Of a DNA stretch of 64,000 nucleotides, positions 1 through 64,000 are shown piece by piece. Position numbers and translations under genes: made by a program. Below the pieces are notes generated by a model. That model was not told where the DNA came from. It was given only the letters and a program-made list of their open reading frames with translations, and did not search any database. The stretch is from Pyxidicoccus trucidator (GTDB lineage: Bacteria; Myxococcota; Myxococcia; Myxococcales; Myxococcaceae), in contig NZ_JAAIXZ010000020.1 in NCBI RefSeq assembly GCF_010894435.1, positions 124,001-188,000 on the forward strand, read 5' to 3'. Position 1 is the stretch's first letter. Every line of letters begins with the position of its first letter.

Positions 1-450
1 CCCCCCGAGCCCGCGCCCACGCAGGACTCCTCGCAGTCGGCCACGAACGAGGAGGCCGCATCCGCCCACGCGAACGGCGCTTCCACGCACGGTGCCACCG
101 GGAACGAGGCTTCCGCGAACAACACCGGTGGTAACGGCGCTTCCGCCCACAATGCCGGCGGAAACGGTGCGGGCGCGCACGGTGCCGGTGGTGACGGTGC
201 TGCCGCGCACGGCGTCGGCGGGAACGGCGCCTCCGGGAACAGTGCGTCCGCGAAGGGGGCCTCCGGGAACGGCTCTGCCGCGAAGGGTGCCGCAGGGCAC
301 GCGGCCGGCGGGAACGGTGCCGCAACGAAGGGGGCCTCGGGCAACGCCACCTCTGGGAACACGGCCGGAGCGAACGCCGCGGCGAACGCGGGCACCGCCG
401 CCGCGAACACCCTGAAGGCCTCCGCCGGGAAGCCCGCCACGCAGGCCGCC
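1..450 (+). repeat. Low-complexity Gly/Asn/Ala coding repeat in tssA
   Basis: In frame 1 the DNA encodes irregular copies of Gly-Asn-Gly-Ala and Ala-His-Gly-Ala type units with no aromatic or long hydrophobic residues. The repeats are degenerate at DNA level, so this is a compositional linker rather than an exact tandem array. It joins the two ordered parts of TssA. Confidence 0.7.
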
Positions 451-1461
451 GCCGCGCCCGTGGTGGTGCCTGCCCTCCCGACGCTGCCGGCCTCACCGGA
501 CCTGTCCAGCGCGGAGGCGGTGACGGACTTCCTTCGCACCGTGGGCACCGCGCTGCTGGGCGCCGCCGGGGCCCTGCGCCGCGCGAGCGTCGAGGACCCG
601 CTGTCCTACCGGCTGCTGCGCACGGGCCTGTGGCTGCACCTGTCCCGCCCGCCCGCCACCGGCGCCAACGGCCGCACGCCGCTCCCGCCGTTTCCGGCCG
701 CGCTGCACACCAAGCTGGAGACGCTGGAGTCCAACCAGCGCTGGGCCGACCTGCTGGACGAGGCCGAGTCCGCCCTGGGCCAGCACCGCTTCGCCCTCGG
801 CCTCCACCGCTTCAGCGCCGCCGCCCTGACGGGCCTGGGCGAGGCGCACACCGCCGCCCGCGCGGCGCTGGTGCAGGAGCTGGGCGCCCAGCTGCGCCGC
901 ATGCCCGGCACGGAGGAGCTTGTCGCCGCCAACGGCACGCCCCTCACCGACGAGGCCACCCGCGCCTGGCTGCGCGCGGAGGTGCTCCCCGCGAGCCCCA
1001 CCACCACGTCCTCCGGCGCGGGCGTGGCGCTGGCCCTGCCGTCGCTCTCGCTCCCGACGGAAGCGTCCAGCATCGGAAGCGGACCTGCCCTGGAGGAGGA
1101 GGCCCGCTCGCTGCTCGCCGCGGGCCGCGTCCACGAAGCCGTCACCCTGTTGCAGGGCGCCGTCGTCTCCGCCACCACCGGCCGCGCCCGATTCCTCTCA
1201 CGACTGACCTTGGCGCGGCTGTGCGCCAATGCGGGACAGCTCCCGCTCGCCCGTGCCGTCTACGACGCGCTCGACGAGGAGGTGTCTGCCCATTCTCTCG
1301 ACACCTGGGAGCCGGCCCTCGCGGCCGCGTGCCTCGAAGGCTGGTTGTCGACCCGAACCCCTGGGGAAAAGGAGGGGGGACGGGTGGCAGCAAAAGTTCG
1401 AAACCGGTATCGTCGTCTAGCGCGGTTGGATTCTTCTGCCGCGTTGCGCGTCGGCGCCTGA
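1..1461 (+). CDS. tssA: Type VI secretion protein TssA (5' truncated)
   Basis: The reading frame is open from base 1 to the stop at 1459-1461, so at least 486 residues are present and the true start lies upstream. Roughly the first 150 residues are a low-complexity Ala/Gly/Asn/Ser linker with many Gly-Asn-Gly-Ala steps. After it (from about base 490) comes a helical domain resembling the VCA0119-type TssA family, ending in an Arg/Leu-rich tail (LARLDSSAALRVG) typical of that family. TssA primes and caps sheath-tube assembly at the baseplate. The gene lies directly upstream of tssB and tssC, which supports the call. The N-terminal conserved TssA domain would be outside the window. An annotation starting at the GTG at 460 would omit the linker although the frame upstream has no stop. 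Confidence 0.8.
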   Translation, partial: PPEPAPTQDSSQSATNEEAASAHANGASTHGATGNEASANNTGGNGASAHNAGGNGAGAHGAGGDGAAAHGVGGNGASGNSASAKGASGNGSAAKGAAGHAAGGNGAATKGASGNATSGNTAGANAAANAGTAAANTLKASAGKPATQAAAAPVVVPALPTLPASPDLSSAEAVTDFLRTVGTALLGAAGALRRASVEDPLSYRLLRTGLWLHLSRPPATGANGRTPLPPFPAALHTKLETLESNQRWADLLDEAESALGQHRFALGLHRFSAAALTGLGEAHTAARAALVQELGAQLRRMPGTEELVAANGTPLTDEATRAWLRAEVLPASPTTTSSGAGVALALPSLSLPTEASSIGSGPALEEEARSLLAAGRVHEAVTLLQGAVVSATTGRARFLSRLTLARLCANAGQLPLARAVYDALDEEVSAHSLDTWEPALAAACLEGWLSTRTPGEKEGGRVAAKVRNRYRRLARLDSSAALRVGA

Positions 1462-1543
1462 TGCAACCCTGTTGTACCGCGGCGAAGCTCCTCCCCATGC
1501 GACGCCCGCGCCACCAACGCAGCACCCAAGGAGAATGCCGCAG

Positions 1544-2038
1544 ATGAGCAAAGAGAGTTCTGTCGCCCCTACCGAGCGCGTCAACATCGTCTACAAGCCC
1601 GCCACGGGCAACGCCCAGGAGCAGGTGGAGCTGCCGCTGAAGGTCCTCATGATGGGGGACTACACGGGCCAGGCCGATGACCGTCCGCTCGAGCAGCGCG
1701 CGCCCATCAACGTCGACAAGGCCAACTTCAACGAAGTGATGGCCCAGCAGAACCTGAAGGTCACCCTCACCGCCGCGGACAAGCTCGCCGGTGACCCGAA
1801 CGCGACGATGAACGTCACGCTCCAGTTCAAGAACCTGGCCGACTTCTCCCCGGAGAGCGTCGTCAACCAGGTCCCCGAGCTCAAGAAGCTGCTCGAGCTG
1901 CGCAGCGCGCTCAACGCCCTCAAGGGGCCCCTGGGCAACCTGCCCGCGTTCCGCAAGAAGCTGCAGTCGATGCTCGCCGACGAAGAGGGCCGCAAGGCGC
2001 TCATCAAGGAGCTGGGCCTCAAGGACGAGACCAAGTAG
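1544..2038 (+). CDS. tssB: Type VI sheath small subunit TssB (VipA)
   Basis: The 164-residue protein begins MSKESSVAPTERVNIVYKP and matches the TssB/VipA/ImpB family in size and pattern: the N-terminal strand, the LPLKVLMMGDYTG stretch, and a Leu/Lys-rich C-terminal helix that pairs with TssC. TssB and TssC build the contractile sheath. The start at 1544 is preferred because an AAGGAG at 1528-1533 sits 10 bases upstream; the in-frame ATG at 1535 is too close to that site. The stop is 26 bases before tssC, so the two sheath genes are probably cotranscribed and translated in a fixed ratio. Confidence 0.95.
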   Translation: MSKESSVAPTERVNIVYKPATGNAQEQVELPLKVLMMGDYTGQADDRPLEQRAPINVDKANFNEVMAQQNLKVTLTAADKLAGDPNATMNVTLQFKNLADFSPESVVNQVPELKKLLELRSALNALKGPLGNLPAFRKKLQSMLADEEGRKALIKELGLKDETK

Positions 2039-2063
2039 CCCTTTCCGGGGGATTTGAACCACC

Positions 2064-3548
2064 ATGGCTAACGAGACCCAGACCCAGAAGTCCACGGGCG
2101 TCGCCGCTGACGCCTCCCTGTCCCTCCTCGACGAGATTCTGTCCGAGGCCAAGCTCAAGCCGAAGGACGAGGGCTATGACGTCGCCAAGCGCGGCGTGCA
2201 GGCCTTCATCACCGAGATGCTGGCGCCGCACCGCTCCGAGGAGCGCGTGGACAAGGCCCTCGTCGACGCGATGATTGCCGAAATCGACAAGCGCCTGTCC
2301 GCGCAGGTCAACGAAATCCTCCACGCCAAGGAGTTCCAGAAGCTGGAGTCCTCGTGGCGCGGGCTGAAGTTCCTGGTCGACCGCGTCGACTTCCGCGAGA
2401 ACACCCGCGTGGAGATGCTCAACGTCTCCAAGGAAGACCTCCAGAAGGACTTCGAGGACGCCCCGGAAGTCACCAAGAGCGGCCTGTACAAGCTCGCGTA
2501 CTCCAACGAGTACGGTGTGTTCGGCGGCAAGCCCTACGGCGTCATCAACGCCAACTACGACTTCGACGTGGGCCCGCAGGACATCGACCTGCTGCGCAAG
2601 TGCGCGTCCGTGGCCGCCATGGCTCACGCGCCCTTCATCGCCAACGCCGCGCCGGACATCTTCGGCGAGCAGAGCTTCCTCAAGCTGCCGGACCTCAAGG
2701 ACCTCAAGTCCCTCTTCGAGGGTCCGCAGTACGCCCGGTGGCACTCGTTCCGCGAGAGCGAGGACGCGCGCTATGTGGGCCTGGCGCTGCCGCGCTTCCT
2801 GCTGCGCCTGCCCTACGGTGAGAAGACCGTCCCCGTGAAGGCCTTCAACTTCACCGAGGACGTCGTCGGCAGCCACGAGCGCTACCTCTGGGGCTACGCC
2901 TCCATCGCCATGACGAGCCGCGTGGCGGACTCCTTCGCCAAGTTCCGCTGGAGCCCGAACATCATCGGTCCCCAGTCCGGTGGCGCGGTGGAGAACCTGC
3001 CGCTGCACCAGTACGAGGCCATGGGGGAAATCCAGACCAAGATTCCCACCGAGGTCATGCTCACCGAGCGCCGCGAGTACGAGCTGGCCGAGGAGGGCTT
3101 CATCGGCCTGGTGTTCCGCAAGGACTCCGACAACGCCGCGTTCTTCAGCGCCAACTCCGCGCAGAAGCCGAAGTTCTTCGGCAACACGCCCGAGGGCAAG
3201 GCCGCGGAGACCAACTACCGCCTGGGTACGCAGCTGCCCTACATGTTCATCATGACCCGCCTGGCGCACTACATCAAGGTGCTGCAGCGCGAGCAGATTG
3301 GCAGCTGGAAGGAGAAGTCGGACCTGGAGCGCGAGCTCAACCACTGGATGAGCCAGTACATCTCCGACATGGATGACCCGGCGCCCGCGGTCCGCTCGCG
3401 CCGCCCGCTGCGTGCCGCGCGCGTGACGGTGGAAGACGTGGACGGCCAGCCCGGCTGGTACCGTTGCAGCCTGCAGGTGCGCCCGCATTTCAAGTACATG
3501 GGTGCGTCGTTCACCTTGTCCCTCGTGGGCAAGTTGGACAAGGAGTGA
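2064..3548 (+). CDS. tssC: Type VI sheath large subunit TssC (VipB)
   Basis: The 494-residue product has the full length expected of TssC/VipB/ImpC. Recognisable parts are the SWRGLKFLVDRVDF segment near residue 95, the GVFGGKPYGV turn near residue 152 and the C-terminal HFKYMGASFTLSLVGKL strand at the very end. TssC forms the outer sheath with TssB, and its N-terminal helix is the usual ClpV recognition site in extended sheaths. It follows tssB by 25 bases with a GGGGGA upstream of the ATG. No truncation or frameshift is seen. Confidence 0.97.
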   Translation: MANETQTQKSTGVAADASLSLLDEILSEAKLKPKDEGYDVAKRGVQAFITEMLAPHRSEERVDKALVDAMIAEIDKRLSAQVNEILHAKEFQKLESSWRGLKFLVDRVDFRENTRVEMLNVSKEDLQKDFEDAPEVTKSGLYKLAYSNEYGVFGGKPYGVINANYDFDVGPQDIDLLRKCASVAAMAHAPFIANAAPDIFGEQSFLKLPDLKDLKSLFEGPQYARWHSFRESEDARYVGLALPRFLLRLPYGEKTVPVKAFNFTEDVVGSHERYLWGYASIAMTSRVADSFAKFRWSPNIIGPQSGGAVENLPLHQYEAMGEIQTKIPTEVMLTERREYELAEEGFIGLVFRKDSDNAAFFSANSAQKPKFFGNTPEGKAAETNYRLGTQLPYMFIMTRLAHYIKVLQREQIGSWKEKSDLERELNHWMSQYISDMDDPAPAVRSRRPLRAARVTVEDVDGQPGWYRCSLQVRPHFKYMGASFTLSLVGKLDKE

Positions 3549-3662
3549 GCCTCTTCACGCTCTGTCGGTAGAATCAGCTAGTTTAGAGGGGCTCCATCAC
3601 CCGGGCTCGCAGGGAGTCCGGACCCACAGCGCGCACTGCGCGCAATGCGAAGAGGTTGAAGC

Positions 3663-4154
3663 ATGGCTGAGTCAGTACACCTGTACCTGAAGGCGAATGG
3701 CACCGACATCACGGGCGAGAGCACCCAGACGTCCCTGGGCCGCGCGGACTCCATCGAGTGCGTCTACTACGACCAGAAGGTGTTCACCGCGCGTGAGGCC
3801 GGCTCCGGTCTCGCGACGGGCCGCCGCCAGTACGAGGGCATCACCTTCCGCAAGCGCATCGACAAGGCGTCGCCGCTGCTCATGAAGGCCCTCTGCGAGA
3901 ACCAGGTCATCGAGGCGACCTTCAAGTTCTTCCGTCCGAACCCGACGGGCGACGGCACGACCGAGCAGTTCTACACGACGTCCATCAAGAAGGCCCGGGT
4001 CAACAGCATCAAGCAGTACGTCCCGGACTCCTTCGTGCCCGCGAGCACCAACCTTCCTCCCATGGAGGAGATCACCCTGGTGTTCCACACCATCAACTGG
4101 ACCATCACCAACGGTGGCGTGACGCACGAGGACACCTGGGACACCCAGCGCTAA
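3663..4154 (+). CDS. hcp: Type VI tube protein Hcp (TssD)
   Basis: The 163-residue protein belongs to the Hcp1 family: it opens with MAESVHLYLKANGTDITGES, has the central FRKRIDKASPLLMKAL strand-helix and ends with a FHTINWTITNGG strand. Hcp hexamers stack into the inner tube and chaperone small effectors. Its position between tssC and tssE is the common sheath-tube-baseplate order. The 114-base gap before it is the longest in the block up to tssG. It may hold a promoter that boosts Hcp supply (TAGAAT at 3569-3574 is a weak -10 candidate), but no convincing -35 box is visible. Confidence 0.95.
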   Translation: MAESVHLYLKANGTDITGESTQTSLGRADSIECVYYDQKVFTAREAGSGLATGRRQYEGITFRKRIDKASPLLMKALCENQVIEATFKFFRPNPTGDGTTEQFYTTSIKKARVNSIKQYVPDSFVPASTNLPPMEEITLVFHTINWTITNGGVTHEDTWDTQR

Positions 4155-4240
4155 TCATGCGCTCCTCCCGCCGGCCGCCCGTGCAGTCGTGTACGCGGGC
4201 GGTCGGGGGTGGGATTCCAGGCTGAAACCAGAAGACACCC

Positions 4241-4636
4241 ATGGGCTCCCGAGGCTTGCTGTCCCGCATCGCCGAAGGCAACGGCACGCTCGCGCCACCC
4301 GGCGACGTGGTGGAGTCCATCGCCGAGCACCTGCGCAACCTGCTCAACACGCGCAGGGGTGAGTCCGTGGCGGCTCCGGCGTACGGCATCCTGGACCTGA
4401 ACGACATCGTCCACTCGTACCCCTCAGCCATTCCGCGGATGACGCAGTCCATCCGCACGGCCATCCAGGACTTCGAGCCGCGGCTGAAGAACGTGGTGGT
4501 GCAGTACGCGGCGGACCCGTCGGACCCGACGGCGCTGCGCTTCGACATCAGTGCCCAGCTGGCCACGCGAGACAGGCGGGGCATGGTGCGCTTCCACACG
4601 CAGGTGCATCCGGGCGGACGCGTGGACCTGTGGTGA
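4241..4636 (+). CDS. tssE: Type VI baseplate protein TssE (gp25-like)
   Basis: A 131-residue gp25/lysozyme-like baseplate protein. It contains the family pattern of a helix followed by YGILDLNDIVHSYP and then the FEPRLKNVVVQ strand, where the conserved Glu-Pro-Arg-Leu lies. TssE is the wedge component that joins sheath and baseplate, working with TssF and TssG encoded next. The ATG at 4241 has only a weak AGAAG ribosome site upstream, but N-terminal length agrees with the family. It ends 28 bases before the chosen tssF start. Confidence 0.93.
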   Translation: MGSRGLLSRIAEGNGTLAPPGDVVESIAEHLRNLLNTRRGESVAAPAYGILDLNDIVHSYPSAIPRMTQSIRTAIQDFEPRLKNVVVQYAADPSDPTALRFDISAQLATRDRRGMVRFHTQVHPGGRVDLW

Positions 4637-4664
4637 GCCACGGGGTGAGTGGCAAAGGGCGAGG

Positions 4665-6416
4665 ATGTTCAGCAAGTACTACCTGAGCGAGCTGTCGTAC
4701 CTGCGGGAGATGGGCCGTGCCTTCGGGCTGGCCAACCCCTCCGTCGCGGGCCTGCTGGTGGAGCGCGGCGCGGACCCGGACGTGGAGCGGCTGCTGGAGG
4801 GCTTCGCCTTCCTGACGGCGCGCATCCGCGAGCGGGTGGACGACGACGTGCCGGAGCTGGTGCACGGCCTCACGGAGCTGCTGCTGCCGCACTACCTGCG
4901 CCCGCTGCCGGCCTCCACCATCGTCGAGTTCTCCCCCAACCTGCGCGCGCTGCGCGGCCGCTCGCGCCTGCCCGCGGGCGCGGAGGTGGCCTCCCAGCCC
5001 ATCGACGGCACCAGCTGCGTCTTCCGCACCACGTCGGACGTGGACCTGCTGCCGGTGCAGCTGACGGACGCGCTGCTGGACCGTGCGTCGATTACGTCCC
5101 CGGTGCTGCGGCTGTTCTTCCAGACGACGGAGCAGGGCCGCGCGGAGGTGTTCCGCCCGCAGGGCCTGCGCCTGTTCATCCATGGCGAGCTGTCCGCCGC
5201 GTCGGTGGTGCTGCTGTGGCTCCTGCGCTACTGCCGCCAGGTGCGCGTGCGCGGCGTCTCGTCGGAAGGCGAGGGCTTCAAGCTGCCGGCCAACGCCATC
5301 CACCCGGTGGGCTTCGACAGGGACTTCAAGCTGCTGCCCTGGCCGCGCGCCAGCGAGGGCTACCGGCACCTGCAGGAGTACCTGACGCTGCCGGAGAAGT
5401 TCCTGTTCTTCGACGTGCGCGGGCTGGACGCCGCGACGGGCGTGAAGGACGACAAGTTCGAGATTGCCTTCCACCTGGAGCGGCCGCCGCCCCTGGACGC
5501 GCGCATCCACCGGGAGATGTTCCGGCTGCACTGCGCGCCGGTGGTCAACCTCTTCAGCGTGCCGGCGGACCCCGTCCTCCACGGCGTGCTGGACGGGGAC
5601 CACCTGCTGCGCGCGTCGGACCTGCCGGCCAACCACGCCGAGGTGTACTCGGTGGACGCGGTGACGGGCCTGCAGGCGGGCCGCAACGAGCGGCGCATGT
5701 ACCGGCCCTTCTTCGAGTTCAGCCACACCGCGGGCGGCGACGCGCAGCAGTCCTTCTACCGGCTGCGCCGGACGCACTCGCCGCTGGACGACGGCATCGA
5801 CACGTACATCACCCTGGAGACGCCGCGGGACGTGCCGCCGGTGCTGGGCTCGGAGGAGGCGCTGTCCATCGACCTCACCTGCACCAACCGCTCGCTGCCC
5901 TCGCGGCTCCAGGTGGGTGATTTGACGGCCTCCACGGCGGGCAGCCCCACACAGGCGAAGTTCAAGAACATCTCCCCGGTGAGCCGGCCGGCGCGCGCCC
6001 CGCTGGGCTCGGAGCTGCACTGGAGGCTCCTGTCGCACCTGGCCATCAACCAGCACTCGCTCGCGGACGCGGCGGCGCTGCGGCGGTTGATGGACCTCTA
6101 CAACTTCCACTCCCTCACGGACAACCTGTCGGCGCGCGCCAGCCGCCTGCGCATCAACGCCATCCGCGCGGTGGAGACGAAGCCGGTGACGCGCTTCCTG
6201 GAGGGCGCGCCGCTGCGCGGTCACCGCACCCGGGTGGACCTGGACGAGGAGAACTTCATGGGCGTGGGTGACTCGTTCCTCTTCGGCTGCATCCTCGAGG
6301 AGCTGCTCGCGTCCCACGTCACCATCAACTCCTTCAATGAGCTGAGCATCCGCCTCCACCCCTCGCAGACGGAGTACACGTGGCTTCCGAGGAACGGAAC
6401 GCAGACGCTCTTGTAG
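4665..6416 (+). CDS. tssF: Type VI baseplate protein TssF
   Basis: The 583-residue protein starts MFSKYYLSELSYLREMGRAF, the standard TssF/VasA opening (short helix, then a long N-terminal helix pair ending in LLEGFAFLTARIRERVDDDVPEL). TssF forms the wedge heterotrimer with TssG beneath the sheath. The frame is open upstream to 4551, but the ATG at 4665 is the family start and follows an AAAGGG at 4654-4659. The 3' end overlaps tssG by 37 bases, a sign of translational coupling. Confidence 0.95.
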   Translation: MFSKYYLSELSYLREMGRAFGLANPSVAGLLVERGADPDVERLLEGFAFLTARIRERVDDDVPELVHGLTELLLPHYLRPLPASTIVEFSPNLRALRGRSRLPAGAEVASQPIDGTSCVFRTTSDVDLLPVQLTDALLDRASITSPVLRLFFQTTEQGRAEVFRPQGLRLFIHGELSAASVVLLWLLRYCRQVRVRGVSSEGEGFKLPANAIHPVGFDRDFKLLPWPRASEGYRHLQEYLTLPEKFLFFDVRGLDAATGVKDDKFEIAFHLERPPPLDARIHREMFRLHCAPVVNLFSVPADPVLHGVLDGDHLLRASDLPANHAEVYSVDAVTGLQAGRNERRMYRPFFEFSHTAGGDAQQSFYRLRRTHSPLDDGIDTYITLETPRDVPPVLGSEEALSIDLTCTNRSLPSRLQVGDLTASTAGSPTQAKFKNISPVSRPARAPLGSELHWRLLSHLAINQHSLADAAALRRLMDLYNFHSLTDNLSARASRLRINAIRAVETKPVTRFLEGAPLRGHRTRVDLDEENFMGVGDSFLFGCILEELLASHVTINSFNELSIRLHPSQTEYTWLPRNGTQTLL

Positions 6417-7483
6417 CGGCGGCGCGTCAACTGGCGGAGGCGGCACCCCGGGCGGGCTTCTTTCCCCTGGTGGCCTTCCTGGAGCGGCTGACGTCCCGGG
6501 CCCAGGCCGAGGCCAGGGCCCAGGGCGACACCCGCTCCCAGGCCGACGCCCGCGCCCAGGTGGTGCGCGTGGGCGGGCCCGGGCCCGTCAACGAGGAGAT
6601 GATCCGCTTCCGGCATGACCCGTCGCTGGGGTTTCCCTCTGGCGATGTGAACTCCGTCACGCTCCACCACGTGCCGGCGCGGGCGGACGACCCGTACGCC
6701 AGGCGGCCCTTGTTCGAAGTCGTGACGAGCTTCCTGGGACTGACGGGCTCGGTGAGCCCCCTGCCCCACTACATCGCGGAGGAAGTCGCGCAGGAGGACC
6801 CGGACGAACCCGTGCGGCGCGAGTTCCTGGACCTCTTCCACCACCGGCTGCTGTCGCTGCTGTACCGGATTGAGTCCAAGTACCGCCTCTCCAGCGAGAC
6901 GGACACGTCCTTCACGGACCAGTGGTCCAAGCGGCTCCTCGCGCTGGGCGGCTTCGACACCTACGAGCGCCCCCTGGAGAGCAAGCTGCCGACCTGGCGC
7001 CTGCTGCGCATCGCCCCGCTGCTGGCCGGGCGCTTCCGCACCGCGGAGCAGCTGGAGGTGGCGCTCCAGGACGTCATGGGCGACGACCTGGAGGGCGCGC
7101 GCGTCACGGTGCGCCAGTTCGTGGGCCGCTGGGTGGACATCGACGCCCGGGTGCAGCTGGGCCGCCTGAACAACATCCTCGGGCGCAACATGCTGCTGGG
7201 TGGCAAGGCCTTCGACAGGACGGGGAAGATTCAAATCCATGTCAGCCCGCTGCCGCCGCGCGCCTACAGGCGGCTGATGCCGGAGGGCGATTTGCTCCCC
7301 CTGGTGCGCGAGGTGGTGGCCCTCTTCGTGAAGGACCCGCTCGAGTACGATTTGGAGCTGGGACTCACCGAGGGCGTGCAGCAGCAGTTCCGCCTGTCCC
7401 GCAAGGAACCGAGCAAGCTGGGCCGGGACACCTGGCTTGGCAACAGCCAACAGACGCACCTCAGCGTCCCTGTCGCGAGATGA
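6380..7483 (+). CDS. tssG: Type VI baseplate protein TssG
   Basis: A 367-residue TssG/VasB family protein. It shows the N-terminal FFPLVAFLERL helix, the EEMIRFRHDPSLGFPSGDV segment near residue 72, the SVSPLPHYIAEEV segment and the C-terminal LGRNMLLGGKAFDRTGKIQIHV domain, all typical landmarks. Between residues 40 and 60 there is an Ala/Gln/Arg-rich insert (repeated AxAQ steps) not usual in the family. It starts inside the end of tssF, so the pair is probably translated together. TssG and two TssF copies form each baseplate wedge. Confidence 0.94.
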   Translation: MASEERNADALVAAARQLAEAAPRAGFFPLVAFLERLTSRAQAEARAQGDTRSQADARAQVVRVGGPGPVNEEMIRFRHDPSLGFPSGDVNSVTLHHVPARADDPYARRPLFEVVTSFLGLTGSVSPLPHYIAEEVAQEDPDEPVRREFLDLFHHRLLSLLYRIESKYRLSSETDTSFTDQWSKRLLALGGFDTYERPLESKLPTWRLLRIAPLLAGRFRTAEQLEVALQDVMGDDLEGARVTVRQFVGRWVDIDARVQLGRLNNILGRNMLLGGKAFDRTGKIQIHVSPLPPRAYRRLMPEGDLLPLVREVVALFVKDPLEYDLELGLTEGVQQQFRLSRKEPSKLGRDTWLGNSQQTHLSVPVAR

Positions 7484-7577
7484 AATTCCGAGCGGGCGGG
7501 CATGAGCGCCGGGGATTTACGGCGCTCGGGCCGCCCGGTATACCGTCCACCATCGCTGTCATTTTCTGGGGGCTCCC

Positions 7578-10220
7578 ATTCGCGTCGATCCGAAAGCGCT
7601 CGTCCGTCGTCTGACGCCGACCTCTACCCGTCTGCTCGAGGCCGCGGTGGCCCGTGCGAGCGCGGGACGGTTCTACGAAATCGTGCCCGAGCACATGCTC
7701 GTGCAGATGCTGGAGCCCGAGGACTCGGACATCGCGCGCATCCTCCAGCAGTTCGGGGTGGACCGCCGTCACCTGCTGACCAGCATGGAGCGCGCGGTGC
7801 AGGGCCTGCGCGCGGGCAATGCGGGCCGGCCCGTCTTCTCCGAGACGCTCTTCCAGTGGTTCGAGGAGGCGTGGCTCCTGGCCTCCGTGGAGCAGGGCTC
7901 CACGCGGCTGCGCTCGGGCGTGCTGTTCGCCCAGTTCGTCAGCCGGCGCGCTCGCTACACCGCGGAGCTGTTCCCGGAGCTGGACGCCATCAGCCGGGAC
8001 GAGCTCATGTCCTCGCTGGAGGTGGTGCTGCGCCCCTCTCCCGAGAATGTGGAGGTGGCCTCCGCCGACGCCGCGGGCGCCGGTGCGGGTGGCGCGGCCG
8101 GGGCTCCTGGCGGGCGCGGGGACGAGGCGCTGAAGCGCTTCGCCACGTCCTTCACGGGCCGGGTGCGCGAGGGGAAGATTGACCCCATCTTCGGCCGGCA
8201 CCGCGAAATCCGGCAGATGGTGGACATCCTCTCCCGCCGCCGGAAGAACAACCCCATCCTGGTGGGCGAGCCCGGCGTGGGCAAGACGGCGCTCGTCGAG
8301 GGCATGGCCTGGGCGATTGTGCGCGGCGAGGTGCCCGACGCGATGAAGAACGTGGAGCTGCTCGGGCTGGACCTGGGCCTGCTCCAGGCGGGCGCGGGCG
8401 TGCGCGGCGAGTTCGAGAACCGGCTGAAGGCCGTCATCGCCGAGGTGAAGGCGTCTCCCACGCCCATCATCCTGTTCATCGACGAGGCGCACACCATCAT
8501 CGGCGCGGGCGGCTCGCAGGGCGGCACGGACGCGTCCAACCTGCTCAAGCCGGCGCTGGCGCGCGGCGAGCTGCGCACCATCGCCGCCACCACCTGGGCC
8601 GAGTACAAGAAGTACTTCGAGAAGGACGCCGCGCTGGAGCGGCGCTTCCAGCCGGTGAAGGTGGAGGAGCCGAGCGTGGAGGACGCGGAGCTGATGCTGC
8701 GCGGCCTGCGGCCCACCTACGAGGCGGCCCACGGCGTCATCATCCGCGACGAGGCCGTCACCGCCGCGGTGCGCCTGTCCAGCCGCTACATCTCCGGCCG
8801 GCAGCTGCCGGACAAGGCGGTGGACCTGCTCGACACGTCCGCGGCCCGCGTGAAGATTGAGCTGTCCACGCGCCCCGAGGAGCTGGTGGCGCTGGACCAG
8901 GAGATTGCCGCGCTGGAGCGCGAGCGTGAGGTACGCAAGCGCGACCTCGCCGAGGGCACGGGCGGTCCGGACGAGCAGGAAGCCCTGACGGAGGCGGAGG
9001 AGAAGCTGCGCGCCACCCAGGACTCGCGGGCCTCGCTGCACGCGCGCTGGGAGACCGAGCGCACGGCGGTGGCGGCGCTGATGGAGGCGCGCAAGGCGCT
9101 GCGCGAGGCGAAGCCGGAGGCGGACGCCGCGGCGCTGAAGGAAGCGGTGGACGCGGCGGCGAAGAAGCTGGCCGAGACGCGCGGCGAGGTGCCGCTGGTG
9201 CACGCGGACGTGGACGCGGACATCGTCGCGCGGGTGGTGGCGGGCTGGACGGGCGTGCCCGTCGGGAAGATGCGCAGTGACTTGCTGGCCTCCGTGCTGA
9301 CGCTGGAGGACAAGCTGCGGGGCCGGGTGCGCGGCCAGGAGTCGGGGCTGAAGAAGGTGGCGGAAATCGTCCGCATCTCCCAGGCGGGCATCCGCAACCC
9401 GGACACACCGATTGGCGTCATGCTCTTCGTGGGCCCCAGCGGCGTGGGCAAGACGGAGACGGCGCTGGCGCTGGCGGACACGCTCTACGGCGGCGAGCGC
9501 TTCATGACGACGCTCAACATGAGCGAGTTCCAGGAGAAGCACACGGTGAGCCGGCTCATCGGCTCGCCGCCGGGCTACGTGGGCTACGGCGAGGGCGGCC
9601 TCTTGACGGAGGCGGTGCGGCAGCGGCCCTACTCCGTGGTGCTGCTGGACGAGTGCGAGAAGGCCGACCTGGAGGTGATGAACCTCTTCTACCAGGTCTT
9701 CGACAAGGGCTCACTCACGGACGGCGAGGGCCGCGCGGTGGACTTCAAGAACACCGTCATCATCCTCACCAGCAACCTGGGCTCGGACGTGGTGATGCGG
9801 ATGTTCGAGGACTTCGCGGAGCCCACCACCGAGCAGGTGGTCGCGGCCATCCGCCCCGTGCTCAGCAAGCACTTCAAGCCGGCGCTGCTGGCGCGCATGA
9901 CGATTGTGCCCTTCGGTCCGGTGCAGCGCGACGTGATGCGCCAGATTGCGGAGATGAAGCTGGAGAAGCTCGTGGGCCGGCTGCGGGCCGCCCACAACGT
10001 GGAGACGACGCTGGCGCCGGGCCTGCTCGACGAATTGGCGCGCCGGTGCACCGAGTCCGAGATGGGAGCGCGCAACATGGAGCAGATCCTCCAGGGCTCG
10101 CTGATGCCCGTGCTCTCGCGCGAGTTGTTGCAGCACCTGGTGGGCGGCGCGGTGCCCCCGAAGCTGCATGTGGCCCTGACCGCGGAAGGCGACTGGGACC
10201 TCCAGTTCGCCAATGCCTGA
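7578..10220 (+). CDS. tssH: Type VI sheath-recycling AAA+ ATPase TssH (ClpV)
   Basis: ClpV disassembles contracted TssB/TssC sheath. The protein has an N-terminal Clp-N-like double repeat, D1 with Walker A GEPGVGKTA near residue 231 and Walker B ILFIDEAH near 297, a middle coiled coil around 430-540, and D2 with GPSGVGKTE near 618 and pore loop GYVGYG near 664. Both ATPase sites look intact. The start is uncertain: homology to the ClpV N-domain (LVRRLTPTSTRLLEAAV) begins well upstream of the first GTG at 7647, yet the frame from the stop at 7503 to 7647 contains no ATG, GTG or TTG. I place it at the ATT at 7578, five bases after GGGGG (7568-7572), giving 880 residues, normal for ClpV. Confidence 0.9.
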   Translation: MRVDPKALVRRLTPTSTRLLEAAVARASAGRFYEIVPEHMLVQMLEPEDSDIARILQQFGVDRRHLLTSMERAVQGLRAGNAGRPVFSETLFQWFEEAWLLASVEQGSTRLRSGVLFAQFVSRRARYTAELFPELDAISRDELMSSLEVVLRPSPENVEVASADAAGAGAGGAAGAPGGRGDEALKRFATSFTGRVREGKIDPIFGRHREIRQMVDILSRRRKNNPILVGEPGVGKTALVEGMAWAIVRGEVPDAMKNVELLGLDLGLLQAGAGVRGEFENRLKAVIAEVKASPTPIILFIDEAHTIIGAGGSQGGTDASNLLKPALARGELRTIAATTWAEYKKYFEKDAALERRFQPVKVEEPSVEDAELMLRGLRPTYEAAHGVIIRDEAVTAAVRLSSRYISGRQLPDKAVDLLDTSAARVKIELSTRPEELVALDQEIAALEREREVRKRDLAEGTGGPDEQEALTEAEEKLRATQDSRASLHARWETERTAVAALMEARKALREAKPEADAAALKEAVDAAAKKLAETRGEVPLVHADVDADIVARVVAGWTGVPVGKMRSDLLASVLTLEDKLRGRVRGQESGLKKVAEIVRISQAGIRNPDTPIGVMLFVGPSGVGKTETALALADTLYGGERFMTTLNMSEFQEKHTVSRLIGSPPGYVGYGEGGLLTEAVRQRPYSVVLLDECEKADLEVMNLFYQVFDKGSLTDGEGRAVDFKNTVIILTSNLGSDVVMRMFEDFAEPTTEQVVAAIRPVLSKHFKPALLARMTIVPFGPVQRDVMRQIAEMKLEKLVGRLRAAHNVETTLAPGLLDELARRCTESEMGARNMEQILQGSLMPVLSRELLQHLVGGAVPPKLHVALTAEGDWDLQFANA

Positions 10221-10228
10221 GAGAACCC

Positions 10229-11326
10229 ATGAAACGAACGCTCCAGGTCTCCGCCGTGGCGCTGTCCCTGCTGGCCGGTTGCGCCAGCGTGCCCAAGCCG
10301 GCGATGTGCTTCGCCGAGGCGGGCTCCAACGCGCTCTCCTTCCCCACGCCGGACACGTGGTTCGCCCTGCTGCTGCACGGCTATGACAAGGACTCCGGCG
10401 CCGCCCCGCGGCCGTCGGTGGACTGCACGGGCGCCCCTGTCTGGTCCCAGGACCCGGCCGCCGACGAGTGCGTGGAGGCCGGCCCCGACGCCCTCGCCCT
10501 GCCCCCTCCGGAGAAGCTGACGGAGGAGGACCTGGTGCTGGAGACGCTCCAGGCCGGGCAGCGGCTGGTGTGGGTGATTACGCGGCGCTTCACCAACGGC
10601 GAGGCCCTGGGCCCGGTGGCGCTGGTGGAGACGACGGAGAAGGGCTTCCGCGTGGACGCGCTGGGCTCGCTGCGCGCCATGCCGAAGAACGCGAAGCTGC
10701 GGCTGGAGAAGGTGCAGGGCTCCAACGTCCTGGTCGCCGAGGGTGACGCGTGCACCACGGAAGGCGAGGAGGTGTGCCGCCGGCACGCGCGCATCATGCC
10801 GCTGCGGCAGAACCGCTTCTTCACCGAGTCCGTGTCCGACAAGGCCCGCGCGTGCCTGGGCGCCGCGTGGTTCCCGCTCTCGCGCGAGATGAACTTCGAG
10901 CTGCCCAACGGGCTGCGCCGCAAGTTCGAGCTGACGGCCACCCTCACCTTCGCCGAGGAGGGCATCAGCGTGCAGGAGCAGGTGCAGGTGAGTGACTCGG
11001 ACCCGCAGCAGCCGGACGTGGCGCCGCGCCTGTACCGCCGCGCGCAGGACGTGCGCACGCTGGTGCTGGCGGACAACGCGCTGCTGGGCAGCAAGGCGTC
11101 GCTCTGGTCCCGCATGATGGAGCAGCAGGTGCGCGTGGGCGCCCGGCCGGTGCCGGAGAAGCCCATCTACGCCATGCCGGAGAAGAAGAAGCCGGCCGCC
11201 AGCGAGGCCGACGTGGCCACCGCCGAGGCGCCCGCCGAAGCCGCGAAGGCCACGGCCAAGACGGTGGCCACGCCGGGCAAGACGTCCCAGAAGCCGGCCA
11301 CGACGGCGACGACCACCCCTCCGTAG
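10229..11326 (+). CDS. Lipoprotein of unknown function in the type VI block
   Basis: The 365-residue product begins with a short lipoprotein signal peptide ending LSLLAGC, with the lipidated Cys at residue 18. The body has several Cys residues (for example in VDCTGAP, AADECVEAG, GDACTTEGEEVCRRH) that may form disulfides. The C-terminus is a Lys/Ala/Thr-rich low-complexity tail after residue 310. No known domain is recognised. It starts 8 bases after tssH and precedes an intrinsic terminator, so it is the last gene of the block. It is about twice the size of TssJ, the usual type VI outer-membrane lipoprotein, and does not resemble it. A role in the membrane complex or in cell-envelope passage is only inference from position. 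Confidence 0.85.
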   Translation: MKRTLQVSAVALSLLAGCASVPKPAMCFAEAGSNALSFPTPDTWFALLLHGYDKDSGAAPRPSVDCTGAPVWSQDPAADECVEAGPDALALPPPEKLTEEDLVLETLQAGQRLVWVITRRFTNGEALGPVALVETTEKGFRVDALGSLRAMPKNAKLRLEKVQGSNVLVAEGDACTTEGEEVCRRHARIMPLRQNRFFTESVSDKARACLGAAWFPLSREMNFELPNGLRRKFELTATLTFAEEGISVQEQVQVSDSDPQQPDVAPRLYRRAQDVRTLVLADNALLGSKASLWSRMMEQQVRVGARPVPEKPIYAMPEKKKPAASEADVATAEAPAEAAKATAKTVATPGKTSQKPATTATTTPP

Positions 11327-11370
11327 TCGCTGCCCCGAAGTGGGGTGGACTCCTTCCTCGCCCTACCCCG

Positions 11371-11414
11371 CCCCTGTGAGGCTTCGGTTTTTCCGAAGCG
11401 TCACGGGGGCTTTT
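11371..11414 (+). terminator. Intrinsic terminator after the type VI block
   Basis: An imperfect stem pairs CCCCTGTGAGGCTTCGG with CCGAAGCGTCACGGGGG around a short T-rich loop, followed directly by TTTT at 11411-11414. It lies 44 bases after the lipoprotein stop and before the next gene. Confidence 0.8.
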
Positions 11415-11487
11415 CCTATTTGCGACGAAAGGGCCTCGTGAACAGAGAAGTAACAGGCCCAATGGGGGGCCAGAAGGAGAGTCCTGG

Positions 11488-11853
11488 ATGCGCATCGAAA
11501 TCCGAGCCCGTCACATCCCCCTCACCGAGAGCCTTCGCACCCACTGCGAGCGCCGCGTGCGCTTCGCGCTGGACCGACTGGCGGACCGCGTCAAGGAGGT
11601 GGTGTTGCGCTTGGAGGACACCAACGGCCCACGCGGCGGCGTGGACAAGTCGTGCAAGGTGACGCTGCGGCTGGAGCACGGGAAGGAGCTGACGCTGGAG
11701 TCCAAGGACACGACGCTGGTCGCCGCGGTGGACAAGGCCCTGGACCGGGCTGGCACGGCCGTCACCAAGGCGGTGGGACGCGCGCAGCGGCAGGCCGGTG
11801 AGAGCCTCCGGAGCGCGGCGTGGCAGCCCGACGAGGCGGCTGCCCTGTCATGA
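11488..11853 (+). CDS. hpf: Ribosome hibernation factor-like protein (HPF/RaiA, S30AE domain)
   Basis: A 121-residue protein with the beta-alpha-beta-beta-beta-alpha pattern of the S30AE/HPF N-terminal domain. It opens MRIEIRARHIPLTESLRTHCERRV, has three strands with LRLEDTNGP and CKVTLRLEHG, and ends in a long helix DTTLVAAVDKALDRAGTAV. Such proteins bind the decoding centre of idle 70S ribosomes in stationary phase. It lacks the C-terminal dimerisation domain of long HPF, so it corresponds to the short form. The start has AAGGAG at 11474-11479, eight bases upstream. It appears to be its own transcription unit between two hairpins. The exact paralogue (hpf or raiA) cannot be fixed from this sequence. 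Confidence 0.85.
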   Translation: MRIEIRARHIPLTESLRTHCERRVRFALDRLADRVKEVVLRLEDTNGPRGGVDKSCKVTLRLEHGKELTLESKDTTLVAAVDKALDRAGTAVTKAVGRAQRQAGESLRSAAWQPDEAAALS

Positions 11854-11862
11854 CGTGAGCCT

Positions 11863-11894
11863 GGGACGGCCGTCCTTTCGGGGCGGCCGTTCCC
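11863..11894 (+). terminator. GC-rich hairpin after the hibernation-factor gene
   Basis: GGGACGGCCG pairs with CGGCCGTTCCC with one bulged T, forming a 10-pair stem ten bases after the stop codon. No T tract follows, so it is terminator-like but not certain. Confidence 0.5.
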
Positions 11895-11925
11895 GGTGGT
11901 GTCGCTGGAGCCGAGGAGGCACGGA

Positions 11926-12477
11926 ATGCAGGGCGGTACCGGAGCGCTGGGACGGATGCGGGCCGCCTGGAACGAGGCGCGGCGCCGGTGGTGGGTGCGC
12001 TGGGGCGTGGACCTGGCCCTGCTGGCGCTCCTCTTCGCGGCGGTGACGGCGTGGCAGACGCGGCGCCTGCCCGGAGGCGGGACCCCCGCTCCGGACTTCA
12101 CCCTGCGCACCCTGGCCGGAGAGACAGTGAGTCTGGAGGCGCTGCGCGGCAAGCCCGTGGTGCTCGCCTTCTGGGCCCCCTGGTGCGGCGTCTGCAAGAT
12201 GGAGTCGTCCAACCTCTCGCAGCTCCAGAGCCTCGCCGGAGATTCCGCCCACGTGGTGTCCGTGGCGGTGGCGTACGACGACGAGGAAGCCGTGCGGCGC
12301 TTCGCGAGCGAGCATGGCGTCGACTACCCGGTGCTGCTCGGGGACGACTCCACCCAGCGCGACTGGCGCGTGAACAGCTTCCCCACCGTGTTCTTCCTGT
12401 CGCCCGAGGGCCGCGTGGAGCGGGCGGTGGTTGGCTACACCACGCTGGCCGGGCTGGGCTGGCGGTTGCTCCTGTAG
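11926..12477 (+). CDS. Membrane-anchored thioredoxin-fold protein (TlpA/ScsD-like)
   Basis: The 183-residue protein has an N-terminal anchor (hydrophobic residues 28-44) and then a TlpA/AhpC-type thioredoxin domain with active site WCGVC at 86-90 and the cis-proline segment NSFPTVFFLSPEG near residue 150. The orientation implies an active site outside the cytoplasmic membrane, where it would reduce or rearrange disulfides, as in ScsD/TlpA proteins. The ATG at 11926 is chosen because AGGAGG at 11914-11919 lies six bases upstream; an in-frame GTG at 11896 has no such site and overlaps the preceding hairpin's end. The gene converges with the glucanase gene. Confidence 0.85.
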   Translation: MQGGTGALGRMRAAWNEARRRWWVRWGVDLALLALLFAAVTAWQTRRLPGGGTPAPDFTLRTLAGETVSLEALRGKPVVLAFWAPWCGVCKMESSNLSQLQSLAGDSAHVVSVAVAYDDEEAVRRFASEHGVDYPVLLGDDSTQRDWRVNSFPTVFFLSPEGRVERAVVGYTTLAGLGWRLLL

Positions 12478-12510
12478 CCGGGGTGCGAGTCGCCCAGGGA
12501 GCGGCGCCGC

Positions 12511-13878
12511 CTACAGGCGGATGAGCTCCACGTCGTCCATGTGGACGAAGTTGGCGGAGTTCCCCACGCTGGCCTTCGTGTGGAAGCCCAGCTCCAGGGT
12601 GCCTCCGGTGACGGAGATGGCCGGCGTCTCCACGAGCGTCCACGCGCCGTAGTTGCCGAGCGTGGTGTACACGGGCGCGCACCCGCCGCACGTCTTCGCC
12701 TGGAGGCGGGCGAAGTCGAACGTTCCGCCCTTCCGCACCCACGCGCGGACCTTGTAGTTGCCCGACGGCAGCCCGGACGCCACCTGGTACGTCCACACCT
12801 CGAAGGGCGAACCGTTGTTCCAGTGCGTCAGGTGGTAGCTGCCCGAGTGGCCACCGTTGTACGTCTCGGAGAAGTCCGCGGCCTCGGTGCCGTTGGGGCT
12901 CCAGGTCGCCCAGCCCGTCATGCCGGACTCGAAGCTGGCGTTGGTGAGCGAGCTGGGCGGCGGCGTGCTGCCCGCGGCGTACCAGCGCACCCACTCGACC
13001 TCCATCGTCTTCCGCTCACCCGACGCGAGGGCAATCGCGCTGGCAGGCGGGTTGCCGTACCAGTTCCCACCCAGCGCCAGGTTCAGGATGATGTAGTGGT
13101 TCTGCTGGAACGCGGGCTCGTTGTGGTTGAAGTCCGCAGTCCCGCGAATCTGGTTGTCCAGCTTGAACACCATCTTGTTCGCGGTCCACTCCACCTCGTA
13201 GACGTGGAAGCCGTCCGCGAGGTTGTAGCCGCCGCTGGCGCCCGTGCCCCAGTGCTGGTCGGCCCCGTTGGCGAAGTAGTGCGCCGCCGACTTCATCCAG
13301 CTCGGCTCGTTGGAGTGCCACTCCAGGATGTCGATCTCCCCGCTCCGGGGCCAGCCCACCGTGGAGATGTTGCCGCCCAGCGTCCAGAACGCCGGCCACA
13401 TGCCATAGCCGGAGGGAATCTTGATGCTCGCGGCGAGCTTCCCGTAGCGCCGCTCCACCTTGCCCTTGGTGTGGAGGCGGCCGGAGTAGAACGAGCGCGG
13501 CCCGTAGCCCGCGCACCGCGAGTCGTAGGGAGCGTCATTGGTCCGCTCCGCGGTGATGACCAGCTTCCCGCCTCCAACGGTGACGTTCTGCGCGCGGGGG
13601 AACTCCAGCTCACCCGTGCCGAAGTTGCAGTTGTTGGTGACGGGGTCGTGGTTGCTCGTCAGCACGGTCCAGTTCGCGCCGTTCAGCGACGTGCCCGTGA
13701 AGTCGTCCTGCCAGGCGAGGTTCCACCCCGCGCCCGGGTCATACCCGAGCTCGCCCTGCGCCTGGCTCGCGAGCGGCAGCGGCGCTGCCTCGGGAACTGT
13801 CTCCGCTCCGCAGCCGCTGACCAGGGCCAGGCAACCGGCGGCCAGCAGCATCGAGTACCACTCCTGTCGTGTGTGCAT
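12511..13878 (-). CDS. GH16 family endo-beta-glucanase lipoprotein with C-terminal carbohydrate-binding-like domain
   Basis: The 455-residue protein has a lipoprotein signal ending LALVSGC (Cys 23), a GH16 jellyroll catalytic domain of about residues 45-305, and a C-terminal domain of about 140 residues like CBM4/9-type modules (it opens with an NASFESGMTGW motif). The catalytic signature GEIDILEW near residue 181 supplies nucleophile and acid/base glutamates in the E-x-D-x-x-E arrangement. GH16 enzymes of this type cut beta-1,3- or mixed-linkage glucans; in a predator this fits fungal or plant polysaccharide use. The ATG follows a CTGGAGAGAGAC leader. The gene is monocistronic and convergent with the thioredoxin gene. 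Confidence 0.9.
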   Translation of the reverse strand: MHTRQEWYSMLLAAGCLALVSGCGAETVPEAAPLPLASQAQGELGYDPGAGWNLAWQDDFTGTSLNGANWTVLTSNHDPVTNNCNFGTGELEFPRAQNVTVGGGKLVITAERTNDAPYDSRCAGYGPRSFYSGRLHTKGKVERRYGKLAASIKIPSGYGMWPAFWTLGGNISTVGWPRSGEIDILEWHSNEPSWMKSAAHYFANGADQHWGTGASGGYNLADGFHVYEVEWTANKMVFKLDNQIRGTADFNHNEPAFQQNHYIILNLALGGNWYGNPPASAIALASGERKTMEVEWVRWYAAGSTPPPSSLTNASFESGMTGWATWSPNGTEAADFSETYNGGHSGSYHLTHWNNGSPFEVWTYQVASGLPSGNYKVRAWVRKGGTFDFARLQAKTCGGCAPVYTTLGNYGAWTLVETPAISVTGGTLELGFHTKASVGNSANFVHMDDVELIRL

Positions 13879-14011
13879 GTCTCTCTCCAGGGAAGGGAGC
13901 CGGGGGGCTCTTCCCTGGACTTAGCCGTCGAGCCCGCACACTCAAACAGTTTTTTCGGTTAATGGAGAAAGTCCCGACATTCGCGGGTGGGTGTGGCCAT
14001 GACACCCCAGC

Positions 14012-15079
14012 TCAGATGGCGTAGTCGCCCACGAACACGGCCGCCGTGCGCACATCGGCGCGCACCGAGTCTCCCTCCGTCACACCGAGCGCCTCGAACT
14101 CCGAGCGGGGCACCTCCACGGTGACTTCGTCTCCCGAAGGAAGCCGGAGCAGCACCTTCACGAAGCCGCCCACGGGCTTGAGCCGCTCCACCCGGCCGGT
14201 GGCGGAGTGCCCGTTCAGCGGGGCCTCCGACGACTTCGCCAGCTTGATGTCATGCGGCCGGACGAAGGCCTGCACCGCCTGGCCCTCGCGCGCCGCCGCC
14301 GGGACATGCACGGAGAGCGAGCCCATGGCCACCCGGCCCGAGCGCACCTGACCGCGCAGCACGCTCGCCCCGCCGATGAAGGAGGCGACGAACGGCGACG
14401 CGGGCCGGTTGTAGATGTCCTCCGGCGAGCCCGCCTGCGCCACCCGCCCCTCGCTCATCACCACCACGTGCTGGGAAATCTCCAGTGCCTCCTGCTGGTC
14501 ATGCGTCACCAGCAGCGTGGTGAGGCCCGTGCGCGTGTGGAGCTCATGGAGCCACTCGCGCAGCTCCTCACGCACCCGCGTGTCCAGCGCGCCGAAGGGC
14601 TCATCCAGCAGCAGCACGCGGGGACGGATGGCCAGCGCGCGCGCGAAGGCCACTCGCTGGCGCTGCCCGCCGGAGAGCTGCCCGGGGAAGCGGTTCCCCA
14701 GCTCTTCCAGCTGCACCAGGCGCAACATCTCGTCCACGCGCGCGGCCGTCTCCTCGCGCCGGGAGCCCCGCACCTCCAGCCCGAAGGCGATGTTCTCCCG
14801 CACCGTCATGTGCCGGAACAGGGCGTAGCTCTGGAAGACGACGCCCACGCCCCGCTGCTGCACGGGCATGTTCGTACAGTCCACCCCGTCGATGACGATG
14901 CGACCGGCGTCCGGCACCTCCAGTCCGGCCACCAGCCGCAGCAGCGTGGACTTGCCCGCGCCCGATGGCCCCAGCAGCGAGGTGATGGCACCCGTGGGGG
15001 CCTGGAATGAGACTTCCGAGACGGCCGGAGTCCCCTTCTCCGTGAAGCGCCGGGTGACCTGCTCGACGATGATGCTCAT
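14012..15079 (-). CDS. cysA: Sulfate/thiosulfate ABC transporter ATPase CysA
   Basis: A 355-residue ABC ATPase with Walker A GPSGAGKST at 37-45, Q-loop near VVFQSYALF, signature LSGGQRQR and Walker B LLLDEPFGALD. The C-terminal TOBE-type region contains the VRPHDIKL segment characteristic of CysA. It powers sulfate import through CysT/CysW. The start is set at 15079 because the ATG overlaps the cysW stop by four bases (ATGA), the standard coupling. It is the last gene of the sbp-cysT-cysW-cysA operon. Confidence 0.95.
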   Translation of the reverse strand: MSIIVEQVTRRFTEKGTPAVSEVSFQAPTGAITSLLGPSGAGKSTLLRLVAGLEVPDAGRIVIDGVDCTNMPVQQRGVGVVFQSYALFRHMTVRENIAFGLEVRGSRREETAARVDEMLRLVQLEELGNRFPGQLSGGQRQRVAFARALAIRPRVLLLDEPFGALDTRVREELREWLHELHTRTGLTTLLVTHDQQEALEISQHVVVMSEGRVAQAGSPEDIYNRPASPFVASFIGGASVLRGQVRSGRVAMGSLSVHVPAAAREGQAVQAFVRPHDIKLAKSSEAPLNGHSATGRVERLKPVGGFVKVLLRLPSGDEVTVEVPRSEFEALGVTEGDSVRADVRTAAVFVGDYAI

Positions 15080-15924
15080 GGCGCCACGCTCCTCCACTCC
15101 ACGTATTTCTTGACCACCAGCGTCACCAGCGCGAGCAGCGTCAGCAGCGAGGCCACCGCGAACGCGCCGACGAAGTCGTACTCGTTGTAGAGAATCTCCG
15201 CGTGCAGCGGCAGCGTCGTCGTGACGCCGCGCACGTGCCCGGACACCACGGACACCGCGCCGAACTCGCCCATCGCCCGCGCGTTGCAGAGGATGACGCC
15301 GTAGATGACGCCCCACTTCACCTTGGGCAGGGTGACGCGCCAGAACGTCCGCCACCCGCTCGCGCCCAGCGTCAGGGCCGCCTCCTCCTCGTCGCTGCCC
15401 TGGACCTGCATCACCGGCAGCACCTCGCGCGCCACGAAGGGGAACGTCACGAACACCGTCGCCAGGACGATGCCCGGCACGGCGAAGATGACGCGCAGGT
15501 CATGCTCCACCAGCCACGGCCCCAGCCAGCCCTGCCGCCCGAAGAGCAGCACGAAGATGAGCCCCGCGATGACTGGCGACACGCTGAAGGGCAGGTCGAT
15601 GAGCGTCATCAGCAGCGACCGCCCCCGGAACCGGAACCGGGCGATGAGCCACGCCGCGGCCAACCCGAAGACCAGGTTGAGGGGCACGGAGATGGCCGCT
15701 GCCAGCAGCGTCAGGCGCATGGCCGACAGCGCCTCCGGGTCGCTGATGGCCGCGACATAGGCCGCCCAGCCCTTCTGGAACGCGAAGGTGAAGACGGCCA
15801 CCAGCGGGACGACGAGGAACACGCCCAGGAAGGCCAGCGCCAGTCCGATGAGCGCCCAGCGGATGACCGCCGGCCCGCTGAGGGTCCGCGTGCGCCGCCG
15901 CAAGACGAGAGTCGTGGGATGCAT
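15076..15924 (-). CDS. cysW: Sulfate ABC transporter permease CysW
   Basis: The 282-residue membrane protein has six predicted hydrophobic segments and the CysW-type coupling-helix region with the EEAALTLGASGWRTFWRVTLP motif near residue 180, which docks on CysA. The segment RAMGEFGAVSVVSG is typical of sulfate permeases. It pairs with CysT to form the channel. It overlaps cysA by four bases and starts six bases after cysT ends, so the three are one transcription unit. Confidence 0.94.
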   Translation of the reverse strand: MHPTTLVLRRRTRTLSGPAVIRWALIGLALAFLGVFLVVPLVAVFTFAFQKGWAAYVAAISDPEALSAMRLTLLAAAISVPLNLVFGLAAAWLIARFRFRGRSLLMTLIDLPFSVSPVIAGLIFVLLFGRQGWLGPWLVEHDLRVIFAVPGIVLATVFVTFPFVAREVLPVMQVQGSDEEEAALTLGASGWRTFWRVTLPKVKWGVIYGVILCNARAMGEFGAVSVVSGHVRGVTTTLPLHAEILYNEYDFVGAFAVASLLTLLALVTLVVKKYVEWRSVAP

Positions 15925-15930
15925 GGCGCC

Positions 15931-16776
15931 TCAGCTCCCCGTCCGGGCTTCGAGCCGGCGGTGGCTCCAGCGATGGAGCAGGTTGACGGCCAGCAGCAGC
16001 GAGAAGGACGCCATCAGCATGACGATGGCGATGGCTGTCGCGCCCGCGTAGTCGTACTGCTCCAGCTTGGTGATGATGAGCAGCGGGACGATTTCGGTCC
16101 GCAGCGGCATGTTGCCGGAGATGAAGACGACGGAGCCGTACTCCCCCAGCGCCCGGGCGAACGCCAGGGTGAAGCCGCTGAGCAGCGCGGGCAGGATGCT
16201 CGGGAAGAGCACCCGGGAGAACGTCTGCCACGGCGTGGCGCCCAGCGTCGCCGCGGCCTCCTCCACGTCCACGTCGATGTCCTCCAGCACCGGTTGCACC
16301 GTGCGCACCACGAAGGGCAGCCCGATGAAGGTGAGCGCCACCGCCACGCCCACGGAGGTGTAGGCCACCTTCAGGCCCATCGCCTCCAGGTACTGGCCAT
16401 ACCAGCCATTGGCGGAGAACAGCGTCGTCAGCGTCAGCCCCGCCACCGCCGTGGGCAGCGCGAAGGGCAGGTCCACCAGCGCCTCCACCAAATCCCTGCC
16501 GGGGAAGCGGTAGCGCACCAGCACCCAGGCCACCAGCAGCCCGAAGACGACGTTGGCCAGGGCCGCGGCGAGCGAGGCCCCGAAGGTGAGCTGGTAGGCG
16601 GCGAGCGCGCGCGGCGCCGTCACCGTCTCCCAGAACTGCGCCCAGGTGAGAGTGAACGTCTTGAGGAAGAGGCTGGACAGCGGAATGAGGACGATGAGCC
16701 CCAGGTAGAACCAGCTGAAGCCCAGCGACAGCCTGAAGCCCGGGAGGACGCGGCGGCGGCGAGAGGACACGGACAT
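15931..16776 (-). CDS. cysT: Sulfate ABC transporter permease CysT (CysU)
   Basis: A 281-residue permease with six hydrophobic segments, the EEAAATLGATPWQTFSRVLFP coupling motif and the ARALGEYGSVVFISGN segment that marks CysT. The start at 16776 (MSVSSRRRRVLPGF) is chosen over an in-frame ATG 20 codons upstream because the longer form would begin inside the sbp gene and add a non-conserved, polar N-terminus. It lies 13 bases after sbp. Confidence 0.94.
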   Translation of the reverse strand: MSVSSRRRRVLPGFRLSLGFSWFYLGLIVLIPLSSLFLKTFTLTWAQFWETVTAPRALAAYQLTFGASLAAALANVVFGLLVAWVLVRYRFPGRDLVEALVDLPFALPTAVAGLTLTTLFSANGWYGQYLEAMGLKVAYTSVGVAVALTFIGLPFVVRTVQPVLEDIDVDVEEAAATLGATPWQTFSRVLFPSILPALLSGFTLAFARALGEYGSVVFISGNMPLRTEIVPLLIITKLEQYDYAGATAIAIVMLMASFSLLLAVNLLHRWSHRRLEARTGS

Positions 16777-16789
16777 GACGCGGCGGCCT

Positions 16790-17845
16790 TCAGCGGGCCT
16801 GCGGGGCGTAGATGCGGTCGAACACGCCCCCGTCATCGAAGTGCGCGGCCTGGGCCTTCTTCCAGCCGCCGAAGACGTCAGCGATGGTGAAGAGGCTCAC
16901 GTTGGGGAACCGCGCCGCGTGCTTCGCGGCCACGGCCTGGGAGCGGGGGCGGTAGTAGTGCTTCGCCGCCAGTTCCTGGCCCTCGTCCGAGTAGAGATAC
17001 TGGAGGTACGCCTCCGCGGCGGCGCGGGTGCCCCGCTTGTCCACGTTCTTGTCCACCACGGTGACAGGCGGCTCGGCGAGGATGCTCACCGACGGGACGA
17101 CAATCTCGAACTTGTCCTTGCCCACCTCCTGCGTGAGCAGGAAGGCCTCGTTCTCCCAGGCGATGAGCACGTCCCCCAGGCCGCGCTCGGCGAAGGTGGT
17201 GGTGGAGCCGCGTGCCCCGGAGTCCAGCACGGGGACGTTGCGGAAGAGCTTCTCCACGAAGGCCTGGGCAGTGGCCTCACCGCCGCCCTGCTTGCGGAGC
17301 GCGTAGCCCCACGCGGCCAGGTAGTTCCAACGCGCGCCGCCGGACGTCTTGGGGTTGGGGGTGATGACGGAGACGCCCTCCTTGACGAGGTCCTCCCAGT
17401 CCTTGATGCCCTTGGGGTTGCCCTTGCGCACCACGAAGACGATGGTGGACGTGTACGGCGCGCTGTTGTCCGGCAGCCGCTTCTGCCAGTCCGCGGGGAT
17501 GAGCTGCCCCTTGTCGTGGAGCATGTCCACGTCGTACGCGAGCGCCAGCGTGACGACGTCCGCCTCCAGCCCGTCGATGACGGCCCGCGCCTGCTTGCCG
17601 GAGCCACCGTGGGACTGCTTGATGGTGACCTTCTTGCCGCTCTTCGCCTCCCAGTGCTTCGCGAAGGCGGCGTTGAAGTCCGTGTACAGCTCACGCGTGG
17701 GGTCGTAGGAGACGTTGAGCAGGGTGACGCTGCCGCCCTCCGAGGACGCGGCGGCATCACCGCCCGACCTGGAGCAGCCGGCGAGGCTCACCAACAGGAG
17801 CAGGGCAACCCAGGGTCTGGGACGCGGCGAGAAGTGACCTTCCAT
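16790..17845 (-). CDS. sbp: Periplasmic sulfate-binding lipoprotein Sbp
   Basis: The 351-residue protein carries a lipoprotein signal ending SLAGC (Cys 24) and the sulfate-binding fold of the Sbp/CysP family: [14 protein letters not shown] at the N-terminus, the [25 protein letters not shown] segment, and [11 protein letters not shown] in the second lobe. It delivers sulfate or thiosulfate to CysTW. It is the first gene of the operon, with GAGG upstream of the ATG, and is preceded by a leader containing a Cys-rich peptide and a terminator hairpin (17910-18038), so its expression is probably set by cysteine supply. Confidence 0.95.
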
Positions 17846-17909
17846 ACGTGACCTCGTTGGTGGAACGGGGGTCGCGATGGGATGGGTCGGGTTCAGGTCC
17901 AGAAACTCG

Positions 17910-17940
17910 AAAGCCCACTCCCTCGCGGGCAGTGGGCTTT
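17910..17940 (-). terminator. Terminator/attenuator hairpin in the sbp leader
   Basis: A perfect 10-pair stem, AAAGCCCACT with AGTGGGCTTT, encloses an 11-base loop between the leader peptide and sbp. On the minus strand it is followed by CGAGTTTCT, a weak T tract. The 5' arm can instead pair with GGTGGGC inside the leader peptide gene (17991-17985), which would block the terminator. The stem is symmetric in its A/T ends and so could also act on the plus strand. Confidence 0.75.
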
Positions 17941-17963
17941 TCAGACCGGGTCGACCAGGGCTC

Positions 17964-18038
17964 TCAGGCCACTGGTGGACAGGCGCCCACCGCAGGTGCG
18001 TGACAGCAGCAACAAGCGGTGGAGAGCGGGGTCGACAT
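17964..18038 (-). CDS. Cysteine-rich leader peptide of the sulfate importer operon
   Basis: A 24-codon frame, [12 protein letters not shown] followed by [12 protein letters not shown] and TGA, lies on the sbp strand 118 bases upstream of sbp. Codons 9-12 are four consecutive Cys codons (TGT TGC TGC TGT), and codon 20 is a fifth. No ribosome site precedes it, but a TTGACA at 18077-18072 and a CATCGT 17 bases further place the predicted transcript start only a few bases before the ATG, so it may be translated leaderless. Ribosome stalling at the Cys run when cysteinyl-tRNA is scarce would free GGTGGGC to pair with the terminator 5' arm. Polycysteine leader peptides acting this way are known from mycobacteria; the assignment here is inference. 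Confidence 0.7.
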
Positions 18039-18048
18039 GAACGAAGCC

Positions 18049-18077
18049 ACGATGCCCGCGGCCGGGGGCGTTGTCAA
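18049..18077 (-). promoter_or_regulatory. Predicted promoter of the Cys leader and sbp operon
   Basis: On the minus strand there is a perfect -35 box TTGACA (18077-18072), then 17 bases, then CATCGT (18054-18049), which keeps the key A2 and T6 of a -10 box. The predicted start falls about 3-5 bases before the leader ATG at 18038. Confidence 0.45.
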
Positions 18078-18109
18078 CGCGGCGCTCCATCCGAAGTCGT
18101 GAAATCGAG

Positions 18110-18115
18110 TATAAT
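18110..18115 (+). promoter_or_regulatory. Predicted -10 box for the LamG-protein gene
   Basis: A perfect TATAAT lies 23 bases upstream of the ATG at 18139, in otherwise GC-rich DNA, followed by a GAAGGAG ribosome site at 18127-18133. No good -35 box is seen at the usual spacing. The site is about 30 bases from the divergent sbp leader promoter. Confidence 0.5.
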
Positions 18116-18138
18116 CAGATTTTCACGAAGGAGCCCTC

Positions 18139-20730
18139 ATGCCCCCGCGCCCCTGTCGTCCGCTGGCCCTGCTCGCAGCGTCGCTGCTCGCCCTCGCCTT
18201 CGCGCCCCACGAGTCCGTCGCCGCCGAGCGGCCCTCGCTTGTGAACACCCGCATCCGCACGCCCTTCAACGCCAACGGCCACTCGTCCACGATTGATGGG
18301 CGGGTCTTCATCGGGAACATCCGGGAGGACCACGCCACCACGACGACCACCTGGCACGCGCGGGTGTTCCGCCCCGAGGCAGTGACGTACGACGCCCAGG
18401 GCCGGCCCTCCTTCTCCGGGGTCTTCTCCTCCGGGCGCACCGTCGACGTGAGGAACGGCGAGAATGCGCTGGCCTTCTGCTTCACCAACCCGGCTCAGCC
18501 GTACACGCTCTCCGGCGGGACCGCGGTGTATCAGCCATATCTCTTCGACTCGCAGATGTACGGCGGCCCGCCGAACCGGTTCCGCCGCCGCCCGGTGGAC
18601 CTCCGCGTCTCGCTGCCCTTCACGGCGCAGGCGGACATCTCGTCGTTCACCACCGGCAACCTGGAGTTCCTCACCACCGTCACGGGAGGAGAGCTTCGCG
18701 GCATCGAGCCGACGATGACCTCCGACGGACGGCTCCTCATCTACCAGGGCGGCCCGTCCAACAACGGGGTCATCGACCACCTGATGTACTCGTACAACCC
18801 CACGCCCTGCGCGGCGTCGGGCTGGAGCAACCCGCGTCCGCTGTCGATGATGGTCAATGACCCGAACCCGGGCGTGAAGCGCTACCCGCTCGCGTGGCAG
18901 CCGCTGAAGTCCGCCCTCGGGGAGCCCTTCGGCACCACCACCACGGGCGCGCTCATCCGCGGCGCCTATGTCTGGGTGGACCACGAGGGACGCAACGTCC
19001 TCTACACCGCTGTCGTCTACACCGACGGCGCGCGCCGCGAGGCCGTCAGCCTGGTGGGCGCGGACACGAACTGGACGGCGTATCACGTCGACGGAAGCAT
19101 CAACACGGACCGCAGCGACATCGCCCACCTCTTCTACTCGGGCCCCATGTGGAACTTCGAGCAGGAGCGCAGCCCCGCGCAGAACTTCCCGCCGGGCGCC
19201 AGCAACGAGGCGAAGTACCTGCCCGTCACCAAGACGCATGACGTGCTCGCCCTCTTCGGCAGCAACACGTCGGACTACAACGAAATCGACGTCGGGGACC
19301 TGACCCATCCCTTCCACGTGCTCTTCCTGCCCATGAACGAGCTGGTCACCCGGGCAGGAGCGTATGACCTGACGCGCACGCCGGACCTGGCGGGCCGCTT
19401 CTACACGGGCACGCTCACCGGCACCGCGCAGATTTCCCCCGGCAACGCCGTGACACAGCCGGCGTCGGGCTCGCCGTGGGAGCCGCAGGGCAAGGGCAAG
19501 GCGCTGGTCCTCCCGGGCGGTGGCGCCCTCACGGTGAACCTCACCGACGCCAACAGCACCGTGCCTGGCGTGGGCGCCTTCGCCCGTGGCTTCACCGTGC
19601 AGCTCGCCATCAAGCCCGACGCGAACATCAACACCGGCTGCACCGGGAACCCGTATCGCTACCTGCTGGCGAAGTCGGGCGGCCTGGACCTCATCTACGA
19701 GGCGGACAACACGGTGCAGATGTCCTTCGTGCTCAACGGCCAGCGCGTCCGCATGGGGCGCAGCCCCGCCCTGCCCGTGGGCGCCTGGAGCCACGTTGCC
19801 TATACGTGGGACGGTGTCACCGGGCAGTTCAACGAGTACCTCAACGGCGTGTCCACGGGGCGGGCCCTGCCCGTCGTCACCGGCTCCTTCCGGCTGGGCA
19901 CGGGCGCACTGTCCATCGGCGCGGGCAATGTGATGAACACGCAGGCCTGCCCGGCCACGGGTGAGGGCTCGTTCCGGGGCGCCATCGACGAGGTCCGCTT
20001 CTTCTCCCACGCGCGCTCCAACCGGAGCGTCTGCATGACGACGCACGGCGCGGACTGTAAGGACGCGGCCATCCAGGGGACTCCGTCCGCCGGTCAGTTC
20101 GGGATGAGCCAGCAGCAGCCCACGTGCAACGGCTACGCGGCGCTGGGCACGCAGGCGTGCGCGTCCTCCATGCACCGGGTCTGCGCGCAGCGCGGGGCGC
20201 ATGACGCGCTGGCCACCAGCACCAACGTGTACGAGACGATTCAGCAGCTCATCGGCAACCGTCCGCCCATCTCGCTCATGGGCGTGCCGGCCGCTGCCAC
20301 CGCCACCGACGTGAGCGTGGCGTGCGCGCCCATCCAGCACCAGAGCCTCGCCGTCACCTTCGAGGAGCTGGCGCGCAAGCACGCGGGATGCGCGGATGAC
20401 CGGGTGGCGCAGAGCCTGGACTGCGGCGCCGCCGTGCACCGCTGGTGCAACAGCCTGGGGTGGACGACGGGCCTGCTCTTCGAGGTGACGACGCGGCCGT
20501 GGGTGGGCTGCTTCAACTCGGGCCTCATCCAGGACGTGCCCAAGGACCAGCTCGGGCCTGCCTCCAACGCGGGCAGCTTCACCTCCGCTGACGGACGGCT
20601 GGAGGTCAGCCGGTGGTGCCAGGCGCGCGGCTACGGCGCCGGTGTCATCCAGGAACTGGGCGCGGGGACGTTCGCGAATGTCCACTGCTTCCAGCCGGCG
20701 ATGACGGTGCCCTGGAAGTTCACGCCGTAG
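18139..20730 (+). CDS. Secreted LamG-like (concanavalin-fold) protein with Cys-rich C-terminal repeats
   Basis: The 863-residue protein has a signal peptide cut near residue 29 (SVAA). About 430 residues of beta-rich sequence without a recognised domain follow. Residues about 450-640 form a LamG/concanavalin-like jellyroll (VGAWSHVAYTWDGVTGQFNEYLNG and GAIDEVRFFSHARS are hallmark strands). After residue 660 come three related Cys-rich units sharing the pattern R-x-C-x-x-x-G, then an acidic stretch and a Cys. The jellyroll suggests glycan or surface binding; no catalytic motif was found. It is monocistronic, with its own TATAAT and ribosome site, and ends in a hairpin. Confidence 0.85.
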   Translation: MPPRPCRPLALLAASLLALAFAPHESVAAERPSLVNTRIRTPFNANGHSSTIDGRVFIGNIREDHATTTTTWHARVFRPEAVTYDAQGRPSFSGVFSSGRTVDVRNGENALAFCFTNPAQPYTLSGGTAVYQPYLFDSQMYGGPPNRFRRRPVDLRVSLPFTAQADISSFTTGNLEFLTTVTGGELRGIEPTMTSDGRLLIYQGGPSNNGVIDHLMYSYNPTPCAASGWSNPRPLSMMVNDPNPGVKRYPLAWQPLKSALGEPFGTTTTGALIRGAYVWVDHEGRNVLYTAVVYTDGARREAVSLVGADTNWTAYHVDGSINTDRSDIAHLFYSGPMWNFEQERSPAQNFPPGASNEAKYLPVTKTHDVLALFGSNTSDYNEIDVGDLTHPFHVLFLPMNELVTRAGAYDLTRTPDLAGRFYTGTLTGTAQISPGNAVTQPASGSPWEPQGKGKALVLPGGGALTVNLTDANSTVPGVGAFARGFTVQLAIKPDANINTGCTGNPYRYLLAKSGGLDLIYEADNTVQMSFVLNGQRVRMGRSPALPVGAWSHVAYTWDGVTGQFNEYLNGVSTGRALPVVTGSFRLGTGALSIGAGNVMNTQACPATGEGSFRGAIDEVRFFSHARSNRSVCMTTHGADCKDAAIQGTPSAGQFGMSQQQPTCNGYAALGTQACASSMHRVCAQRGAHDALATSTNVYETIQQLIGNRPPISLMGVPAAATATDVSVACAPIQHQSLAVTFEELARKHAGCADDRVAQSLDCGAAVHRWCNSLGWTTGLLFEVTTRPWVGCFNSGLIQDVPKDQLGPASNAGSFTSADGRLEVSRWCQARGYGAGVIQELGAGTFANVHCFQPAMTVPWKFTP

Positions 20731-20739
20731 GAGCACCGG

Positions 20740-20768
20740 GCGGCGGAGGTGGCGAACACCTCCGCCGC
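20740..20768 (+). terminator. Perfect 12-pair hairpin after the LamG-protein gene
   Basis: GCGGCGGAGGTG pairs perfectly with CACCTCCGCCGC around a five-base loop, starting ten bases after the stop codon. There is no T tract, which is common for GC-rich terminator-like hairpins. Confidence 0.55.
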
Positions 20769-20847
20769 TCGGGCCATTCCGGCGGAAGTCAGCTCCCGTG
20801 GGCACGCGCCGTCGCTGTGCGGCGCCGTGCTAGCGTGAGTACCCCCC

Positions 20848-23800
20848 ATGAACTTCCGTTTCCAATGCTGGGTGCAGCGACATGCCAGCGGGCGGGTCAC
20901 GCTCACACCCCTGGCCCTTCCCCACCTCGCGGTGCACGCGGACACGCTGGAGAAGGCCACCGAGGAGCTGTCCCTCGCGCTGGACGACCAGCTCACCCGC
21001 GTCCACCCCCGCCGCGTGCCGGAGTTCATCGCCCCGCCGGACGGAGTGCTCCACACCCTCGAAGTGCCCGGCATTCCCGTCTGGGGCGCGGAAGAGAACA
21101 CCGTCGCGCCGCTGCACTTCTCCGCCGTCGTCGCGCCCGCGCACCAGTCGTACACCGGGATGAATGCGCCGCGCCTCGGCACGCACCTGTGGTTCCAGGG
21201 CAAGACGCTCCCCAAGGACGCGCCGGACCGGCTGAAGGAGCAGTTGGAGGAGCTCTCCGACGCACGGCGGCTCGCGCTGCGCCCGGATGGCACCGAGTCG
21301 CTGGTGGAGCTGGAAGTCCAGGCCACGCCCACGCCGCTCTCAGCCTTCACCCCTCGCCAGCTCCACCTGGACATCCGCCCGCCGCCGCGTCCTCCGGATG
21401 CCCCCGCCGAGAAGGGCGAGACGGGCCCGGACGACGAGGACGAGGACGCCCTGGACCTGGACACGTGGGAGCCGCGCCGCCGCTCCCGCCGCCGTGACTC
21501 GGGAGTGAAGCCGGAGAAGCCGCCCCCCACTCCCACGCTGGACCGCATCGCCGTGCCCTGGCACAAGCTCGCGCAGCAGGGGCAGCTCGACGCCGCCTAC
21601 GAGCAGGACGCCCTGGTGACCCTGCTCCGCGCACGCCTCGCCGCGAAGGACGCGGAGTCCGTGGTGCTGGTGGGCCCCTCGGGCGTGGGGAAGACGGCGG
21701 TGCTCCACGCGCTCGCCCAGGCTCTGCGTGCCCCCGCCGCCACGGCGGCAGAGCGCGCCCGTCCCTTCTTCTTCCTCGACGGCAGCCGCCTCATCGCGGG
21801 CGAGGGTGGCTTCGGCGACTGGCAACAGCAGGTGCTGCGTTGCTTCCGCGAAGCCGCCGAGTCCCACGCCCTGCTCTCGCTGGGCCACGCGGTGGACTTG
21901 CTGGACGCGGGTAAGAGCGCCCACAGCAACCAGAACGTGGCCCAGCTCCTGCTCCCGCTGCTCGCCACCCGCGAGGTGTCCGTGCTGGCCGAGGCCACGC
22001 CTGAGACGTGGGCCCAGGTGGAGCGCCGCAACACCAGCTTCGCCCGGCTCTTCTCCGTGGTGCGCGTGGAAGAACCGGAACCAGACGCGCTCGCCCGCAT
22101 CCTCGCGCGAGTCGCCGAAGACGACGCGGGGCCGAAGCCGCTGGAGGTGCTCCCCGACGCGCTCGACGAGGCCCGCTTCCTCTGCCGCCGCTTCCTTCCC
22201 TACGGTGCGCAGGTGGGCAACGCGGTGGCCTTCCTCCGCCGCCTGCTGGCCACATGCACCCACGCCGCGCAGCCCCGCGTCACCCGCCTGGACGCCACCC
22301 GTCAGTTCGCCTCCGAGTCCGGCATCCCCGAGTCGCTCCTCCGCGACGACATGCCGCTGGAGGTGGGGCAGGTGCGCGCCTTCCTCTCCACGCGGGTGCT
22401 GGGCCAGGAGGTCGCGGTGGAGCGCGCGGCGTCGGTGGTGTCCGTCCTCAAGGCGGGAATGGCCGACACGCGCCGCCCGCTGGGGGTGCTCCTCTTCGTG
22501 GGCCCCACCGGCGTGGGCAAGACGGAGCTGTCCAAGGCGCTGGCGGAACTGCTCTTCGGCGCCAAGGAGCGCATGGTGCGCCTGGACATGGGCGAGTACG
22601 CCGGCCCGGACGCGCTGCTGCGCCTGCTGGGCGACGGCGAGACGCCGGGGCACCTGTCCGCGGCGGTGCGCCGCCAGCCCTTCTGCGTGGTGCTGCTGGA
22701 CGAGGTGGAGAAGGCCCACCCCGCCGTGCATGACGCGCTGCTGGGCGTGCTCGGCGAGGGCCGCCTCACCGATGCGTCCGGCCGCTTCACCGACTTCCGC
22801 AACGCAGTGCTCGTCCTCACCAGCAACCTGGGCGCGGACACGTGGCGCGCCCGCGTGGGCTTCGACTCGTCCGGCGGTGCGCCCGACGTCGCCGCCCTGC
22901 GCGCCCACTACCTCACCGAGGTGCAGCGCTTCTTCCGTCCCGAGCTATTCAACCGCCTGGATGACGTCGTCGTCTTCTCTCCGCTCTCCGCGGACCTGCT
23001 GCGTCGGCTGGTGGTGCGCGAGGTGGAGGCCGTGTGCCGCCGCCCCGGGCTGTCCCTCCACGACGCGGGGGTGGAAGTCTCCCCTTCCGCGCTGGACTGG
23101 CTGGCCGCCCGGGGCTTCGACCCGCGCTATGGCGCCCGCCCCCTGAAGCGCGCGCTGGAGCGGGAGCTGGTGGTGCCGGTGGCCGCCTGGCTCGCCGCGC
23201 ACCCGCGGAGTGGGCCGGTGAAGCTGTTCGTGGATGCGGGCGGCGAGGGGCTCTCGTTGCGCGCGGAGGCAGTGGGCGGCGATGCCGAGGGCGTGGGGCG
23301 GCAGGCCATCGAGAAGGTGCTGGAGGACGCGGCCAGCCTGCGCGCCGAGGTGCAGCGCTGGAGCGGCGCCGAGCCCATGCGGGCCCTGCGACGCGAGCTG
23401 GCCGTCTTCGACAAGGCGTCGCGGCAGCCGGCGTACTGGGAGGAGCGGGCCCTGGCCGAGGAGTCCTCACGCAAGTCGTCCGAGGCGCGCGAGCTGGAGA
23501 AGGCCTTTCGCGACTGTGCCCAGCAGGCCGAGGCGGTGGAGGACCTGCTCTTCGAGGCGCACCTGTCCCGCGCGGTGGGACAGGCGGAATCCCTCGCGCG
23601 CGACGTGTCCGGGCTGCGGCGGACCTTCCAGCCCCTGCGTGAGCGGCTCTACGCCAGCCTCTTCCCCACCTCGCGTGGCGCCACTCTCTTCCTGCTGCCC
23701 GGGCGCGGCGCGTGGCCCCACCTCCTGACGCTCGCGAAGGCGTACGAGGCCTGGGCGGCGGCGCAGTCGATAACCTTCCAGCGCGCCCTGCTTCGTCCCG

Positions 23801-24243
23801 AGGAGAAGGACCGGGAGAAGTCGTCGCGCAAGGACCTGCCGCTCTATTGGTTCTGGGAGAAGAAGACCGTGCTGGACGAGGTGAAGCCGCCGCCCGCCGC
23901 CTATGCCCTGCAGCTCACCGGCGGCACCCTGCCCCTGCTGCTCGCGGGCGAGCACGGCGTGCACCGCTTCGTCGAGGGCAGCCAGGCCGCGCTGGTGCGC
24001 GCCCGCTTCGAGCCGCAGCCGCTGTCCCTGCAGGCGCTACCCTCGCTGATGGAGCTGGAGAAGGCCATGACGAAGCAGGAGGTGCGCCGGATTCGTCCCA
24101 CCACGAGCGACACGGTGGGCGGGACGCTGGAGGACCTGCGCACCGGGGCGAAGCAGCGCTATGGGCCGGAGGGGCTCTCGATGGAGCCCCTGCTAGAGGC
24201 CTGGCTGCAGTGGCGCGTCTTCGGCGCGCGGGAGGAGGACTGA
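20848..24243 (+). CDS. Clp-type double AAA+ ATPase fused to a release-factor-like domain
   Basis: An 1131-residue protein. Residues 1-200 are a novel N-domain; 200-235 a charged linker. D1 has Walker A GPSGVGKTA near 275, but where Walker B should be (near 342) it reads SLGHAVDLL, without Asp-Glu. D2 has GPTGVGKTE near 551, LLDEVEKAH near 615 and the arginine-finger segment FFRPELFNRLDD, but lacks the GYVGY pore loop of true unfoldases. From about 835 the sequence resembles a class I release factor: a helical PCRF-like part with PAYWEERA, then GEHGVHRFVEG (compare TGVHRLV in RF2), then LEDLRTGAKQRY near the end (compare DLRTG in RF2). The GGQ domain that should lie between is missing. It starts a three-gene run and is four bases from the next gene. 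Confidence 0.85.
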   Translation: MNFRFQCWVQRHASGRVTLTPLALPHLAVHADTLEKATEELSLALDDQLTRVHPRRVPEFIAPPDGVLHTLEVPGIPVWGAEENTVAPLHFSAVVAPAHQSYTGMNAPRLGTHLWFQGKTLPKDAPDRLKEQLEELSDARRLALRPDGTESLVELEVQATPTPLSAFTPRQLHLDIRPPPRPPDAPAEKGETGPDDEDEDALDLDTWEPRRRSRRRDSGVKPEKPPPTPTLDRIAVPWHKLAQQGQLDAAYEQDALVTLLRARLAAKDAESVVLVGPSGVGKTAVLHALAQALRAPAATAAERARPFFFLDGSRLIAGEGGFGDWQQQVLRCFREAAESHALLSLGHAVDLLDAGKSAHSNQNVAQLLLPLLATREVSVLAEATPETWAQVERRNTSFARLFSVVRVEEPEPDALARILARVAEDDAGPKPLEVLPDALDEARFLCRRFLPYGAQVGNAVAFLRRLLATCTHAAQPRVTRLDATRQFASESGIPESLLRDDMPLEVGQVRAFLSTRVLGQEVAVERAASVVSVLKAGMADTRRPLGVLLFVGPTGVGKTELSKALAELLFGAKERMVRLDMGEYAGPDALLRLLGDGETPGHLSAAVRRQPFCVVLLDEVEKAHPAVHDALLGVLGEGRLTDASGRFTDFRNAVLVLTSNLGADTWRARVGFDSSGGAPDVAALRAHYLTEVQRFFRPELFNRLDDVVVFSPLSADLLRRLVVREVEAVCRRPGLSLHDAGVEVSPSALDWLAARGFDPRYGARPLKRALERELVVPVAAWLAAHPRSGPVKLFVDAGGEGLSLRAEAVGGDAEGVGRQAIEKVLEDAASLRAEVQRWSGAEPMRALRRELAVFDKASRQPAYWEERALAEESSRKSSEARELEKAFRDCAQQAEAVEDLLFEAHLSRAVGQAESLARDVSGLRRTFQPLRERLYASLFPTSRGATLFLLPGRGAWPHLLTLAKAYEAWAAAQSITFQRALLRPEEKDREKSSRKDLPLYWFWEKKTVLDEVKPPPAAYALQLTGGTLPLLLAGEHGVHRFVEGSQAALVRARFEPQPLSLQALPSLMELEKAMTKQEVRRIRPTTSDTVGGTLEDLRTGAKQRYGPEGLSMEPLLEAWLQWRVFGAREED

Positions 24244-24247
24244 AGCC

Positions 24248-27200
24248 ATGGACCTCAAACTGCCCCTGGTGGTGGCGCCGCTCGGTGGACGACTGGTGCA
24301 GGCGTGGGTGCCCGCCTTCTGGCCCCGGCTGAGCGGCGTGGGCCCCAGCCTCTCCATGCTGCGCGACGAGCTGGCGCTCGCCGTCATGGAGCGCTTCGAG
24401 AAGGAGTCCCCCTCCAACGTGGCGGCCTACCAGTTCCCACCGCACCTGGCCCTGCGCCATGTGAAGGTGGACACGGAGGCGAGGGACCGGGAGAAGGGCA
24501 AGCGCATCGTCCTCCAGGGCCGCATGGCCGTGCTGCTGGAGAAGTGGCCTCGCGACGACTTCTGGGTGGTGACGCCCACCCGGATGCCCGAGGCCCGCTT
24601 CGCGGTGGCCCACCCGGATGCCCTGCCCCAGGCGCTCGCGCGGCGGCTGGCCGCGTGGTGCCTGGAGCACGACGTGGACAACCTGGACGAGCGCTGGGGC
24701 ATGGGGCGTGAGCGACTGGACTTGCTCGAGGTGGACGCCTACGCGCCCACCATCCTCCCCCGGACTCCGCCCAAGCCCCCCACTCCACCGCGCCGCCGGA
24801 AGCCGAAGGAGAAGAAGAAGGAAGACGAGCCGGCCCCGGAGACGCCAGAGCAGCGCGAGGCCCGCCGCAACCGCCGCCGCCTGTCACTGGTGGAGCTGCG
24901 CGCGGTGGCGCGCAACCTGAGCCATGGCGCGCGCGACGGCGCGCTGGAGCGCTGCTTCGGCCGCGAGGCGCTGGTGCGCGAGGTGGTGGACGCGCTGGAG
25001 GGCCGCGAGGGCGCGGCGATTGTCCTGGTGGGGCCTTCCGGCTCCGGCAAGACGGCGCTGGTGCACGAGGTGGTCAGCCGCCTCACCGCCCGGCAGGACG
25101 CCGCCGGCACCCGCCGCGATGTGTGGCGCGTGGACGGCAACCAGTTCATCGCGGGGATGATGTACGTGGGCCAGTGGGAGGCCCGCGCGCGGGGCGTGGT
25201 GCAGGAGCTGATGGAGGTGGGCGACCTCCTCTATGTGGACGACCTGGCCTCGCTCGTCTACGCGGGACGCACGCACAACGAGCGCACCAACGTGGCGCAG
25301 TACATCGAGCCACATCTGGCGCGCGGCGAGCTGACCGTGCTGGCCGAGTCCACGCCGGAGCGCTTCGAGCGCGTGCGCGAGGAGGCCCCCACCTTCGCCT
25401 CGCTCTTCCGCGTGGTGCACGTGCCCGCCCTGGACGCGCGCTCCACGCTGCCCGCGCTGCTGGGCACGCTGCGAGAGTTGGAGGCCGCGAACGACAGGGG
25501 CGCGGTGCGACTGTCGCCGCTCGCCCTGGAGACGCTGCTGGACTTGCAGCAGCGCTTCGTGGCGCACGAGGCCTTCCCGGGCAAGGCCGTCCGGCTGCTG
25601 CGCCGGGTGGTGGCGCGGCCCGGCACCGAGGAAGGTGGCCTGCGCCGCTTCACCCAGGAGGACGTCACCTCCGCCATGCGCGAGCAGACGGGCCTGCCCG
25701 ACTTCGTGCTGGGCAGCGCACCGCCGAAGCCGCGCGAGGTGCTGGAGCGCGAAATGGCCGCGCAGGTGGCGGGCCAGCCCGAGGCGGTATCCGCCGTGGT
25801 GGATGCCATCCTCACGTTGCAGCGCTCGCTCCAGCCGCCGGACAAGCCGCTGGCCACCTACCTCTTCGTGGGCCCCACCGGCGTGGGCAAGACGGAGACG
25901 GCCAAGGCGCTCGCGCGCACCCTCTTCGGCAGCGAGGGGCGGCTGGTGCGCTTCGACATGTCGGAGTTCGTCTCCGCCGCCAGCATCACCCGGTTGCTCG
26001 GCATGCCGGGCGCTCCGGACGGAGAGCTGACCACGGCGCTGCGCACCCAGCCCTTCTGCGTGGTCCTCTTCGACGAGGTGGAGAAGGCCCACCCGCGCAT
26101 CTTCGACGCCCTGCTCCAGTTCCTGGGCGAGGGTCGACTGACGGACGGCGCCGGCCGCACGGTGGACGCGCGGCAGGCGGTGGTGGTGCTCACCTCCAAC
26201 CTGGGCGTGCGCGAGGCGGCGTCCCGCACGGGCTTCAACCGCTCGCCCGAGGGCGCGGAGGCGCATTACCTCTCCTCGGTGCGAGCCTTCTTCCGCCCGG
26301 AGTTCTTCAACCGGCTGGACAGGGTGGTGCCCTTCCGCTCGCTGACACCCGCCGCGCTGCGGGTGGTGGTGGAGCACGCCCTGGAGTCGCTGCTGTCGCG
26401 CCGGGGCATCCGCCGCGGCAACGTGCTGGTGGAGGTGGAGTCCCCGCTGCTGGACCTGCTGGTGGAGCAGGCCTACGACCCGCGCTATGGCGCGCGCCCC
26501 CTCAAGCGCGCCCTGGAGCGGCGCCTCACGGTGCCGCTGGCCCACCACCTGGTGTGGCGCGGCGCGGAGGACCTTGCCCGGGTGGAGCTGTTCCGTCGGG
26601 GCGACGACATGGGCCTGTCCGTGGAGCTGATGGTGCGCGAGCCGGCGTGGGCGCCGGAACAGGACCCGGCGGCCTGGACGCTCATGGACGTGTCTCGCGT
26701 GCTGGAGCAGACGGTGGCGCGGCTGGACGGGCTCTCCGGGGTGGAAGCGTCCCCGGACGCCGCCGAGCTGGTGGAGCGCCTGGAGCGGCTGTCCGCGGAG
26801 GCGGTGGACATTCGTGAGAATGAGCTGGCGGAGCGCGACTTCCTGGAGATGGAAGCCCCGGTGCCCAAGGAGATTGTTCGCGGGGATCACTGGAACCGCC
26901 ACCCCGGCCGGGGTGGCCTCAGGGCGCGGCCGACATATTCCTCCGTGCCCCAGCCGGTGTCCCAAGAGGAGCGCCTGCGCCGCTGCCGGCCGCTGGTGGT
27001 GAACCTGCGGGACGAGGTGGAGTGGCTGGCGCACCAGCTTGCCTGCCGCGAGCGTGGCCCCGACGTGCGGGTGGTGCTGGTGGAGGGGCTCGGCGACACG
27101 CCGGTCTCCGCGCTGGACGCCGTGGTGCGCGCGCTGCCCCAGGACCTGGGACGCTCCGTGGTGCACGAGGAGCGGGTGGAGCCGGATGGCCGCGTCGCAT

Positions 27201-27607
27201 GGGCGGAGCCCGGCTCGCAGCGCCCGGCGGGGGTGCGGGTGCGGCGCATTGCAGTGGGCCTGGCGGGCTTCGGGCTCGCGGAGGTGCTCGCGCCGCTGGA
27301 GGGCTACGCGCTGGTGGAGAGCCTGCGAGGCGACATCGTGCGTCCGGCGCCGGTGCGCGTGGAGCTGCTGGCGGGTGACGTGGGCCTGCTGGACGATGTC
27401 TCGCGCGCGGTGGCGACGCGGGACGCGGTGCGCGCGACGGAGCGCGAGGCGCGACGGGCGGGGACGGCCCAGGCCGAGGGCGCCGGCCGCGTGGTGGTGG
27501 AGGGCAACGAGAGCGGGCTGGTGCACCTGGCCAGCCGGCGCACGCCGTCGGAGGCGCTGGCCTGGGCGGGGCGCGTGTTGCGGCGGGCCGCCCGCGAGGA
27601 GGGCTGA
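24248..27607 (+). CDS. Clp-type double AAA+ ATPase, second of three
   Basis: An 1119-residue paralogue of its neighbours. Residues 1-175 form the N-domain; 175-210 are Pro/Lys/Glu-rich. D1 has GPSGSGKTA near 260, the pore-loop-like FIAGMMYVGQWEAR near 300, and a Walker B reading LLYVDDLASL near 328, with Asp in place of the catalytic Glu. D2 has GPTGVGKTE near 540, LFDEVEKAHP near 606 and FFRPEFFNRLDR, but no GYVGY pore loop. The C-terminal 250 residues include a stretch near 1000 (IAVGLAGFGLAEVLAPLEGY) that can be aligned with release-factor domain 2, less clearly than in the first protein. It starts four bases after the first gene and ends three bases before the third, so the trio is almost certainly one operon. 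Confidence 0.85.
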   Translation: MDLKLPLVVAPLGGRLVQAWVPAFWPRLSGVGPSLSMLRDELALAVMERFEKESPSNVAAYQFPPHLALRHVKVDTEARDREKGKRIVLQGRMAVLLEKWPRDDFWVVTPTRMPEARFAVAHPDALPQALARRLAAWCLEHDVDNLDERWGMGRERLDLLEVDAYAPTILPRTPPKPPTPPRRRKPKEKKKEDEPAPETPEQREARRNRRRLSLVELRAVARNLSHGARDGALERCFGREALVREVVDALEGREGAAIVLVGPSGSGKTALVHEVVSRLTARQDAAGTRRDVWRVDGNQFIAGMMYVGQWEARARGVVQELMEVGDLLYVDDLASLVYAGRTHNERTNVAQYIEPHLARGELTVLAESTPERFERVREEAPTFASLFRVVHVPALDARSTLPALLGTLRELEAANDRGAVRLSPLALETLLDLQQRFVAHEAFPGKAVRLLRRVVARPGTEEGGLRRFTQEDVTSAMREQTGLPDFVLGSAPPKPREVLEREMAAQVAGQPEAVSAVVDAILTLQRSLQPPDKPLATYLFVGPTGVGKTETAKALARTLFGSEGRLVRFDMSEFVSAASITRLLGMPGAPDGELTTALRTQPFCVVLFDEVEKAHPRIFDALLQFLGEGRLTDGAGRTVDARQAVVVLTSNLGVREAASRTGFNRSPEGAEAHYLSSVRAFFRPEFFNRLDRVVPFRSLTPAALRVVVEHALESLLSRRGIRRGNVLVEVESPLLDLLVEQAYDPRYGARPLKRALERRLTVPLAHHLVWRGAEDLARVELFRRGDDMGLSVELMVREPAWAPEQDPAAWTLMDVSRVLEQTVARLDGLSGVEASPDAAELVERLERLSAEAVDIRENELAERDFLEMEAPVPKEIVRGDHWNRHPGRGGLRARPTYSSVPQPVSQEERLRRCRPLVVNLRDEVEWLAHQLACRERGPDVRVVLVEGLGDTPVSALDAVVRALPQDLGRSVVHEERVEPDGRVAWAEPGSQRPAGVRVRRIAVGLAGFGLAEVLAPLEGYALVESLRGDIVRPAPVRVELLAGDVGLLDDVSRAVATRDAVRATEREARRAGTAQAEGAGRVVVEGNESGLVHLASRRTPSEALAWAGRVLRRAAREEG

Positions 27608-27610
27608 GAC

Positions 27611-29905
27611 ATGGACAAGAACTTCCACCTCTTCGTGCGTCGTTACCCGGGCGTGGGCGTGGCGGCCCATGTGCTGACGCACCCGCACCTGGCCTCGTTC
27701 GCGGCGGACCTGAACACCGCGCGGCTGGACCTGGCCGAGGTGCTGGGCCGACTCCTGCGCCGCGGCGAGCTGTGGGACGAGGTGACGCACTGGGAGGACC
27801 TGCGCCAGCGCCGCATGGCCCTCACCGTGCGCGCGCTCCAGCATGGGCGGCTGCTGCCGGTGCCCCTGCGCCTGACGGTGGTGACGCACGGCGGGCGTTC
27901 CGGCACGAAGGCCGCGCGCAAGGGAGACGCCGCGAAGGGGCCGCTGCGCGTCTGGGTGCCCCGCGTGAATGTGGAGGGCATGCTGCAAGACCTGGCGGAC
28001 CTGGAGCCGTACGTCGAGGAGCTGGTGCGCTACGAGCTGCACCTCGCGCCGCTGGAGCGGCTGCACGGGCTGGCGTACGTGGGCGAGGAGTCGGTGGAGA
28101 CGCTCTCGGTGCCGGCGCGCGTGAAGCAGACGCCGCGTGCCCGCGCCGCCGGAGAGGACGCGAAGCAGCCAAAGCGCCCGCCCCCGCCCGAGGGGCTCGC
28201 GGAGGCCAGCCGCTGTCTCAACGAGGAGGCCCGCGCCGGGCTGCTGGAGCGGGCCTGGGAGCGCGACGCGGAGGTGGGCCGACTCGCCGAGGCCGTCACC
28301 GCGAGCACCCGCGCCAGCGTGCTGCTGGTGGGCCCTCCCTCGGTGGGCAAGACGGCGCTGGTGCACGAATTGGTGCAGCGCGCGGAGGCGGCGTCCCAAG
28401 GCCATCCGCTACACGGCCTGGAGGTGTACAGCACCTCGGGCGGCCGCATCATGGCGGGCATGCGCTACCTGGGGCAGTGGCAGGAGCGCGTGCAGCGCAT
28501 GGTGGAGGCGCTCCGCGTGCGCCGCGCGGTGCTGCACCTGGACAGCCTGTCGGAGCTGCTGTCGCTCGGCGGCGGTGACACGGGCCTGGACGTGGCGCGA
28601 CACCTGCTGCCTGCACTGGAGGGCGGCGAGGTGGCGCTGGTGCTGGAGGCCACTCCAGAGGACGTGGCCCGCGCGGAGCGGACCCACGGCGCCTTCCTCC
28701 AGGCGCTGCGGCACATGTCGGTGGCGCCGCTGGCGCCGGTGGCCGCGCGCGCCGCGCTCCAGCAGGCTTCGCAGCGGGTGGCCCGCGCGCGCAAGGTGCG
28801 CTTCACGCCGGAAGCGCTGGACCGGGCCGCGGAGCTGACGGAGCGCTTCGGTGAGGGGCCTCCGCCCGGTGGCGCGGTGGCCCTGTTGCGCGCGGCCAGC
28901 ACCCAGCCGTCCGCCGCGGGCGAGGTGGACGCGGCCGGGGTGACGCAGGCCTTCTGCACCCGCACCGGCTACCCGCGCGAGCTGGTGGACACGTCCATCC
29001 GGTTGGACCCGGAGGCGCTGCTGCGCCGCTTCCGCGAGCGCATCGTCGGCCAGGAGGAGGCCACGCTGCTCCTGCGCAACCTCATCGTCACCCTGAAGAC
29101 GGGGCTGGCGGACCCGTCCCGCCCGCTGGGCGCCTTCCTGCTGCTGGGCCCCACCGGCGTGGGCAAGACGGAGTCGGCGCTCGCGCTGGCCGAGTACCTC
29201 TTCGGCGACACGGCCCGGCTGGCCCGCTTCGACATGGCGGAGTACGCGGCGCCGGGGAGCGCCGCGCGGCTGGTGGGTGAGGTGGGCGGTCAGCAGGGCG
29301 GCCTCGCCCGGCGCGTGCGTGAGCAGCCTTTCGGCGTGGTGCTGCTGGACGAGGTGGAGAAGGCGGACGCTGGCGTCCATGACCTGCTGTTGCAGGTATT
29401 GGGCGAGGGCCGCCTCACGGACGGCACCGGCCGCACCGTCAGCTTCCGCAACACCGTGGTGCTGCTCACCAGCAACCTGGGCGCGGACAGCGCGGGCCGC
29501 TCGCTCGGCTTCGGCGGAGGCACGGTGAGGGACATGGAGCAGCACTACCTGGGCGCCGCCACCGCCTTCTTCCGGCCCGAGCTGCTGAACCGGCTGGACC
29601 AGGTGGTTCCCTACCGCTCGCTCACGCCAGAGGTCATCCGCGCGCTGGCCCGGCGCACGCTGGAGGCGGCCCTGACGCGAGAGGGCCTCACCCGGCGTGG
29701 GGTGAAGGTGTCCTTCGGCGAGGACGTGGTGGAGCACCTGGCGCGCACGGGCTTCGACGCGCGCTACGGCGCCCGGCCCCTGAAGCGCGCCGTGGAGCAG
29801 CACGTGGTGACGCCGCTGGCGCAGTGGCTCGCCGCGCACGCGAGCGCCCCACCCGCGCGGGTGCTGCTGCGTGTGGGCGCGGATGGGCGGGTGGAGCTCG
29901 CATAA
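27611..29905 (+). CDS. Clp-type double AAA+ ATPase, third of three
   Basis: A 764-residue paralogue without a C-terminal extension. Residues 1-170 are an N-domain beginning MDKNFHLFVRRYPG. D1 has GPPSVGKTA near 238, IMAGMRYLGQWQER near 280, and LHLDSLSELL near 310, where Ser replaces the Walker B Glu. D2 has GPTGVGKTE near 514, LLDEVEKAD near 577 and FFRPELLNRLDQ, again without the GYVGY pore loop. The C-terminal D2-small domain (DARYGARPLKRAVEQ) is intact. Size and order suggest that the three proteins form a mixed ring or layered complex, with hydrolysis in D2 only. The substrate is unknown. A hairpin follows the stop. Confidence 0.85.
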   Translation: MDKNFHLFVRRYPGVGVAAHVLTHPHLASFAADLNTARLDLAEVLGRLLRRGELWDEVTHWEDLRQRRMALTVRALQHGRLLPVPLRLTVVTHGGRSGTKAARKGDAAKGPLRVWVPRVNVEGMLQDLADLEPYVEELVRYELHLAPLERLHGLAYVGEESVETLSVPARVKQTPRARAAGEDAKQPKRPPPPEGLAEASRCLNEEARAGLLERAWERDAEVGRLAEAVTASTRASVLLVGPPSVGKTALVHELVQRAEAASQGHPLHGLEVYSTSGGRIMAGMRYLGQWQERVQRMVEALRVRRAVLHLDSLSELLSLGGGDTGLDVARHLLPALEGGEVALVLEATPEDVARAERTHGAFLQALRHMSVAPLAPVAARAALQQASQRVARARKVRFTPEALDRAAELTERFGEGPPPGGAVALLRAASTQPSAAGEVDAAGVTQAFCTRTGYPRELVDTSIRLDPEALLRRFRERIVGQEEATLLLRNLIVTLKTGLADPSRPLGAFLLLGPTGVGKTESALALAEYLFGDTARLARFDMAEYAAPGSAARLVGEVGGQQGGLARRVREQPFGVVLLDEVEKADAGVHDLLLQVLGEGRLTDGTGRTVSFRNTVVLLTSNLGADSAGRSLGFGGGTVRDMEQHYLGAATAFFRPELLNRLDQVVPYRSLTPEVIRALARRTLEAALTREGLTRRGVKVSFGEDVVEHLARTGFDARYGARPLKRAVEQHVVTPLAQWLAAHASAPPARVLLRVGADGRVELA

Positions 29906-29924
29906 GGCGGCGGTGGACCGCCGC
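29906..29924. terminator. Hairpin between convergent genes
   Basis: GCGGCGG pairs with CCGCCGC around TGGA directly after the stop of the third AAA+ gene and just before the stop of the opposing gene. TTCC follows on the plus strand. It could serve both directions. Confidence 0.5.
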
Positions 29925-29928
29925 TTCC

Positions 29929-30693
29929 TCAGTTCGAGCCGCCGCCGCTCCAGGTGAGCAGGGCGCTCACGCCCAGGCTGCGCTCGCCGCCGCTCATCAG
30001 CCGCCACGGCACGGAGACGCCCACGTCCACGGACTCGGTGGGCCGCACGTAGAGGCCTGGCGCGAGGATGCCGGTGTCGCTGCCCTGCTCGTTGCGGAAC
30101 GCGGCTTCCAGCGTCGGCCGCAGCACGCCGTCGCCCAGCTCCATTGCCAGTCCGAGGTCCGGCTGCACCGTGCCGTCACGGCCGCCACTGGAGGGTAGCA
30201 GCTCCGCCTGCGCGCTCGCGTTGAGCCCCACTGGCCCCAGGTCCTTGTACGCGAGCAGGTAGGGCGCCACACCCGGCCGCAGCGAGTCCTCCGGCGTGTC
30301 CCGCTGCGCGAGCATCTCCGCGCCGACGGACACCGCCAGTCCGCGCCGGCCGTCGTTCATCAGGCCCCAGCTTGCGCCCACGCTCCCCTCCTGGAACGCA
30401 GCGTCCTCCCCTTCCGGGGACAGCTCCACCTCGACCGCGAGTTGGAGCCGGTCGGTCAGCCCGTACTCGACATTCACCGGCAGCTCGAAGCTCGCCTCTC
30501 CGTCATCCTGCTCCCACTCGAGGCCACTGCTCGCCTCCATTTCCTGCCGCTGGTTGAGTGGGGCTTCATCTCCGAGGAAGAGTTCCTCGACGCGTCCTTC
30601 CACGCGGTCCTGTTCACCGCTTTCCGCTCCCAGCGCGGGCGTGGCGAGCGCGAGCAACAGAGGCAACGACTGCCGCCAGGTTCCGGTCCTCAT
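29929..30693 (-). CDS. Probable outer-membrane beta-barrel protein
   Basis: The 254-residue product has a signal peptide (MRTGTWRQSLPLLLALATPALGAES). It is then built of alternating amphipathic strands with glycines and aromatics at turns, such as FELPVNVEYGLTDRLQLAVEVEL and LRPTLEAAFRNEQGSD, ending in a strand near the C-terminus. The pattern resembles small transporter-type barrels that are often annotated as MetA-pathway or hypothetical. The start at 30693 is chosen because an upstream in-frame ATG at 30729 would place 12 polar residues before the signal. The gene converges with the AAA+ operon. Function is unknown. Confidence 0.7.
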   Translation of the reverse strand: MRTGTWRQSLPLLLALATPALGAESGEQDRVEGRVEELFLGDEAPLNQRQEMEASSGLEWEQDDGEASFELPVNVEYGLTDRLQLAVEVELSPEGEDAAFQEGSVGASWGLMNDGRRGLAVSVGAEMLAQRDTPEDSLRPGVAPYLLAYKDLGPVGLNASAQAELLPSSGGRDGTVQPDLGLAMELGDGVLRPTLEAAFRNEQGSDTGILAPGLYVRPTESVDVGVSVPWRLMSGGERSLGVSALLTWSGGGSN

Positions 30694-30948
30694 GCCCACA
30701 GGGTGGCTACGGGCGAACAGCCCGTGCATGGCCCCCTGCCGCTTTCGGCCAGGGCTCGCTGACCCGCATGCCCTCCATCCGACCTGACAGTAGCGGGTAG
30801 TCAGCGACCCTTCGTGCTCCAGGGGCGGGCATGCCCGCGGCGCGACCCTGCGAGGAAGTCGGGAGTGCTATCCTCGGCGCGCGTCCCTCCCCCCGGATTC
30901 CGCACCGCCCTCGCGTGACTTCCCCCGGCCCGGAGGGCGTGGTTCCGC

Positions 30949-33900
30949 ATGCGCTGCATCGACGAGTCCCTCTTCATGAAGCTGCTGCTGGGCGAGCTGT
31001 CGCCCGAGCAGACCACCCAGGTGGATGCCCACCTCGACACCTGCGCCGCGTGCCGGCAGCTGGTGGCCCAGGGGCTGCGCGCGCAGAACCCGGAGAAGGC
31101 GCCTGACTCCGGCCGGGAGGAGGCGGCATCCCCCACGCGTGAAGGCCTTTCGCGGGACGCGCCGCTGGAGAAGGGCACCGCCGTCGGCCGCTACCTCGTG
31201 CTGGAGGTGCTCGGCGCGGGCGCCATGGGCGTCGTCTACAGCGCGTATGACCCGGAGCTGGACCGGCGCGTGGCCCTCAAGCTGCTGCGCGCGGGAGCGC
31301 TGGCCCTGGACGCGGAGCGCGGTCGGGCCCAGCTGATGCGCGAGGCCCAGGCCATGGCCCGCGTCTCGCACCCGCACGTGGTGCCCATCTACGACGTGGG
31401 CACCTTCGGCGGGCAGGTCTTCCTCGCCATGGAGCAGGTGGAAGCGCAGACGCTGGGCACGTGGCTGAAGGTCACCGCCCGCCCCTGGCGCCAGGTGCTG
31501 TCCCTCTTCGTCGACGCGGGCCAGGGGCTGGCCGCGGCGCATGCGGCGGGCGTGGTGCACGGCGACTTCAAGCCGGAGAACCTCCTTGTCGGCCGCGACG
31601 GCCGGGTGCACGTCACCGACTTCGGCCTCTCACACCTGGGCGCGCCCCCTCAGGGACACCCTCCTCACCTGAATGCGGCCCCGGACGTCACCACGGAGTT
31701 CTCCACCCGGTCGGTCATGGGCGGCACGCCGGCCTACATGCCGCCGGAGCAGCTCTGTGACGGCGTCCGCGCGGGCGCCGGGGGTGACCAGTTCGCCTTC
31801 TGCGTGACGCTCCACGAGGCACTCTATGGAGAGCGCCCCTTCGAGGGCCGCTCCCTGTCCACGCTGAAGGCCGAGGTGAGCGCGGGGCGCGTGCGCCCCG
31901 CGCCCCCGGGCACCCGCGTTCCCCCCTGGCTGCGGCGCGTGCTGCTGCGCGGCCTGTCCGTCCGTCCCCAGGAGCGCTTCCCGTCGATGGAAGCCCTGCT
32001 GGCCGAACTCCAGCGAGACCCCGCCGTGCGCTGGCGTCGGAGGCTGGCCCTGGCTGGCGGTGTGATGCTGCTGGCCTCCGCCGTGGCCCTCACCCACCTG
32101 GTGACCACCCGCCGCGCGCGGGCCTGCAACGGGACGGCGGAGCTGTCGTCCATCTGGAGCGCCGAGCAGCAGGGCGCCATCGAGTCCGCCTTCCTCGCCA
32201 CCGGCCGTCCCTACGCGGCCGGAGCATGGCAGCGCGTGCGGCGCGAGCTGGACGCCTACACCGCCGCCTGGGCGACGACGCGCACCACCGCCTGCGAGGC
32301 CACGCGCGTGCGTGGCGGACAGTCCGAGGAGGTGCTCGCGTGGCGCATGCGCTGCCTCGACGGCCGGCTGGCGGACGTGTCCGCGCTCTCGAGCCTGCTG
32401 TCCCAGGCGGATGCGAGCATGGTGGACGAGGCGCACCGCGTGGTGAAGGCGCTGCCGCCGCTATCGAGCTGCTCGGAGGCGCTGGCGCCTGGAGGCCCTC
32501 CCGCGCCCGAGGATGCGGCGACGCGCGAGCGGCGGAGCACGCTGCGCGACACGCTGGCGCGCGGGCGCGCGCTGAATACCACCGGACGCTACAAGGAGGG
32601 CGTGGCGCTGGTGGAGCCGGTGGCCCGGGCGGCGAAGGACGCGGGGGACCGCCGCGAGGGCGCCGAGGCCGCCCTCCTCCTGGGGGAGCTGCGCGAGGGC
32701 GCGGGAGACTGGAAGGGCGCGGAGGCGGCGTACTTCGAGGCCCTGGATGCGGCGGAGGCCACCCGCCAGGACGAGGTCGCCGCCCGGGCCTGGACGCGGC
32801 TGGTGCGGGTGTCCACCGTGGGACTGGACGCCTACGAGCTGGCCGCGCGCTGGAGGAACCGCGCCGCCGCCGCCATCGACCGGCTGGGCGGCGGGAATGA
32901 ACTGCTGCGGGTGAACCTCCTGACGTACGCGGGCACGCTGCTGCGCAAGCAGCTCCGCTTCGACGAAGCGCTGCTACAGCAGGAACAGGCATTGGTGCTG
33001 GTGGAGCGCGCCTTCGGCCCGGACAGCCTGGAGGCCGCGGACGTGAACCAGGAGCTGGGGGCCACCCGGCTGGAGCAGGGCCGGCTGGCCGAGGCCCGCG
33101 CGCACACGGAGCGGGCGGTGGCGCTGACGCGGCAGGCGCTGGGCCCCGAGCACCCGGAGGTCGCGCGGGTGCAGCTCGCGCGGGTGATGGTGCTGCGGAC
33201 GCAGGGGGAGCTGGCGGAAGCGGAGACCCAGGCGCGTGACGTGCTGGCGACCTTCGAGCGGACGCTCGGCCCAGACCACCCCCGCGTCTATGACGCGCTC
33301 AATGACGTGGCCTCCACACTCGTCGTCCAGCAACGGCAGGCAGAGGCCCTGCCCCTCTATGAGCGCGCGCTTGCCATCGCCCGCAAGACGGACGGGCCGG
33401 ACAGCCTGGGCGTCGCCGTCATCCACAGCAACCTGGGGTACCTGTACTACCACCAGAAGAAGTGGGACGAGGCCCTGCTCCACTTCAAGACGACGGTAGC
33501 CCTTCGCGAGAAGCTGTTCGGCGCGTACGACGCGGGCATGGTGATGACGCTGCGGCTCATCAGCCGCGCGCTGAACCGGCAGGAGCGCTTCGACGAGTCG
33601 GTGCGGTACATCCAGCGCGCCGCCGACATCCAGCTCATGCAGCGGGACGACCCCAAGGCCCAGTGGATTGTCGTGCTCAACGACCTGGGGTCCACCTACC
33701 TCAAGGCGGGCCGGCCCGCCGAGGCACTCGCCCCGCTGGAGCGGGCCCTGGCCGGCACGGAGAACGCGCGGCGCATGCCGGGCCAGCGGACCGACTCCCT
33801 CTTCCTGCTGGCGCGGGCGCTCTGGGACGCGGAGAAGGACCGCGAGCGCGCCCTGAAGCTGGGCTCCGAGGCGAGGGCGGAAGCCATCAAGGACGGGGCG

Positions 33901-33960
33901 GACTCGGCCAGCCTGCTGGTGCGCCTCAACGACTGGCTCGCCAAGCGGGGCGTGCGCTGA
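30949..33960 (+). CDS. Zinc-finger/Ser-Thr protein kinase with TPR sensor region
   Basis: A 1003-residue protein. Residues 1-45 form an anti-sigma-type zinc-finger (His 28, Cys 32, Cys 35 in HLDTCAAC). The kinase domain spans about 81-350: Gly-rich loop GAGAMGVVY at 89-97, Lys 111 in VALK, catalytic loop VVHGDFKPEN near 203 and DFG near 223. The catalytic loop reads HGD rather than HRD, so activation may not depend on activation-loop phosphorylation. A transmembrane segment near 367-384 is followed by a long extracytoplasmic region with TPR repeats from about 540 to 990. This zinc-finger plus kinase plus TPR layout is typical of myxobacterial one-component regulators. It stands alone. Confidence 0.9.
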   Translation: MRCIDESLFMKLLLGELSPEQTTQVDAHLDTCAACRQLVAQGLRAQNPEKAPDSGREEAASPTREGLSRDAPLEKGTAVGRYLVLEVLGAGAMGVVYSAYDPELDRRVALKLLRAGALALDAERGRAQLMREAQAMARVSHPHVVPIYDVGTFGGQVFLAMEQVEAQTLGTWLKVTARPWRQVLSLFVDAGQGLAAAHAAGVVHGDFKPENLLVGRDGRVHVTDFGLSHLGAPPQGHPPHLNAAPDVTTEFSTRSVMGGTPAYMPPEQLCDGVRAGAGGDQFAFCVTLHEALYGERPFEGRSLSTLKAEVSAGRVRPAPPGTRVPPWLRRVLLRGLSVRPQERFPSMEALLAELQRDPAVRWRRRLALAGGVMLLASAVALTHLVTTRRARACNGTAELSSIWSAEQQGAIESAFLATGRPYAAGAWQRVRRELDAYTAAWATTRTTACEATRVRGGQSEEVLAWRMRCLDGRLADVSALSSLLSQADASMVDEAHRVVKALPPLSSCSEALAPGGPPAPEDAATRERRSTLRDTLARGRALNTTGRYKEGVALVEPVARAAKDAGDRREGAEAALLLGELREGAGDWKGAEAAYFEALDAAEATRQDEVAARAWTRLVRVSTVGLDAYELAARWRNRAAAAIDRLGGGNELLRVNLLTYAGTLLRKQLRFDEALLQQEQALVLVERAFGPDSLEAADVNQELGATRLEQGRLAEARAHTERAVALTRQALGPEHPEVARVQLARVMVLRTQGELAEAETQARDVLATFERTLGPDHPRVYDALNDVASTLVVQQRQAEALPLYERALAIARKTDGPDSLGVAVIHSNLGYLYYHQKKWDEALLHFKTTVALREKLFGAYDAGMVMTLRLISRALNRQERFDESVRYIQRAADIQLMQRDDPKAQWIVVLNDLGSTYLKAGRPAEALAPLERALAGTENARRMPGQRTDSLFLLARALWDAEKDRERALKLGSEARAEAIKDGADSASLLVRLNDWLAKRGVR

Positions 33961-34034
33961 CTCGCGCCCGGACGGACTCGGCCAGCCTGCTGGTGCGCAT
34001 CAACGACTGGCTCGCCAAGCGGGGCGTGCACTGA
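33901..34034 (+). repeat. Tandem duplication of the kinase gene's 3' end
   Basis: The last 60 bases of the kinase gene (33901-33960) recur at 33975-34034 with two substitutions, including the final TGA. The offset is 74 bases, so the copy falls in another frame and is not translated with the kinase. It looks like a recent local duplication. Confidence 0.85.
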
Positions 34035-34063
34035 AGCTCGCACGCCCTGCCCGTGCGCAGGCC

Positions 34064-35593
34064 TCAGCGCGTGGTGGGTGCCGCCTGGCGCTCGGGAGCG
34101 CGGCCCCGGGTGCCGGCGGCCCACTCGTCCCAGACGTTGAAGGACTTCATCTGCTGGCCCAGGTCGGTGCTCTTGATGAGCGTCTCCACCTCGGCGCGGC
34201 TCTGGCGGGGCAGCCGCTCCTCCATGTTGGCGAAGCCCCAGGCGAGCGCGCCCACCACGGCGGCGTTGGCGCGCAGCGTCCTCGTGTCGCACTGCTCGAA
34301 CTCGTCCGAGCGCGCGTGGTAGTTGGGCCCGTAGGTGGCCGCCTCCTGGTTGGCGATGAGGTTGGCCACGCCGTGCAGCATGAAGTCGAAGTTGTCGGTG
34401 CCCACCACCGGCACGTCCACCTGCGTGAAGGGCCCCAGGCCCTCCACCGGCTTCAGCGCCTTGTCCACCAGCGGCACCAGCGGCGGCCGGCCGTTGGTGA
34501 AGAAGCCGGTGATGCGGCCGCAGCCGATGTCCACCGAGAGCGCCATGGCGTGCCCGTCCAGCTCCGCCCCGTGCGTACGCACATAGCCCGCCGAGCCGTG
34601 CATCCCCTGCTCCTCGCCATTCCACAGGGCGAAGCGGAGGGTCCGCGCCGGCTTCAGTCCCAACCGCTGCAGCTGCCGCGCGACGTCGATGAGCATCGCC
34701 ACGTTGGCGCCGTTGTCCAGCGCGCCGCCGCCCAGGTCCCAGCTGTCCAGGTGCGCGCCCAGGACCACGACTTCCTCCGGCCGCGTGGTGCCTCGAATCT
34801 CGCCGATGACGTTGCGGGACTCGTAGGGGCCTCCCGTCTGGAGGTCCAGCGCGGCATTGAGGGTGAGCGGCGTGCCGGCGCGCAGCAGTCGCAGCGCACG
34901 CTTCGCGCCGTCCCGCTCCATCACCATCATGGGACGGGTGTTCTTCGGGCCCGTGGAGACGTTGTGCCGGTAGAGCTGGTTGCCAGGCCGGCTGCCCATG
35001 TAGACGACGCCGGCCACGCCCGCGGCGAAGGCGCGGGACTCGATGTCCGTCGCCTCGCTGTACTCGCGGAACAGCCCGTCCACGTCGCGCAGCTCCTCCG
35101 TCTCCACCAGGAGGAACGCGCCGCGCGCCTTCGCGCCCACGCGCTTGAAGTCCGCCTCCGTGCCTCGCCCCACGTCCAGCAGCGGCGCGGAGAGGCCGCC
35201 CTTCGGCGTGGCGGTGGAGAAGGGCATCGCGGCCACGCGAGGGGCGAAGCGCACGCTCTTGCCCTGCACCGAGGCCGTCGCGCCGCGCTCCAGCCACAGC
35301 GCCGGCATGCGGAAGGCCTCCGCGCGCGCCGTCACGCCCGCGGCGCGGAAGCGCTCCAGCGCCCACTCCACCGAGCGGCGGTTGGCATCCGAGCCCGTCG
35401 CCCGGCCCCCCACCTCGTCCACCAGCGAGCGCAGGTCCTCCACCATGGGCGTCCCCCCGAGCAGGGTGCCTACGAGCAGCGCGGCCTCGCGCTCCCGCGT
35501 GGAAGCGGCGTCCTCCGCCGCCCCGGCGAGCACCGGCGTGGCCAGGGCAAGGGACAGCACGGCGAGGCTGCGCGACAGTCGGGAGCGGGACAT
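34064..35593 (-). CDS. Secreted M28 family zinc aminopeptidase with PA domain
   Basis: The 509-residue protein has a Sec signal peptide ending VLAGAAEDA. A protease-associated domain is inserted between roughly residues 120 and 250. The M28 catalytic core shows GAHLDSWDLGGGALDNGAN near 280 (zinc His and catalytic Asp, bridging Asp), NGEEQGMHGS near 327 (general-base and ligand Glu) and YHARSDEFEQCD near 427 (zinc His). Such enzymes trim N-terminal residues of extracellular peptides, which fits a predatory lifestyle. The start at 35593 gives a proper signal peptide; 47 further in-frame codons upstream do not. The gene is isolated. Confidence 0.92.
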   Translation of the reverse strand: MSRSRLSRSLAVLSLALATPVLAGAAEDAASTREREAALLVGTLLGGTPMVEDLRSLVDEVGGRATGSDANRRSVEWALERFRAAGVTARAEAFRMPALWLERGATASVQGKSVRFAPRVAAMPFSTATPKGGLSAPLLDVGRGTEADFKRVGAKARGAFLLVETEELRDVDGLFREYSEATDIESRAFAAGVAGVVYMGSRPGNQLYRHNVSTGPKNTRPMMVMERDGAKRALRLLRAGTPLTLNAALDLQTGGPYESRNVIGEIRGTTRPEEVVVLGAHLDSWDLGGGALDNGANVAMLIDVARQLQRLGLKPARTLRFALWNGEEQGMHGSAGYVRTHGAELDGHAMALSVDIGCGRITGFFTNGRPPLVPLVDKALKPVEGLGPFTQVDVPVVGTDNFDFMLHGVANLIANQEAATYGPNYHARSDEFEQCDTRTLRANAAVVGALAWGFANMEERLPRQSRAEVETLIKSTDLGQQMKSFNVWDEWAAGTRGRAPERQAAPTTR

Positions 35594-36001
35594 GCGGAAG
35601 GCACCTCGGGGGTGGAGGAAGTGGGGCGAGTATGGCTCCAATTCCAGCTGCAGGACGACACCGCGGTCGACTACATCCAGATGACCCTCAGCTGCTGACC
35701 GGGACTTCCGGGTCCGCCAGGCGGGGCGCGTCACGGGCGGTCGGAGAAGCTATCGGTGGCTCGTCAGCCCCCACGACGCCCCCTGGAATCCGTGCGTGGG
35801 CGTCTTGAGCGGGGGCCCGGTGAGCCCCCTCCCGCTGCGTTCCACCCGGGCGGCAATGAAGCCCCAGCCCGCCTCTCCCGGAGGGCATCCAAGATGCGCA
35901 GCCTCTAGAGGAAGCGCTCCCGTCGAAGGCACGGGACGCGCACCGCCACCCGGCAAGCGCCCGCCGCGCTTCGCGGGTGGAGACCTCATGGAGGGGCGTG
36001 C
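35594..36001. other. 408-base intergenic region with two stem-loops
   Basis: This stretch between divergent genes contains no convincing frame. Two GC-rich inverted repeats are present: GACGCCC (35775-35781) with GGGCGTC (35798-35804), and GGGGGC (35811-35816) with GCCCCC (35824-35829). Both could fold in RNA of either strand. No known riboswitch core and no clear sigma-70 promoter were seen. Confidence 0.4.
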
Positions 36002-39000
36002 GTGTTGGGACAGGGCGCGAGCTTGACGGACCGGGATGCCATCGAGGGGATCTCCGCGGAACAGTCCCGACTGTTCCTGGAGACCATGGTGGCGTGTGCC
36101 CCCGTCGGCCTCGCCCTCCTCGACCTGGACTTCCGGTTCATCCACATCAACGACGCCCTGGCCGACATGAATGGCCTGCCCCGCGAGGCCCACCTGGGCC
36201 GCAAGCTGCGGGATGTCCTCCCCGAGCTGTGGCCCTTCGTCGAGCCGCACTACCGTCAGGTGCTGGAGACCGGGCAGCCGGTGCTGAACCTGGAAGTCAC
36301 CGGGGCCACCCCCAAGGAGGTGGGCGTCTCGCGTCATTTCCAGGTGAACTACTACCCCGTGCGGGAAGGCACCGACGCCGTGCAGGGCATCGGCATCGCC
36401 GTGGTGGAGATCACCGAGTCGAAGCGCTCCCACCAGGCGCTGCGCGCGAGCGAGCAGCGCTACCGCTCGCTGGTGGAGGCCATGGCGCAGACGGTGTGGA
36501 CAACCAATAGCCGTGGCGAGCTGCTGGAGCCCGCCCCGCGCTGGCTGGCCTTCACGGGGCAGACGCATGGAGCGCACCTGGGGCTGGGCTGGCTCGACGC
36601 CATCCATCCAAGCGACCGGACGCGCTTCGTGACGGAGTGGGCCGCCGCCCTGGAGACGAGAGACCCGTACCAGGGAGAGCTGAGGCTCGGCTTCCATGAC
36701 GGCTCCTATCGCGCCGTCGTCGTCCGGAGCGTCCCGGTGTTCGACGACGCGGGCCTGGTCCGCGAGTGGATCTCCACCGCCGAGGATATCACCGAGCGCA
36801 AGCACGCCGAGGACGAGCTGCGGCGGACCACGGAGGCGCTGCGGCAGAGCGATCAGCGCTACCGGACCTTCATGTCCCAGAGCACGGAGGGCATCTGGCG
36901 GATGGAGATAGCGCCTCCTATCGACACGCAACTGCCCGAGGACGCGCAGGTCCACGCGCTCCTGCGCCAGGGCGCCATCGCCGAGGTGAATGACGTGATG
37001 GCCCGCATGACGGGGTGCCAGGCGGCGCGGGAGCTGGTGGGTACCACGCTGCACCAGCTGGTCCTGCGGCTCACGCACTCCGAGGACGCCGTCGATGCGG
37101 CGGTCCGGCCCTTCGTCCGCCACGGCTACCGGCTGGAGGATGTGGAGACGCGCCAGGTAGACGCGGACGGGGTGGAGCGCGTGCGTCTGGCCAACCTCAT
37201 CGGCGTGGTGGAGCAGGGCCGGCTGGTTCGCGTGTGGGGAACCCAGCACGACGTGACGGAGCAGGTGCGGGCGAAGGAGGCCCTGGAGCAGAGCCGCGAG
37301 GTGGTGAGGATGCGGGAACATCAGCTCCGCGCCATCACCGACGCGCTCCCGGCCCTGGTGGCCTACGTCGACACCCAGGAGCGCTACGTCTTCTGTAACA
37401 GGGCCTTCCAGTCGTGGTTCGGACTCGACCCGGAGGAACTGGCGGGCCAACCCGTGCGCGTCTCGGCCGGGGAGATGGGGTACGCGCACCTGAAGGACTG
37501 GATGCGCAAGGCGCTCGCGGGAGAGACGGTCCACTACGAGAGCGCGCTGACCCTTCGCGACGGACGAATGCTGCACGTCCAGTCCACGTACGTGCCCACG
37601 CGGACGCCCCAGGGCGCGGTCAAGGGCTTCGTCGCCCTCATCCATGACATCACCGAGCGCAAGCGGGCCGAGGCAGCGGTGGAGGCCGAGCGCGCGCGCC
37701 TCTACGACGTCCTCATGAACGTTCCGGCGTCCATCGCCCTGCTGAGCGGGCCCGAGCAGCGCTTCTCCATGCTCAACCCCATCTTCCGACAGCTCGCGAG
37801 CGGCATGGACCTGACCGGCCAGTCCCTGCGGGAACTCGTGAAGCGCAACAGGAATGGCGAGGAGTACTCCCGGGCGCTCCAGCAGGTCTACGAGTCTGGC
37901 AAGCCGTTCTCCATGAAGGAGCTGTCGATGTGGCTCGACTCCCACGAAGACGGCACGCGACAGGAGCGGTTCTTCAACATCGCCTACCTGCCGCTGCGCG
38001 ACGCGGATGGGCGGGTGGACTCCGTCATGTCCTACTCCGTGGACGTGACGGCGCAGGTCCAGGCCCGGCGGAAGGTGGAGGAGCTGGCGGCGCACCTGTC
38101 CAACCAGCAGCAGTGGTTGGAGTCGGTGCTCGACCGCATCCCGGTTGCGTTCCTGCTGATGGAGCCCGGCACCGGGCGGGCCCTCTTCGCCAACCAGGCC
38201 GCGCACCAGATGGCGGGGGGGCGCTTCCCGCTAGGCGTCCCCAGCGAGGACTACGACGGCGCGTACCGGCTCACCGACGAGGCAGGGAACCCCATCCCCA
38301 CGGACCAGATTCCCGGGGTGCGGGCCTCGCGGGGCGAGCGCTTCCGCCAGATTCCCGTGGTGTGGCATGCCCCCGTCGGCCGGTACTCACTCGTCACCGA
38401 CTCGGAGCTGCTCCCCGCGATGCACGGCCACCCGGCCACCGTCTTGCTCGCCCTCCAGGACGTGACGCGGCTCAAGCAGACGGAGGCCCGGCTCCAGGAG
38501 GCCGTGCGGCTGCGCGACGAGTTCCTCACCGTGGCCTCCCACGAGCTGAAGACGCCGCTCACCCCGCTGCAGATAAAGCTCCAGGGGCTCGCCCGCGAGG
38601 CCCGGGCCAAGGTGCCCCTGGCCCGGCTGCGGGAGCGCGTGCTGAGCACCGCGGAGAGCGCCTCGATGCAGGTCCGCAAGCTCACCGCCCTCATCAATGA
38701 CCTGCTGGACGTCACGCAGCTCACCGGCGAGACGCTGTCCCTCCAGCGGGAGCGGGTGGACCTGGCGGACGTCCTCCACGAAGCAGCGGAGCAGCTCCGC
38801 TCCCAGGCCGCCCATGTCGGAAGCGACATCGTCGTCCAGGCCCCGGAGCCCGTGGTGGGCTGGTGGGACCGGCACCGGCTGGAGCAGGTGGTGCGCGGCC
38901 TGCTGTCCAACGCCATCAAGTACGGGCCCGGCAGGCCGGTGGTGCTCACGGTGTCGCGGCTGAAGGAGCGGGCCCACCTCACCGTGCGGGACGAGGGCAT

Positions 39001-39226
39001 CGGCATCTCGCCGGAGAACCTCTCCCGCATCTTCGAGAAGTTCGGCCGCGCCGTCTCCGCCCGCAACTACGGGGGGCTGGGGCTGGGCCTCTTCATCAGC
39101 CGGTGCATCGTGGAGGCGCACCAGGGCACCCTCCGCGCGGAGAGCCAGCCGGGCCAGGGGGCGACCTTCACCGTGGAGCTGCCGCTTGCCATGGACGGAC
39201 GGCCCCCGGCGGCGACGATGCACTGA
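36002..39226 (+). CDS. Cytosolic multi-PAS sensor histidine kinase
   Basis: A 1074-residue protein without membrane segments. Five to six PAS-type sensor domains occupy about residues 24-830; several end with the PAC-like DITERKxAE or EITESKRSH linker, which marks domain boundaries near 142, 262, 425, 555 and 685. HisKA follows, with phospho-acceptor His in ASHELKTPLTP near 845, then HATPase_c with NAIKYG, DEGIGISPEN and GGLGLGLF. No receiver domain is attached and no response regulator gene is adjacent, so its partner is elsewhere. The start is a GTG at 36002; no in-frame ATG lies near it. A hairpin at 39236-39261 closes the gene. Confidence 0.9.
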   Translation: MLGQGASLTDRDAIEGISAEQSRLFLETMVACAPVGLALLDLDFRFIHINDALADMNGLPREAHLGRKLRDVLPELWPFVEPHYRQVLETGQPVLNLEVTGATPKEVGVSRHFQVNYYPVREGTDAVQGIGIAVVEITESKRSHQALRASEQRYRSLVEAMAQTVWTTNSRGELLEPAPRWLAFTGQTHGAHLGLGWLDAIHPSDRTRFVTEWAAALETRDPYQGELRLGFHDGSYRAVVVRSVPVFDDAGLVREWISTAEDITERKHAEDELRRTTEALRQSDQRYRTFMSQSTEGIWRMEIAPPIDTQLPEDAQVHALLRQGAIAEVNDVMARMTGCQAARELVGTTLHQLVLRLTHSEDAVDAAVRPFVRHGYRLEDVETRQVDADGVERVRLANLIGVVEQGRLVRVWGTQHDVTEQVRAKEALEQSREVVRMREHQLRAITDALPALVAYVDTQERYVFCNRAFQSWFGLDPEELAGQPVRVSAGEMGYAHLKDWMRKALAGETVHYESALTLRDGRMLHVQSTYVPTRTPQGAVKGFVALIHDITERKRAEAAVEAERARLYDVLMNVPASIALLSGPEQRFSMLNPIFRQLASGMDLTGQSLRELVKRNRNGEEYSRALQQVYESGKPFSMKELSMWLDSHEDGTRQERFFNIAYLPLRDADGRVDSVMSYSVDVTAQVQARRKVEELAAHLSNQQQWLESVLDRIPVAFLLMEPGTGRALFANQAAHQMAGGRFPLGVPSEDYDGAYRLTDEAGNPIPTDQIPGVRASRGERFRQIPVVWHAPVGRYSLVTDSELLPAMHGHPATVLLALQDVTRLKQTEARLQEAVRLRDEFLTVASHELKTPLTPLQIKLQGLAREARAKVPLARLRERVLSTAESASMQVRKLTALINDLLDVTQLTGETLSLQRERVDLADVLHEAAEQLRSQAAHVGSDIVVQAPEPVVGWWDRHRLEQVVRGLLSNAIKYGPGRPVVLTVSRLKERAHLTVRDEGIGISPENLSRIFEKFGRAVSARNYGGLGLGLFISRCIVEAHQGTLRAESQPGQGATFTVELPLAMDGRPPAATMH

Positions 39227-39235
39227 CGGGGACCG

Positions 39236-39261
39236 CCCTCCCGGGCGTCAGACCGGGAGGG
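39236..39261. terminator. Hairpin between convergent genes
   Basis: CCCTCCCGG (39236-39244) pairs perfectly with CCGGGAGGG (39253-39261) between the PAS kinase stop and the end of the molybdoenzyme gene, whose stop codon lies in the loop. A two-way terminator is likely. Confidence 0.5.
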
Positions 39262-41542
39262 AGCGGGCGATGGGCAGCTCCCGCACGCGGGTGCCGGTGA
39301 GCGCGAAGACGGCGTTGGCGATGGCCGGCGCGACGGGCGGAACCCCCGGCTCGCCGATGCCGCCGGGCGCGGCGTCGCTCTGGACGATGTCGACGTGAAT
39401 CTTCCGCGGCGCCTCGTTGATGCGCACCAGCTTGAAGTCGCGGAAGTTGGACTGCTCCACCGCGCCGCCCTTCACGGTGATTTCCCCGTGCAGCGCCAGG
39501 CTCATGCCGAAGATGATGGAGCCCTCCATCTGCGCGCGCACGCGGTCCGGGTTGATGACCGTCCCGGCATCCACCACGATCCACGCCTCGTCGACGCGGA
39601 CCTTCCCGTTCGGGTCCTTCACCACCGACGCGACGACGGCCACGTAGCTGAGGAAGCTGCGGTGCGCGGCGAGCCCCAGCGCCCGGCCGTCCTTCTTCCG
39701 CTCGTCCCAGCGCGACAGCTGGGTGACGCGCTCGATGACGCCCCGCAGGCGCCCCGCGTCGACGGGGTGCTTGTCCAGCGGCTGGCCGTAGTTCTCCAGC
39801 TTGGAGATGCCCAGCTCCTGCAGCGACGCCTGGCGGGGCGGACCCAGCACCTCCAGCAGCATGTCGCGTGGATCCACGCCGCGGGCCTGCGCCAGCTCGT
39901 CCACGAACGAGTTGACCGAGAAGGCGTGGAAGATGTTGTAGACGGACCGGAGCCAGCCGATGCGCACATGGGCGTTGGCCTCGCAGGCCTCGGCGCGGAC
40001 GTTGGGGATGCCGAGCGCCAGGTCCGTCACGCCCTGCTGGAGGTCCCTGTCGCCAGGCCGGTTCACCGGCGCGAAGGTGGAGCCGATGGGCGGGAAGGCC
40101 GTCCGGTGCCGCCACGCGACGACCTTGCCGGACGCGTCCAGCCCGGCGCTCAGCCGCTGGAGGCTGACCGAGTGGTAGTAGTCGTTGCGGACGTCGTCCT
40201 CGCGCGTCCACTGCACGCGCACGGGGACGCCCGCCTCGCGGGCCAGCCACACCACCTCGGCGATGTAGTCCGCCTTCGACTTCCGGCCGAAGCCGCCGCC
40301 CAGGAAGGTGACATGGACCTTCATCTTCTCCGGCGGACGCCCGAGCACGCCCCCCGCCACCATCTGCGCCGCCTGGGGGTTCTGGGTGGGGGCCCAGACC
40401 TCGCAGGTGTCCGCGTCCACCCGCGCCAGCACGGCGATGGGCTCCATGGGCACGTGCGGGAGGTGGGGGACGTAGTACTCGGCCTCGATGACGCGCGCGG
40501 CGCCGGCCAGGGCGGCGTCCACGTCGCCCACGTTGCGGACCGGCGTGCCCGGCGCGCGCACCGACGCGGTCAGCTCCTCGCGGAACTTCTTCGAGTCGTA
40601 GGAGGCGTTCTCCCCGTCGTCCCAGGTGATGTCCAGCGCGGCGCGGCCCTTCATCGCCGCCCAGGTGTTCTCCGCGAGCACCGCCACCCCACCCCACTGC
40701 TGGAAGGTGAAGGGCTTCTTCGGCGCCGGCAGCTCGATGACGCGCTTGACGCCCGGGACGGCGAGCGCCTTCGTCGCGTCGTACTTCACCACCCGGCCGC
40801 CCGCGACGGCGGGACGGGCAATCATGGCGATGAGCATGCCGGGAAGCTTGACGTCCGCCCCGAACACCGCGGAGCCATTGACGTAGGCCGGGCCGTCCAG
40901 CAGCGGAAGCTCCCTGCCCACGCGGCGCAGCTCCGACTTCGGCCGGAGCTTGACGGCCTTCGGCTCCGGCACGGCCACCTTCGACGCCTCGTTCGCCAGC
41001 TCCCCGAAGCCCAGCGTCCGCTGGCCGCCGCGGTGGAACACGGCGTGGTCCCTCGCCTCGCAGTCCTCGGGCTTCACCTTCCAGCGCCGGGCGGCGGCGG
41101 CCACCAGCATGGTGCGCGCGGTGGCGCCGGCGCGGCGCATGTCCTCGTAGATGCCCCGGACGCTGTTGGAGCCGTCGGTGTTCTGGTCGCCGTAGGCCGT
41201 GTGGCCGTCCGCCTGGAGGATGCGCACCCGCGCCATGTCCGCGCCCAGCTCGTCGGCGATGAGCACCGGCAGCGAGCTGCGGATGCCCTGCCCCATCTCC
41301 GAGCGGTGGCAGACGATGGTGACGAGCCCGTCCGGCGCCACGTGGACGAAGGCGTTGGGGTTGAGCCCCGGGGTGCCCGCCTCGATGGCCGGGGAGCTGG
41401 TGGGGGGCTTCTTCCCCATGCGCCCGGAGGGCTCGTCCGCGAGGGCCTCGGCGGAGAAGAGGCCCACGGTGAGACCGCCCACCGCCAGGTTCAGCCCCTC
41501 CAGGAAGGAGCGCCGCGTAATCAACTGGAGCCGCTGGGTCAT
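39248..41542 (-). CDS. Molybdopterin-binding subunit of an isoquinoline 1-oxidoreductase-like hydroxylase
   Basis: The 764-residue protein belongs to the xanthine oxidase superfamily, IorB-like branch. It begins with a Tat-type signal (ITRRSFLEG followed by a hydrophobic stretch), so the folded holoenzyme is probably exported to the periplasm. Cofactor-binding segments include MGQGIRSSLPVLIADELG, FLGGGFGRKSK and the C-terminal GGIGEPGVPPVAPAIANA, which holds the catalytic Glu of the family. It works with the 2Fe-2S subunit encoded 11 bases upstream and the dihaem protein before that. The substrate (N-heterocycle or aldehyde) cannot be decided from sequence. Confidence 0.92.
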   Translation of the reverse strand: MTQRLQLITRRSFLEGLNLAVGGLTVGLFSAEALADEPSGRMGKKPPTSSPAIEAGTPGLNPNAFVHVAPDGLVTIVCHRSEMGQGIRSSLPVLIADELGADMARVRILQADGHTAYGDQNTDGSNSVRGIYEDMRRAGATARTMLVAAAARRWKVKPEDCEARDHAVFHRGGQRTLGFGELANEASKVAVPEPKAVKLRPKSELRRVGRELPLLDGPAYVNGSAVFGADVKLPGMLIAMIARPAVAGGRVVKYDATKALAVPGVKRVIELPAPKKPFTFQQWGGVAVLAENTWAAMKGRAALDITWDDGENASYDSKKFREELTASVRAPGTPVRNVGDVDAALAGAARVIEAEYYVPHLPHVPMEPIAVLARVDADTCEVWAPTQNPQAAQMVAGGVLGRPPEKMKVHVTFLGGGFGRKSKADYIAEVVWLAREAGVPVRVQWTREDDVRNDYYHSVSLQRLSAGLDASGKVVAWRHRTAFPPIGSTFAPVNRPGDRDLQQGVTDLALGIPNVRAEACEANAHVRIGWLRSVYNIFHAFSVNSFVDELAQARGVDPRDMLLEVLGPPRQASLQELGISKLENYGQPLDKHPVDAGRLRGVIERVTQLSRWDERKKDGRALGLAAHRSFLSYVAVVASVVKDPNGKVRVDEAWIVVDAGTVINPDRVRAQMEGSIIFGMSLALHGEITVKGGAVEQSNFRDFKLVRINEAPRKIHVDIVQSDAAPGGIGEPGVPPVAPAIANAVFALTGTRVRELPIARSLPV

Positions 41543-41552
41543 GGCGTTCTCG

Positions 41553-42014
41553 CTATTCCTCTGACAGGCCCGCGACCTTCTTCACGGCCGCGCGGATGCG
41601 CGTGTACGTCCCGCACCGGCACAGGTTGCCGGCGAGCGACTGGTCGATGTCCGCATCCGTCGGCTTCGGCTTCTTGGCCAGCAGCGCCGCCGCGCACATG
41701 ATCTGCCCCGCCTGGCAGAAGCCGCACTGCGGGACACCCATGTCCACCCAGGCCTTCTGCAGCGGGTGGTTGCCGTCCGGCGACAGCCCTTCAATCGTCG
41801 TCACCGACTTCCCGTCGGCGCGGCGCACCGGCGTCACGCACGCGCGGACCGTCTGCCCATCCAGGTGGATGGTGCAGGCGCCGCACAGGGCCTGGCCGCA
41901 GCCGTACTTCGTGCCGGTGAGGCCGAGCACGTCGCGCAGCGCCCAGAGCAGCGGCATCTCCGGGTCGACCTCCAGCTCCTTCTCCACACCGTTGACTCGG
42001 ACGCGAATCGTCAT
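41553..42014 (-). CDS. 2Fe-2S subunit of the isoquinoline 1-oxidoreductase-like hydroxylase
   Basis: A 153-residue protein with two [2Fe-2S] centres. The plant-ferredoxin-type cluster uses Cys 39, 44, 47 and 59 ([14 protein letters not shown]). The second uses Cys 97, 100, 132 and 134 (QCGFCQAG and NLCRCGTY). It transfers electrons from the molybdenum subunit to the cytochrome encoded upstream. It overlaps the cytochrome gene by four bases (ATGA), and has no signal of its own, so it would be exported with the Tat-bearing large subunit. Confidence 0.94.
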
Positions 42015-42661
42015 GGCCGTGCTTCCTCGCTCGGGCACTCCGCGCCCGTCTCCACCCAGGCGGCGACGATGGCGCCGAACTGCTCCTGGGTCCCCGGGGC
42101 GGGCTCGCGCCCCCAGCCGGGCTTCCATCCCCAGCCCACCAGCTCGTCATGGGCGTTGTGTTCGATGATTTGCGCCAGCGTCTTGCCGCCGTTGCGCTTC
42201 GGGTCCTTCAGCTGCTCGCAGATGTGGCGCGGGCTCTTGCCCACCCACGCCATTTCGATGGGCGCCAGGTGCCAGTTGGGCGCGCCGGGCACGCGCGCGT
42301 GCTCCAGGTTGCGGTCCTGGTGGCAGCTCGTGCACTCCATGCCCACGACACCCTTGTCCTCGGGCCCGCGCACCACCGGCGGATTGTGGGGCTGCCCGTC
42401 CGTCCCGTGGAGGGGCACGTCCCCGGCCGGGTGGCAGTTGGCGCAGCGCGGGTGGAGGAGCACGCGGCTCGCTTCGAGGAAGAGTGCCCTGGAGCGCTCC
42501 TCGCTACTCTCAATCGCCGCGAAGGACTCCAGCGCGCGAAGGGCATTGGGAGCGACCTGGGGCAGCGCCTGTCGGGCCGCGGCCGCCTCGGGCTCTCGCC
42601 GGCACCCGCCCACCGCCAGGAGGACGAGCAGCGAGGCCATGACCTGGAGAGATGGCTGCAT
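42011..42661 (-). CDS. Dihaem cytochrome c lipoprotein, electron acceptor of the molybdoenzyme
   Basis: The 216-residue product has a lipoprotein signal ending LLAVGGC (Cys 20) and two haem c sites, CANCH at 73-77 and CTSCH at 110-114. It resembles isoquinoline 1-oxidoreductase-associated cytochromes. It is the first gene of the operon, so the cytochrome, iron-sulfur and molybdenum subunits form one membrane-tethered periplasmic electron chain. The start at 42661 gives a normal signal peptide; an in-frame ATG 12 codons upstream adds a polar extension. Confidence 0.88.
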
Positions 42662-42750
42662 GGAAACAAGGCTCCAGCAAGTCCCGCCCCGCGACAAGCC
42701 GAATATGCGTCAAGCGGGGAAATCAGCGCGGGGCCGTCCACTGAAGGTCG

Positions 42751-43515
42751 ATGGATGACAGGGCTGGCTGGCACGCGCCCGGCGCCACGCCCCGGGCCAC
42801 TTCGCGCGGGAGGACTCCGCCCCCAGATTCAGGTGAGGGCCCCCCGGCCCGGGAGGAGGTTGTCTTGGCGCTGTCACGGCTGCCGTCACCGAGCGCCATC
42901 GCGGACGCGCTCCTCGTCGGAAACGAGGGGACGGTCCTCGACGCGGTGCACCGCTACATGGAGCGCGGCGGTGCCACGTTCCTCGTGGACTCGCTGGCCC
43001 GGCCCGTCATGGAGGCGGTCGGCGAGCGCTGGTGTGATGGCCGCGCGACGGTGGCGGAGGAGCACGCCGCCTCGGAGCTGCTGCGCGAGCTGCTGACGCA
43101 CCTGCTGCCCGGCCTCGCGTGGCACCAGGGAGGGCCGCGAGCGGTCGTCACCTGCGCGCCCGGCGAGCGTCACCTCCTGGGGGCGCGGCTCGTCTCCCAG
43201 GTGCTGGCGCTCGACGGCTGGCACGTGCGCTTCCTGGGCGCGGACACGCCCGCCAGGGACCTGGCCATCTTCGTCGCCCGCGAGCAGCCGGTGTTCGTGG
43301 GCCTCTCCATCACCCTCCCCGACAACCTGGCGGGCGCGCGGCTCGCCCTGGAGCTGATGCACCGCACGACGCCCCACATCCCCCTCATGGTGGGAGGCCG
43401 CTGCGGCGGGGAGCTGGCCCCCGAGGAGCACGGCGCGTGGACGGTGCTCGACTCCACCGGGGAGCTGCTGGCCCTGACGCGGGGCAACGTCGGCGGGCAT
43501 CTCCTCCCGCGCTGA
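42751..43515 (+). CDS. Free-standing CarH-type cobalamin-binding protein
   Basis: The protein (254 residues from the ATG) has a helical cap with the W-x9-E-H motif (Trp 94, Glu 104, His 105), a hallmark of CarH/LitR light-sensing B12 proteins. A Rossmann-like B12 domain follows, with ExHxxG (Glu 139, His 141, Gly 144), SITLPD and VGGRCGG. It lacks the MerR-type DNA-binding domain of CarH. The start is uncertain: ATG at 42751 has a weak AAGG three bases upstream, while TTG at 42865 has AGGAGG (42854-42859) five bases upstream and would remove a 38-residue Pro/Gly-rich segment. It converges with a GAF histidine kinase gene. Confidence 0.85.
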   Translation: MDDRAGWHAPGATPRATSRGRTPPPDSGEGPPAREEVVLALSRLPSPSAIADALLVGNEGTVLDAVHRYMERGGATFLVDSLARPVMEAVGERWCDGRATVAEEHAASELLRELLTHLLPGLAWHQGGPRAVVTCAPGERHLLGARLVSQVLALDGWHVRFLGADTPARDLAIFVAREQPVFVGLSITLPDNLAGARLALELMHRTTPHIPLMVGGRCGGELAPEEHGAWTVLDSTGELLALTRGNVGGHLLPR

Positions 43516-43525
43516 GGGCAGCCAC

Positions 43526-44800
43526 TCACGCGGTCGACGTGGCGGAGGCCTCCCGTCCTCCGGCGACCTGCCGGGGAGGAGGCGCATGCGTCGGCAGGAC
43601 CACGGTGAAGGTCGAGCCCTGCCCCGGCTGGCTCCGGACGACGATGGTCCCTCCGTGGGCCTCGATGATCTGCTTCGCGACGTACAGCCCCAGCCCCATG
43701 CCACCGTAGTGCCTGGGGGACACCGCGCGCTCGAAGCGCTCGAAGATGCGGCCCGTGTCCTCGCGCGCGAGGCCGATGCCCCGGTCCTGCACGGACAGGC
43801 GCGCCAGCTCTCCATACCCCTCCACGGACACGTCGATGGGGTGGCCCGCCCCGTACTTGATGGCGTTCGACAGCAGGCTCGACAGCACCTGCTCCAGCCG
43901 GAGCTGGTCCCACACCCCGAGCACCGGGCCGGGGGTATGGACCTCCAGGTGGCACCCCGCCCCTTCCGCCTCTTCGCGGAAGCGGTCCGTCACGTCGGCC
44001 GCGAGCCGGGACAGGTCCAGCTCCTCCAACAACAGGCCCAGCCGCCCCGTGGCCACGCGCGACACGTCCAGCAGGCGCTCCACGAGCTGCACCAGTCGCT
44101 GCACCTGTGCGTCGGACCGCTCCAGCTGGCGCAGCAGGCGGGGGTCCTTGATTCCGGCGGCCATCACGCTGCGGCGGAGCGTGTCCAGCTGCAGCTTCAG
44201 GGGCGTCAGCGGCGTCCGCAGCTCATGCGCGGCGATGGAGAGGAACTCGTCGCGCGACTGCACGCCCTCCCGCGCGGCCAGCTCCAGCTGGTGTGTCGTC
44301 CGCAGCTCCACCTCGGTCATCACCGCGGCCGCGAGGTCCTCGAGGATGTGCACATCATCTTCCGTCCAGCGGCGGGGGATGGTGTCCACGACACAGAAGG
44401 CGCCCAGAGGCTGGCCTGAGCTGATGAGGGGAATGCCCATGTAGGCCACCGCGCCCAGCTCCGTCACGCCCAGGCAGTCCTGGAACCGGGAGTCCTTGCG
44501 CGCGTCCTCGACGATGAGGGGCTCCCCGTCCGTCAGGGTGTACTTGCAGAGCGAGTGCGTCAGCGGCAGCTCACGCTGGCTCTGCCACGGCTCCGGCAGG
44601 CCGACGCAGCTCTTGCAGAAGTGCCGCCCATCGTCGATGAGGCTCACCAGGCCCATGGGCGTATGGAGGATGTGGCAGGCCAGGCGGGTGAGCCGGTCGA
44701 AGCCCTCCTCTGCCTGCGTGTCCAGGAGCGCGGTTCGGCGCAGAGCAGCCAGACGCTCGGGTGAGCGCAGGATGCTCTGGACATCGTCCGGCACGGTCAT
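43526..44800 (-). CDS. GAF-domain sensor histidine kinase
   Basis: A 424-residue cytosolic protein. The N-terminal GAF domain (about 20-165) has two Cys-containing stretches (HFCKSCVGLP and HSLCKYTL). HisKA carries the phospho-acceptor in AAHELRTPLTPL (His 192), and HATPase_c has NAIKYGAG, DRGIGLARED and GGMGLGLYVAKQ. No membrane segment or receiver domain is present. The ligand of the GAF domain is unknown; the motif resembles GAF domains of bacteriophytochrome-type kinases only in general fold. It is monocistronic and points toward the cobalamin-binding gene. Confidence 0.9.
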   Translation of the reverse strand: MTVPDDVQSILRSPERLAALRRTALLDTQAEEGFDRLTRLACHILHTPMGLVSLIDDGRHFCKSCVGLPEPWQSQRELPLTHSLCKYTLTDGEPLIVEDARKDSRFQDCLGVTELGAVAYMGIPLISSGQPLGAFCVVDTIPRRWTEDDVHILEDLAAAVMTEVELRTTHQLELAAREGVQSRDEFLSIAAHELRTPLTPLKLQLDTLRRSVMAAGIKDPRLLRQLERSDAQVQRLVQLVERLLDVSRVATGRLGLLLEELDLSRLAADVTDRFREEAEGAGCHLEVHTPGPVLGVWDQLRLEQVLSSLLSNAIKYGAGHPIDVSVEGYGELARLSVQDRGIGLAREDTGRIFERFERAVSPRHYGGMGLGLYVAKQIIEAHGGTIVVRSQPGQGSTFTVVLPTHAPPPRQVAGGREASATSTA

Positions 44801-44982
44801 CGCCTCCCCGAGGTAGCACGCCCCTTCCTTCCCCCTCGCCTGGAGGTGCGCGGCCAGCCTTCACGTACAGATGGGCAGGGGCCGGCGGGCGGGCCAGAAG
44901 CAGGCAGCCGCGGGTTCGTCCTCAAGCCGGGTGTCGCGTGGCGCAGTCCTCCACGAAACCCTGGCTGGGCTAGAGTCCGGGC

Positions 44983-45633
44983 ATGCGCTTCCAGCCACCC
45001 TGGGGCGGGGCCTTCCGGCTCCAGACCTTCGTCCACCGGACGCCCGAGGCCCTGCCGCCCCCGGCGGTCGACGCCATCCGGAAGGCCATCCTCGACACGC
45101 CCCTGCTCGCCGACTCCAACCTGTCGGGCCAGTTCTCGGGGACCTATGGCTTCTCCATCACCTTCCGGCGCGAGGCCGTCTCCCAGGTGACGGCGCTCTT
45201 CCCCGACTTCGCCCCCTTCCTCGACGCCGCGCTGTTGCCGGACTGCGACACCTTCCTGCTCAACCCGCTGCTGGTGGGGGAAGGACGCGGCGTGGGCGCG
45301 CACATCGACCGCAGCCTGGAGTTCTACGCGCCCGGCATCGGCTGCCCGGTGGCGGTAAGCGTCCTCTATGTCCAGGTGCCCGAGCGCCTGGAAGGTGGCG
45401 AGCTGCGGCTGTATCACCGGGGCAACCAGGTGGCGGCGCTGAAGCCCCAGCCGCGCTCGCTGGTGATGTTCCGGGGCGACCTCACGCACGAGGTCGGCGC
45501 CATCGACGCGGGAGCCCCCGAGCGCGCGTCGGCGCGAATCAGCCTGGTCATCGAGCAGTACCGCGTGCCGGACGCACTGAAGGCCCGGGTCCCCCGCTTC
45601 GAGCTGCGGACCCGCACGGGGGTGGCGGCATGA
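44983..45633 (+). CDS. 2-oxoglutarate/Fe(II)-dependent oxygenase
   Basis: The 216-residue protein is a double-stranded beta-helix hydroxylase of the prolyl 4-hydroxylase type. The iron triad is His 107 and Asp 109 (AHIDRS) and His 169 (LTHEV); Arg 185 (SARISLVI) would bind 2-oxoglutarate. The substrate is unknown; related proteins hydroxylate protein prolines or amino acids. It ends in an ATGA overlap with the downstream gene, so the two are translationally coupled. Confidence 0.88.
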   Translation: MRFQPPWGGAFRLQTFVHRTPEALPPPAVDAIRKAILDTPLLADSNLSGQFSGTYGFSITFRREAVSQVTALFPDFAPFLDAALLPDCDTFLLNPLLVGEGRGVGAHIDRSLEFYAPGIGCPVAVSVLYVQVPERLEGGELRLYHRGNQVAALKPQPRSLVMFRGDLTHEVGAIDAGAPERASARISLVIEQYRVPDALKARVPRFELRTRTGVAA

Positions 45634-46289
45634 GCGAGCTGAGCGTGGACGTGTGGCTGGCGCGGAGCCCGGACGAGGTCTTCACCGCCTTCGGCGACCC
45701 CTTCCGGCTGCGGCGCTGGTACGGCGCGCCTCCGGGCGGCCACCGCACCGGGGCCACGGGCGACGTGGCGTCCGGCCAGCCCTTCCAGGTGGACCTCATC
45801 GACGCGGGCGGCGTGCCCTTCGTGCAGCGCGGACAGATTCTCTCGGTGACGCCGGGAGAGGGGCTCGAGCTGGAGATGGTGTGGGAGGGTGGAAACCTCG
45901 GAGCGACGGCGACGCGCGCCTCCATCGCCCTGCGTCCGGCGGACGGCGGCACCCGGCTGGAGGTGCGCCAGGGGCCGTTCTCCAACCCCGAGTCGCTGGA
46001 GGCCCACCGGGCCTGGTGGGGCGCCTGTCTGGGGCGGCTGGTCCGCGTCGTCGCCGGAGACGCCGTGCCCTGCTTCGAGGAGTTCTGGGAGGAGTCACGC
46101 GGCTTCGTCGGGCCGCTCGGCATGGCGGCCTACAGCGTGCTCGCCGGCCTGCGTGAGGCCGGCACGGCGCCCGAGGTGCTCGCCCAGGTGGAGGAGACGC
46201 TCTACACGCACCTCGCCCGCCTCCCGCCGGAGACGGCCGAGGTGCTGGGCGCGGTGCTGCGCTCGCGCCTCACGGATACCGCGTCCTGA
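45630..46289 (+). CDS. SRPBCC/AHSA1-like domain protein
   Basis: A 219-residue protein whose first 145 residues have the START-like AHSA1 pattern (SVDVWLARSPDEVFTAFGDPFRLRRWYG at the N-terminus and a C-terminal helix). These folds bind hydrophobic ligands or Hsp90-like partners. Residues 150-219 form an additional helical tail. The ATG overlaps the oxygenase stop (ATGA). A joint function with the oxygenase, such as holding its substrate, is inference. Confidence 0.82.
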   Translation: MSELSVDVWLARSPDEVFTAFGDPFRLRRWYGAPPGGHRTGATGDVASGQPFQVDLIDAGGVPFVQRGQILSVTPGEGLELEMVWEGGNLGATATRASIALRPADGGTRLEVRQGPFSNPESLEAHRAWWGACLGRLVRVVAGDAVPCFEEFWEESRGFVGPLGMAAYSVLAGLREAGTAPEVLAQVEETLYTHLARLPPETAEVLGAVLRSRLTDTAS

Positions 46290-46320
46290 CGAAGCCCCTC
46301 GCCGTGCCTCCCGGCCCGCC

Positions 46321-47994
46321 TCAGCGCAGCACGCTCACGTGGATGGGCGGCGTGCGGACCTCGGTGGCGCGCTCCACCACCCGGCCCAGGCGCAGCAAGA
46401 GATTTTCTTCGTAGGGGCGCCCGGTGAGCTGGACCCCCACGGGCAGGCCCGCGCGGTCGAAGCCGGCCGGCACGGACAGCGCGGGGAAGCCCGTCAGGTT
46501 GGCCAGCCGCACGAAGCGCATCAGCGCGTCCACCACCGGCAGGTTCGACTCCCCGTCCGGCAGCGTCGCCTCCGGAATCACCGGCGCGGTGCTGGCCGTC
46601 GTCGGCGTGACGATGACGTCCACGCCCGCCATCTGCGACAGCAGCTCTCGCGTCAGCCGGTGCCGGTGCCGCAGCGCGTGCACCAGGTCCGTGGCCCGGA
46701 AGTGCCGGCCGATGGCGAGGTTGGTCCGCGAGTCGAGGCCGAAGTCCGAGGAGCGCGACTTCACGTGCGACATCATCGCCTCCGCCATCTCGCTCAGGAT
46801 GATGCAGCTGTGCGTCCACAGGATGGTGTTCAGGTCGGGCGGCGGAAGCTCCACCACCGTGGCGCCCGCGTCGGTGAGCGCCCTGACGGACTCCCTGCAG
46901 CGCGCCACGACGTCGGCGTCCGCGTCCTCGAAGTAGGGCCAGCAGATGCCGAGCCGCACGCCCGACAGGTTCCCATTCTCGTAGCCCGACAGGTGGTGCG
47001 TCGGCTGTGTCTGCGCGACGAGGTCCTGTCCATCCGTCCCGGACACGAGCGCGTACATCGCGGCGACGTCGTCGACGGTGAGCCCCATGGGGCCGACATG
47101 GCCCACGTTCCAGCACAGCGGCGGCACGCCCGTCTCGGGGATGCGGCCCCAGGTGGCCTTGAGGCCGACGATGCCGCACAGCGCGGCGGGGATGCGCACC
47201 GAGCCGCCGCCGTCCGCGCCGATGCTCAGCGGGCACAGGCCCGCGGCCACGACGGCGCCCGAGCCGCTGGAGCTGCCACCAGTGATGTGCCCCCGGTTCC
47301 ACGGGTTGCGCGCGGCCCCGTGGTGCGGATTCAACCCGATGGGGTTGATGCCAATCTCGTTCATGTTGGCCTTGCCGAGGATGAGGGCGCCGGCGGCCTT
47401 CAGCCGCGCGGCCACCGTCGAGTCCGCGGCGGCCACCTGGTTGCGGAACTTCGTGCCCAGGGTGGTGGGAAAGCCGGCCAGGTCCACCTCGTCCTTGAGG
47501 ACGACGGGAACGCCGTCGAGCACGCTCAGGGGACGCCCGGCGCGCAGCCGCTCCGCCGAGGCCCCCGCGGCCCGCAGCACTTCCTCGGGCTTGCGCGCGA
47601 CGAAGAGGCCCAGGCGGTCCTTCCCACCGTCGAGCCTGGCAATGGCCTCGTGGATGCGGCGCACCACCGCCACGGGGTCCGCCCCTCCCTCACGGTAGGC
47701 GTGTGCGTAGGCCGAGACGGTCGCCCGCTCCTTCGGCACGGGGGACGCGGCGATGGCGCGCGCGGCCTGCTCCTGCGGCGACTGGGGCTCGCTCGCGGGC
47801 GCGTCGTGCGGCAGCGGGAACTGGAGCGGCGGCGCGTCTCCGGCGGACAGCTCACGCCAGCGGTCGATGCCACTGTCGCGCACCAGCTTCTCCAGCACGA
47901 CGGACCCGACTCCACTCTCCAGCGTGTTGACGAAGGCCTTGAGCGCCACACCGGATACACGGGGCGCCTTCACCGGGCTGCGTTGGTAGGTCAT
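46321..47994 (-). CDS. Amidase signature family protein
   Basis: The 557-residue enzyme carries the amidase-signature Ser-cisSer-Lys triad: Lys in VPVVLKDEVDLAG, and the serines in ITGGSSSGSGAVVAAG, with GADGGGSVRIPAALCG following. Such enzymes hydrolyse amides or acyl-amides and occur in catabolism and in transamidation complexes; with no gatB nearby the latter is unlikely. An N-terminal extension of about 100 residues before the core is longer than in many amidases. The start at 47994 is used because the upstream in-frame ATG adds only a basic stretch. No signal peptide is seen. Confidence 0.9.
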   Translation of the reverse strand: MTYQRSPVKAPRVSGVALKAFVNTLESGVGSVVLEKLVRDSGIDRWRELSAGDAPPLQFPLPHDAPASEPQSPQEQAARAIAASPVPKERATVSAYAHAYREGGADPVAVVRRIHEAIARLDGGKDRLGLFVARKPEEVLRAAGASAERLRAGRPLSVLDGVPVVLKDEVDLAGFPTTLGTKFRNQVAAADSTVAARLKAAGALILGKANMNEIGINPIGLNPHHGAARNPWNRGHITGGSSSGSGAVVAAGLCPLSIGADGGGSVRIPAALCGIVGLKATWGRIPETGVPPLCWNVGHVGPMGLTVDDVAAMYALVSGTDGQDLVAQTQPTHHLSGYENGNLSGVRLGICWPYFEDADADVVARCRESVRALTDAGATVVELPPPDLNTILWTHSCIILSEMAEAMMSHVKSRSSDFGLDSRTNLAIGRHFRATDLVHALRHRHRLTRELLSQMAGVDVIVTPTTASTAPVIPEATLPDGESNLPVVDALMRFVRLANLTGFPALSVPAGFDRAGLPVGVQLTGRPYEENLLLRLGRVVERATEVRTPPIHVSVLR

Positions 47995-48076
47995 GAAACG
48001 GGACACTACCGCTGTCGGCCACCTCGGCGCGCGCGGTGCCACCCGGCCCGGAGCGACCCGGACCGGGGTGCATGCT

Positions 48077-49153
48077 TCAGGACACGCCGCTGGACTCGGG
48101 GAGTGGCTCGGGCTCCGGGAGGTCGCGCGCCTTGCCCGCCTTCCAGGGCAGGTAGTAGCGCGTCATGAAGTCCTCCTTGTAGTCGCGATAGGAGCTGATG
48201 GCCCCCAGCGCTGCCCAGCTGCGTATGAAGAGCCACGCCAGGTCGAGCTGATACGGCAGGAAGCCGCTCCGGGCCCCGCTCGGATAGAGGTGGTGGTTGT
48301 TGTGCCACTCACCGGCGACGTACCCCGGCCAGAGCTGGTTGATGGACTGGTCGCGGGTGTTGAAGTCGATACCCTCGCGCCGACGGTCCTTGCCGCCCCC
48401 ATGCCCGTCGAAGTTGAACGTCCGGACTCCGATGGCCCACACCCCGGACATGCCGAAGAGGGCCAGGGCCAGCGCGTGCCCGCCGATGAGGAAGAACGCG
48501 CCGTACCAGAACGCCCAGTTGAGGGCGAAGTGCGCCACCGTGTAGCCCGGGTGACAGAGCGAGCCCCACCGCTGGTACTGCTCATAGCTGTTGAGGTGCA
48601 CGCCCGTGTGCTTCATCAGCTTGCAGAGCTGGGTGTAATCCTTGGGGCTCAGGTCCTTGCGGATGCCCTGGTGGGTCGCATCCGCCAGGAAGCAGTAGAG
48701 AAACCCCGCCTTCGCGTTGTACGGGTCACCCGGCTGCTCCACCAGGCTGTGGTGGACGTGGTGGGAGATGACATACGCCTCATCCACGACAATCTTGATG
48801 ACCAGGTTGCGGCACAGCTCGCGGAAGAACGCGTTCTTGAACTGGTAGGCACCGTGGGTGGAGTAGCGGTGCAGCCAGATGGTGCCGTGGGTGCCCAGGG
48901 CCACCATGCTGTAGACGAAGCCCAGGGCCAGCAGCCACCAGCTGAAGTGGTGGGCGAAGAAGAGGGCGAGTGGGATTCCGAAGCTCAGGCTCGTCAACCA
49001 GCTGAAGAACGGCACCCAGTTCTTACGGGAGCGGACGATGTTCAGCCGGGAGAAGAACTCGCGGGTGAGTTCCCGATGGGTCGGAACGTAGAGCTGACCG
49101 TCTCTCTCGTAGCCGTAGCTGGGTGGGTCCAGGATGCGATCCAAGAAAGCCAT
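48077..49153 (-). CDS. Membrane fatty acid desaturase
   Basis: A 358-residue integral membrane di-iron desaturase of the stearoyl-CoA/acyl-lipid type. It has three histidine boxes: HRYSTH (95-100), HHVHH (131-135) and HNNHH (284-288). Hydrophobic segments near 48-90 and 205-245 flank them. It would introduce a double bond into acyl chains to adjust membrane fluidity. It diverges from the RecQ-like gene; a perfect palindrome (CGAACGTTCG) lies 140 bases upstream of its start. Confidence 0.9.
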   Translation of the reverse strand: MAFLDRILDPPSYGYERDGQLYVPTHRELTREFFSRLNIVRSRKNWVPFFSWLTSLSFGIPLALFFAHHFSWWLLALGFVYSMVALGTHGTIWLHRYSTHGAYQFKNAFFRELCRNLVIKIVVDEAYVISHHVHHSLVEQPGDPYNAKAGFLYCFLADATHQGIRKDLSPKDYTQLCKLMKHTGVHLNSYEQYQRWGSLCHPGYTVAHFALNWAFWYGAFFLIGGHALALALFGMSGVWAIGVRTFNFDGHGGGKDRRREGIDFNTRDQSINQLWPGYVAGEWHNNHHLYPSGARSGFLPYQLDLAWLFIRSWAALGAISSYRDYKEDFMTRYYLPWKAGKARDLPEPEPLPESSGVS

Positions 49154-49293
49154 TCATCTCCTTCTGCTTGTTGCCAGTCCCGCGACAGAGGTGTGCGATG
49201 AGGAGTCCGCCTGAAGCGGCTCCACATCCGACAGAGGGTCGGTCACGTTGGGGAACCGGGACTCTTTCACACTCCCGGGGAAACCGCTCAGAC

Positions 49294-49303
49294 CGAACGT
49301 TCG
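49294..49303. promoter_or_regulatory. Palindrome CGAACGTTCG, possible operator
   Basis: A perfect 10-base palindrome lies between divergent desaturase and helicase genes, 141 bases from the desaturase start and 95 bases from the helicase start. GAACGTTC-type cores occur in operators of TetR-family lipid regulators such as DesT. The link here is inference, as a 10-base palindrome also arises by chance at low frequency. Confidence 0.3.
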
Positions 49304-49397
49304 ACTCGCTCCAAGCAGGGCGTCCAGGCACTGAACACCCGGGAATGCGGCAGATGTCACCGGCCCGCGGCCCTGGGTGTTACGAGGGCGTAACCGA

Positions 49398-51356
<1,959 letters not shown>

Positions 51357-51453
51357 CGGCGCCCGTACGGGCGGTGTCAGGACAACCGGGGCTGACAGGT
51401 TTTACATCTTCTTCTGTTATCGTCACGGCTCCCCCAGGTGGTTGGAGGATGCC

Positions 51454-52206
51454 GTGAAACCGAGAAGCCAGAAGACGATGAAGAGACATGCGGGACAGGT
51501 GGTGACGCGTACGGCGCTGGCGGCGCTCGTGCTGGGCCCGCTGGCCGCGGGCGCGGTGAGCCAGCGGCTGCGGTACCGCTTCGAGGCGGTGTCCAACCCG
51601 GTGACCACGGTGGTGGACGACAGCGGCAAGGGCCACACGGGCACGGTCCAGACGGCCAACGGCGGCACGGTGGTGCCGGTGACGGGGTACGAGGGACAGG
51701 GCGTGCAGTTCCCAGCCGTCTGCACGGGCACCGGCTGCCCGCACGCCAACCTCAGCGCGGCGGACGCCACGGACCTGAACCCCGGCACGGCCCTGTTCAC
51801 CTTCGGCGCACGGGTCCGCGTCACGCTCGCGGAGCTGACCGCGGACCATGGCTCCAACATCGTGCAGAAGGGTCTCTCCACGACGGGCCAGTGGAAGCTG
51901 CAGCTCGATGACGCCGTCACCGGCAAGCCGAGCTGCGTGGTGCGCACCACGGGCGGCGCCAGCCCCATCATCGTCAAGTCGTCGGTGGGTATCGCGGACG
52001 GCACCTGGCACAAGGTCTCCTGCCAGCGCACCAGCACCACGATTACCATCCTCATCGACAACGTCGCCCGGGGCAGCGCGCTCATCGCCTCCACCTACGA
52101 CATCAGCCCCGTGGGCCAGCCGGTCGGCATCGGCGCCAAGAGCACCGGCAACAACAACGACCAGTTCCACGGCGCCCTCGACGAGGTCTACTTCAACCTC
52201 GACTGA
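51454..52206 (+). CDS. Small secreted LamG-like protein
   Basis: The product is a single LamG/concanavalin-like jellyroll of about 210 residues after a signal peptide ending near LAAGAVS. Diagnostic strands are GTWHKVSCQRTSTTITILIDN and the C-terminal GALDEVYFNLD. The GTG at 51454 is chosen because GGAGG (51444-51448) lies five bases upstream; an ATG at 51478 also gives a usable signal peptide. No catalytic motif is seen. Like the larger LamG protein at 18139, it may bind extracellular glycans. Confidence 0.78.
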   Translation: MKPRSQKTMKRHAGQVVTRTALAALVLGPLAAGAVSQRLRYRFEAVSNPVTTVVDDSGKGHTGTVQTANGGTVVPVTGYEGQGVQFPAVCTGTGCPHANLSAADATDLNPGTALFTFGARVRVTLAELTADHGSNIVQKGLSTTGQWKLQLDDAVTGKPSCVVRTTGGASPIIVKSSVGIADGTWHKVSCQRTSTTITILIDNVARGSALIASTYDISPVGQPVGIGAKSTGNNNDQFHGALDEVYFNLD

Positions 52207-52369
52207 CGCGGCGGCAGGCGGGCGGCAGGGCGCTCCGCGTCGCCAGCACCGGCGCACGCGGGCGCCCGCAATCAGGCGCAAGAACCGGGCTGCCTCCAGC
52301 CAGGCGCTCCCCTATCCGTAGCAGGGTGATGGGCACCACGGCCCATCAACACGGATGGGGAGCACCACC

Positions 52370-53488
52370 ATGTCGACGCGGCAGATTGAGTCCCTGGCGA
52401 AGTACCACCTGCTCGGCCAGACGGGCCTGCGGGTGAGCCCGCTGGCGCTGGGCACCATGAACTTCGGCACCGACTGGGGCTGGGGCATGAGCGGCGAGGA
52501 CGCCCACCGCCTGATGGCGCGCTACCTGGAAGCAGGCGGCAACTTCCTCGACACCGCGGACGCGTACACCTCCGGCTCCAGCGAGCGCATCATCGGTGAC
52601 TACTTCGCGAAGCACGGCGGGAGGGACCGGGCGGTCATCGCCACCAAGTTCTCCGCGAACCTGTCGCCGGGAGACCCGAACGCGGGTGGCAACAGCCGCA
52701 AGCACATCCTCTCCGCGCTCGAAGGCTCGCTGCGCCGCCTGAAGACGGACTACGTGGACGTGTACTGGCTGCACGTCTGGGACGGCCTGACGCCCGTGGA
52801 GGAGGTCATGGGGACGCTGACCGGGCTCGTGCGCGAGGGCAAGGTCCGGTACCTCGGCTTCTCCGACGTGCCGGCGTGGTACTTCGCGCGCGCCCAGACG
52901 CTGGCGGAGCGCAACGGCTGGGAGAAGGTCGCCGCATTGCAACTGGAGTACTCGCTCGCGGAGCGCAACGTCGAGCGCGAGCACCTCCCCGCCGCGCTCG
53001 CGCTGGGCGCCGCCCTCACCCCGTGGAGTCCGCTGGCCGGCGGACTCCTCACCGGCAGGTACACCCGCGAGGGCACGAAGCCCAAGGGCGACGGGCGCGC
53101 CCACGCGCTGCTGGCCAGCGGCAACCCCGTGGCGGACAAGTTCCTGCAGGACCGCCCCTGGGCCATCGTCGCGGAGCTCATCGCGGTGGCGAAGGAGGTG
53201 GAGCGCTCACCCGCGCAGGTGGCGCTCAACTGGGTGGCGACACGTCCGGGCGTCGTCTCCACCCTCATTGGCGCAAGCAGGCTGGAGCAGCTGGAGGACA
53301 ACCTGCACGCGCTCGACTTCACGCTGCCGCCCGCGCTCTCCGCGAGACTGGAGGCCGCGAGCCGTCCCGAGCTCGTCACCCCGTACGTGTTCTTCGAGAA
53401 CCCCTTCTTCACGAAGGGAATGCTCGCGGGCAACACCACGGTGAGCGCGGAGCCGGACGGCTTCAGGGGCCCCCTCCGGAGCCCCTGA
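52370..53488 (+). CDS. Aldo/keto reductase
   Basis: The 372-residue protein is a TIM-barrel NADPH-dependent oxidoreductase. The catalytic tetrad is visible: Asp and Tyr in NFLDTADAYTSG, Lys in IATKFSAN and His in YWLHVWDG. The C-terminal cofactor segment STLIGASRLEQLEDNL binds the adenosine phosphate. The substrate is unknown. The ATG at 52370 is preferred over 52355 because GGGGAG lies seven bases upstream. The gene is isolated and converges with an acyltransferase-like gene. Confidence 0.92.
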   Translation: MSTRQIESLAKYHLLGQTGLRVSPLALGTMNFGTDWGWGMSGEDAHRLMARYLEAGGNFLDTADAYTSGSSERIIGDYFAKHGGRDRAVIATKFSANLSPGDPNAGGNSRKHILSALEGSLRRLKTDYVDVYWLHVWDGLTPVEEVMGTLTGLVREGKVRYLGFSDVPAWYFARAQTLAERNGWEKVAALQLEYSLAERNVEREHLPAALALGAALTPWSPLAGGLLTGRYTREGTKPKGDGRAHALLASGNPVADKFLQDRPWAIVAELIAVAKEVERSPAQVALNWVATRPGVVSTLIGASRLEQLEDNLHALDFTLPPALSARLEAASRPELVTPYVFFENPFFTKGMLAGNTTVSAEPDGFRGPLRSP

Positions 53489-53498
53489 GCCAGCGCCC

Positions 53499-54365
53499 TC
53501 AGTCCCGGCCCGTCAAGCGGTAGTACGCGTGGGAACGGCACCAGCGGATGAGCGCCCTCGCGACAGGATTCAGCTTCCACTTGATGGGCACGTGCTCCAC
53601 GACGAACCCCATGTCGTCCTTGAACTGGTTCAGCCGGGGGGCCTCGCGTGCGTGGAGGCCATTGACGAGCACCTGGGCCCCCCCGGACCTCCGGCAGACC
53701 TGCGCGAACTCGAAGACCAGTCCCGTGGCGATGTTGGAAGGGAGGGCCCACGTGGCGTAGTAGGCGCTGCCGCCATACGCAATGCCGTCCACCACGTAGC
53801 CATCCAGGTACCCGCCCAGCCTGCCGTCAATCAGGCCCGCCAGCACGCACCAGTGGCTCCCCTGGAAGTACTTCTTCACGTCCGCGGCATATCTCTCCCG
53901 GGAGGGCGGCTTCTTGTGCCGGGTCCGGGAGAGCGAATCGATGACCGTGGCGTACCCCTGCTCCAGCAGGAGCGCGGGGCCGGTGAGCTGAACGATTCTC
54001 ACGAGCCGCTGGCACTTGCGGAGCTTGTTCTTCCGGTTCGAGGAGAGGCTGTCGAGCGTGTAGTCACCCAGCTCCGGTGAGCGGACGACGGGCACCGTGC
54101 CATTCGCCGCGTCCGACTCCGGCGCCACGGCCGCCCGGAAGCCCCAGCACCACGGCGTGGGCCGCGTCACCTCCTCGGGCTCCAGCCGCGCCAGCAGATT
54201 CACCGGCTGGAAGAAGCCGGGGGCGCCCGTCTGCTCCCAGTAATGATTGCCATGCTGGACGACGCGCACGCCCTCCTCGCGCCGCCGCTCAGCCAGCTCC
54301 CGCTCCGTGAGCGCCGCGAAGCTCGCGGCCGCGGCGTCCCGGACCTGCTCCTTCCCCATCCCCAT
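53499..54365 (-). CDS. GNAT/FemAB-like acyltransferase of the polysaccharide locus
   Basis: A 288-residue protein with a C-terminal GNAT-like fold as in FemAB/CelD proteins: the strand pattern HWCVLAGLIDGRLGGYLDGYVVDGIAYGGSAYYA followed by a helix with FEFAQVCRRSGGAQVLVNG. The N-terminus is divergent. Such enzymes acylate sugars or glycan-linked amino groups. The start at 54365 has GGAGG five bases upstream. It is divergently oriented to the dehydratase and is the first gene of what looks like a polysaccharide region. Confidence 0.7.
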   Translation of the reverse strand: MGMGKEQVRDAAAASFAALTERELAERRREEGVRVVQHGNHYWEQTGAPGFFQPVNLLARLEPEEVTRPTPWCWGFRAAVAPESDAANGTVPVVRSPELGDYTLDSLSSNRKNKLRKCQRLVRIVQLTGPALLLEQGYATVIDSLSRTRHKKPPSRERYAADVKKYFQGSHWCVLAGLIDGRLGGYLDGYVVDGIAYGGSAYYATWALPSNIATGLVFEFAQVCRRSGGAQVLVNGLHAREAPRLNQFKDDMGFVVEHVPIKWKLNPVARALIRWCRSHAYYRLTGRD

Positions 54366-54656
54366 GCCGACCTCCCCCTGCCAGACAGTTACACCGGCTG
54401 TCCAAAGCCCGCCAACGTCTGGAGTGCCAGCGACTGTCGACTGATGCGCTGCGAATGCCATCCCAGTCGCAGCGGCCGGGCAGGACAGGTGTGGCGCCCC
54501 CCAACAACACCGCGCTCCAGGGCGGCTTGGAACCCACGCGCACGGTCTCCACCCTCAAGCCGCGAATCGTTGCGTGTGCGGCGGGACATTGCCGAACCAA
54601 CGACACGGGCGGGAGCCGGCTCGGCGCCGGCGTCGGGGCAGAGGGGGAACACACGG

Positions 54657-56582
54657 ATGGCGCAATACCTGGATGGGGGCACTCTCTCCGCGCTCGAAAC
54701 TCCTGAGAAGCAGTGGGCCACCAGCCACGCCTGCTCTCCGCGGCTGCGCTCGCTGCTCGTGCTCTCCGTGGATGCGGTCCTGACCGCGGGCGCGCTCTAC
54801 GCCGCGATGCTGCTGCGCTTCGAGGGGCTTCCACCCGCGCGGTGGCAGGCCGCCGTCACACATGGGCTGCCCCTGCTGCTCACGGTGCGCCTGGCCATGC
54901 TGGTCTGGTTCGGCCTGCACCGCTGGTCGTTCCAGAGGCCCGGCCTCAGCGAAGCCGGCCGCCTCATCGCCGCCAACACGGTCGCGGCCATCGCCATCGA
55001 GGCGCTCCGGTCCCTCTTCTTCTTCGACCGGCTGCCTCGCTCGGTGGTGGCCATCGAGTTCCTGTTCACCACCGCGCTGATGGGGGCCTACCGGTTCGCC
55101 CCGCGACTGGTGCGGCAGTGGCACCTCGACCACCGGCGCTCGCGGGCGTGGGGCACGCAGTGGGCGCTCGTCGTAGGGGCGGGCAGCGCGGGAGACCTGC
55201 TGCTGCGGGACCTGCTGCGCAATCCCCACAGCCCCTGGCACGTCGTCGGCTTCGTGGATGACGACCGGGCCAAACACGGCACCCACCTCAACGGCAAGCC
55301 GGTGCTCGGCCCCATCGACGCGCTGCCGGAGCTGGTGAGCAAGCACCACGTCACCCAGGTGCTCATCGCCATCCCCCACCTGCGGCCCGAGCGCATCCAG
55401 CACATCCTGACCCTGTGCAGACATCAGGGAGTCCGCTTCAAGTTCATCCCCGCCTCCTTCGTCTACCTCGACCAGCGCATCACCTCCGCGATGCTGCACG
55501 ACCTCAGCCCGGAGCACCTGCTGCCCCGGGAGGCCATCACCTTCGACCGGGAGGAGGTGCGCGGGCTCGTCACCGGCCGCCGCGTCCTCGTCACCGGGGG
55601 CGCGGGCTCCATCGGCGGTGAAATCGCCAGACAGGTCGCCGAGCACGCGCCCGCGTCGCTCGTGCTGGTGGACATCAACGAGAACGAGCTCTACCTCCTC
55701 GTGCGACAGCTCCAGGAGCGCCACCCCCAGCTCCGGGTGAGCGCCCTGGTCGGCGACATCCGGGACCTGGACCGGATGATGCGCGTCGGCAAGGAGCACG
55801 CTCCGGAGTACGTGTTCCACGCGGCGGCGCACAAGCACGTGCCGTTGATGGAGGACGCGCCCGAGGAAGCCATCAAGAACAATGTCTTCGGCACCCTGAA
55901 CGTCGCGCTCATGGCGGATGCCTGTGGCGTGGAGCGCTTCGTGCTCATCTCCACCGACAAGGCGGTGCACCCCACCTCCGTCATGGGGGCCTCCAAGCGC
56001 CTGGCGGAGATGGTCATCCGGGACCTGGCGACCCGCTCCCGCACCACCTTCACCGCGGTCCGGTTCGGCAACGTGCTCGGCTCGGCCGGTAGCGTGGTGC
56101 CGCTGTTCAAGCAGCAGATTCAACGCGGCGGTCCCGTCACCGTGACGCATCCCGACTGCACCCGTTACTTCATGACCATCCCCGAGGCCGTGGGCCTCGT
56201 GATGCTGGCGGGGCTGGGAGGCTACGGAGAGCTGTGCATCCTCGACATGGGCGCCCCGGTACGCATCGCCGAGCTCGCGGAGAACACCATCTCCCTGGCG
56301 GGCCTGGTGCCGGGCCGGGACATCTCCATCGTCTACACCGGGCTGCGTCCGGGCGAGAAGCTGGTGGAGACGCTGCTCAGCGAAGAGGAGGAGCGCACCC
56401 AGCAGGTGCGCAACCACATCAAGGTGGCCCGCAGCCCCGCCCCACCGCTGGACTTCCAGCTCCGACTCAAGCGGCTGGAGCGGGCGGCGCGCAGCGGTGA
56501 CACGCCCGGGGTGATACGCACCCTGCGCGTCCTCATCCCGACGTACACCCCGGCGAGGCAGCCGGCGGACGCGAGGACGTGA
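54657..56582 (+). CDS. Membrane nucleotide-sugar 4,6-dehydratase (PglF/WbpM/CapD-like)
   Basis: The 641-residue protein has four N-terminal hydrophobic segments (about 30-140), a CoA-binding-like Rossmann domain (140-290) and a C-terminal dehydratase domain with VLVTGGAGSIGGEI near 313 for NAD and STDKAVHPTSVMGASK near 435. In the last, Met takes the place of the usual Tyr, as in PglF and WbpM. It would convert UDP-GlcNAc to a 4-keto-6-deoxy sugar, which fits the aminotransferase and sugar transferase downstream. The ATG at 54657 follows AGGGGG by ten bases. Confidence 0.92.
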   Translation: MAQYLDGGTLSALETPEKQWATSHACSPRLRSLLVLSVDAVLTAGALYAAMLLRFEGLPPARWQAAVTHGLPLLLTVRLAMLVWFGLHRWSFQRPGLSEAGRLIAANTVAAIAIEALRSLFFFDRLPRSVVAIEFLFTTALMGAYRFAPRLVRQWHLDHRRSRAWGTQWALVVGAGSAGDLLLRDLLRNPHSPWHVVGFVDDDRAKHGTHLNGKPVLGPIDALPELVSKHHVTQVLIAIPHLRPERIQHILTLCRHQGVRFKFIPASFVYLDQRITSAMLHDLSPEHLLPREAITFDREEVRGLVTGRRVLVTGGAGSIGGEIARQVAEHAPASLVLVDINENELYLLVRQLQERHPQLRVSALVGDIRDLDRMMRVGKEHAPEYVFHAAAHKHVPLMEDAPEEAIKNNVFGTLNVALMADACGVERFVLISTDKAVHPTSVMGASKRLAEMVIRDLATRSRTTFTAVRFGNVLGSAGSVVPLFKQQIQRGGPVTVTHPDCTRYFMTIPEAVGLVMLAGLGGYGELCILDMGAPVRIAELAENTISLAGLVPGRDISIVYTGLRPGEKLVETLLSEEEERTQQVRNHIKVARSPAPPLDFQLRLKRLERAARSGDTPGVIRTLRVLIPTYTPARQPADART

Positions 56583-56594
56583 GGACGTGAGCCT

Positions 56595-57545
56595 TCAGCA
56601 CGGCGGCGCGCGGTAGGCCGGAAAGTAGCCCCCGTCGCCGTCCCCTTCGGTCAGCCGGGCGTAGACCTCCGGCTTGCAGATGATTTCGTGGGTGTAGAGC
56701 CTGGAGCGCATGTTCGAAAGGCCCCGCTTGAAGGCCTCGAGGCCATCGCCCGGCTGCATCCCGCCCCCCAGGTGCAGCGGCATCCCCTGGGTCGAGCAGA
56801 GCTCCGTCATCGCGACGAAGAGGTTCTTGGACGGAGAGCGGACGAGGTACGCGTCCGCCGTCCCGCCCAGGTAGTAGTGGAGCACGTCATCGCTGGAGAC
56901 GACGAGCGCAGCCGAGGCCACGCACCCGTCCGGGGCGTGCGTCGTCGCGAGCCAGGCGGCCGGGGAGGAGAACAGCTCCTCGAAGTAGGCGGCCGAGAAG
57001 TAGTACCGGGAGGTCGCTCCGTCGCGGTCCATGGTCTGCCGGTAGACCTCCTTGAATCCTTCCTGCTCCTCGCGTGAAGCCTCACATGCCGGCTGGTATG
57101 AGCTCACGAAGCCCAGGCGGGTGTTCCTCCGCATGTGCCGGCGGTGCATCTCCCTGAACTCGAGGGGCAGGCGGGGGTCGATGAAGAACACCTCGTTGCG
57201 CGCCGTCCCCCCGGCGAAGCAGCGAGGGCCCGACACGCGGTCCCGCACGAAGATGCTGACCAGCTCGGTGGAGCGCCAGTCCACTGCCTCCTTGGCCACC
57301 TCGCCCAGCCCGTCCACCACGCCACCTGGATACCCATACGGAGAGACCGCGTCCTGGTACGGCGTCCCGTCGATGGGCCGCACGATGAGTGGGAGCCGCA
57401 GCGAGCCGCCCGCGCCTCCGTCGATGACGAGGCTGTGCGTGACGCCCTCGGCGCGCAGGTGGTGCGGCGAGCGAAAGTAGTCCGCGGACCGTGCCGACTC
57501 GCCCTCATCGGGGACCAGCACGGCCCGCAGCTGCGTCGTCGTCAT
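56595..57545 (-). CDS. GNAT/FemAB-like acyltransferase, second in the locus
   Basis: The 316-residue protein has the CelD/FemAB pattern of two GNAT-like halves. Key stretches are FREMHRRHMRRNTRLGF (first helix) and CVASAALVVSSDDVLHYYLGGTADAYLVRSPSKNL (acyl-CoA-binding strand-loop-helix). It is unlike the other acyltransferase in sequence but similar in layout. The start at 57545 (MTTTQLRAVLVPDEGE) is used because the 38 codons upstream encode a basic, non-conserved stretch. A role in acylating or amino-acylating the glycan is inference. Confidence 0.72.
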   Translation of the reverse strand: MTTTQLRAVLVPDEGESARSADYFRSPHHLRAEGVTHSLVIDGGAGGSLRLPLIVRPIDGTPYQDAVSPYGYPGGVVDGLGEVAKEAVDWRSTELVSIFVRDRVSGPRCFAGGTARNEVFFIDPRLPLEFREMHRRHMRRNTRLGFVSSYQPACEASREEQEGFKEVYRQTMDRDGATSRYYFSAAYFEELFSSPAAWLATTHAPDGCVASAALVVSSDDVLHYYLGGTADAYLVRSPSKNLFVAMTELCSTQGMPLHLGGGMQPGDGLEAFKRGLSNMRSRLYTHEIICKPEVYARLTEGDGDGGYFPAYRAPPC

Positions 57546-57712
57546 CGGCTCGCACCACCTCCGAGCGGGCGGCCCATGCCTCGCGGTACGAGCCTTCGTC
57601 GGAATTTGGTTTGACTGCACACGTTCCAGTCGCCAACGAACGCACTCCGGCGTTCCCATCGCAGAGTAGCCATCCGCGCGAGCGACGGCCTACTCCCCCA
57701 AGGACACCTTTG

Positions 57713-59107
57713 ATGTTGGACTTCCGTCGTCGAAGCACCCGTGGCCTTGCCATGTCTTCAATCCTGTCCTTCGCCCTCCTCCTTGGATTGGCTTGCGACC
57801 CCAACGCCGAAATGGTGGACCCCGACTCCGGTCAGGTGGTGACGCCTGACGGTGAACAGGTCGCCGCGGGGCCGGATGTGAACACCGAGGTGGGTTCCGA
57901 AGAGGGCCCCGAGCTGGTTGCCGCCCTGCCGACCCCGGCGCCCGCGGCCGAGACGCCTGCTGCCGCCGAGACGCCCGCTGCCGCCGAGACGCCTGCTGCC
58001 GCCGAGACTCCCGCTACCGCCGAGACTCCTGCTGCCTCCGAGGCTCCGCTCACCGCCACGGCCGCTGCCACTGCTCCGCTCCGCACCGTGGCCGCCTGGG
58101 AGCAGCTGTTCCTCGGCCGCTGGAACGCCGAGCACACCGCGGACTACCTGCCCCGTAGCAAGTCGCTGGACAGCTGGCAGTTCTACAACCTGGGCTATGC
58201 CATCGACGGGAACACCGCGATGTACCGGGCCACGGGAAAGACGCAGTACCTGGACCGCGCGCTCCTCTACGTCAACAACGTGGTCAACAACGCCAAGGTG
58301 TCGTCGTCGCTGCCCAAGAGCTCCTTCAAGGACTCGTACCTGGGCTGGGCCTCGCAGCGCTCCGACACCGTCGGGCAGGAAGTTCCCCTGTTCGAGAGCT
58401 ACTGCTGGCGCTACGTGACGCGCATGCTGCGCGTCATCCGTGAGACGCCCACGCTGTATGGCAATCCCACCTACCGCGCGCAGTACGACCGCCTGCTGGC
58501 CTTCACGGAGAAGAACATCTTCGAGAAGTGGCAGAAGCGCGGGACGAATTCCTACATCTATCGCAGCCGCACGCACATGGCCGCGCACTGGGCCTACATC
58601 GCGATGGACCTGTCGCGCATGACCACGGACGCCACGAAGAAGGCCTCCTACCTGGCCGTCTTCAACAACGTGAACCGCGACCTGCCGAACTCCACGTCGT
58701 CCCTGCGGCAGCAGCTGCGCCAGGGCTTCGTCGCCACGCCGACCTACTACTGGAGCGACGTGTGGGGCTCCTCCACCCGCCCTGGCCAGGACGTGTCGCA
58801 CGCGAATGGCGTGCTTGCCTATGTCGTCGAGGCGCATGACATCGGCATGGAGTGGACGGCCGACGACATCCGCAAGTTCACCGCGACGCTCAACTCCGTC
58901 ATCTGGCCCTCGGCCACGAAGTTCGCCAACTACGTCGACGGCTCGGGGGCTGGCAACGGCTGGTTCAACGACGGCCTGATGAAGCTGGGCCGCTACGACG
59001 CCAACCTGCAGCGCCGGCTGGAGACGCACAAGGTCGGTAACAACAGCACGTACTACGGAAACGGCGCGCTCAACGCGAAGCTGCTGTCCAGCCGCGCCAC
59101 GCCGTAG
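57713..59107 (+). CDS. Lipoprotein with repeat linker and alpha/alpha-toroid-like domain
   Basis: The 464-residue protein has a lipoprotein signal ending LLLGLAC (Cys 28). It is followed by an acidic/Pro segment with five AETPAA-type repeats (about 79-108) and a 340-residue helical domain. That domain has repeated aromatic-Trp motifs (GWASQRSDTVGQEV, YCWRYVTRMLRV, MAAHWAYIAMDL) resembling alpha/alpha-toroid polysaccharide lyases or glycoside hydrolases. No catalytic residue set could be confirmed. The linker would place the domain away from the membrane. It lies in the polysaccharide locus, so a glycan-trimming role is plausible but unproven. AAGGA lies eight bases before the ATG. Confidence 0.75.
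   Translation: MLDFRRRSTRGLAMSSILSFALLLGLACDPNAEMVDPDSGQVVTPDGEQVAAGPDVNTEVGSEEGPELVAALPTPAPAAETPAAAETPAAAETPAAAETPATAETPAASEAPLTATAAATAPLRTVAAWEQLFLGRWNAEHTADYLPRSKSLDSWQFYNLGYAIDGNTAMYRATGKTQYLDRALLYVNNVVNNAKVSSSLPKSSFKDSYLGWASQRSDTVGQEVPLFESYCWRYVTRMLRVIRETPTLYGNPTYRAQYDRLLAFTEKNIFEKWQKRGTNSYIYRSRTHMAAHWAYIAMDLSRMTTDATKKASYLAVFNNVNRDLPNSTSSLRQQLRQGFVATPTYYWSDVWGSSTRPGQDVSHANGVLAYVVEAHDIGMEWTADDIRKFTATLNSVIWPSATKFANYVDGSGAGNGWFNDGLMKLGRYDANLQRRLETHKVGNNSTYYGNGALNAKLLSSRATP
57947..58036 (+). repeat. 18-base tandem repeat encoding AETPAA
   Basis: Five consecutive near-identical 18-base units of the type GCC GAG ACG CCT GCT GCC encode the Pro/Ala/Glu linker of the lipoprotein. Substitutions are almost all synonymous. 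Confidence 0.9.
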
Positions 59108-59315
59108 CCGCTCGTCGTTCACAGGCTTCAGCTCATGAGTCGCCGGGCGATGCTTCAACGCGTCGCCCGGCGATTCGCGTCTTCGAGCACTCTGCCTCCG
59201 TCACGAAGTGGCCTGCACAGGACCCGTGCCTGCCCCGTGGGGCGCTTGATGGGAGCGCGAAGGCGCTGTGGAGTCCGGACGCCATGCGGACACGCGCGGC
59301 GCGAGGGCTTCCCAC

Positions 59316-60530
59316 ATGCCACCGAATCGCCTGCTCATCTTCAGCCCGTCGGCCTTCCAGCCCTCGGGACATCAGCAGTCCTATCTCACCGGGCTGGGAG
59401 AGGCGCTCGTGCAGCTCGGCGTGGAGGTCCACGTCTTCGGACTGAATGGAAGCGTGAGCTACCCCACCCCCATCGTCTCGCACGCGGTCGGGAAGGACGC
59501 GGCCATCGAGTCCCGCTCGGCGTACCGGGAGCGCCTGGGGCCCCTCGGGGATGTCGCCTGGGGCACCGGCCGCCTCACGCGCCAGGTGAACATGCTCAAT
59601 GAATTGCAGCGCGTGCACCACCACCTGGGCAGGCCGCCGCTGCTGTTCGAGACCTTCGAGTACCTCTCCCTGGCGGCGCACCTCGCGCGAGCCCCCCGCT
59701 CCCATCGGCAGGTGTGCATCTTCCACGACACCAACTTCAACCTGCGGCACGCGTCTCCCATCGCCGCCACCTACAAGCTCCTCGCGCGGCCGTTCGCCCG
59801 GCACATCCTGCGCAGCATGGACCGGGCCTTCGTCCACGCGCCCGGGATGAGGGAGAACCTGTTCGAGAACGTCGACCCCGGGCGGCGCTACGACCACAAG
59901 GTCGAGGTGATTCCCTACGGCGCCCCCCATCCCGGGAAGGTGCCACGCCTGGACCGGACGGCGGCCCGCGCCGGGTTGGGCATCGACACGCGGCGCAAGG
60001 TGCTGCTCGCGTTCGGCACCCTGCGGGCCGACAAGTGCTTCCGCCTGGTCTTCGAGAGCCTGGCGCGCAGCCCGGAGTGGGAGTTGCTCGTCGCCGGCCC
60101 GGAGGGGGACGTCTCGTTCCGGCAGCTCATGGCGCTCTGCGAGGAGACGGGCGTCCAGCAGCGGGTCCGGATGTTCCCGGGCTTCATCCCCCTGAGCGAG
60201 CACCGCCGGTACTTCGGGGCCGCGGACGCGGTGCTCAACGTCTACGACGAGCACATCCGCCACGAGAGCGGCACGGCCCAGCTCGCCCGCTCCTTCCTTC
60301 GTCCCGTCATCGCCGGTGGGCCTCCGGACCTCCACGAGTACGTGCGCGAGACGGGCGCTGGCTGGTCCGTGAAGCCCTTGAGCGTGGACCGGCTCACCGA
60401 GGTGCTGCACCAGGCCGCCCGCCTCGACGAGGCCGGACACGCGGCCATGGAGCAGCGCATCCACGCCGCGGCAGTCTCTCGCTCGTGGGACGCGGTGGCC
60501 TCACGGGTGCTCACGGCGCTGAGTGGGTGA
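59316..60530 (+). CDS. Glycosyltransferase of the polysaccharide locus
   Basis: A 404-residue GT-B-type enzyme. Its C-terminal half has the GT4 pattern LLAFGTLRADKCFRLVFESL followed by FPGFIPLSEHRRYFGAADAVLN and DEHIRHESGTAQLARSFLRP, with the Glu of the ESGTAQ stretch at the nucleotide-sugar site. The N-terminal half (QQSYLTGLGEALVQLGVEVHVF) is the usual acceptor-domain opening. Donor and acceptor are unknown. The ATG at 59316 follows GAGGG. It precedes the aminotransferase by 59 bases, probably in one operon. Confidence 0.85.
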   Translation: MPPNRLLIFSPSAFQPSGHQQSYLTGLGEALVQLGVEVHVFGLNGSVSYPTPIVSHAVGKDAAIESRSAYRERLGPLGDVAWGTGRLTRQVNMLNELQRVHHHLGRPPLLFETFEYLSLAAHLARAPRSHRQVCIFHDTNFNLRHASPIAATYKLLARPFARHILRSMDRAFVHAPGMRENLFENVDPGRRYDHKVEVIPYGAPHPGKVPRLDRTAARAGLGIDTRRKVLLAFGTLRADKCFRLVFESLARSPEWELLVAGPEGDVSFRQLMALCEETGVQQRVRMFPGFIPLSEHRRYFGAADAVLNVYDEHIRHESGTAQLARSFLRPVIAGGPPDLHEYVRETGAGWSVKPLSVDRLTEVLHQAARLDEAGHAAMEQRIHAAAVSRSWDAVASRVLTALSG

Positions 60531-60589
60531 GCGTCTTCCCGGCAGCGAACAGACTCCCCGCCTCTTTGCCCCTTCCAGGAGCGAACCCC

Positions 60590-61723
<1,134 letters not shown>

Positions 61724-62511
61724 GCCCGAAGCGCCCCACCAGCACCCGCCTCCCGCCTGCGCTGCTGCCGCTGCCAAGGAACGGCGGCATCGTCGCGTGG
61801 CCCTTCGGGGAGATGCCCTGGCGCTGCGCGACGCGCAGGAAGGTCAGCCCGAGAATCTTCGCGTCCAGCAGCAGGCTCCAGTGGTCCACGTACCAGACGT
61901 CGAGTTGGAAGCGCTCTTCCCACTCCAGCGCGTTGCGTCCGTTCACCTGCGCCCAGCCGGTGATGCCCGGCAGCACGTCATGGCGCCGCGCCTGCTCGGC
62001 GGAGTAGCGCGGCAGGTACTCGACGAGGAGCGGGCGCGGGCCCACCAGGCTCATGTCACCACGCAGCACGTTCCAGAGCTGCGGGAGCTCGTCCAGGCTC
62101 GTCGAGCGCAGGAACCGTCCCGTCCGCGTGATGCGCCGCGCGTCCGGGAGTGGACGACCGTCCGCGTCCCTCGCCTCGAGCATGGTGCGGAACTTCACGA
62201 GCTGGAACGTCCTGCCCCCACGTCCCGGGCGCTGTTGACGAAAGAGCACCGGCCGGCCCATGGAGAGGCGGACGGCCAGGGCCGTCACGGCCATCACCGG
62301 GGCGAGGCACACCAGCCCGGCGGCCGCTGCCACACGGTCGATGCATTGCTTGAAGAAGAGCGCCGTCCCAACCTGTCGCGGCATCCGTCCGCCCTCCTGC
62401 TTCCGGGTCCTGTCGCATGACAACATGGGTGCCACCACACGCCCCCACCACCCGTCCGCGAGCCGGTGCCCGGTGTCGCGGCCCGGGCACCGAAGCTCCC
62501 CGCCGGGGTGC

Positions 62512-63837
62512 TCAGGCAACCGTGTCCACGCCATTCGCCACCTGCGTCCCCGGACCGCCGGGCACCGGGTACGCCTCCTTGCGCCCGAGGCGCCGCCAGG
62601 AGCGCAGGGCGAGCCACCCGCTACAGCCCAGCTCCGCGAGCCAGCCCAGCGCCAGGGCCCACGCCGCCCCCACGGGGCCCGCCGAAGGCACCCACCACAG
62701 GCCCGCCAGCGCCACCACCACGACGGACAGGACGAGCATCAGCACCTGCCCCTTCAGCTCCCGGGCCGCCGTGAGCGCGACCTGGAGGCTCACGCCGACG
62801 TACTCCAGCGCGGCGGCCACCATGAGCCAGACGAACAGGCCGAGGTCACGCGCGTACGGAGCACCATAGAAGAGCGTCAGCACCTGTCGCCCGAGCAGCA
62901 CTGCCCCGACGATGGCGCAGACACCCACCAACGCCGCCCCTCCCGCGAAGCCCAGGAGCGTGCGGCCATAGCGGCGCGAGTCTCCCGCCACGTGGTAGCG
63001 CCCCAGCCTGGGGCTCAACACCTGCCCGAGCGACTGCACCACCCGGCCACCCAGCGCCGAGAAGTACGCGAGCGCGGCGTACACGCCCAACTCGGCCTGG
63101 CCGGCGTGCGCCTCCAGCAGGTAGCGAGGGACGTTGGGGCGCAGCGAGCCCAGCAGCGCGACGACTCCGAGCGCATAGGCGAGCCCCAGCAGCCCCCTCA
63201 GACGGACGCCCTGCTCACGCCAGGGCACCTGCCACAGCCGGCGCCAGGGACGCGCGCCTCCGAACTCACGGCGATAGGCGGGCACGTCGAACAGGAAGAG
63301 CACCAGCGCCCAGGAGAGCCCCAGCGCGGCCGCCGCCACCACCGGGCTGCCCGTGGCCCATAGCGCGAGCGCCACGAGCACCACGGAGAGCACGCTCTTG
63401 GCGATGAGGGAGCGGGCGATGAGGACCATCCGCTCGGCCCGCTGGAAGGCGCCGTAGAAGACGTCGCTGAGGGACTCGAAGCCCTTGGCCACCGCCAGCA
63501 GCGTGATGACGAAGCCGGCGCGCGCCGGGTACCCCGCCACCAGGGCGATGCCGCCGCACAGCACCACGCCCCCGAGCACGTTGAGCGCCATCAGTCCGAG
63601 GTAGTGCTCGAAACCGTACGCCTCCCGTGCATCGGTGGCCTGGAGCGCGCGCAGCTGCATCCGCGCCATGAGCATCAACGGGGCGGTGATGGCCAGGCCG
63701 AGCGCGAACTCGCCGAGCAGCGCCATGTCGCCGAGCCGCGCATAGAGGACCAGCACGCCCCACTGGGCAAGCGCGTACACGAGCCCAGCGGAGAGCGTCC
63801 ATGCGAAGTTCCTGCCGGCGGACCGGCGCCGCGTCAT
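62512..63837 (-). CDS. Polysaccharide flippase (Wzx-like, MATE/MVF fold)
   Basis: The 441-residue protein has about 12-14 hydrophobic helices, including LVYALAQWGVLVLYARLG, FALGLAITAPLMLMA and FVWLMVAAALEYVGVSL, with the loop and charge pattern of Wzx/O-antigen flippases. It would turn lipid-linked glycan across the inner membrane. The ATG at 63837 overlaps the upstream glycosyltransferase stop (ATGA), and it precedes the initiating transferase on the same strand by 127 bases. Confidence 0.85.
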   Translation of the reverse strand: MTRRRSAGRNFAWTLSAGLVYALAQWGVLVLYARLGDMALLGEFALGLAITAPLMLMARMQLRALQATDAREAYGFEHYLGLMALNVLGGVVLCGGIALVAGYPARAGFVITLLAVAKGFESLSDVFYGAFQRAERMVLIARSLIAKSVLSVVLVALALWATGSPVVAAAALGLSWALVLFLFDVPAYRREFGGARPWRRLWQVPWREQGVRLRGLLGLAYALGVVALLGSLRPNVPRYLLEAHAGQAELGVYAALAYFSALGGRVVQSLGQVLSPRLGRYHVAGDSRRYGRTLLGFAGGAALVGVCAIVGAVLLGRQVLTLFYGAPYARDLGLFVWLMVAAALEYVGVSLQVALTAARELKGQVLMLVLSVVVVALAGLWWVPSAGPVGAAWALALGWLAELGCSGWLALRSWRRLGRKEAYPVPGGPGTQVANGVDTVA

Positions 63838-64000
63838 GCCTTGCCCACCGTCCGCTGGAGCACCTCCGCGAGCTGGAGGGCCGCTGCGTCCGCGGAGAAG
63901 CGCTCCCTGCCGAGCCGCCCCGCCCGGCGCCCTGCCTCGGCGAGCCACCGCGTGTCACGCACCCGGCTCGCCAGCAGGGCCCCCGCCGCGGGGATGGACT
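63834..64000 (-). CDS. Glycosyltransferase C-terminal end (truncated by window)
   Basis: Only the last 55 codons lie in the window. They read as the helical tail of a GT4-type glycosyltransferase (RFSADAAALQLAEVLQRTVG before the stop). The four-base overlap with the flippase start shows translational coupling. The catalytic part is beyond base 64000. Confidence 0.6.
   Translation of the reverse strand, partial: SIPAAGALLASRVRDTRWLAEAGRRAGRLGRERFSADAAALQLAEVLQRTVGKA

Follow-up and report, generated by a model that had tools for sequence, protein, structure and literature searches.

A conserved polycysteine leader before the sulfate import operon of Pyxidicoccus trucidator is a predicted cysteine-responsive transcription attenuator with a methionine-coded paralogue

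We propose that the sulfate import operon of Pyxidicoccus trucidator is preceded by a leader that very probably acts as a ribosome-mediated, cysteine-responsive transcription attenuator, a reading drawn from sequence comparison and folding models. On our best reading, this leader belongs to a family of attenuators, new to myxobacteria, in which the regulatory codons specify one of two amino acids, Cys or Met. The locus lies in a 64,000-nt stretch of contig NZ_JAAIXZ010000020.1 (positions 124,001 to 188,000, assembly GCF_010894435.1), which we call the window and to which all unlabelled coordinates refer. The sequence and its comparison with relatives establish a conserved open reading frame (ORF), its Cys codons, the spacing of its promoter, two mutually exclusive folds and a linkage to sulfate uptake. 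The features of the locus are as follows.

18049..18077, minus strand: promoter, TTGACA at 18077-18072, a 17-nt spacer and CATCGT at 18054-18049 (sequence and homologues)
17964..18038, minus strand: leader peptide ORF of 24 codons, ATG at 18038, TGA at 17966-17964 (ORF and homologues)
18003..18014, minus strand: four Cys codons, TGT TGC TGC TGT, the predicted regulatory codons (conserved across genera)
17985..17993, minus strand: arm b, GCGGTGGGC, with the core GGTGGGC at 17991-17985, 5' half of the putative antiterminator (conservation of the core)
17974..17980, minus strand: arm c, GTCCACC, partner of b (7 bp, 4-nt loop) or of d (pairing statistics)
17951..17979, minus strand: hairpin c:d across the stop codon, TCCACCAGTGG at 17979-17969 with CCCTGGTCGA at 17960-17951 (covariation)
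17910..17940, minus strand: putative terminator hairpin e:f, e GCCCACT at 17937-17931, GCGA tetraloop, f AGTGGGC at 17919-17913 (pairing and compensatory exchanges)
16790..17845, minus strand: sbp, sulfate ABC transporter substrate-binding protein, putatively regulated (NCBIfam TIGR00971, E 2.4e-153)
15931..16836, minus strand: cysT, sulfate permease, true start probably near 16776 (TIGR02139, E 6.9e-123)
15076..15924, minus strand: cysW, sulfate permease (TIGR02140, E 9.7e-123)
14012..15079, minus strand: cysA-like sulfate ATPase, inferred start at 15079 (TIGR00968, E 2.9e-102, just below cut-off)

A check of the minus strand placed the promoter, ORF, Cys codons, GGTGGGC, CCACC and terminator stem where a first-pass annotation of the same DNA had put them. 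The leader ORF starts in the manner of leaderless genes, without a Shine-Dalgarno sequence. TTGACA is kept in all 28 homologues with a -35/-10 spacing of 17-18 nt, and the -10 box lies 10-12 nt from the ATG in 27 of the 28 leaders (in the other, L029, an extra ATG misled the script). This fixed distance fits a start that is leaderless or nearly so, and is consistent with the earlier proposal that the promoter would start the transcript only a few bases before the ATG. Of simulated windows, 7.5% contained a short ORF with an unbroken run of four Cys codons, and the 186-nt fold has a z of -2.61. The pattern of three complementary arms matched the P. trucidator genome 54 times compared to 39 for a reversed-pattern control, with only two true elements among the matches; being near chance, it was dropped as a standalone detector. 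Given the frequency of such ORFs in simulation and of the arm pattern in the genome, the single sequence is only suggestive, and conservation decides.

The arms follow one another 5' to 3' as b, c (17980-17974), d (17960-17951), e and f, and can form two folds: fold T consists of b:c and e:f, and in fold AT b:e encloses c:d. Since arm e is common to b:e and e:f, the folds are mutually exclusive. The complementarity between GGTGGGC and GCCCACT reported at first pass is present, and b:e reaches 9 bp in P. trucidator (GCGGTGGGC:GCCCACTGC). The competing pairing of GGTGG with CCACC likewise exists, but its extent had been understated at 5 bp; it comprises 7 bp with a 4-nt loop, GGTGGGC-GCCT-GTCCACC at 17991-17974. 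Among homologues, 95% of b:c cells are paired, and 6.64 of the 7 pairs form at a loop of 4 nt compared to 2.0-4.6 at other loop lengths. The c:d hairpin is paired in 96% of cells, its covariation score exceeds all 500 shuffles, and one of its pair positions occurs as three pair types (A-U/C-G/G-C exchange). A search for compensatory changes found them in the terminator, where 98.5% of e:f cells are paired and exchanges of U-A/C-G (16/9 sequences) and C-G/U-A (14/8 sequences) occur. Pairing of b:e is kept in 96% of cells in alignment A1; in the broader alignment A2, every letter-bearing cell is paired (100%). Arm b hardly varies and offers little direct covariation for b:e: A1 and A2 contain a single double change each (C-G to U-A in one sequence of A2), and locus L203 is fully re-paired, with b, e and f altered jointly to GGCGGGC/GCCCGCC/GGCGGGC. 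With the exception of L203 (core GGCGGGC), GGTGGG is present in every Cys- and Met-class leader gathered by our models. Of the Cys leaders, 37 read it in frame 2 and five in frame 1, and in the Met class 16 leaders read it in frame 0; its retention across different reading frames argues that the constraint acts on the RNA and not on the protein.

This conservation of pairings bears on Rho-dependent termination, in which translation of the leader would cover or expose a rut site and the hairpin would merely mark the 3' end. Such a mechanism has no need for b:e, b:c, c:d or e:f, yet all four are conserved, and we consider it very unlikely even though the U-tract behind the hairpin is weak and Rho has been suggested to act at the Cys leaders of Actinobacteria (PMC1262725). 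A candidate protector segment, CCACCGC, lies 5' of the Cys codons and looked promising on the window sequence, but it was rejected: it is 69% paired in the alignment, shows no covariation and does no better than shuffled sequences. The Cys codons themselves are able to pair with b, in pairs that are invariant across the alignment. No Rfam family gave a match at its gathering threshold within the window.

The putative terminator has a 10-bp stem, a bulge, three further pairs and a GNRA loop (GCGA). The stem is strong, and the weak U-tract of its tail, TTTCGAGTTTC, explains why e:f was not listed by a simple terminator scan of the window. The strict terminator stem described in the first-pass annotation thus stands as a strong and conserved stem, but not as a terminator with a good U-tract. 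In relatives, a GC hairpin followed by the tail GGGCTTCGTCGTTTCTGG is found repeatedly just 3' of the stop codons of ordinary ORFs (L202, L204, L205, L206), and this combination of hairpin and tail is likely a common form of myxobacterial terminator that lacks a true U-run and is overlooked by standard scans. The weak U-tract also leaves room for translational attenuation, in which the hairpin is no terminator and a ribosome stalled on Cys exposes the first gene's ribosome-binding site; the cysteine-responsive leaders of Mycobacterium smegmatis have been called translation attenuation (PMC13236596, PMC9031893), and Actinobacterial Cys leaders come without terminators (PMC1262725). We judge this unlikely for the myxobacterial leader. 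The hairpin is its best-conserved part while the gene behind it varies (sbp, a porin gene, a 31-aa ORF, DUF4395, metX/metY), the distance from hairpin to start codon ranges from ~40 to 160 nt, making conserved masking of a Shine-Dalgarno sequence unlikely, and the occurrence of the same tail behind ordinary ORFs is terminator-like.

The behavior of the attenuator as the ribosome advances was modeled by folding transcripts that end before f with the ribosome footprint masked, considering equilibrium folding only. When the A site held the first of the Cys codons, the median probability of b:e in 28 close homologues was 1.00; it was 0.00 with the mask over codons 14-20 and 0.18 with the mask at the stop codon. 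In P. trucidator, the probability was 0.99 at each of the first three Cys codons, 0.56 at the fourth, 0.19 at the stop codon and 0.03 without a ribosome. The prediction without a ribosome is therefore termination in P. trucidator (0.03); for the M. xanthus clade, where the value is about 1, it is read-through. In pre-f transcripts of seven of the eight species tested, b:e is 3-8 kcal/mol more favorable than b:c; in P. trucidator the two are about equal. Once f has been made, folding energies favor e:f, as is typical of attenuators. The mutual exclusion and the direction of switching envisaged at first pass, with a stall at Cys codons giving the antiterminator and a ribosome further on giving the terminator, are thus borne out by ribosome-masked folding, with three deviating cases: the diverged leaders L103, L105 and L106 of genus g8 show no clear Cys-stall antiterminator in this model.

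Together these elements suggest the following mechanism. Transcription would start at the leader ATG or only a few bases away from it. When cysteinyl-tRNA is ample, the ribosome would clear the Cys codons and cover b while the polymerase makes e and f; the e:f terminator would then fold and keep sbp-cysTWA from being transcribed. Under cysteine shortage, a stall on the Cys codons would leave b (GGTGGGC) free to pair with e, with c:d inside; with b:e formed there would be no terminator, and sulfate import would be expressed. The b:c pairing would hold b in the non-stalled state, and one speculation is that this hairpin makes the polymerase pause and thereby synchronizes it with the ribosome. 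We infer both the end of transcription at e:f and its control by cysteine.

We sought sbp in 80 relatives, and built a covariance model from 25 leaders. The model matched a Cys leader in all 27 genomes of the genus to which P. trucidator belongs (Myxococcus/Pyxidicoccus, including M. xanthus), in four more genera of the family (g8, g12, g16 and g18, the last being Citreicoccus; genus names come from a pattern scan) and, as a diverged homologue, in a genome of another family (G074). Besides the peptide, these leaders of the family retain the promoter, the terminator hairpin and GGTGGGC. Every Myxococcus/Pyxidicoccus genome has a run of three or four Cys, as do three further genera; the fourth genus and the other family have two to four interspersed Cys. 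The reading frame is preserved. Examples of the peptide are MTRSTHQTCCCCPASAVGVRPPVA (M. xanthus AM003 type, L031), MRTPTTPLASCCCQAPWVGVCPPVA (g18), MRATSTQSCCCWDLWVGACAPSA (g16), MSTPSRQEVCCCCRSRRWALVRRQRGG (g12), MPTLRPPHMKVCCRRSTGVGARPPEA and MPTSPRHRMFCRCLWQEGWVLARRKPEG (g8), and MHLPICACRCRCRPVGEGLPAA (the other family). The codons are TGC TGT TGC TGT in g12 compared to TGT TGC TGC TGT in Myxococcus/Pyxidicoccus, and these synonymous differences indicate that it is the amino acid that is retained. Loss of the Cys run in relatives would have told against the attenuator; instead, it is kept across genera. In some relatives, the run is reduced to CC, CRC, CxCRC or CRCRC while the RNA arms are retained.

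A Cys leader is likewise absent from the six genomes without sbp that we checked, five of them from g41 and the sixth G084. In some species of three genera (G037, G040, G041), sbp is present and no leader was detected; in G041 and G040 it lies 3' of a cysI-like gene (L065, L066) with no Cys leader within ~15 kb, and sbp of this type is likely under another control. Searching the class with model R2 added nothing beyond the order. Pattern-scan matches outside the myxobacteria (Pseudomonas, Lysobacter and others) proved on inspection to be repeats, coding sequence or chance, and eight weak model matches (L125, L126, L128, L134, L202, L204-L206) contained no Cys or Met leader when inspected. Record BNCN01000006.1, titled Comamonas sp. 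KCTC 72670, carries a Cys leader (L153) that groups with Myxococcus, and the Comamonas label looks wrong.

The Cys leader mostly lies either directly before sbp(-cysTWA) or before an OprP-like porin gene followed by sbp. Within Myxococcus/Pyxidicoccus, one group has the leader directly 5' of sbp; in other species the two are ~2 kb apart, with an OprP-type porin gene (PF07396) between them that ends just 5' of sbp. This porin gene stands between leader and sbp in many Myxococcus species and not in P. trucidator. Species of g8 carry a lone OprP-like porin gene with a separate, second Cys leader (L108, L109, L114). In g16 (L100-L102), what follows the Cys leader and its terminator hairpin is a conserved 31-aa membrane ORF, MRRGI[IF]SEILRDFIFQTLLIGLLLWALGA[AV]R, which has no Pfam match, and sbp is found elsewhere in the genome. 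A DUF4395 gene lies 3' of the Cys leader in G035 (L124/L208) and in G067 (L203/L210), where L203, from another family, has the GGCGGGC variant. These arrangements hint at a role for DUF4395 in sulfur metabolism; most DUF4395 homologues had no leader that we could find. On the other side of the window's leader, an inverted repeat at 18097-18128, TCGTGAAA-N16-TTTCACGA, surrounds TATAAT (18110-18115, plus strand) before a divergent gene at 18139, and has the appearance of an operator.

A homologous element with Met codons is present in the P. trucidator genome itself (L115, G000:C2:306556-306693, minus strand). Its leader reads MTNFRSMCRMSKPGGLQPASVG and precedes metX (a TIGR01392/NF001209 homologue, below the curated cut-off). 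The Met-class homologues of L115 (L110, L116-L123, L127, L129-L133, L207) have peptides such as MTHFCSMCRMSMPGGLQPASVG, MFVTSAMCMCSMPVPGGPLPAAVG and MISVARNSRRMLMPSGGRPPATG, lie before metX or metY, and keep Met codons rather than Cys codons in front of the same RNA arms; GGTGGGC, GCCCACC and a GNRA-capped terminator are common to both classes. The Met form is found in nearly all Myxococcaceae genera that have the Cys form, and also in g41, which is without the Cys form. The c:d hairpin, this methionine paralogue and the porin link were all absent from the first-pass annotation.

The model that revealed a second element in each genome was built from Cys leaders and one Met-type sequence, L110, which the pure Cys model R1 had already matched (E 4e-5). 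Conversely, a model of the Met class only matched 27/27 genomes of Myxococcus/Pyxidicoccus, 6/6 of g8, all 16 of g41 and others, and it matched Cys leaders too, including that of the window (E 3e-7). The simplest interpretation of this reciprocal detection is that Cys and Met leaders are one family with re-coded peptides. It also counts against the view that there is no regulation here, only a conserved short protein, an ordinary terminator and chance complementarity. The near-chance frequency of the three-arm pattern in the genome favors that view; with GGTGGG kept across reading frames and covariation in e:f and c:d as well, we find it barely credible, and the leader is real and most likely functional.

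Adjacent cysteines can bind metals or become oxidized, which counts in favor of yet another possibility, that the CCCC peptide is a sensor of metal, redox or thiol stress that acts as an arrest peptide, and not a reporter of Cys-tRNA supply. Against this, the run degenerates while the RNA arms persist, the paralogue carries Met codons before Met genes, and the downstream genes are for sulfate uptake and not stress response; we regard it as highly improbable. The position of the Met-type paralogue before metX/metY argues instead for sensing of amino-acid supply, and the Met-codon copy would control these genes in the same way as the attenuator before sbp. In the folding model, Met leaders without a ribosome default to read-through (median 1.00). 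If our reading is correct, this default would make sense, since Met starvation blocks initiation too, and to our knowledge the Met form would be the first classical Met-codon attenuator. We lean towards the view that one ancestral myxobacterial attenuator was duplicated and re-coded between Cys and Met, and may be used elsewhere (DUF4395, the 31-aa membrane protein).

Polycysteine leaderless short ORFs in mycobacteria were reportedly described by Canestrari et al. in 2020. Seliverstov et al. 2005 (PMC1262725) had predicted terminator-free Cys leaders ahead of the cys operons of Mycobacterium and others, and the polycysteine leaders of M. smegmatis have been described as translation attenuation (PMC13236596, PMC9031893). 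Like the myxobacterial leader, the mycobacterial ORFs are short, contain a Cys run, lie before sulfur-assimilation genes, and are proposed to respond to cysteine; they are leaderless or nearly so, as the myxobacterial leader may be. The mycobacterial leaders have no conserved terminator and are described as translational regulators, however, whereas the myxobacterial leader has a conserved terminator hairpin and antiterminator pairing. We found no sequence relation between the two, and the myxobacterial leader is further set apart by its lineage, Myxococcota, and by its Met-coded paralogue.

Classical transcription attenuators control the trp, his, leu, thr and ilv operons of enterobacteria. 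With these, the myxobacterial leader shares a peptide with regulatory codons, a mutually exclusive antiterminator and putative terminator, and the predicted direction of control. As in the classical case, the downstream genes supply the amino acid of the regulatory codons (sbp-cysTWA for the Cys form, metX/metY for the Met form). Unlike the classical attenuators, it pairs cysteine codons with uptake of inorganic sulfate, has a probably near-leaderless start and has a weak U-tract; the competitor of b also lies downstream (b:c), the upstream protector segment being unsupported. SAM, SAH and T-box riboregulators (Rfam) likewise exert cis-acting RNA control over Cys and Met genes, but sensing by the myxobacterial leader is predicted to require translation of the leader peptide, and the window has no Rfam match. 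The first-pass annotation knew of no such leader in myxobacteria, and in the open-access literature we too found no report of a myxobacterial leader-peptide attenuator in Cys or Met form, or of any Met-codon attenuator.

If our interpretation is correct, control by cysteine-coded leaders arose or persists far from the Actinobacteria, and the myxobacterial version works at transcription, with a complete terminator and antiterminator. A single RNA framework re-coded between Cys and Met would be a natural experiment on how the specificity of an attenuator changes. Because M. xanthus carries both elements, the mechanism is open to direct test in a model organism, and the leader offers a reporter of sulfur starvation for the myxobacterial lineage.
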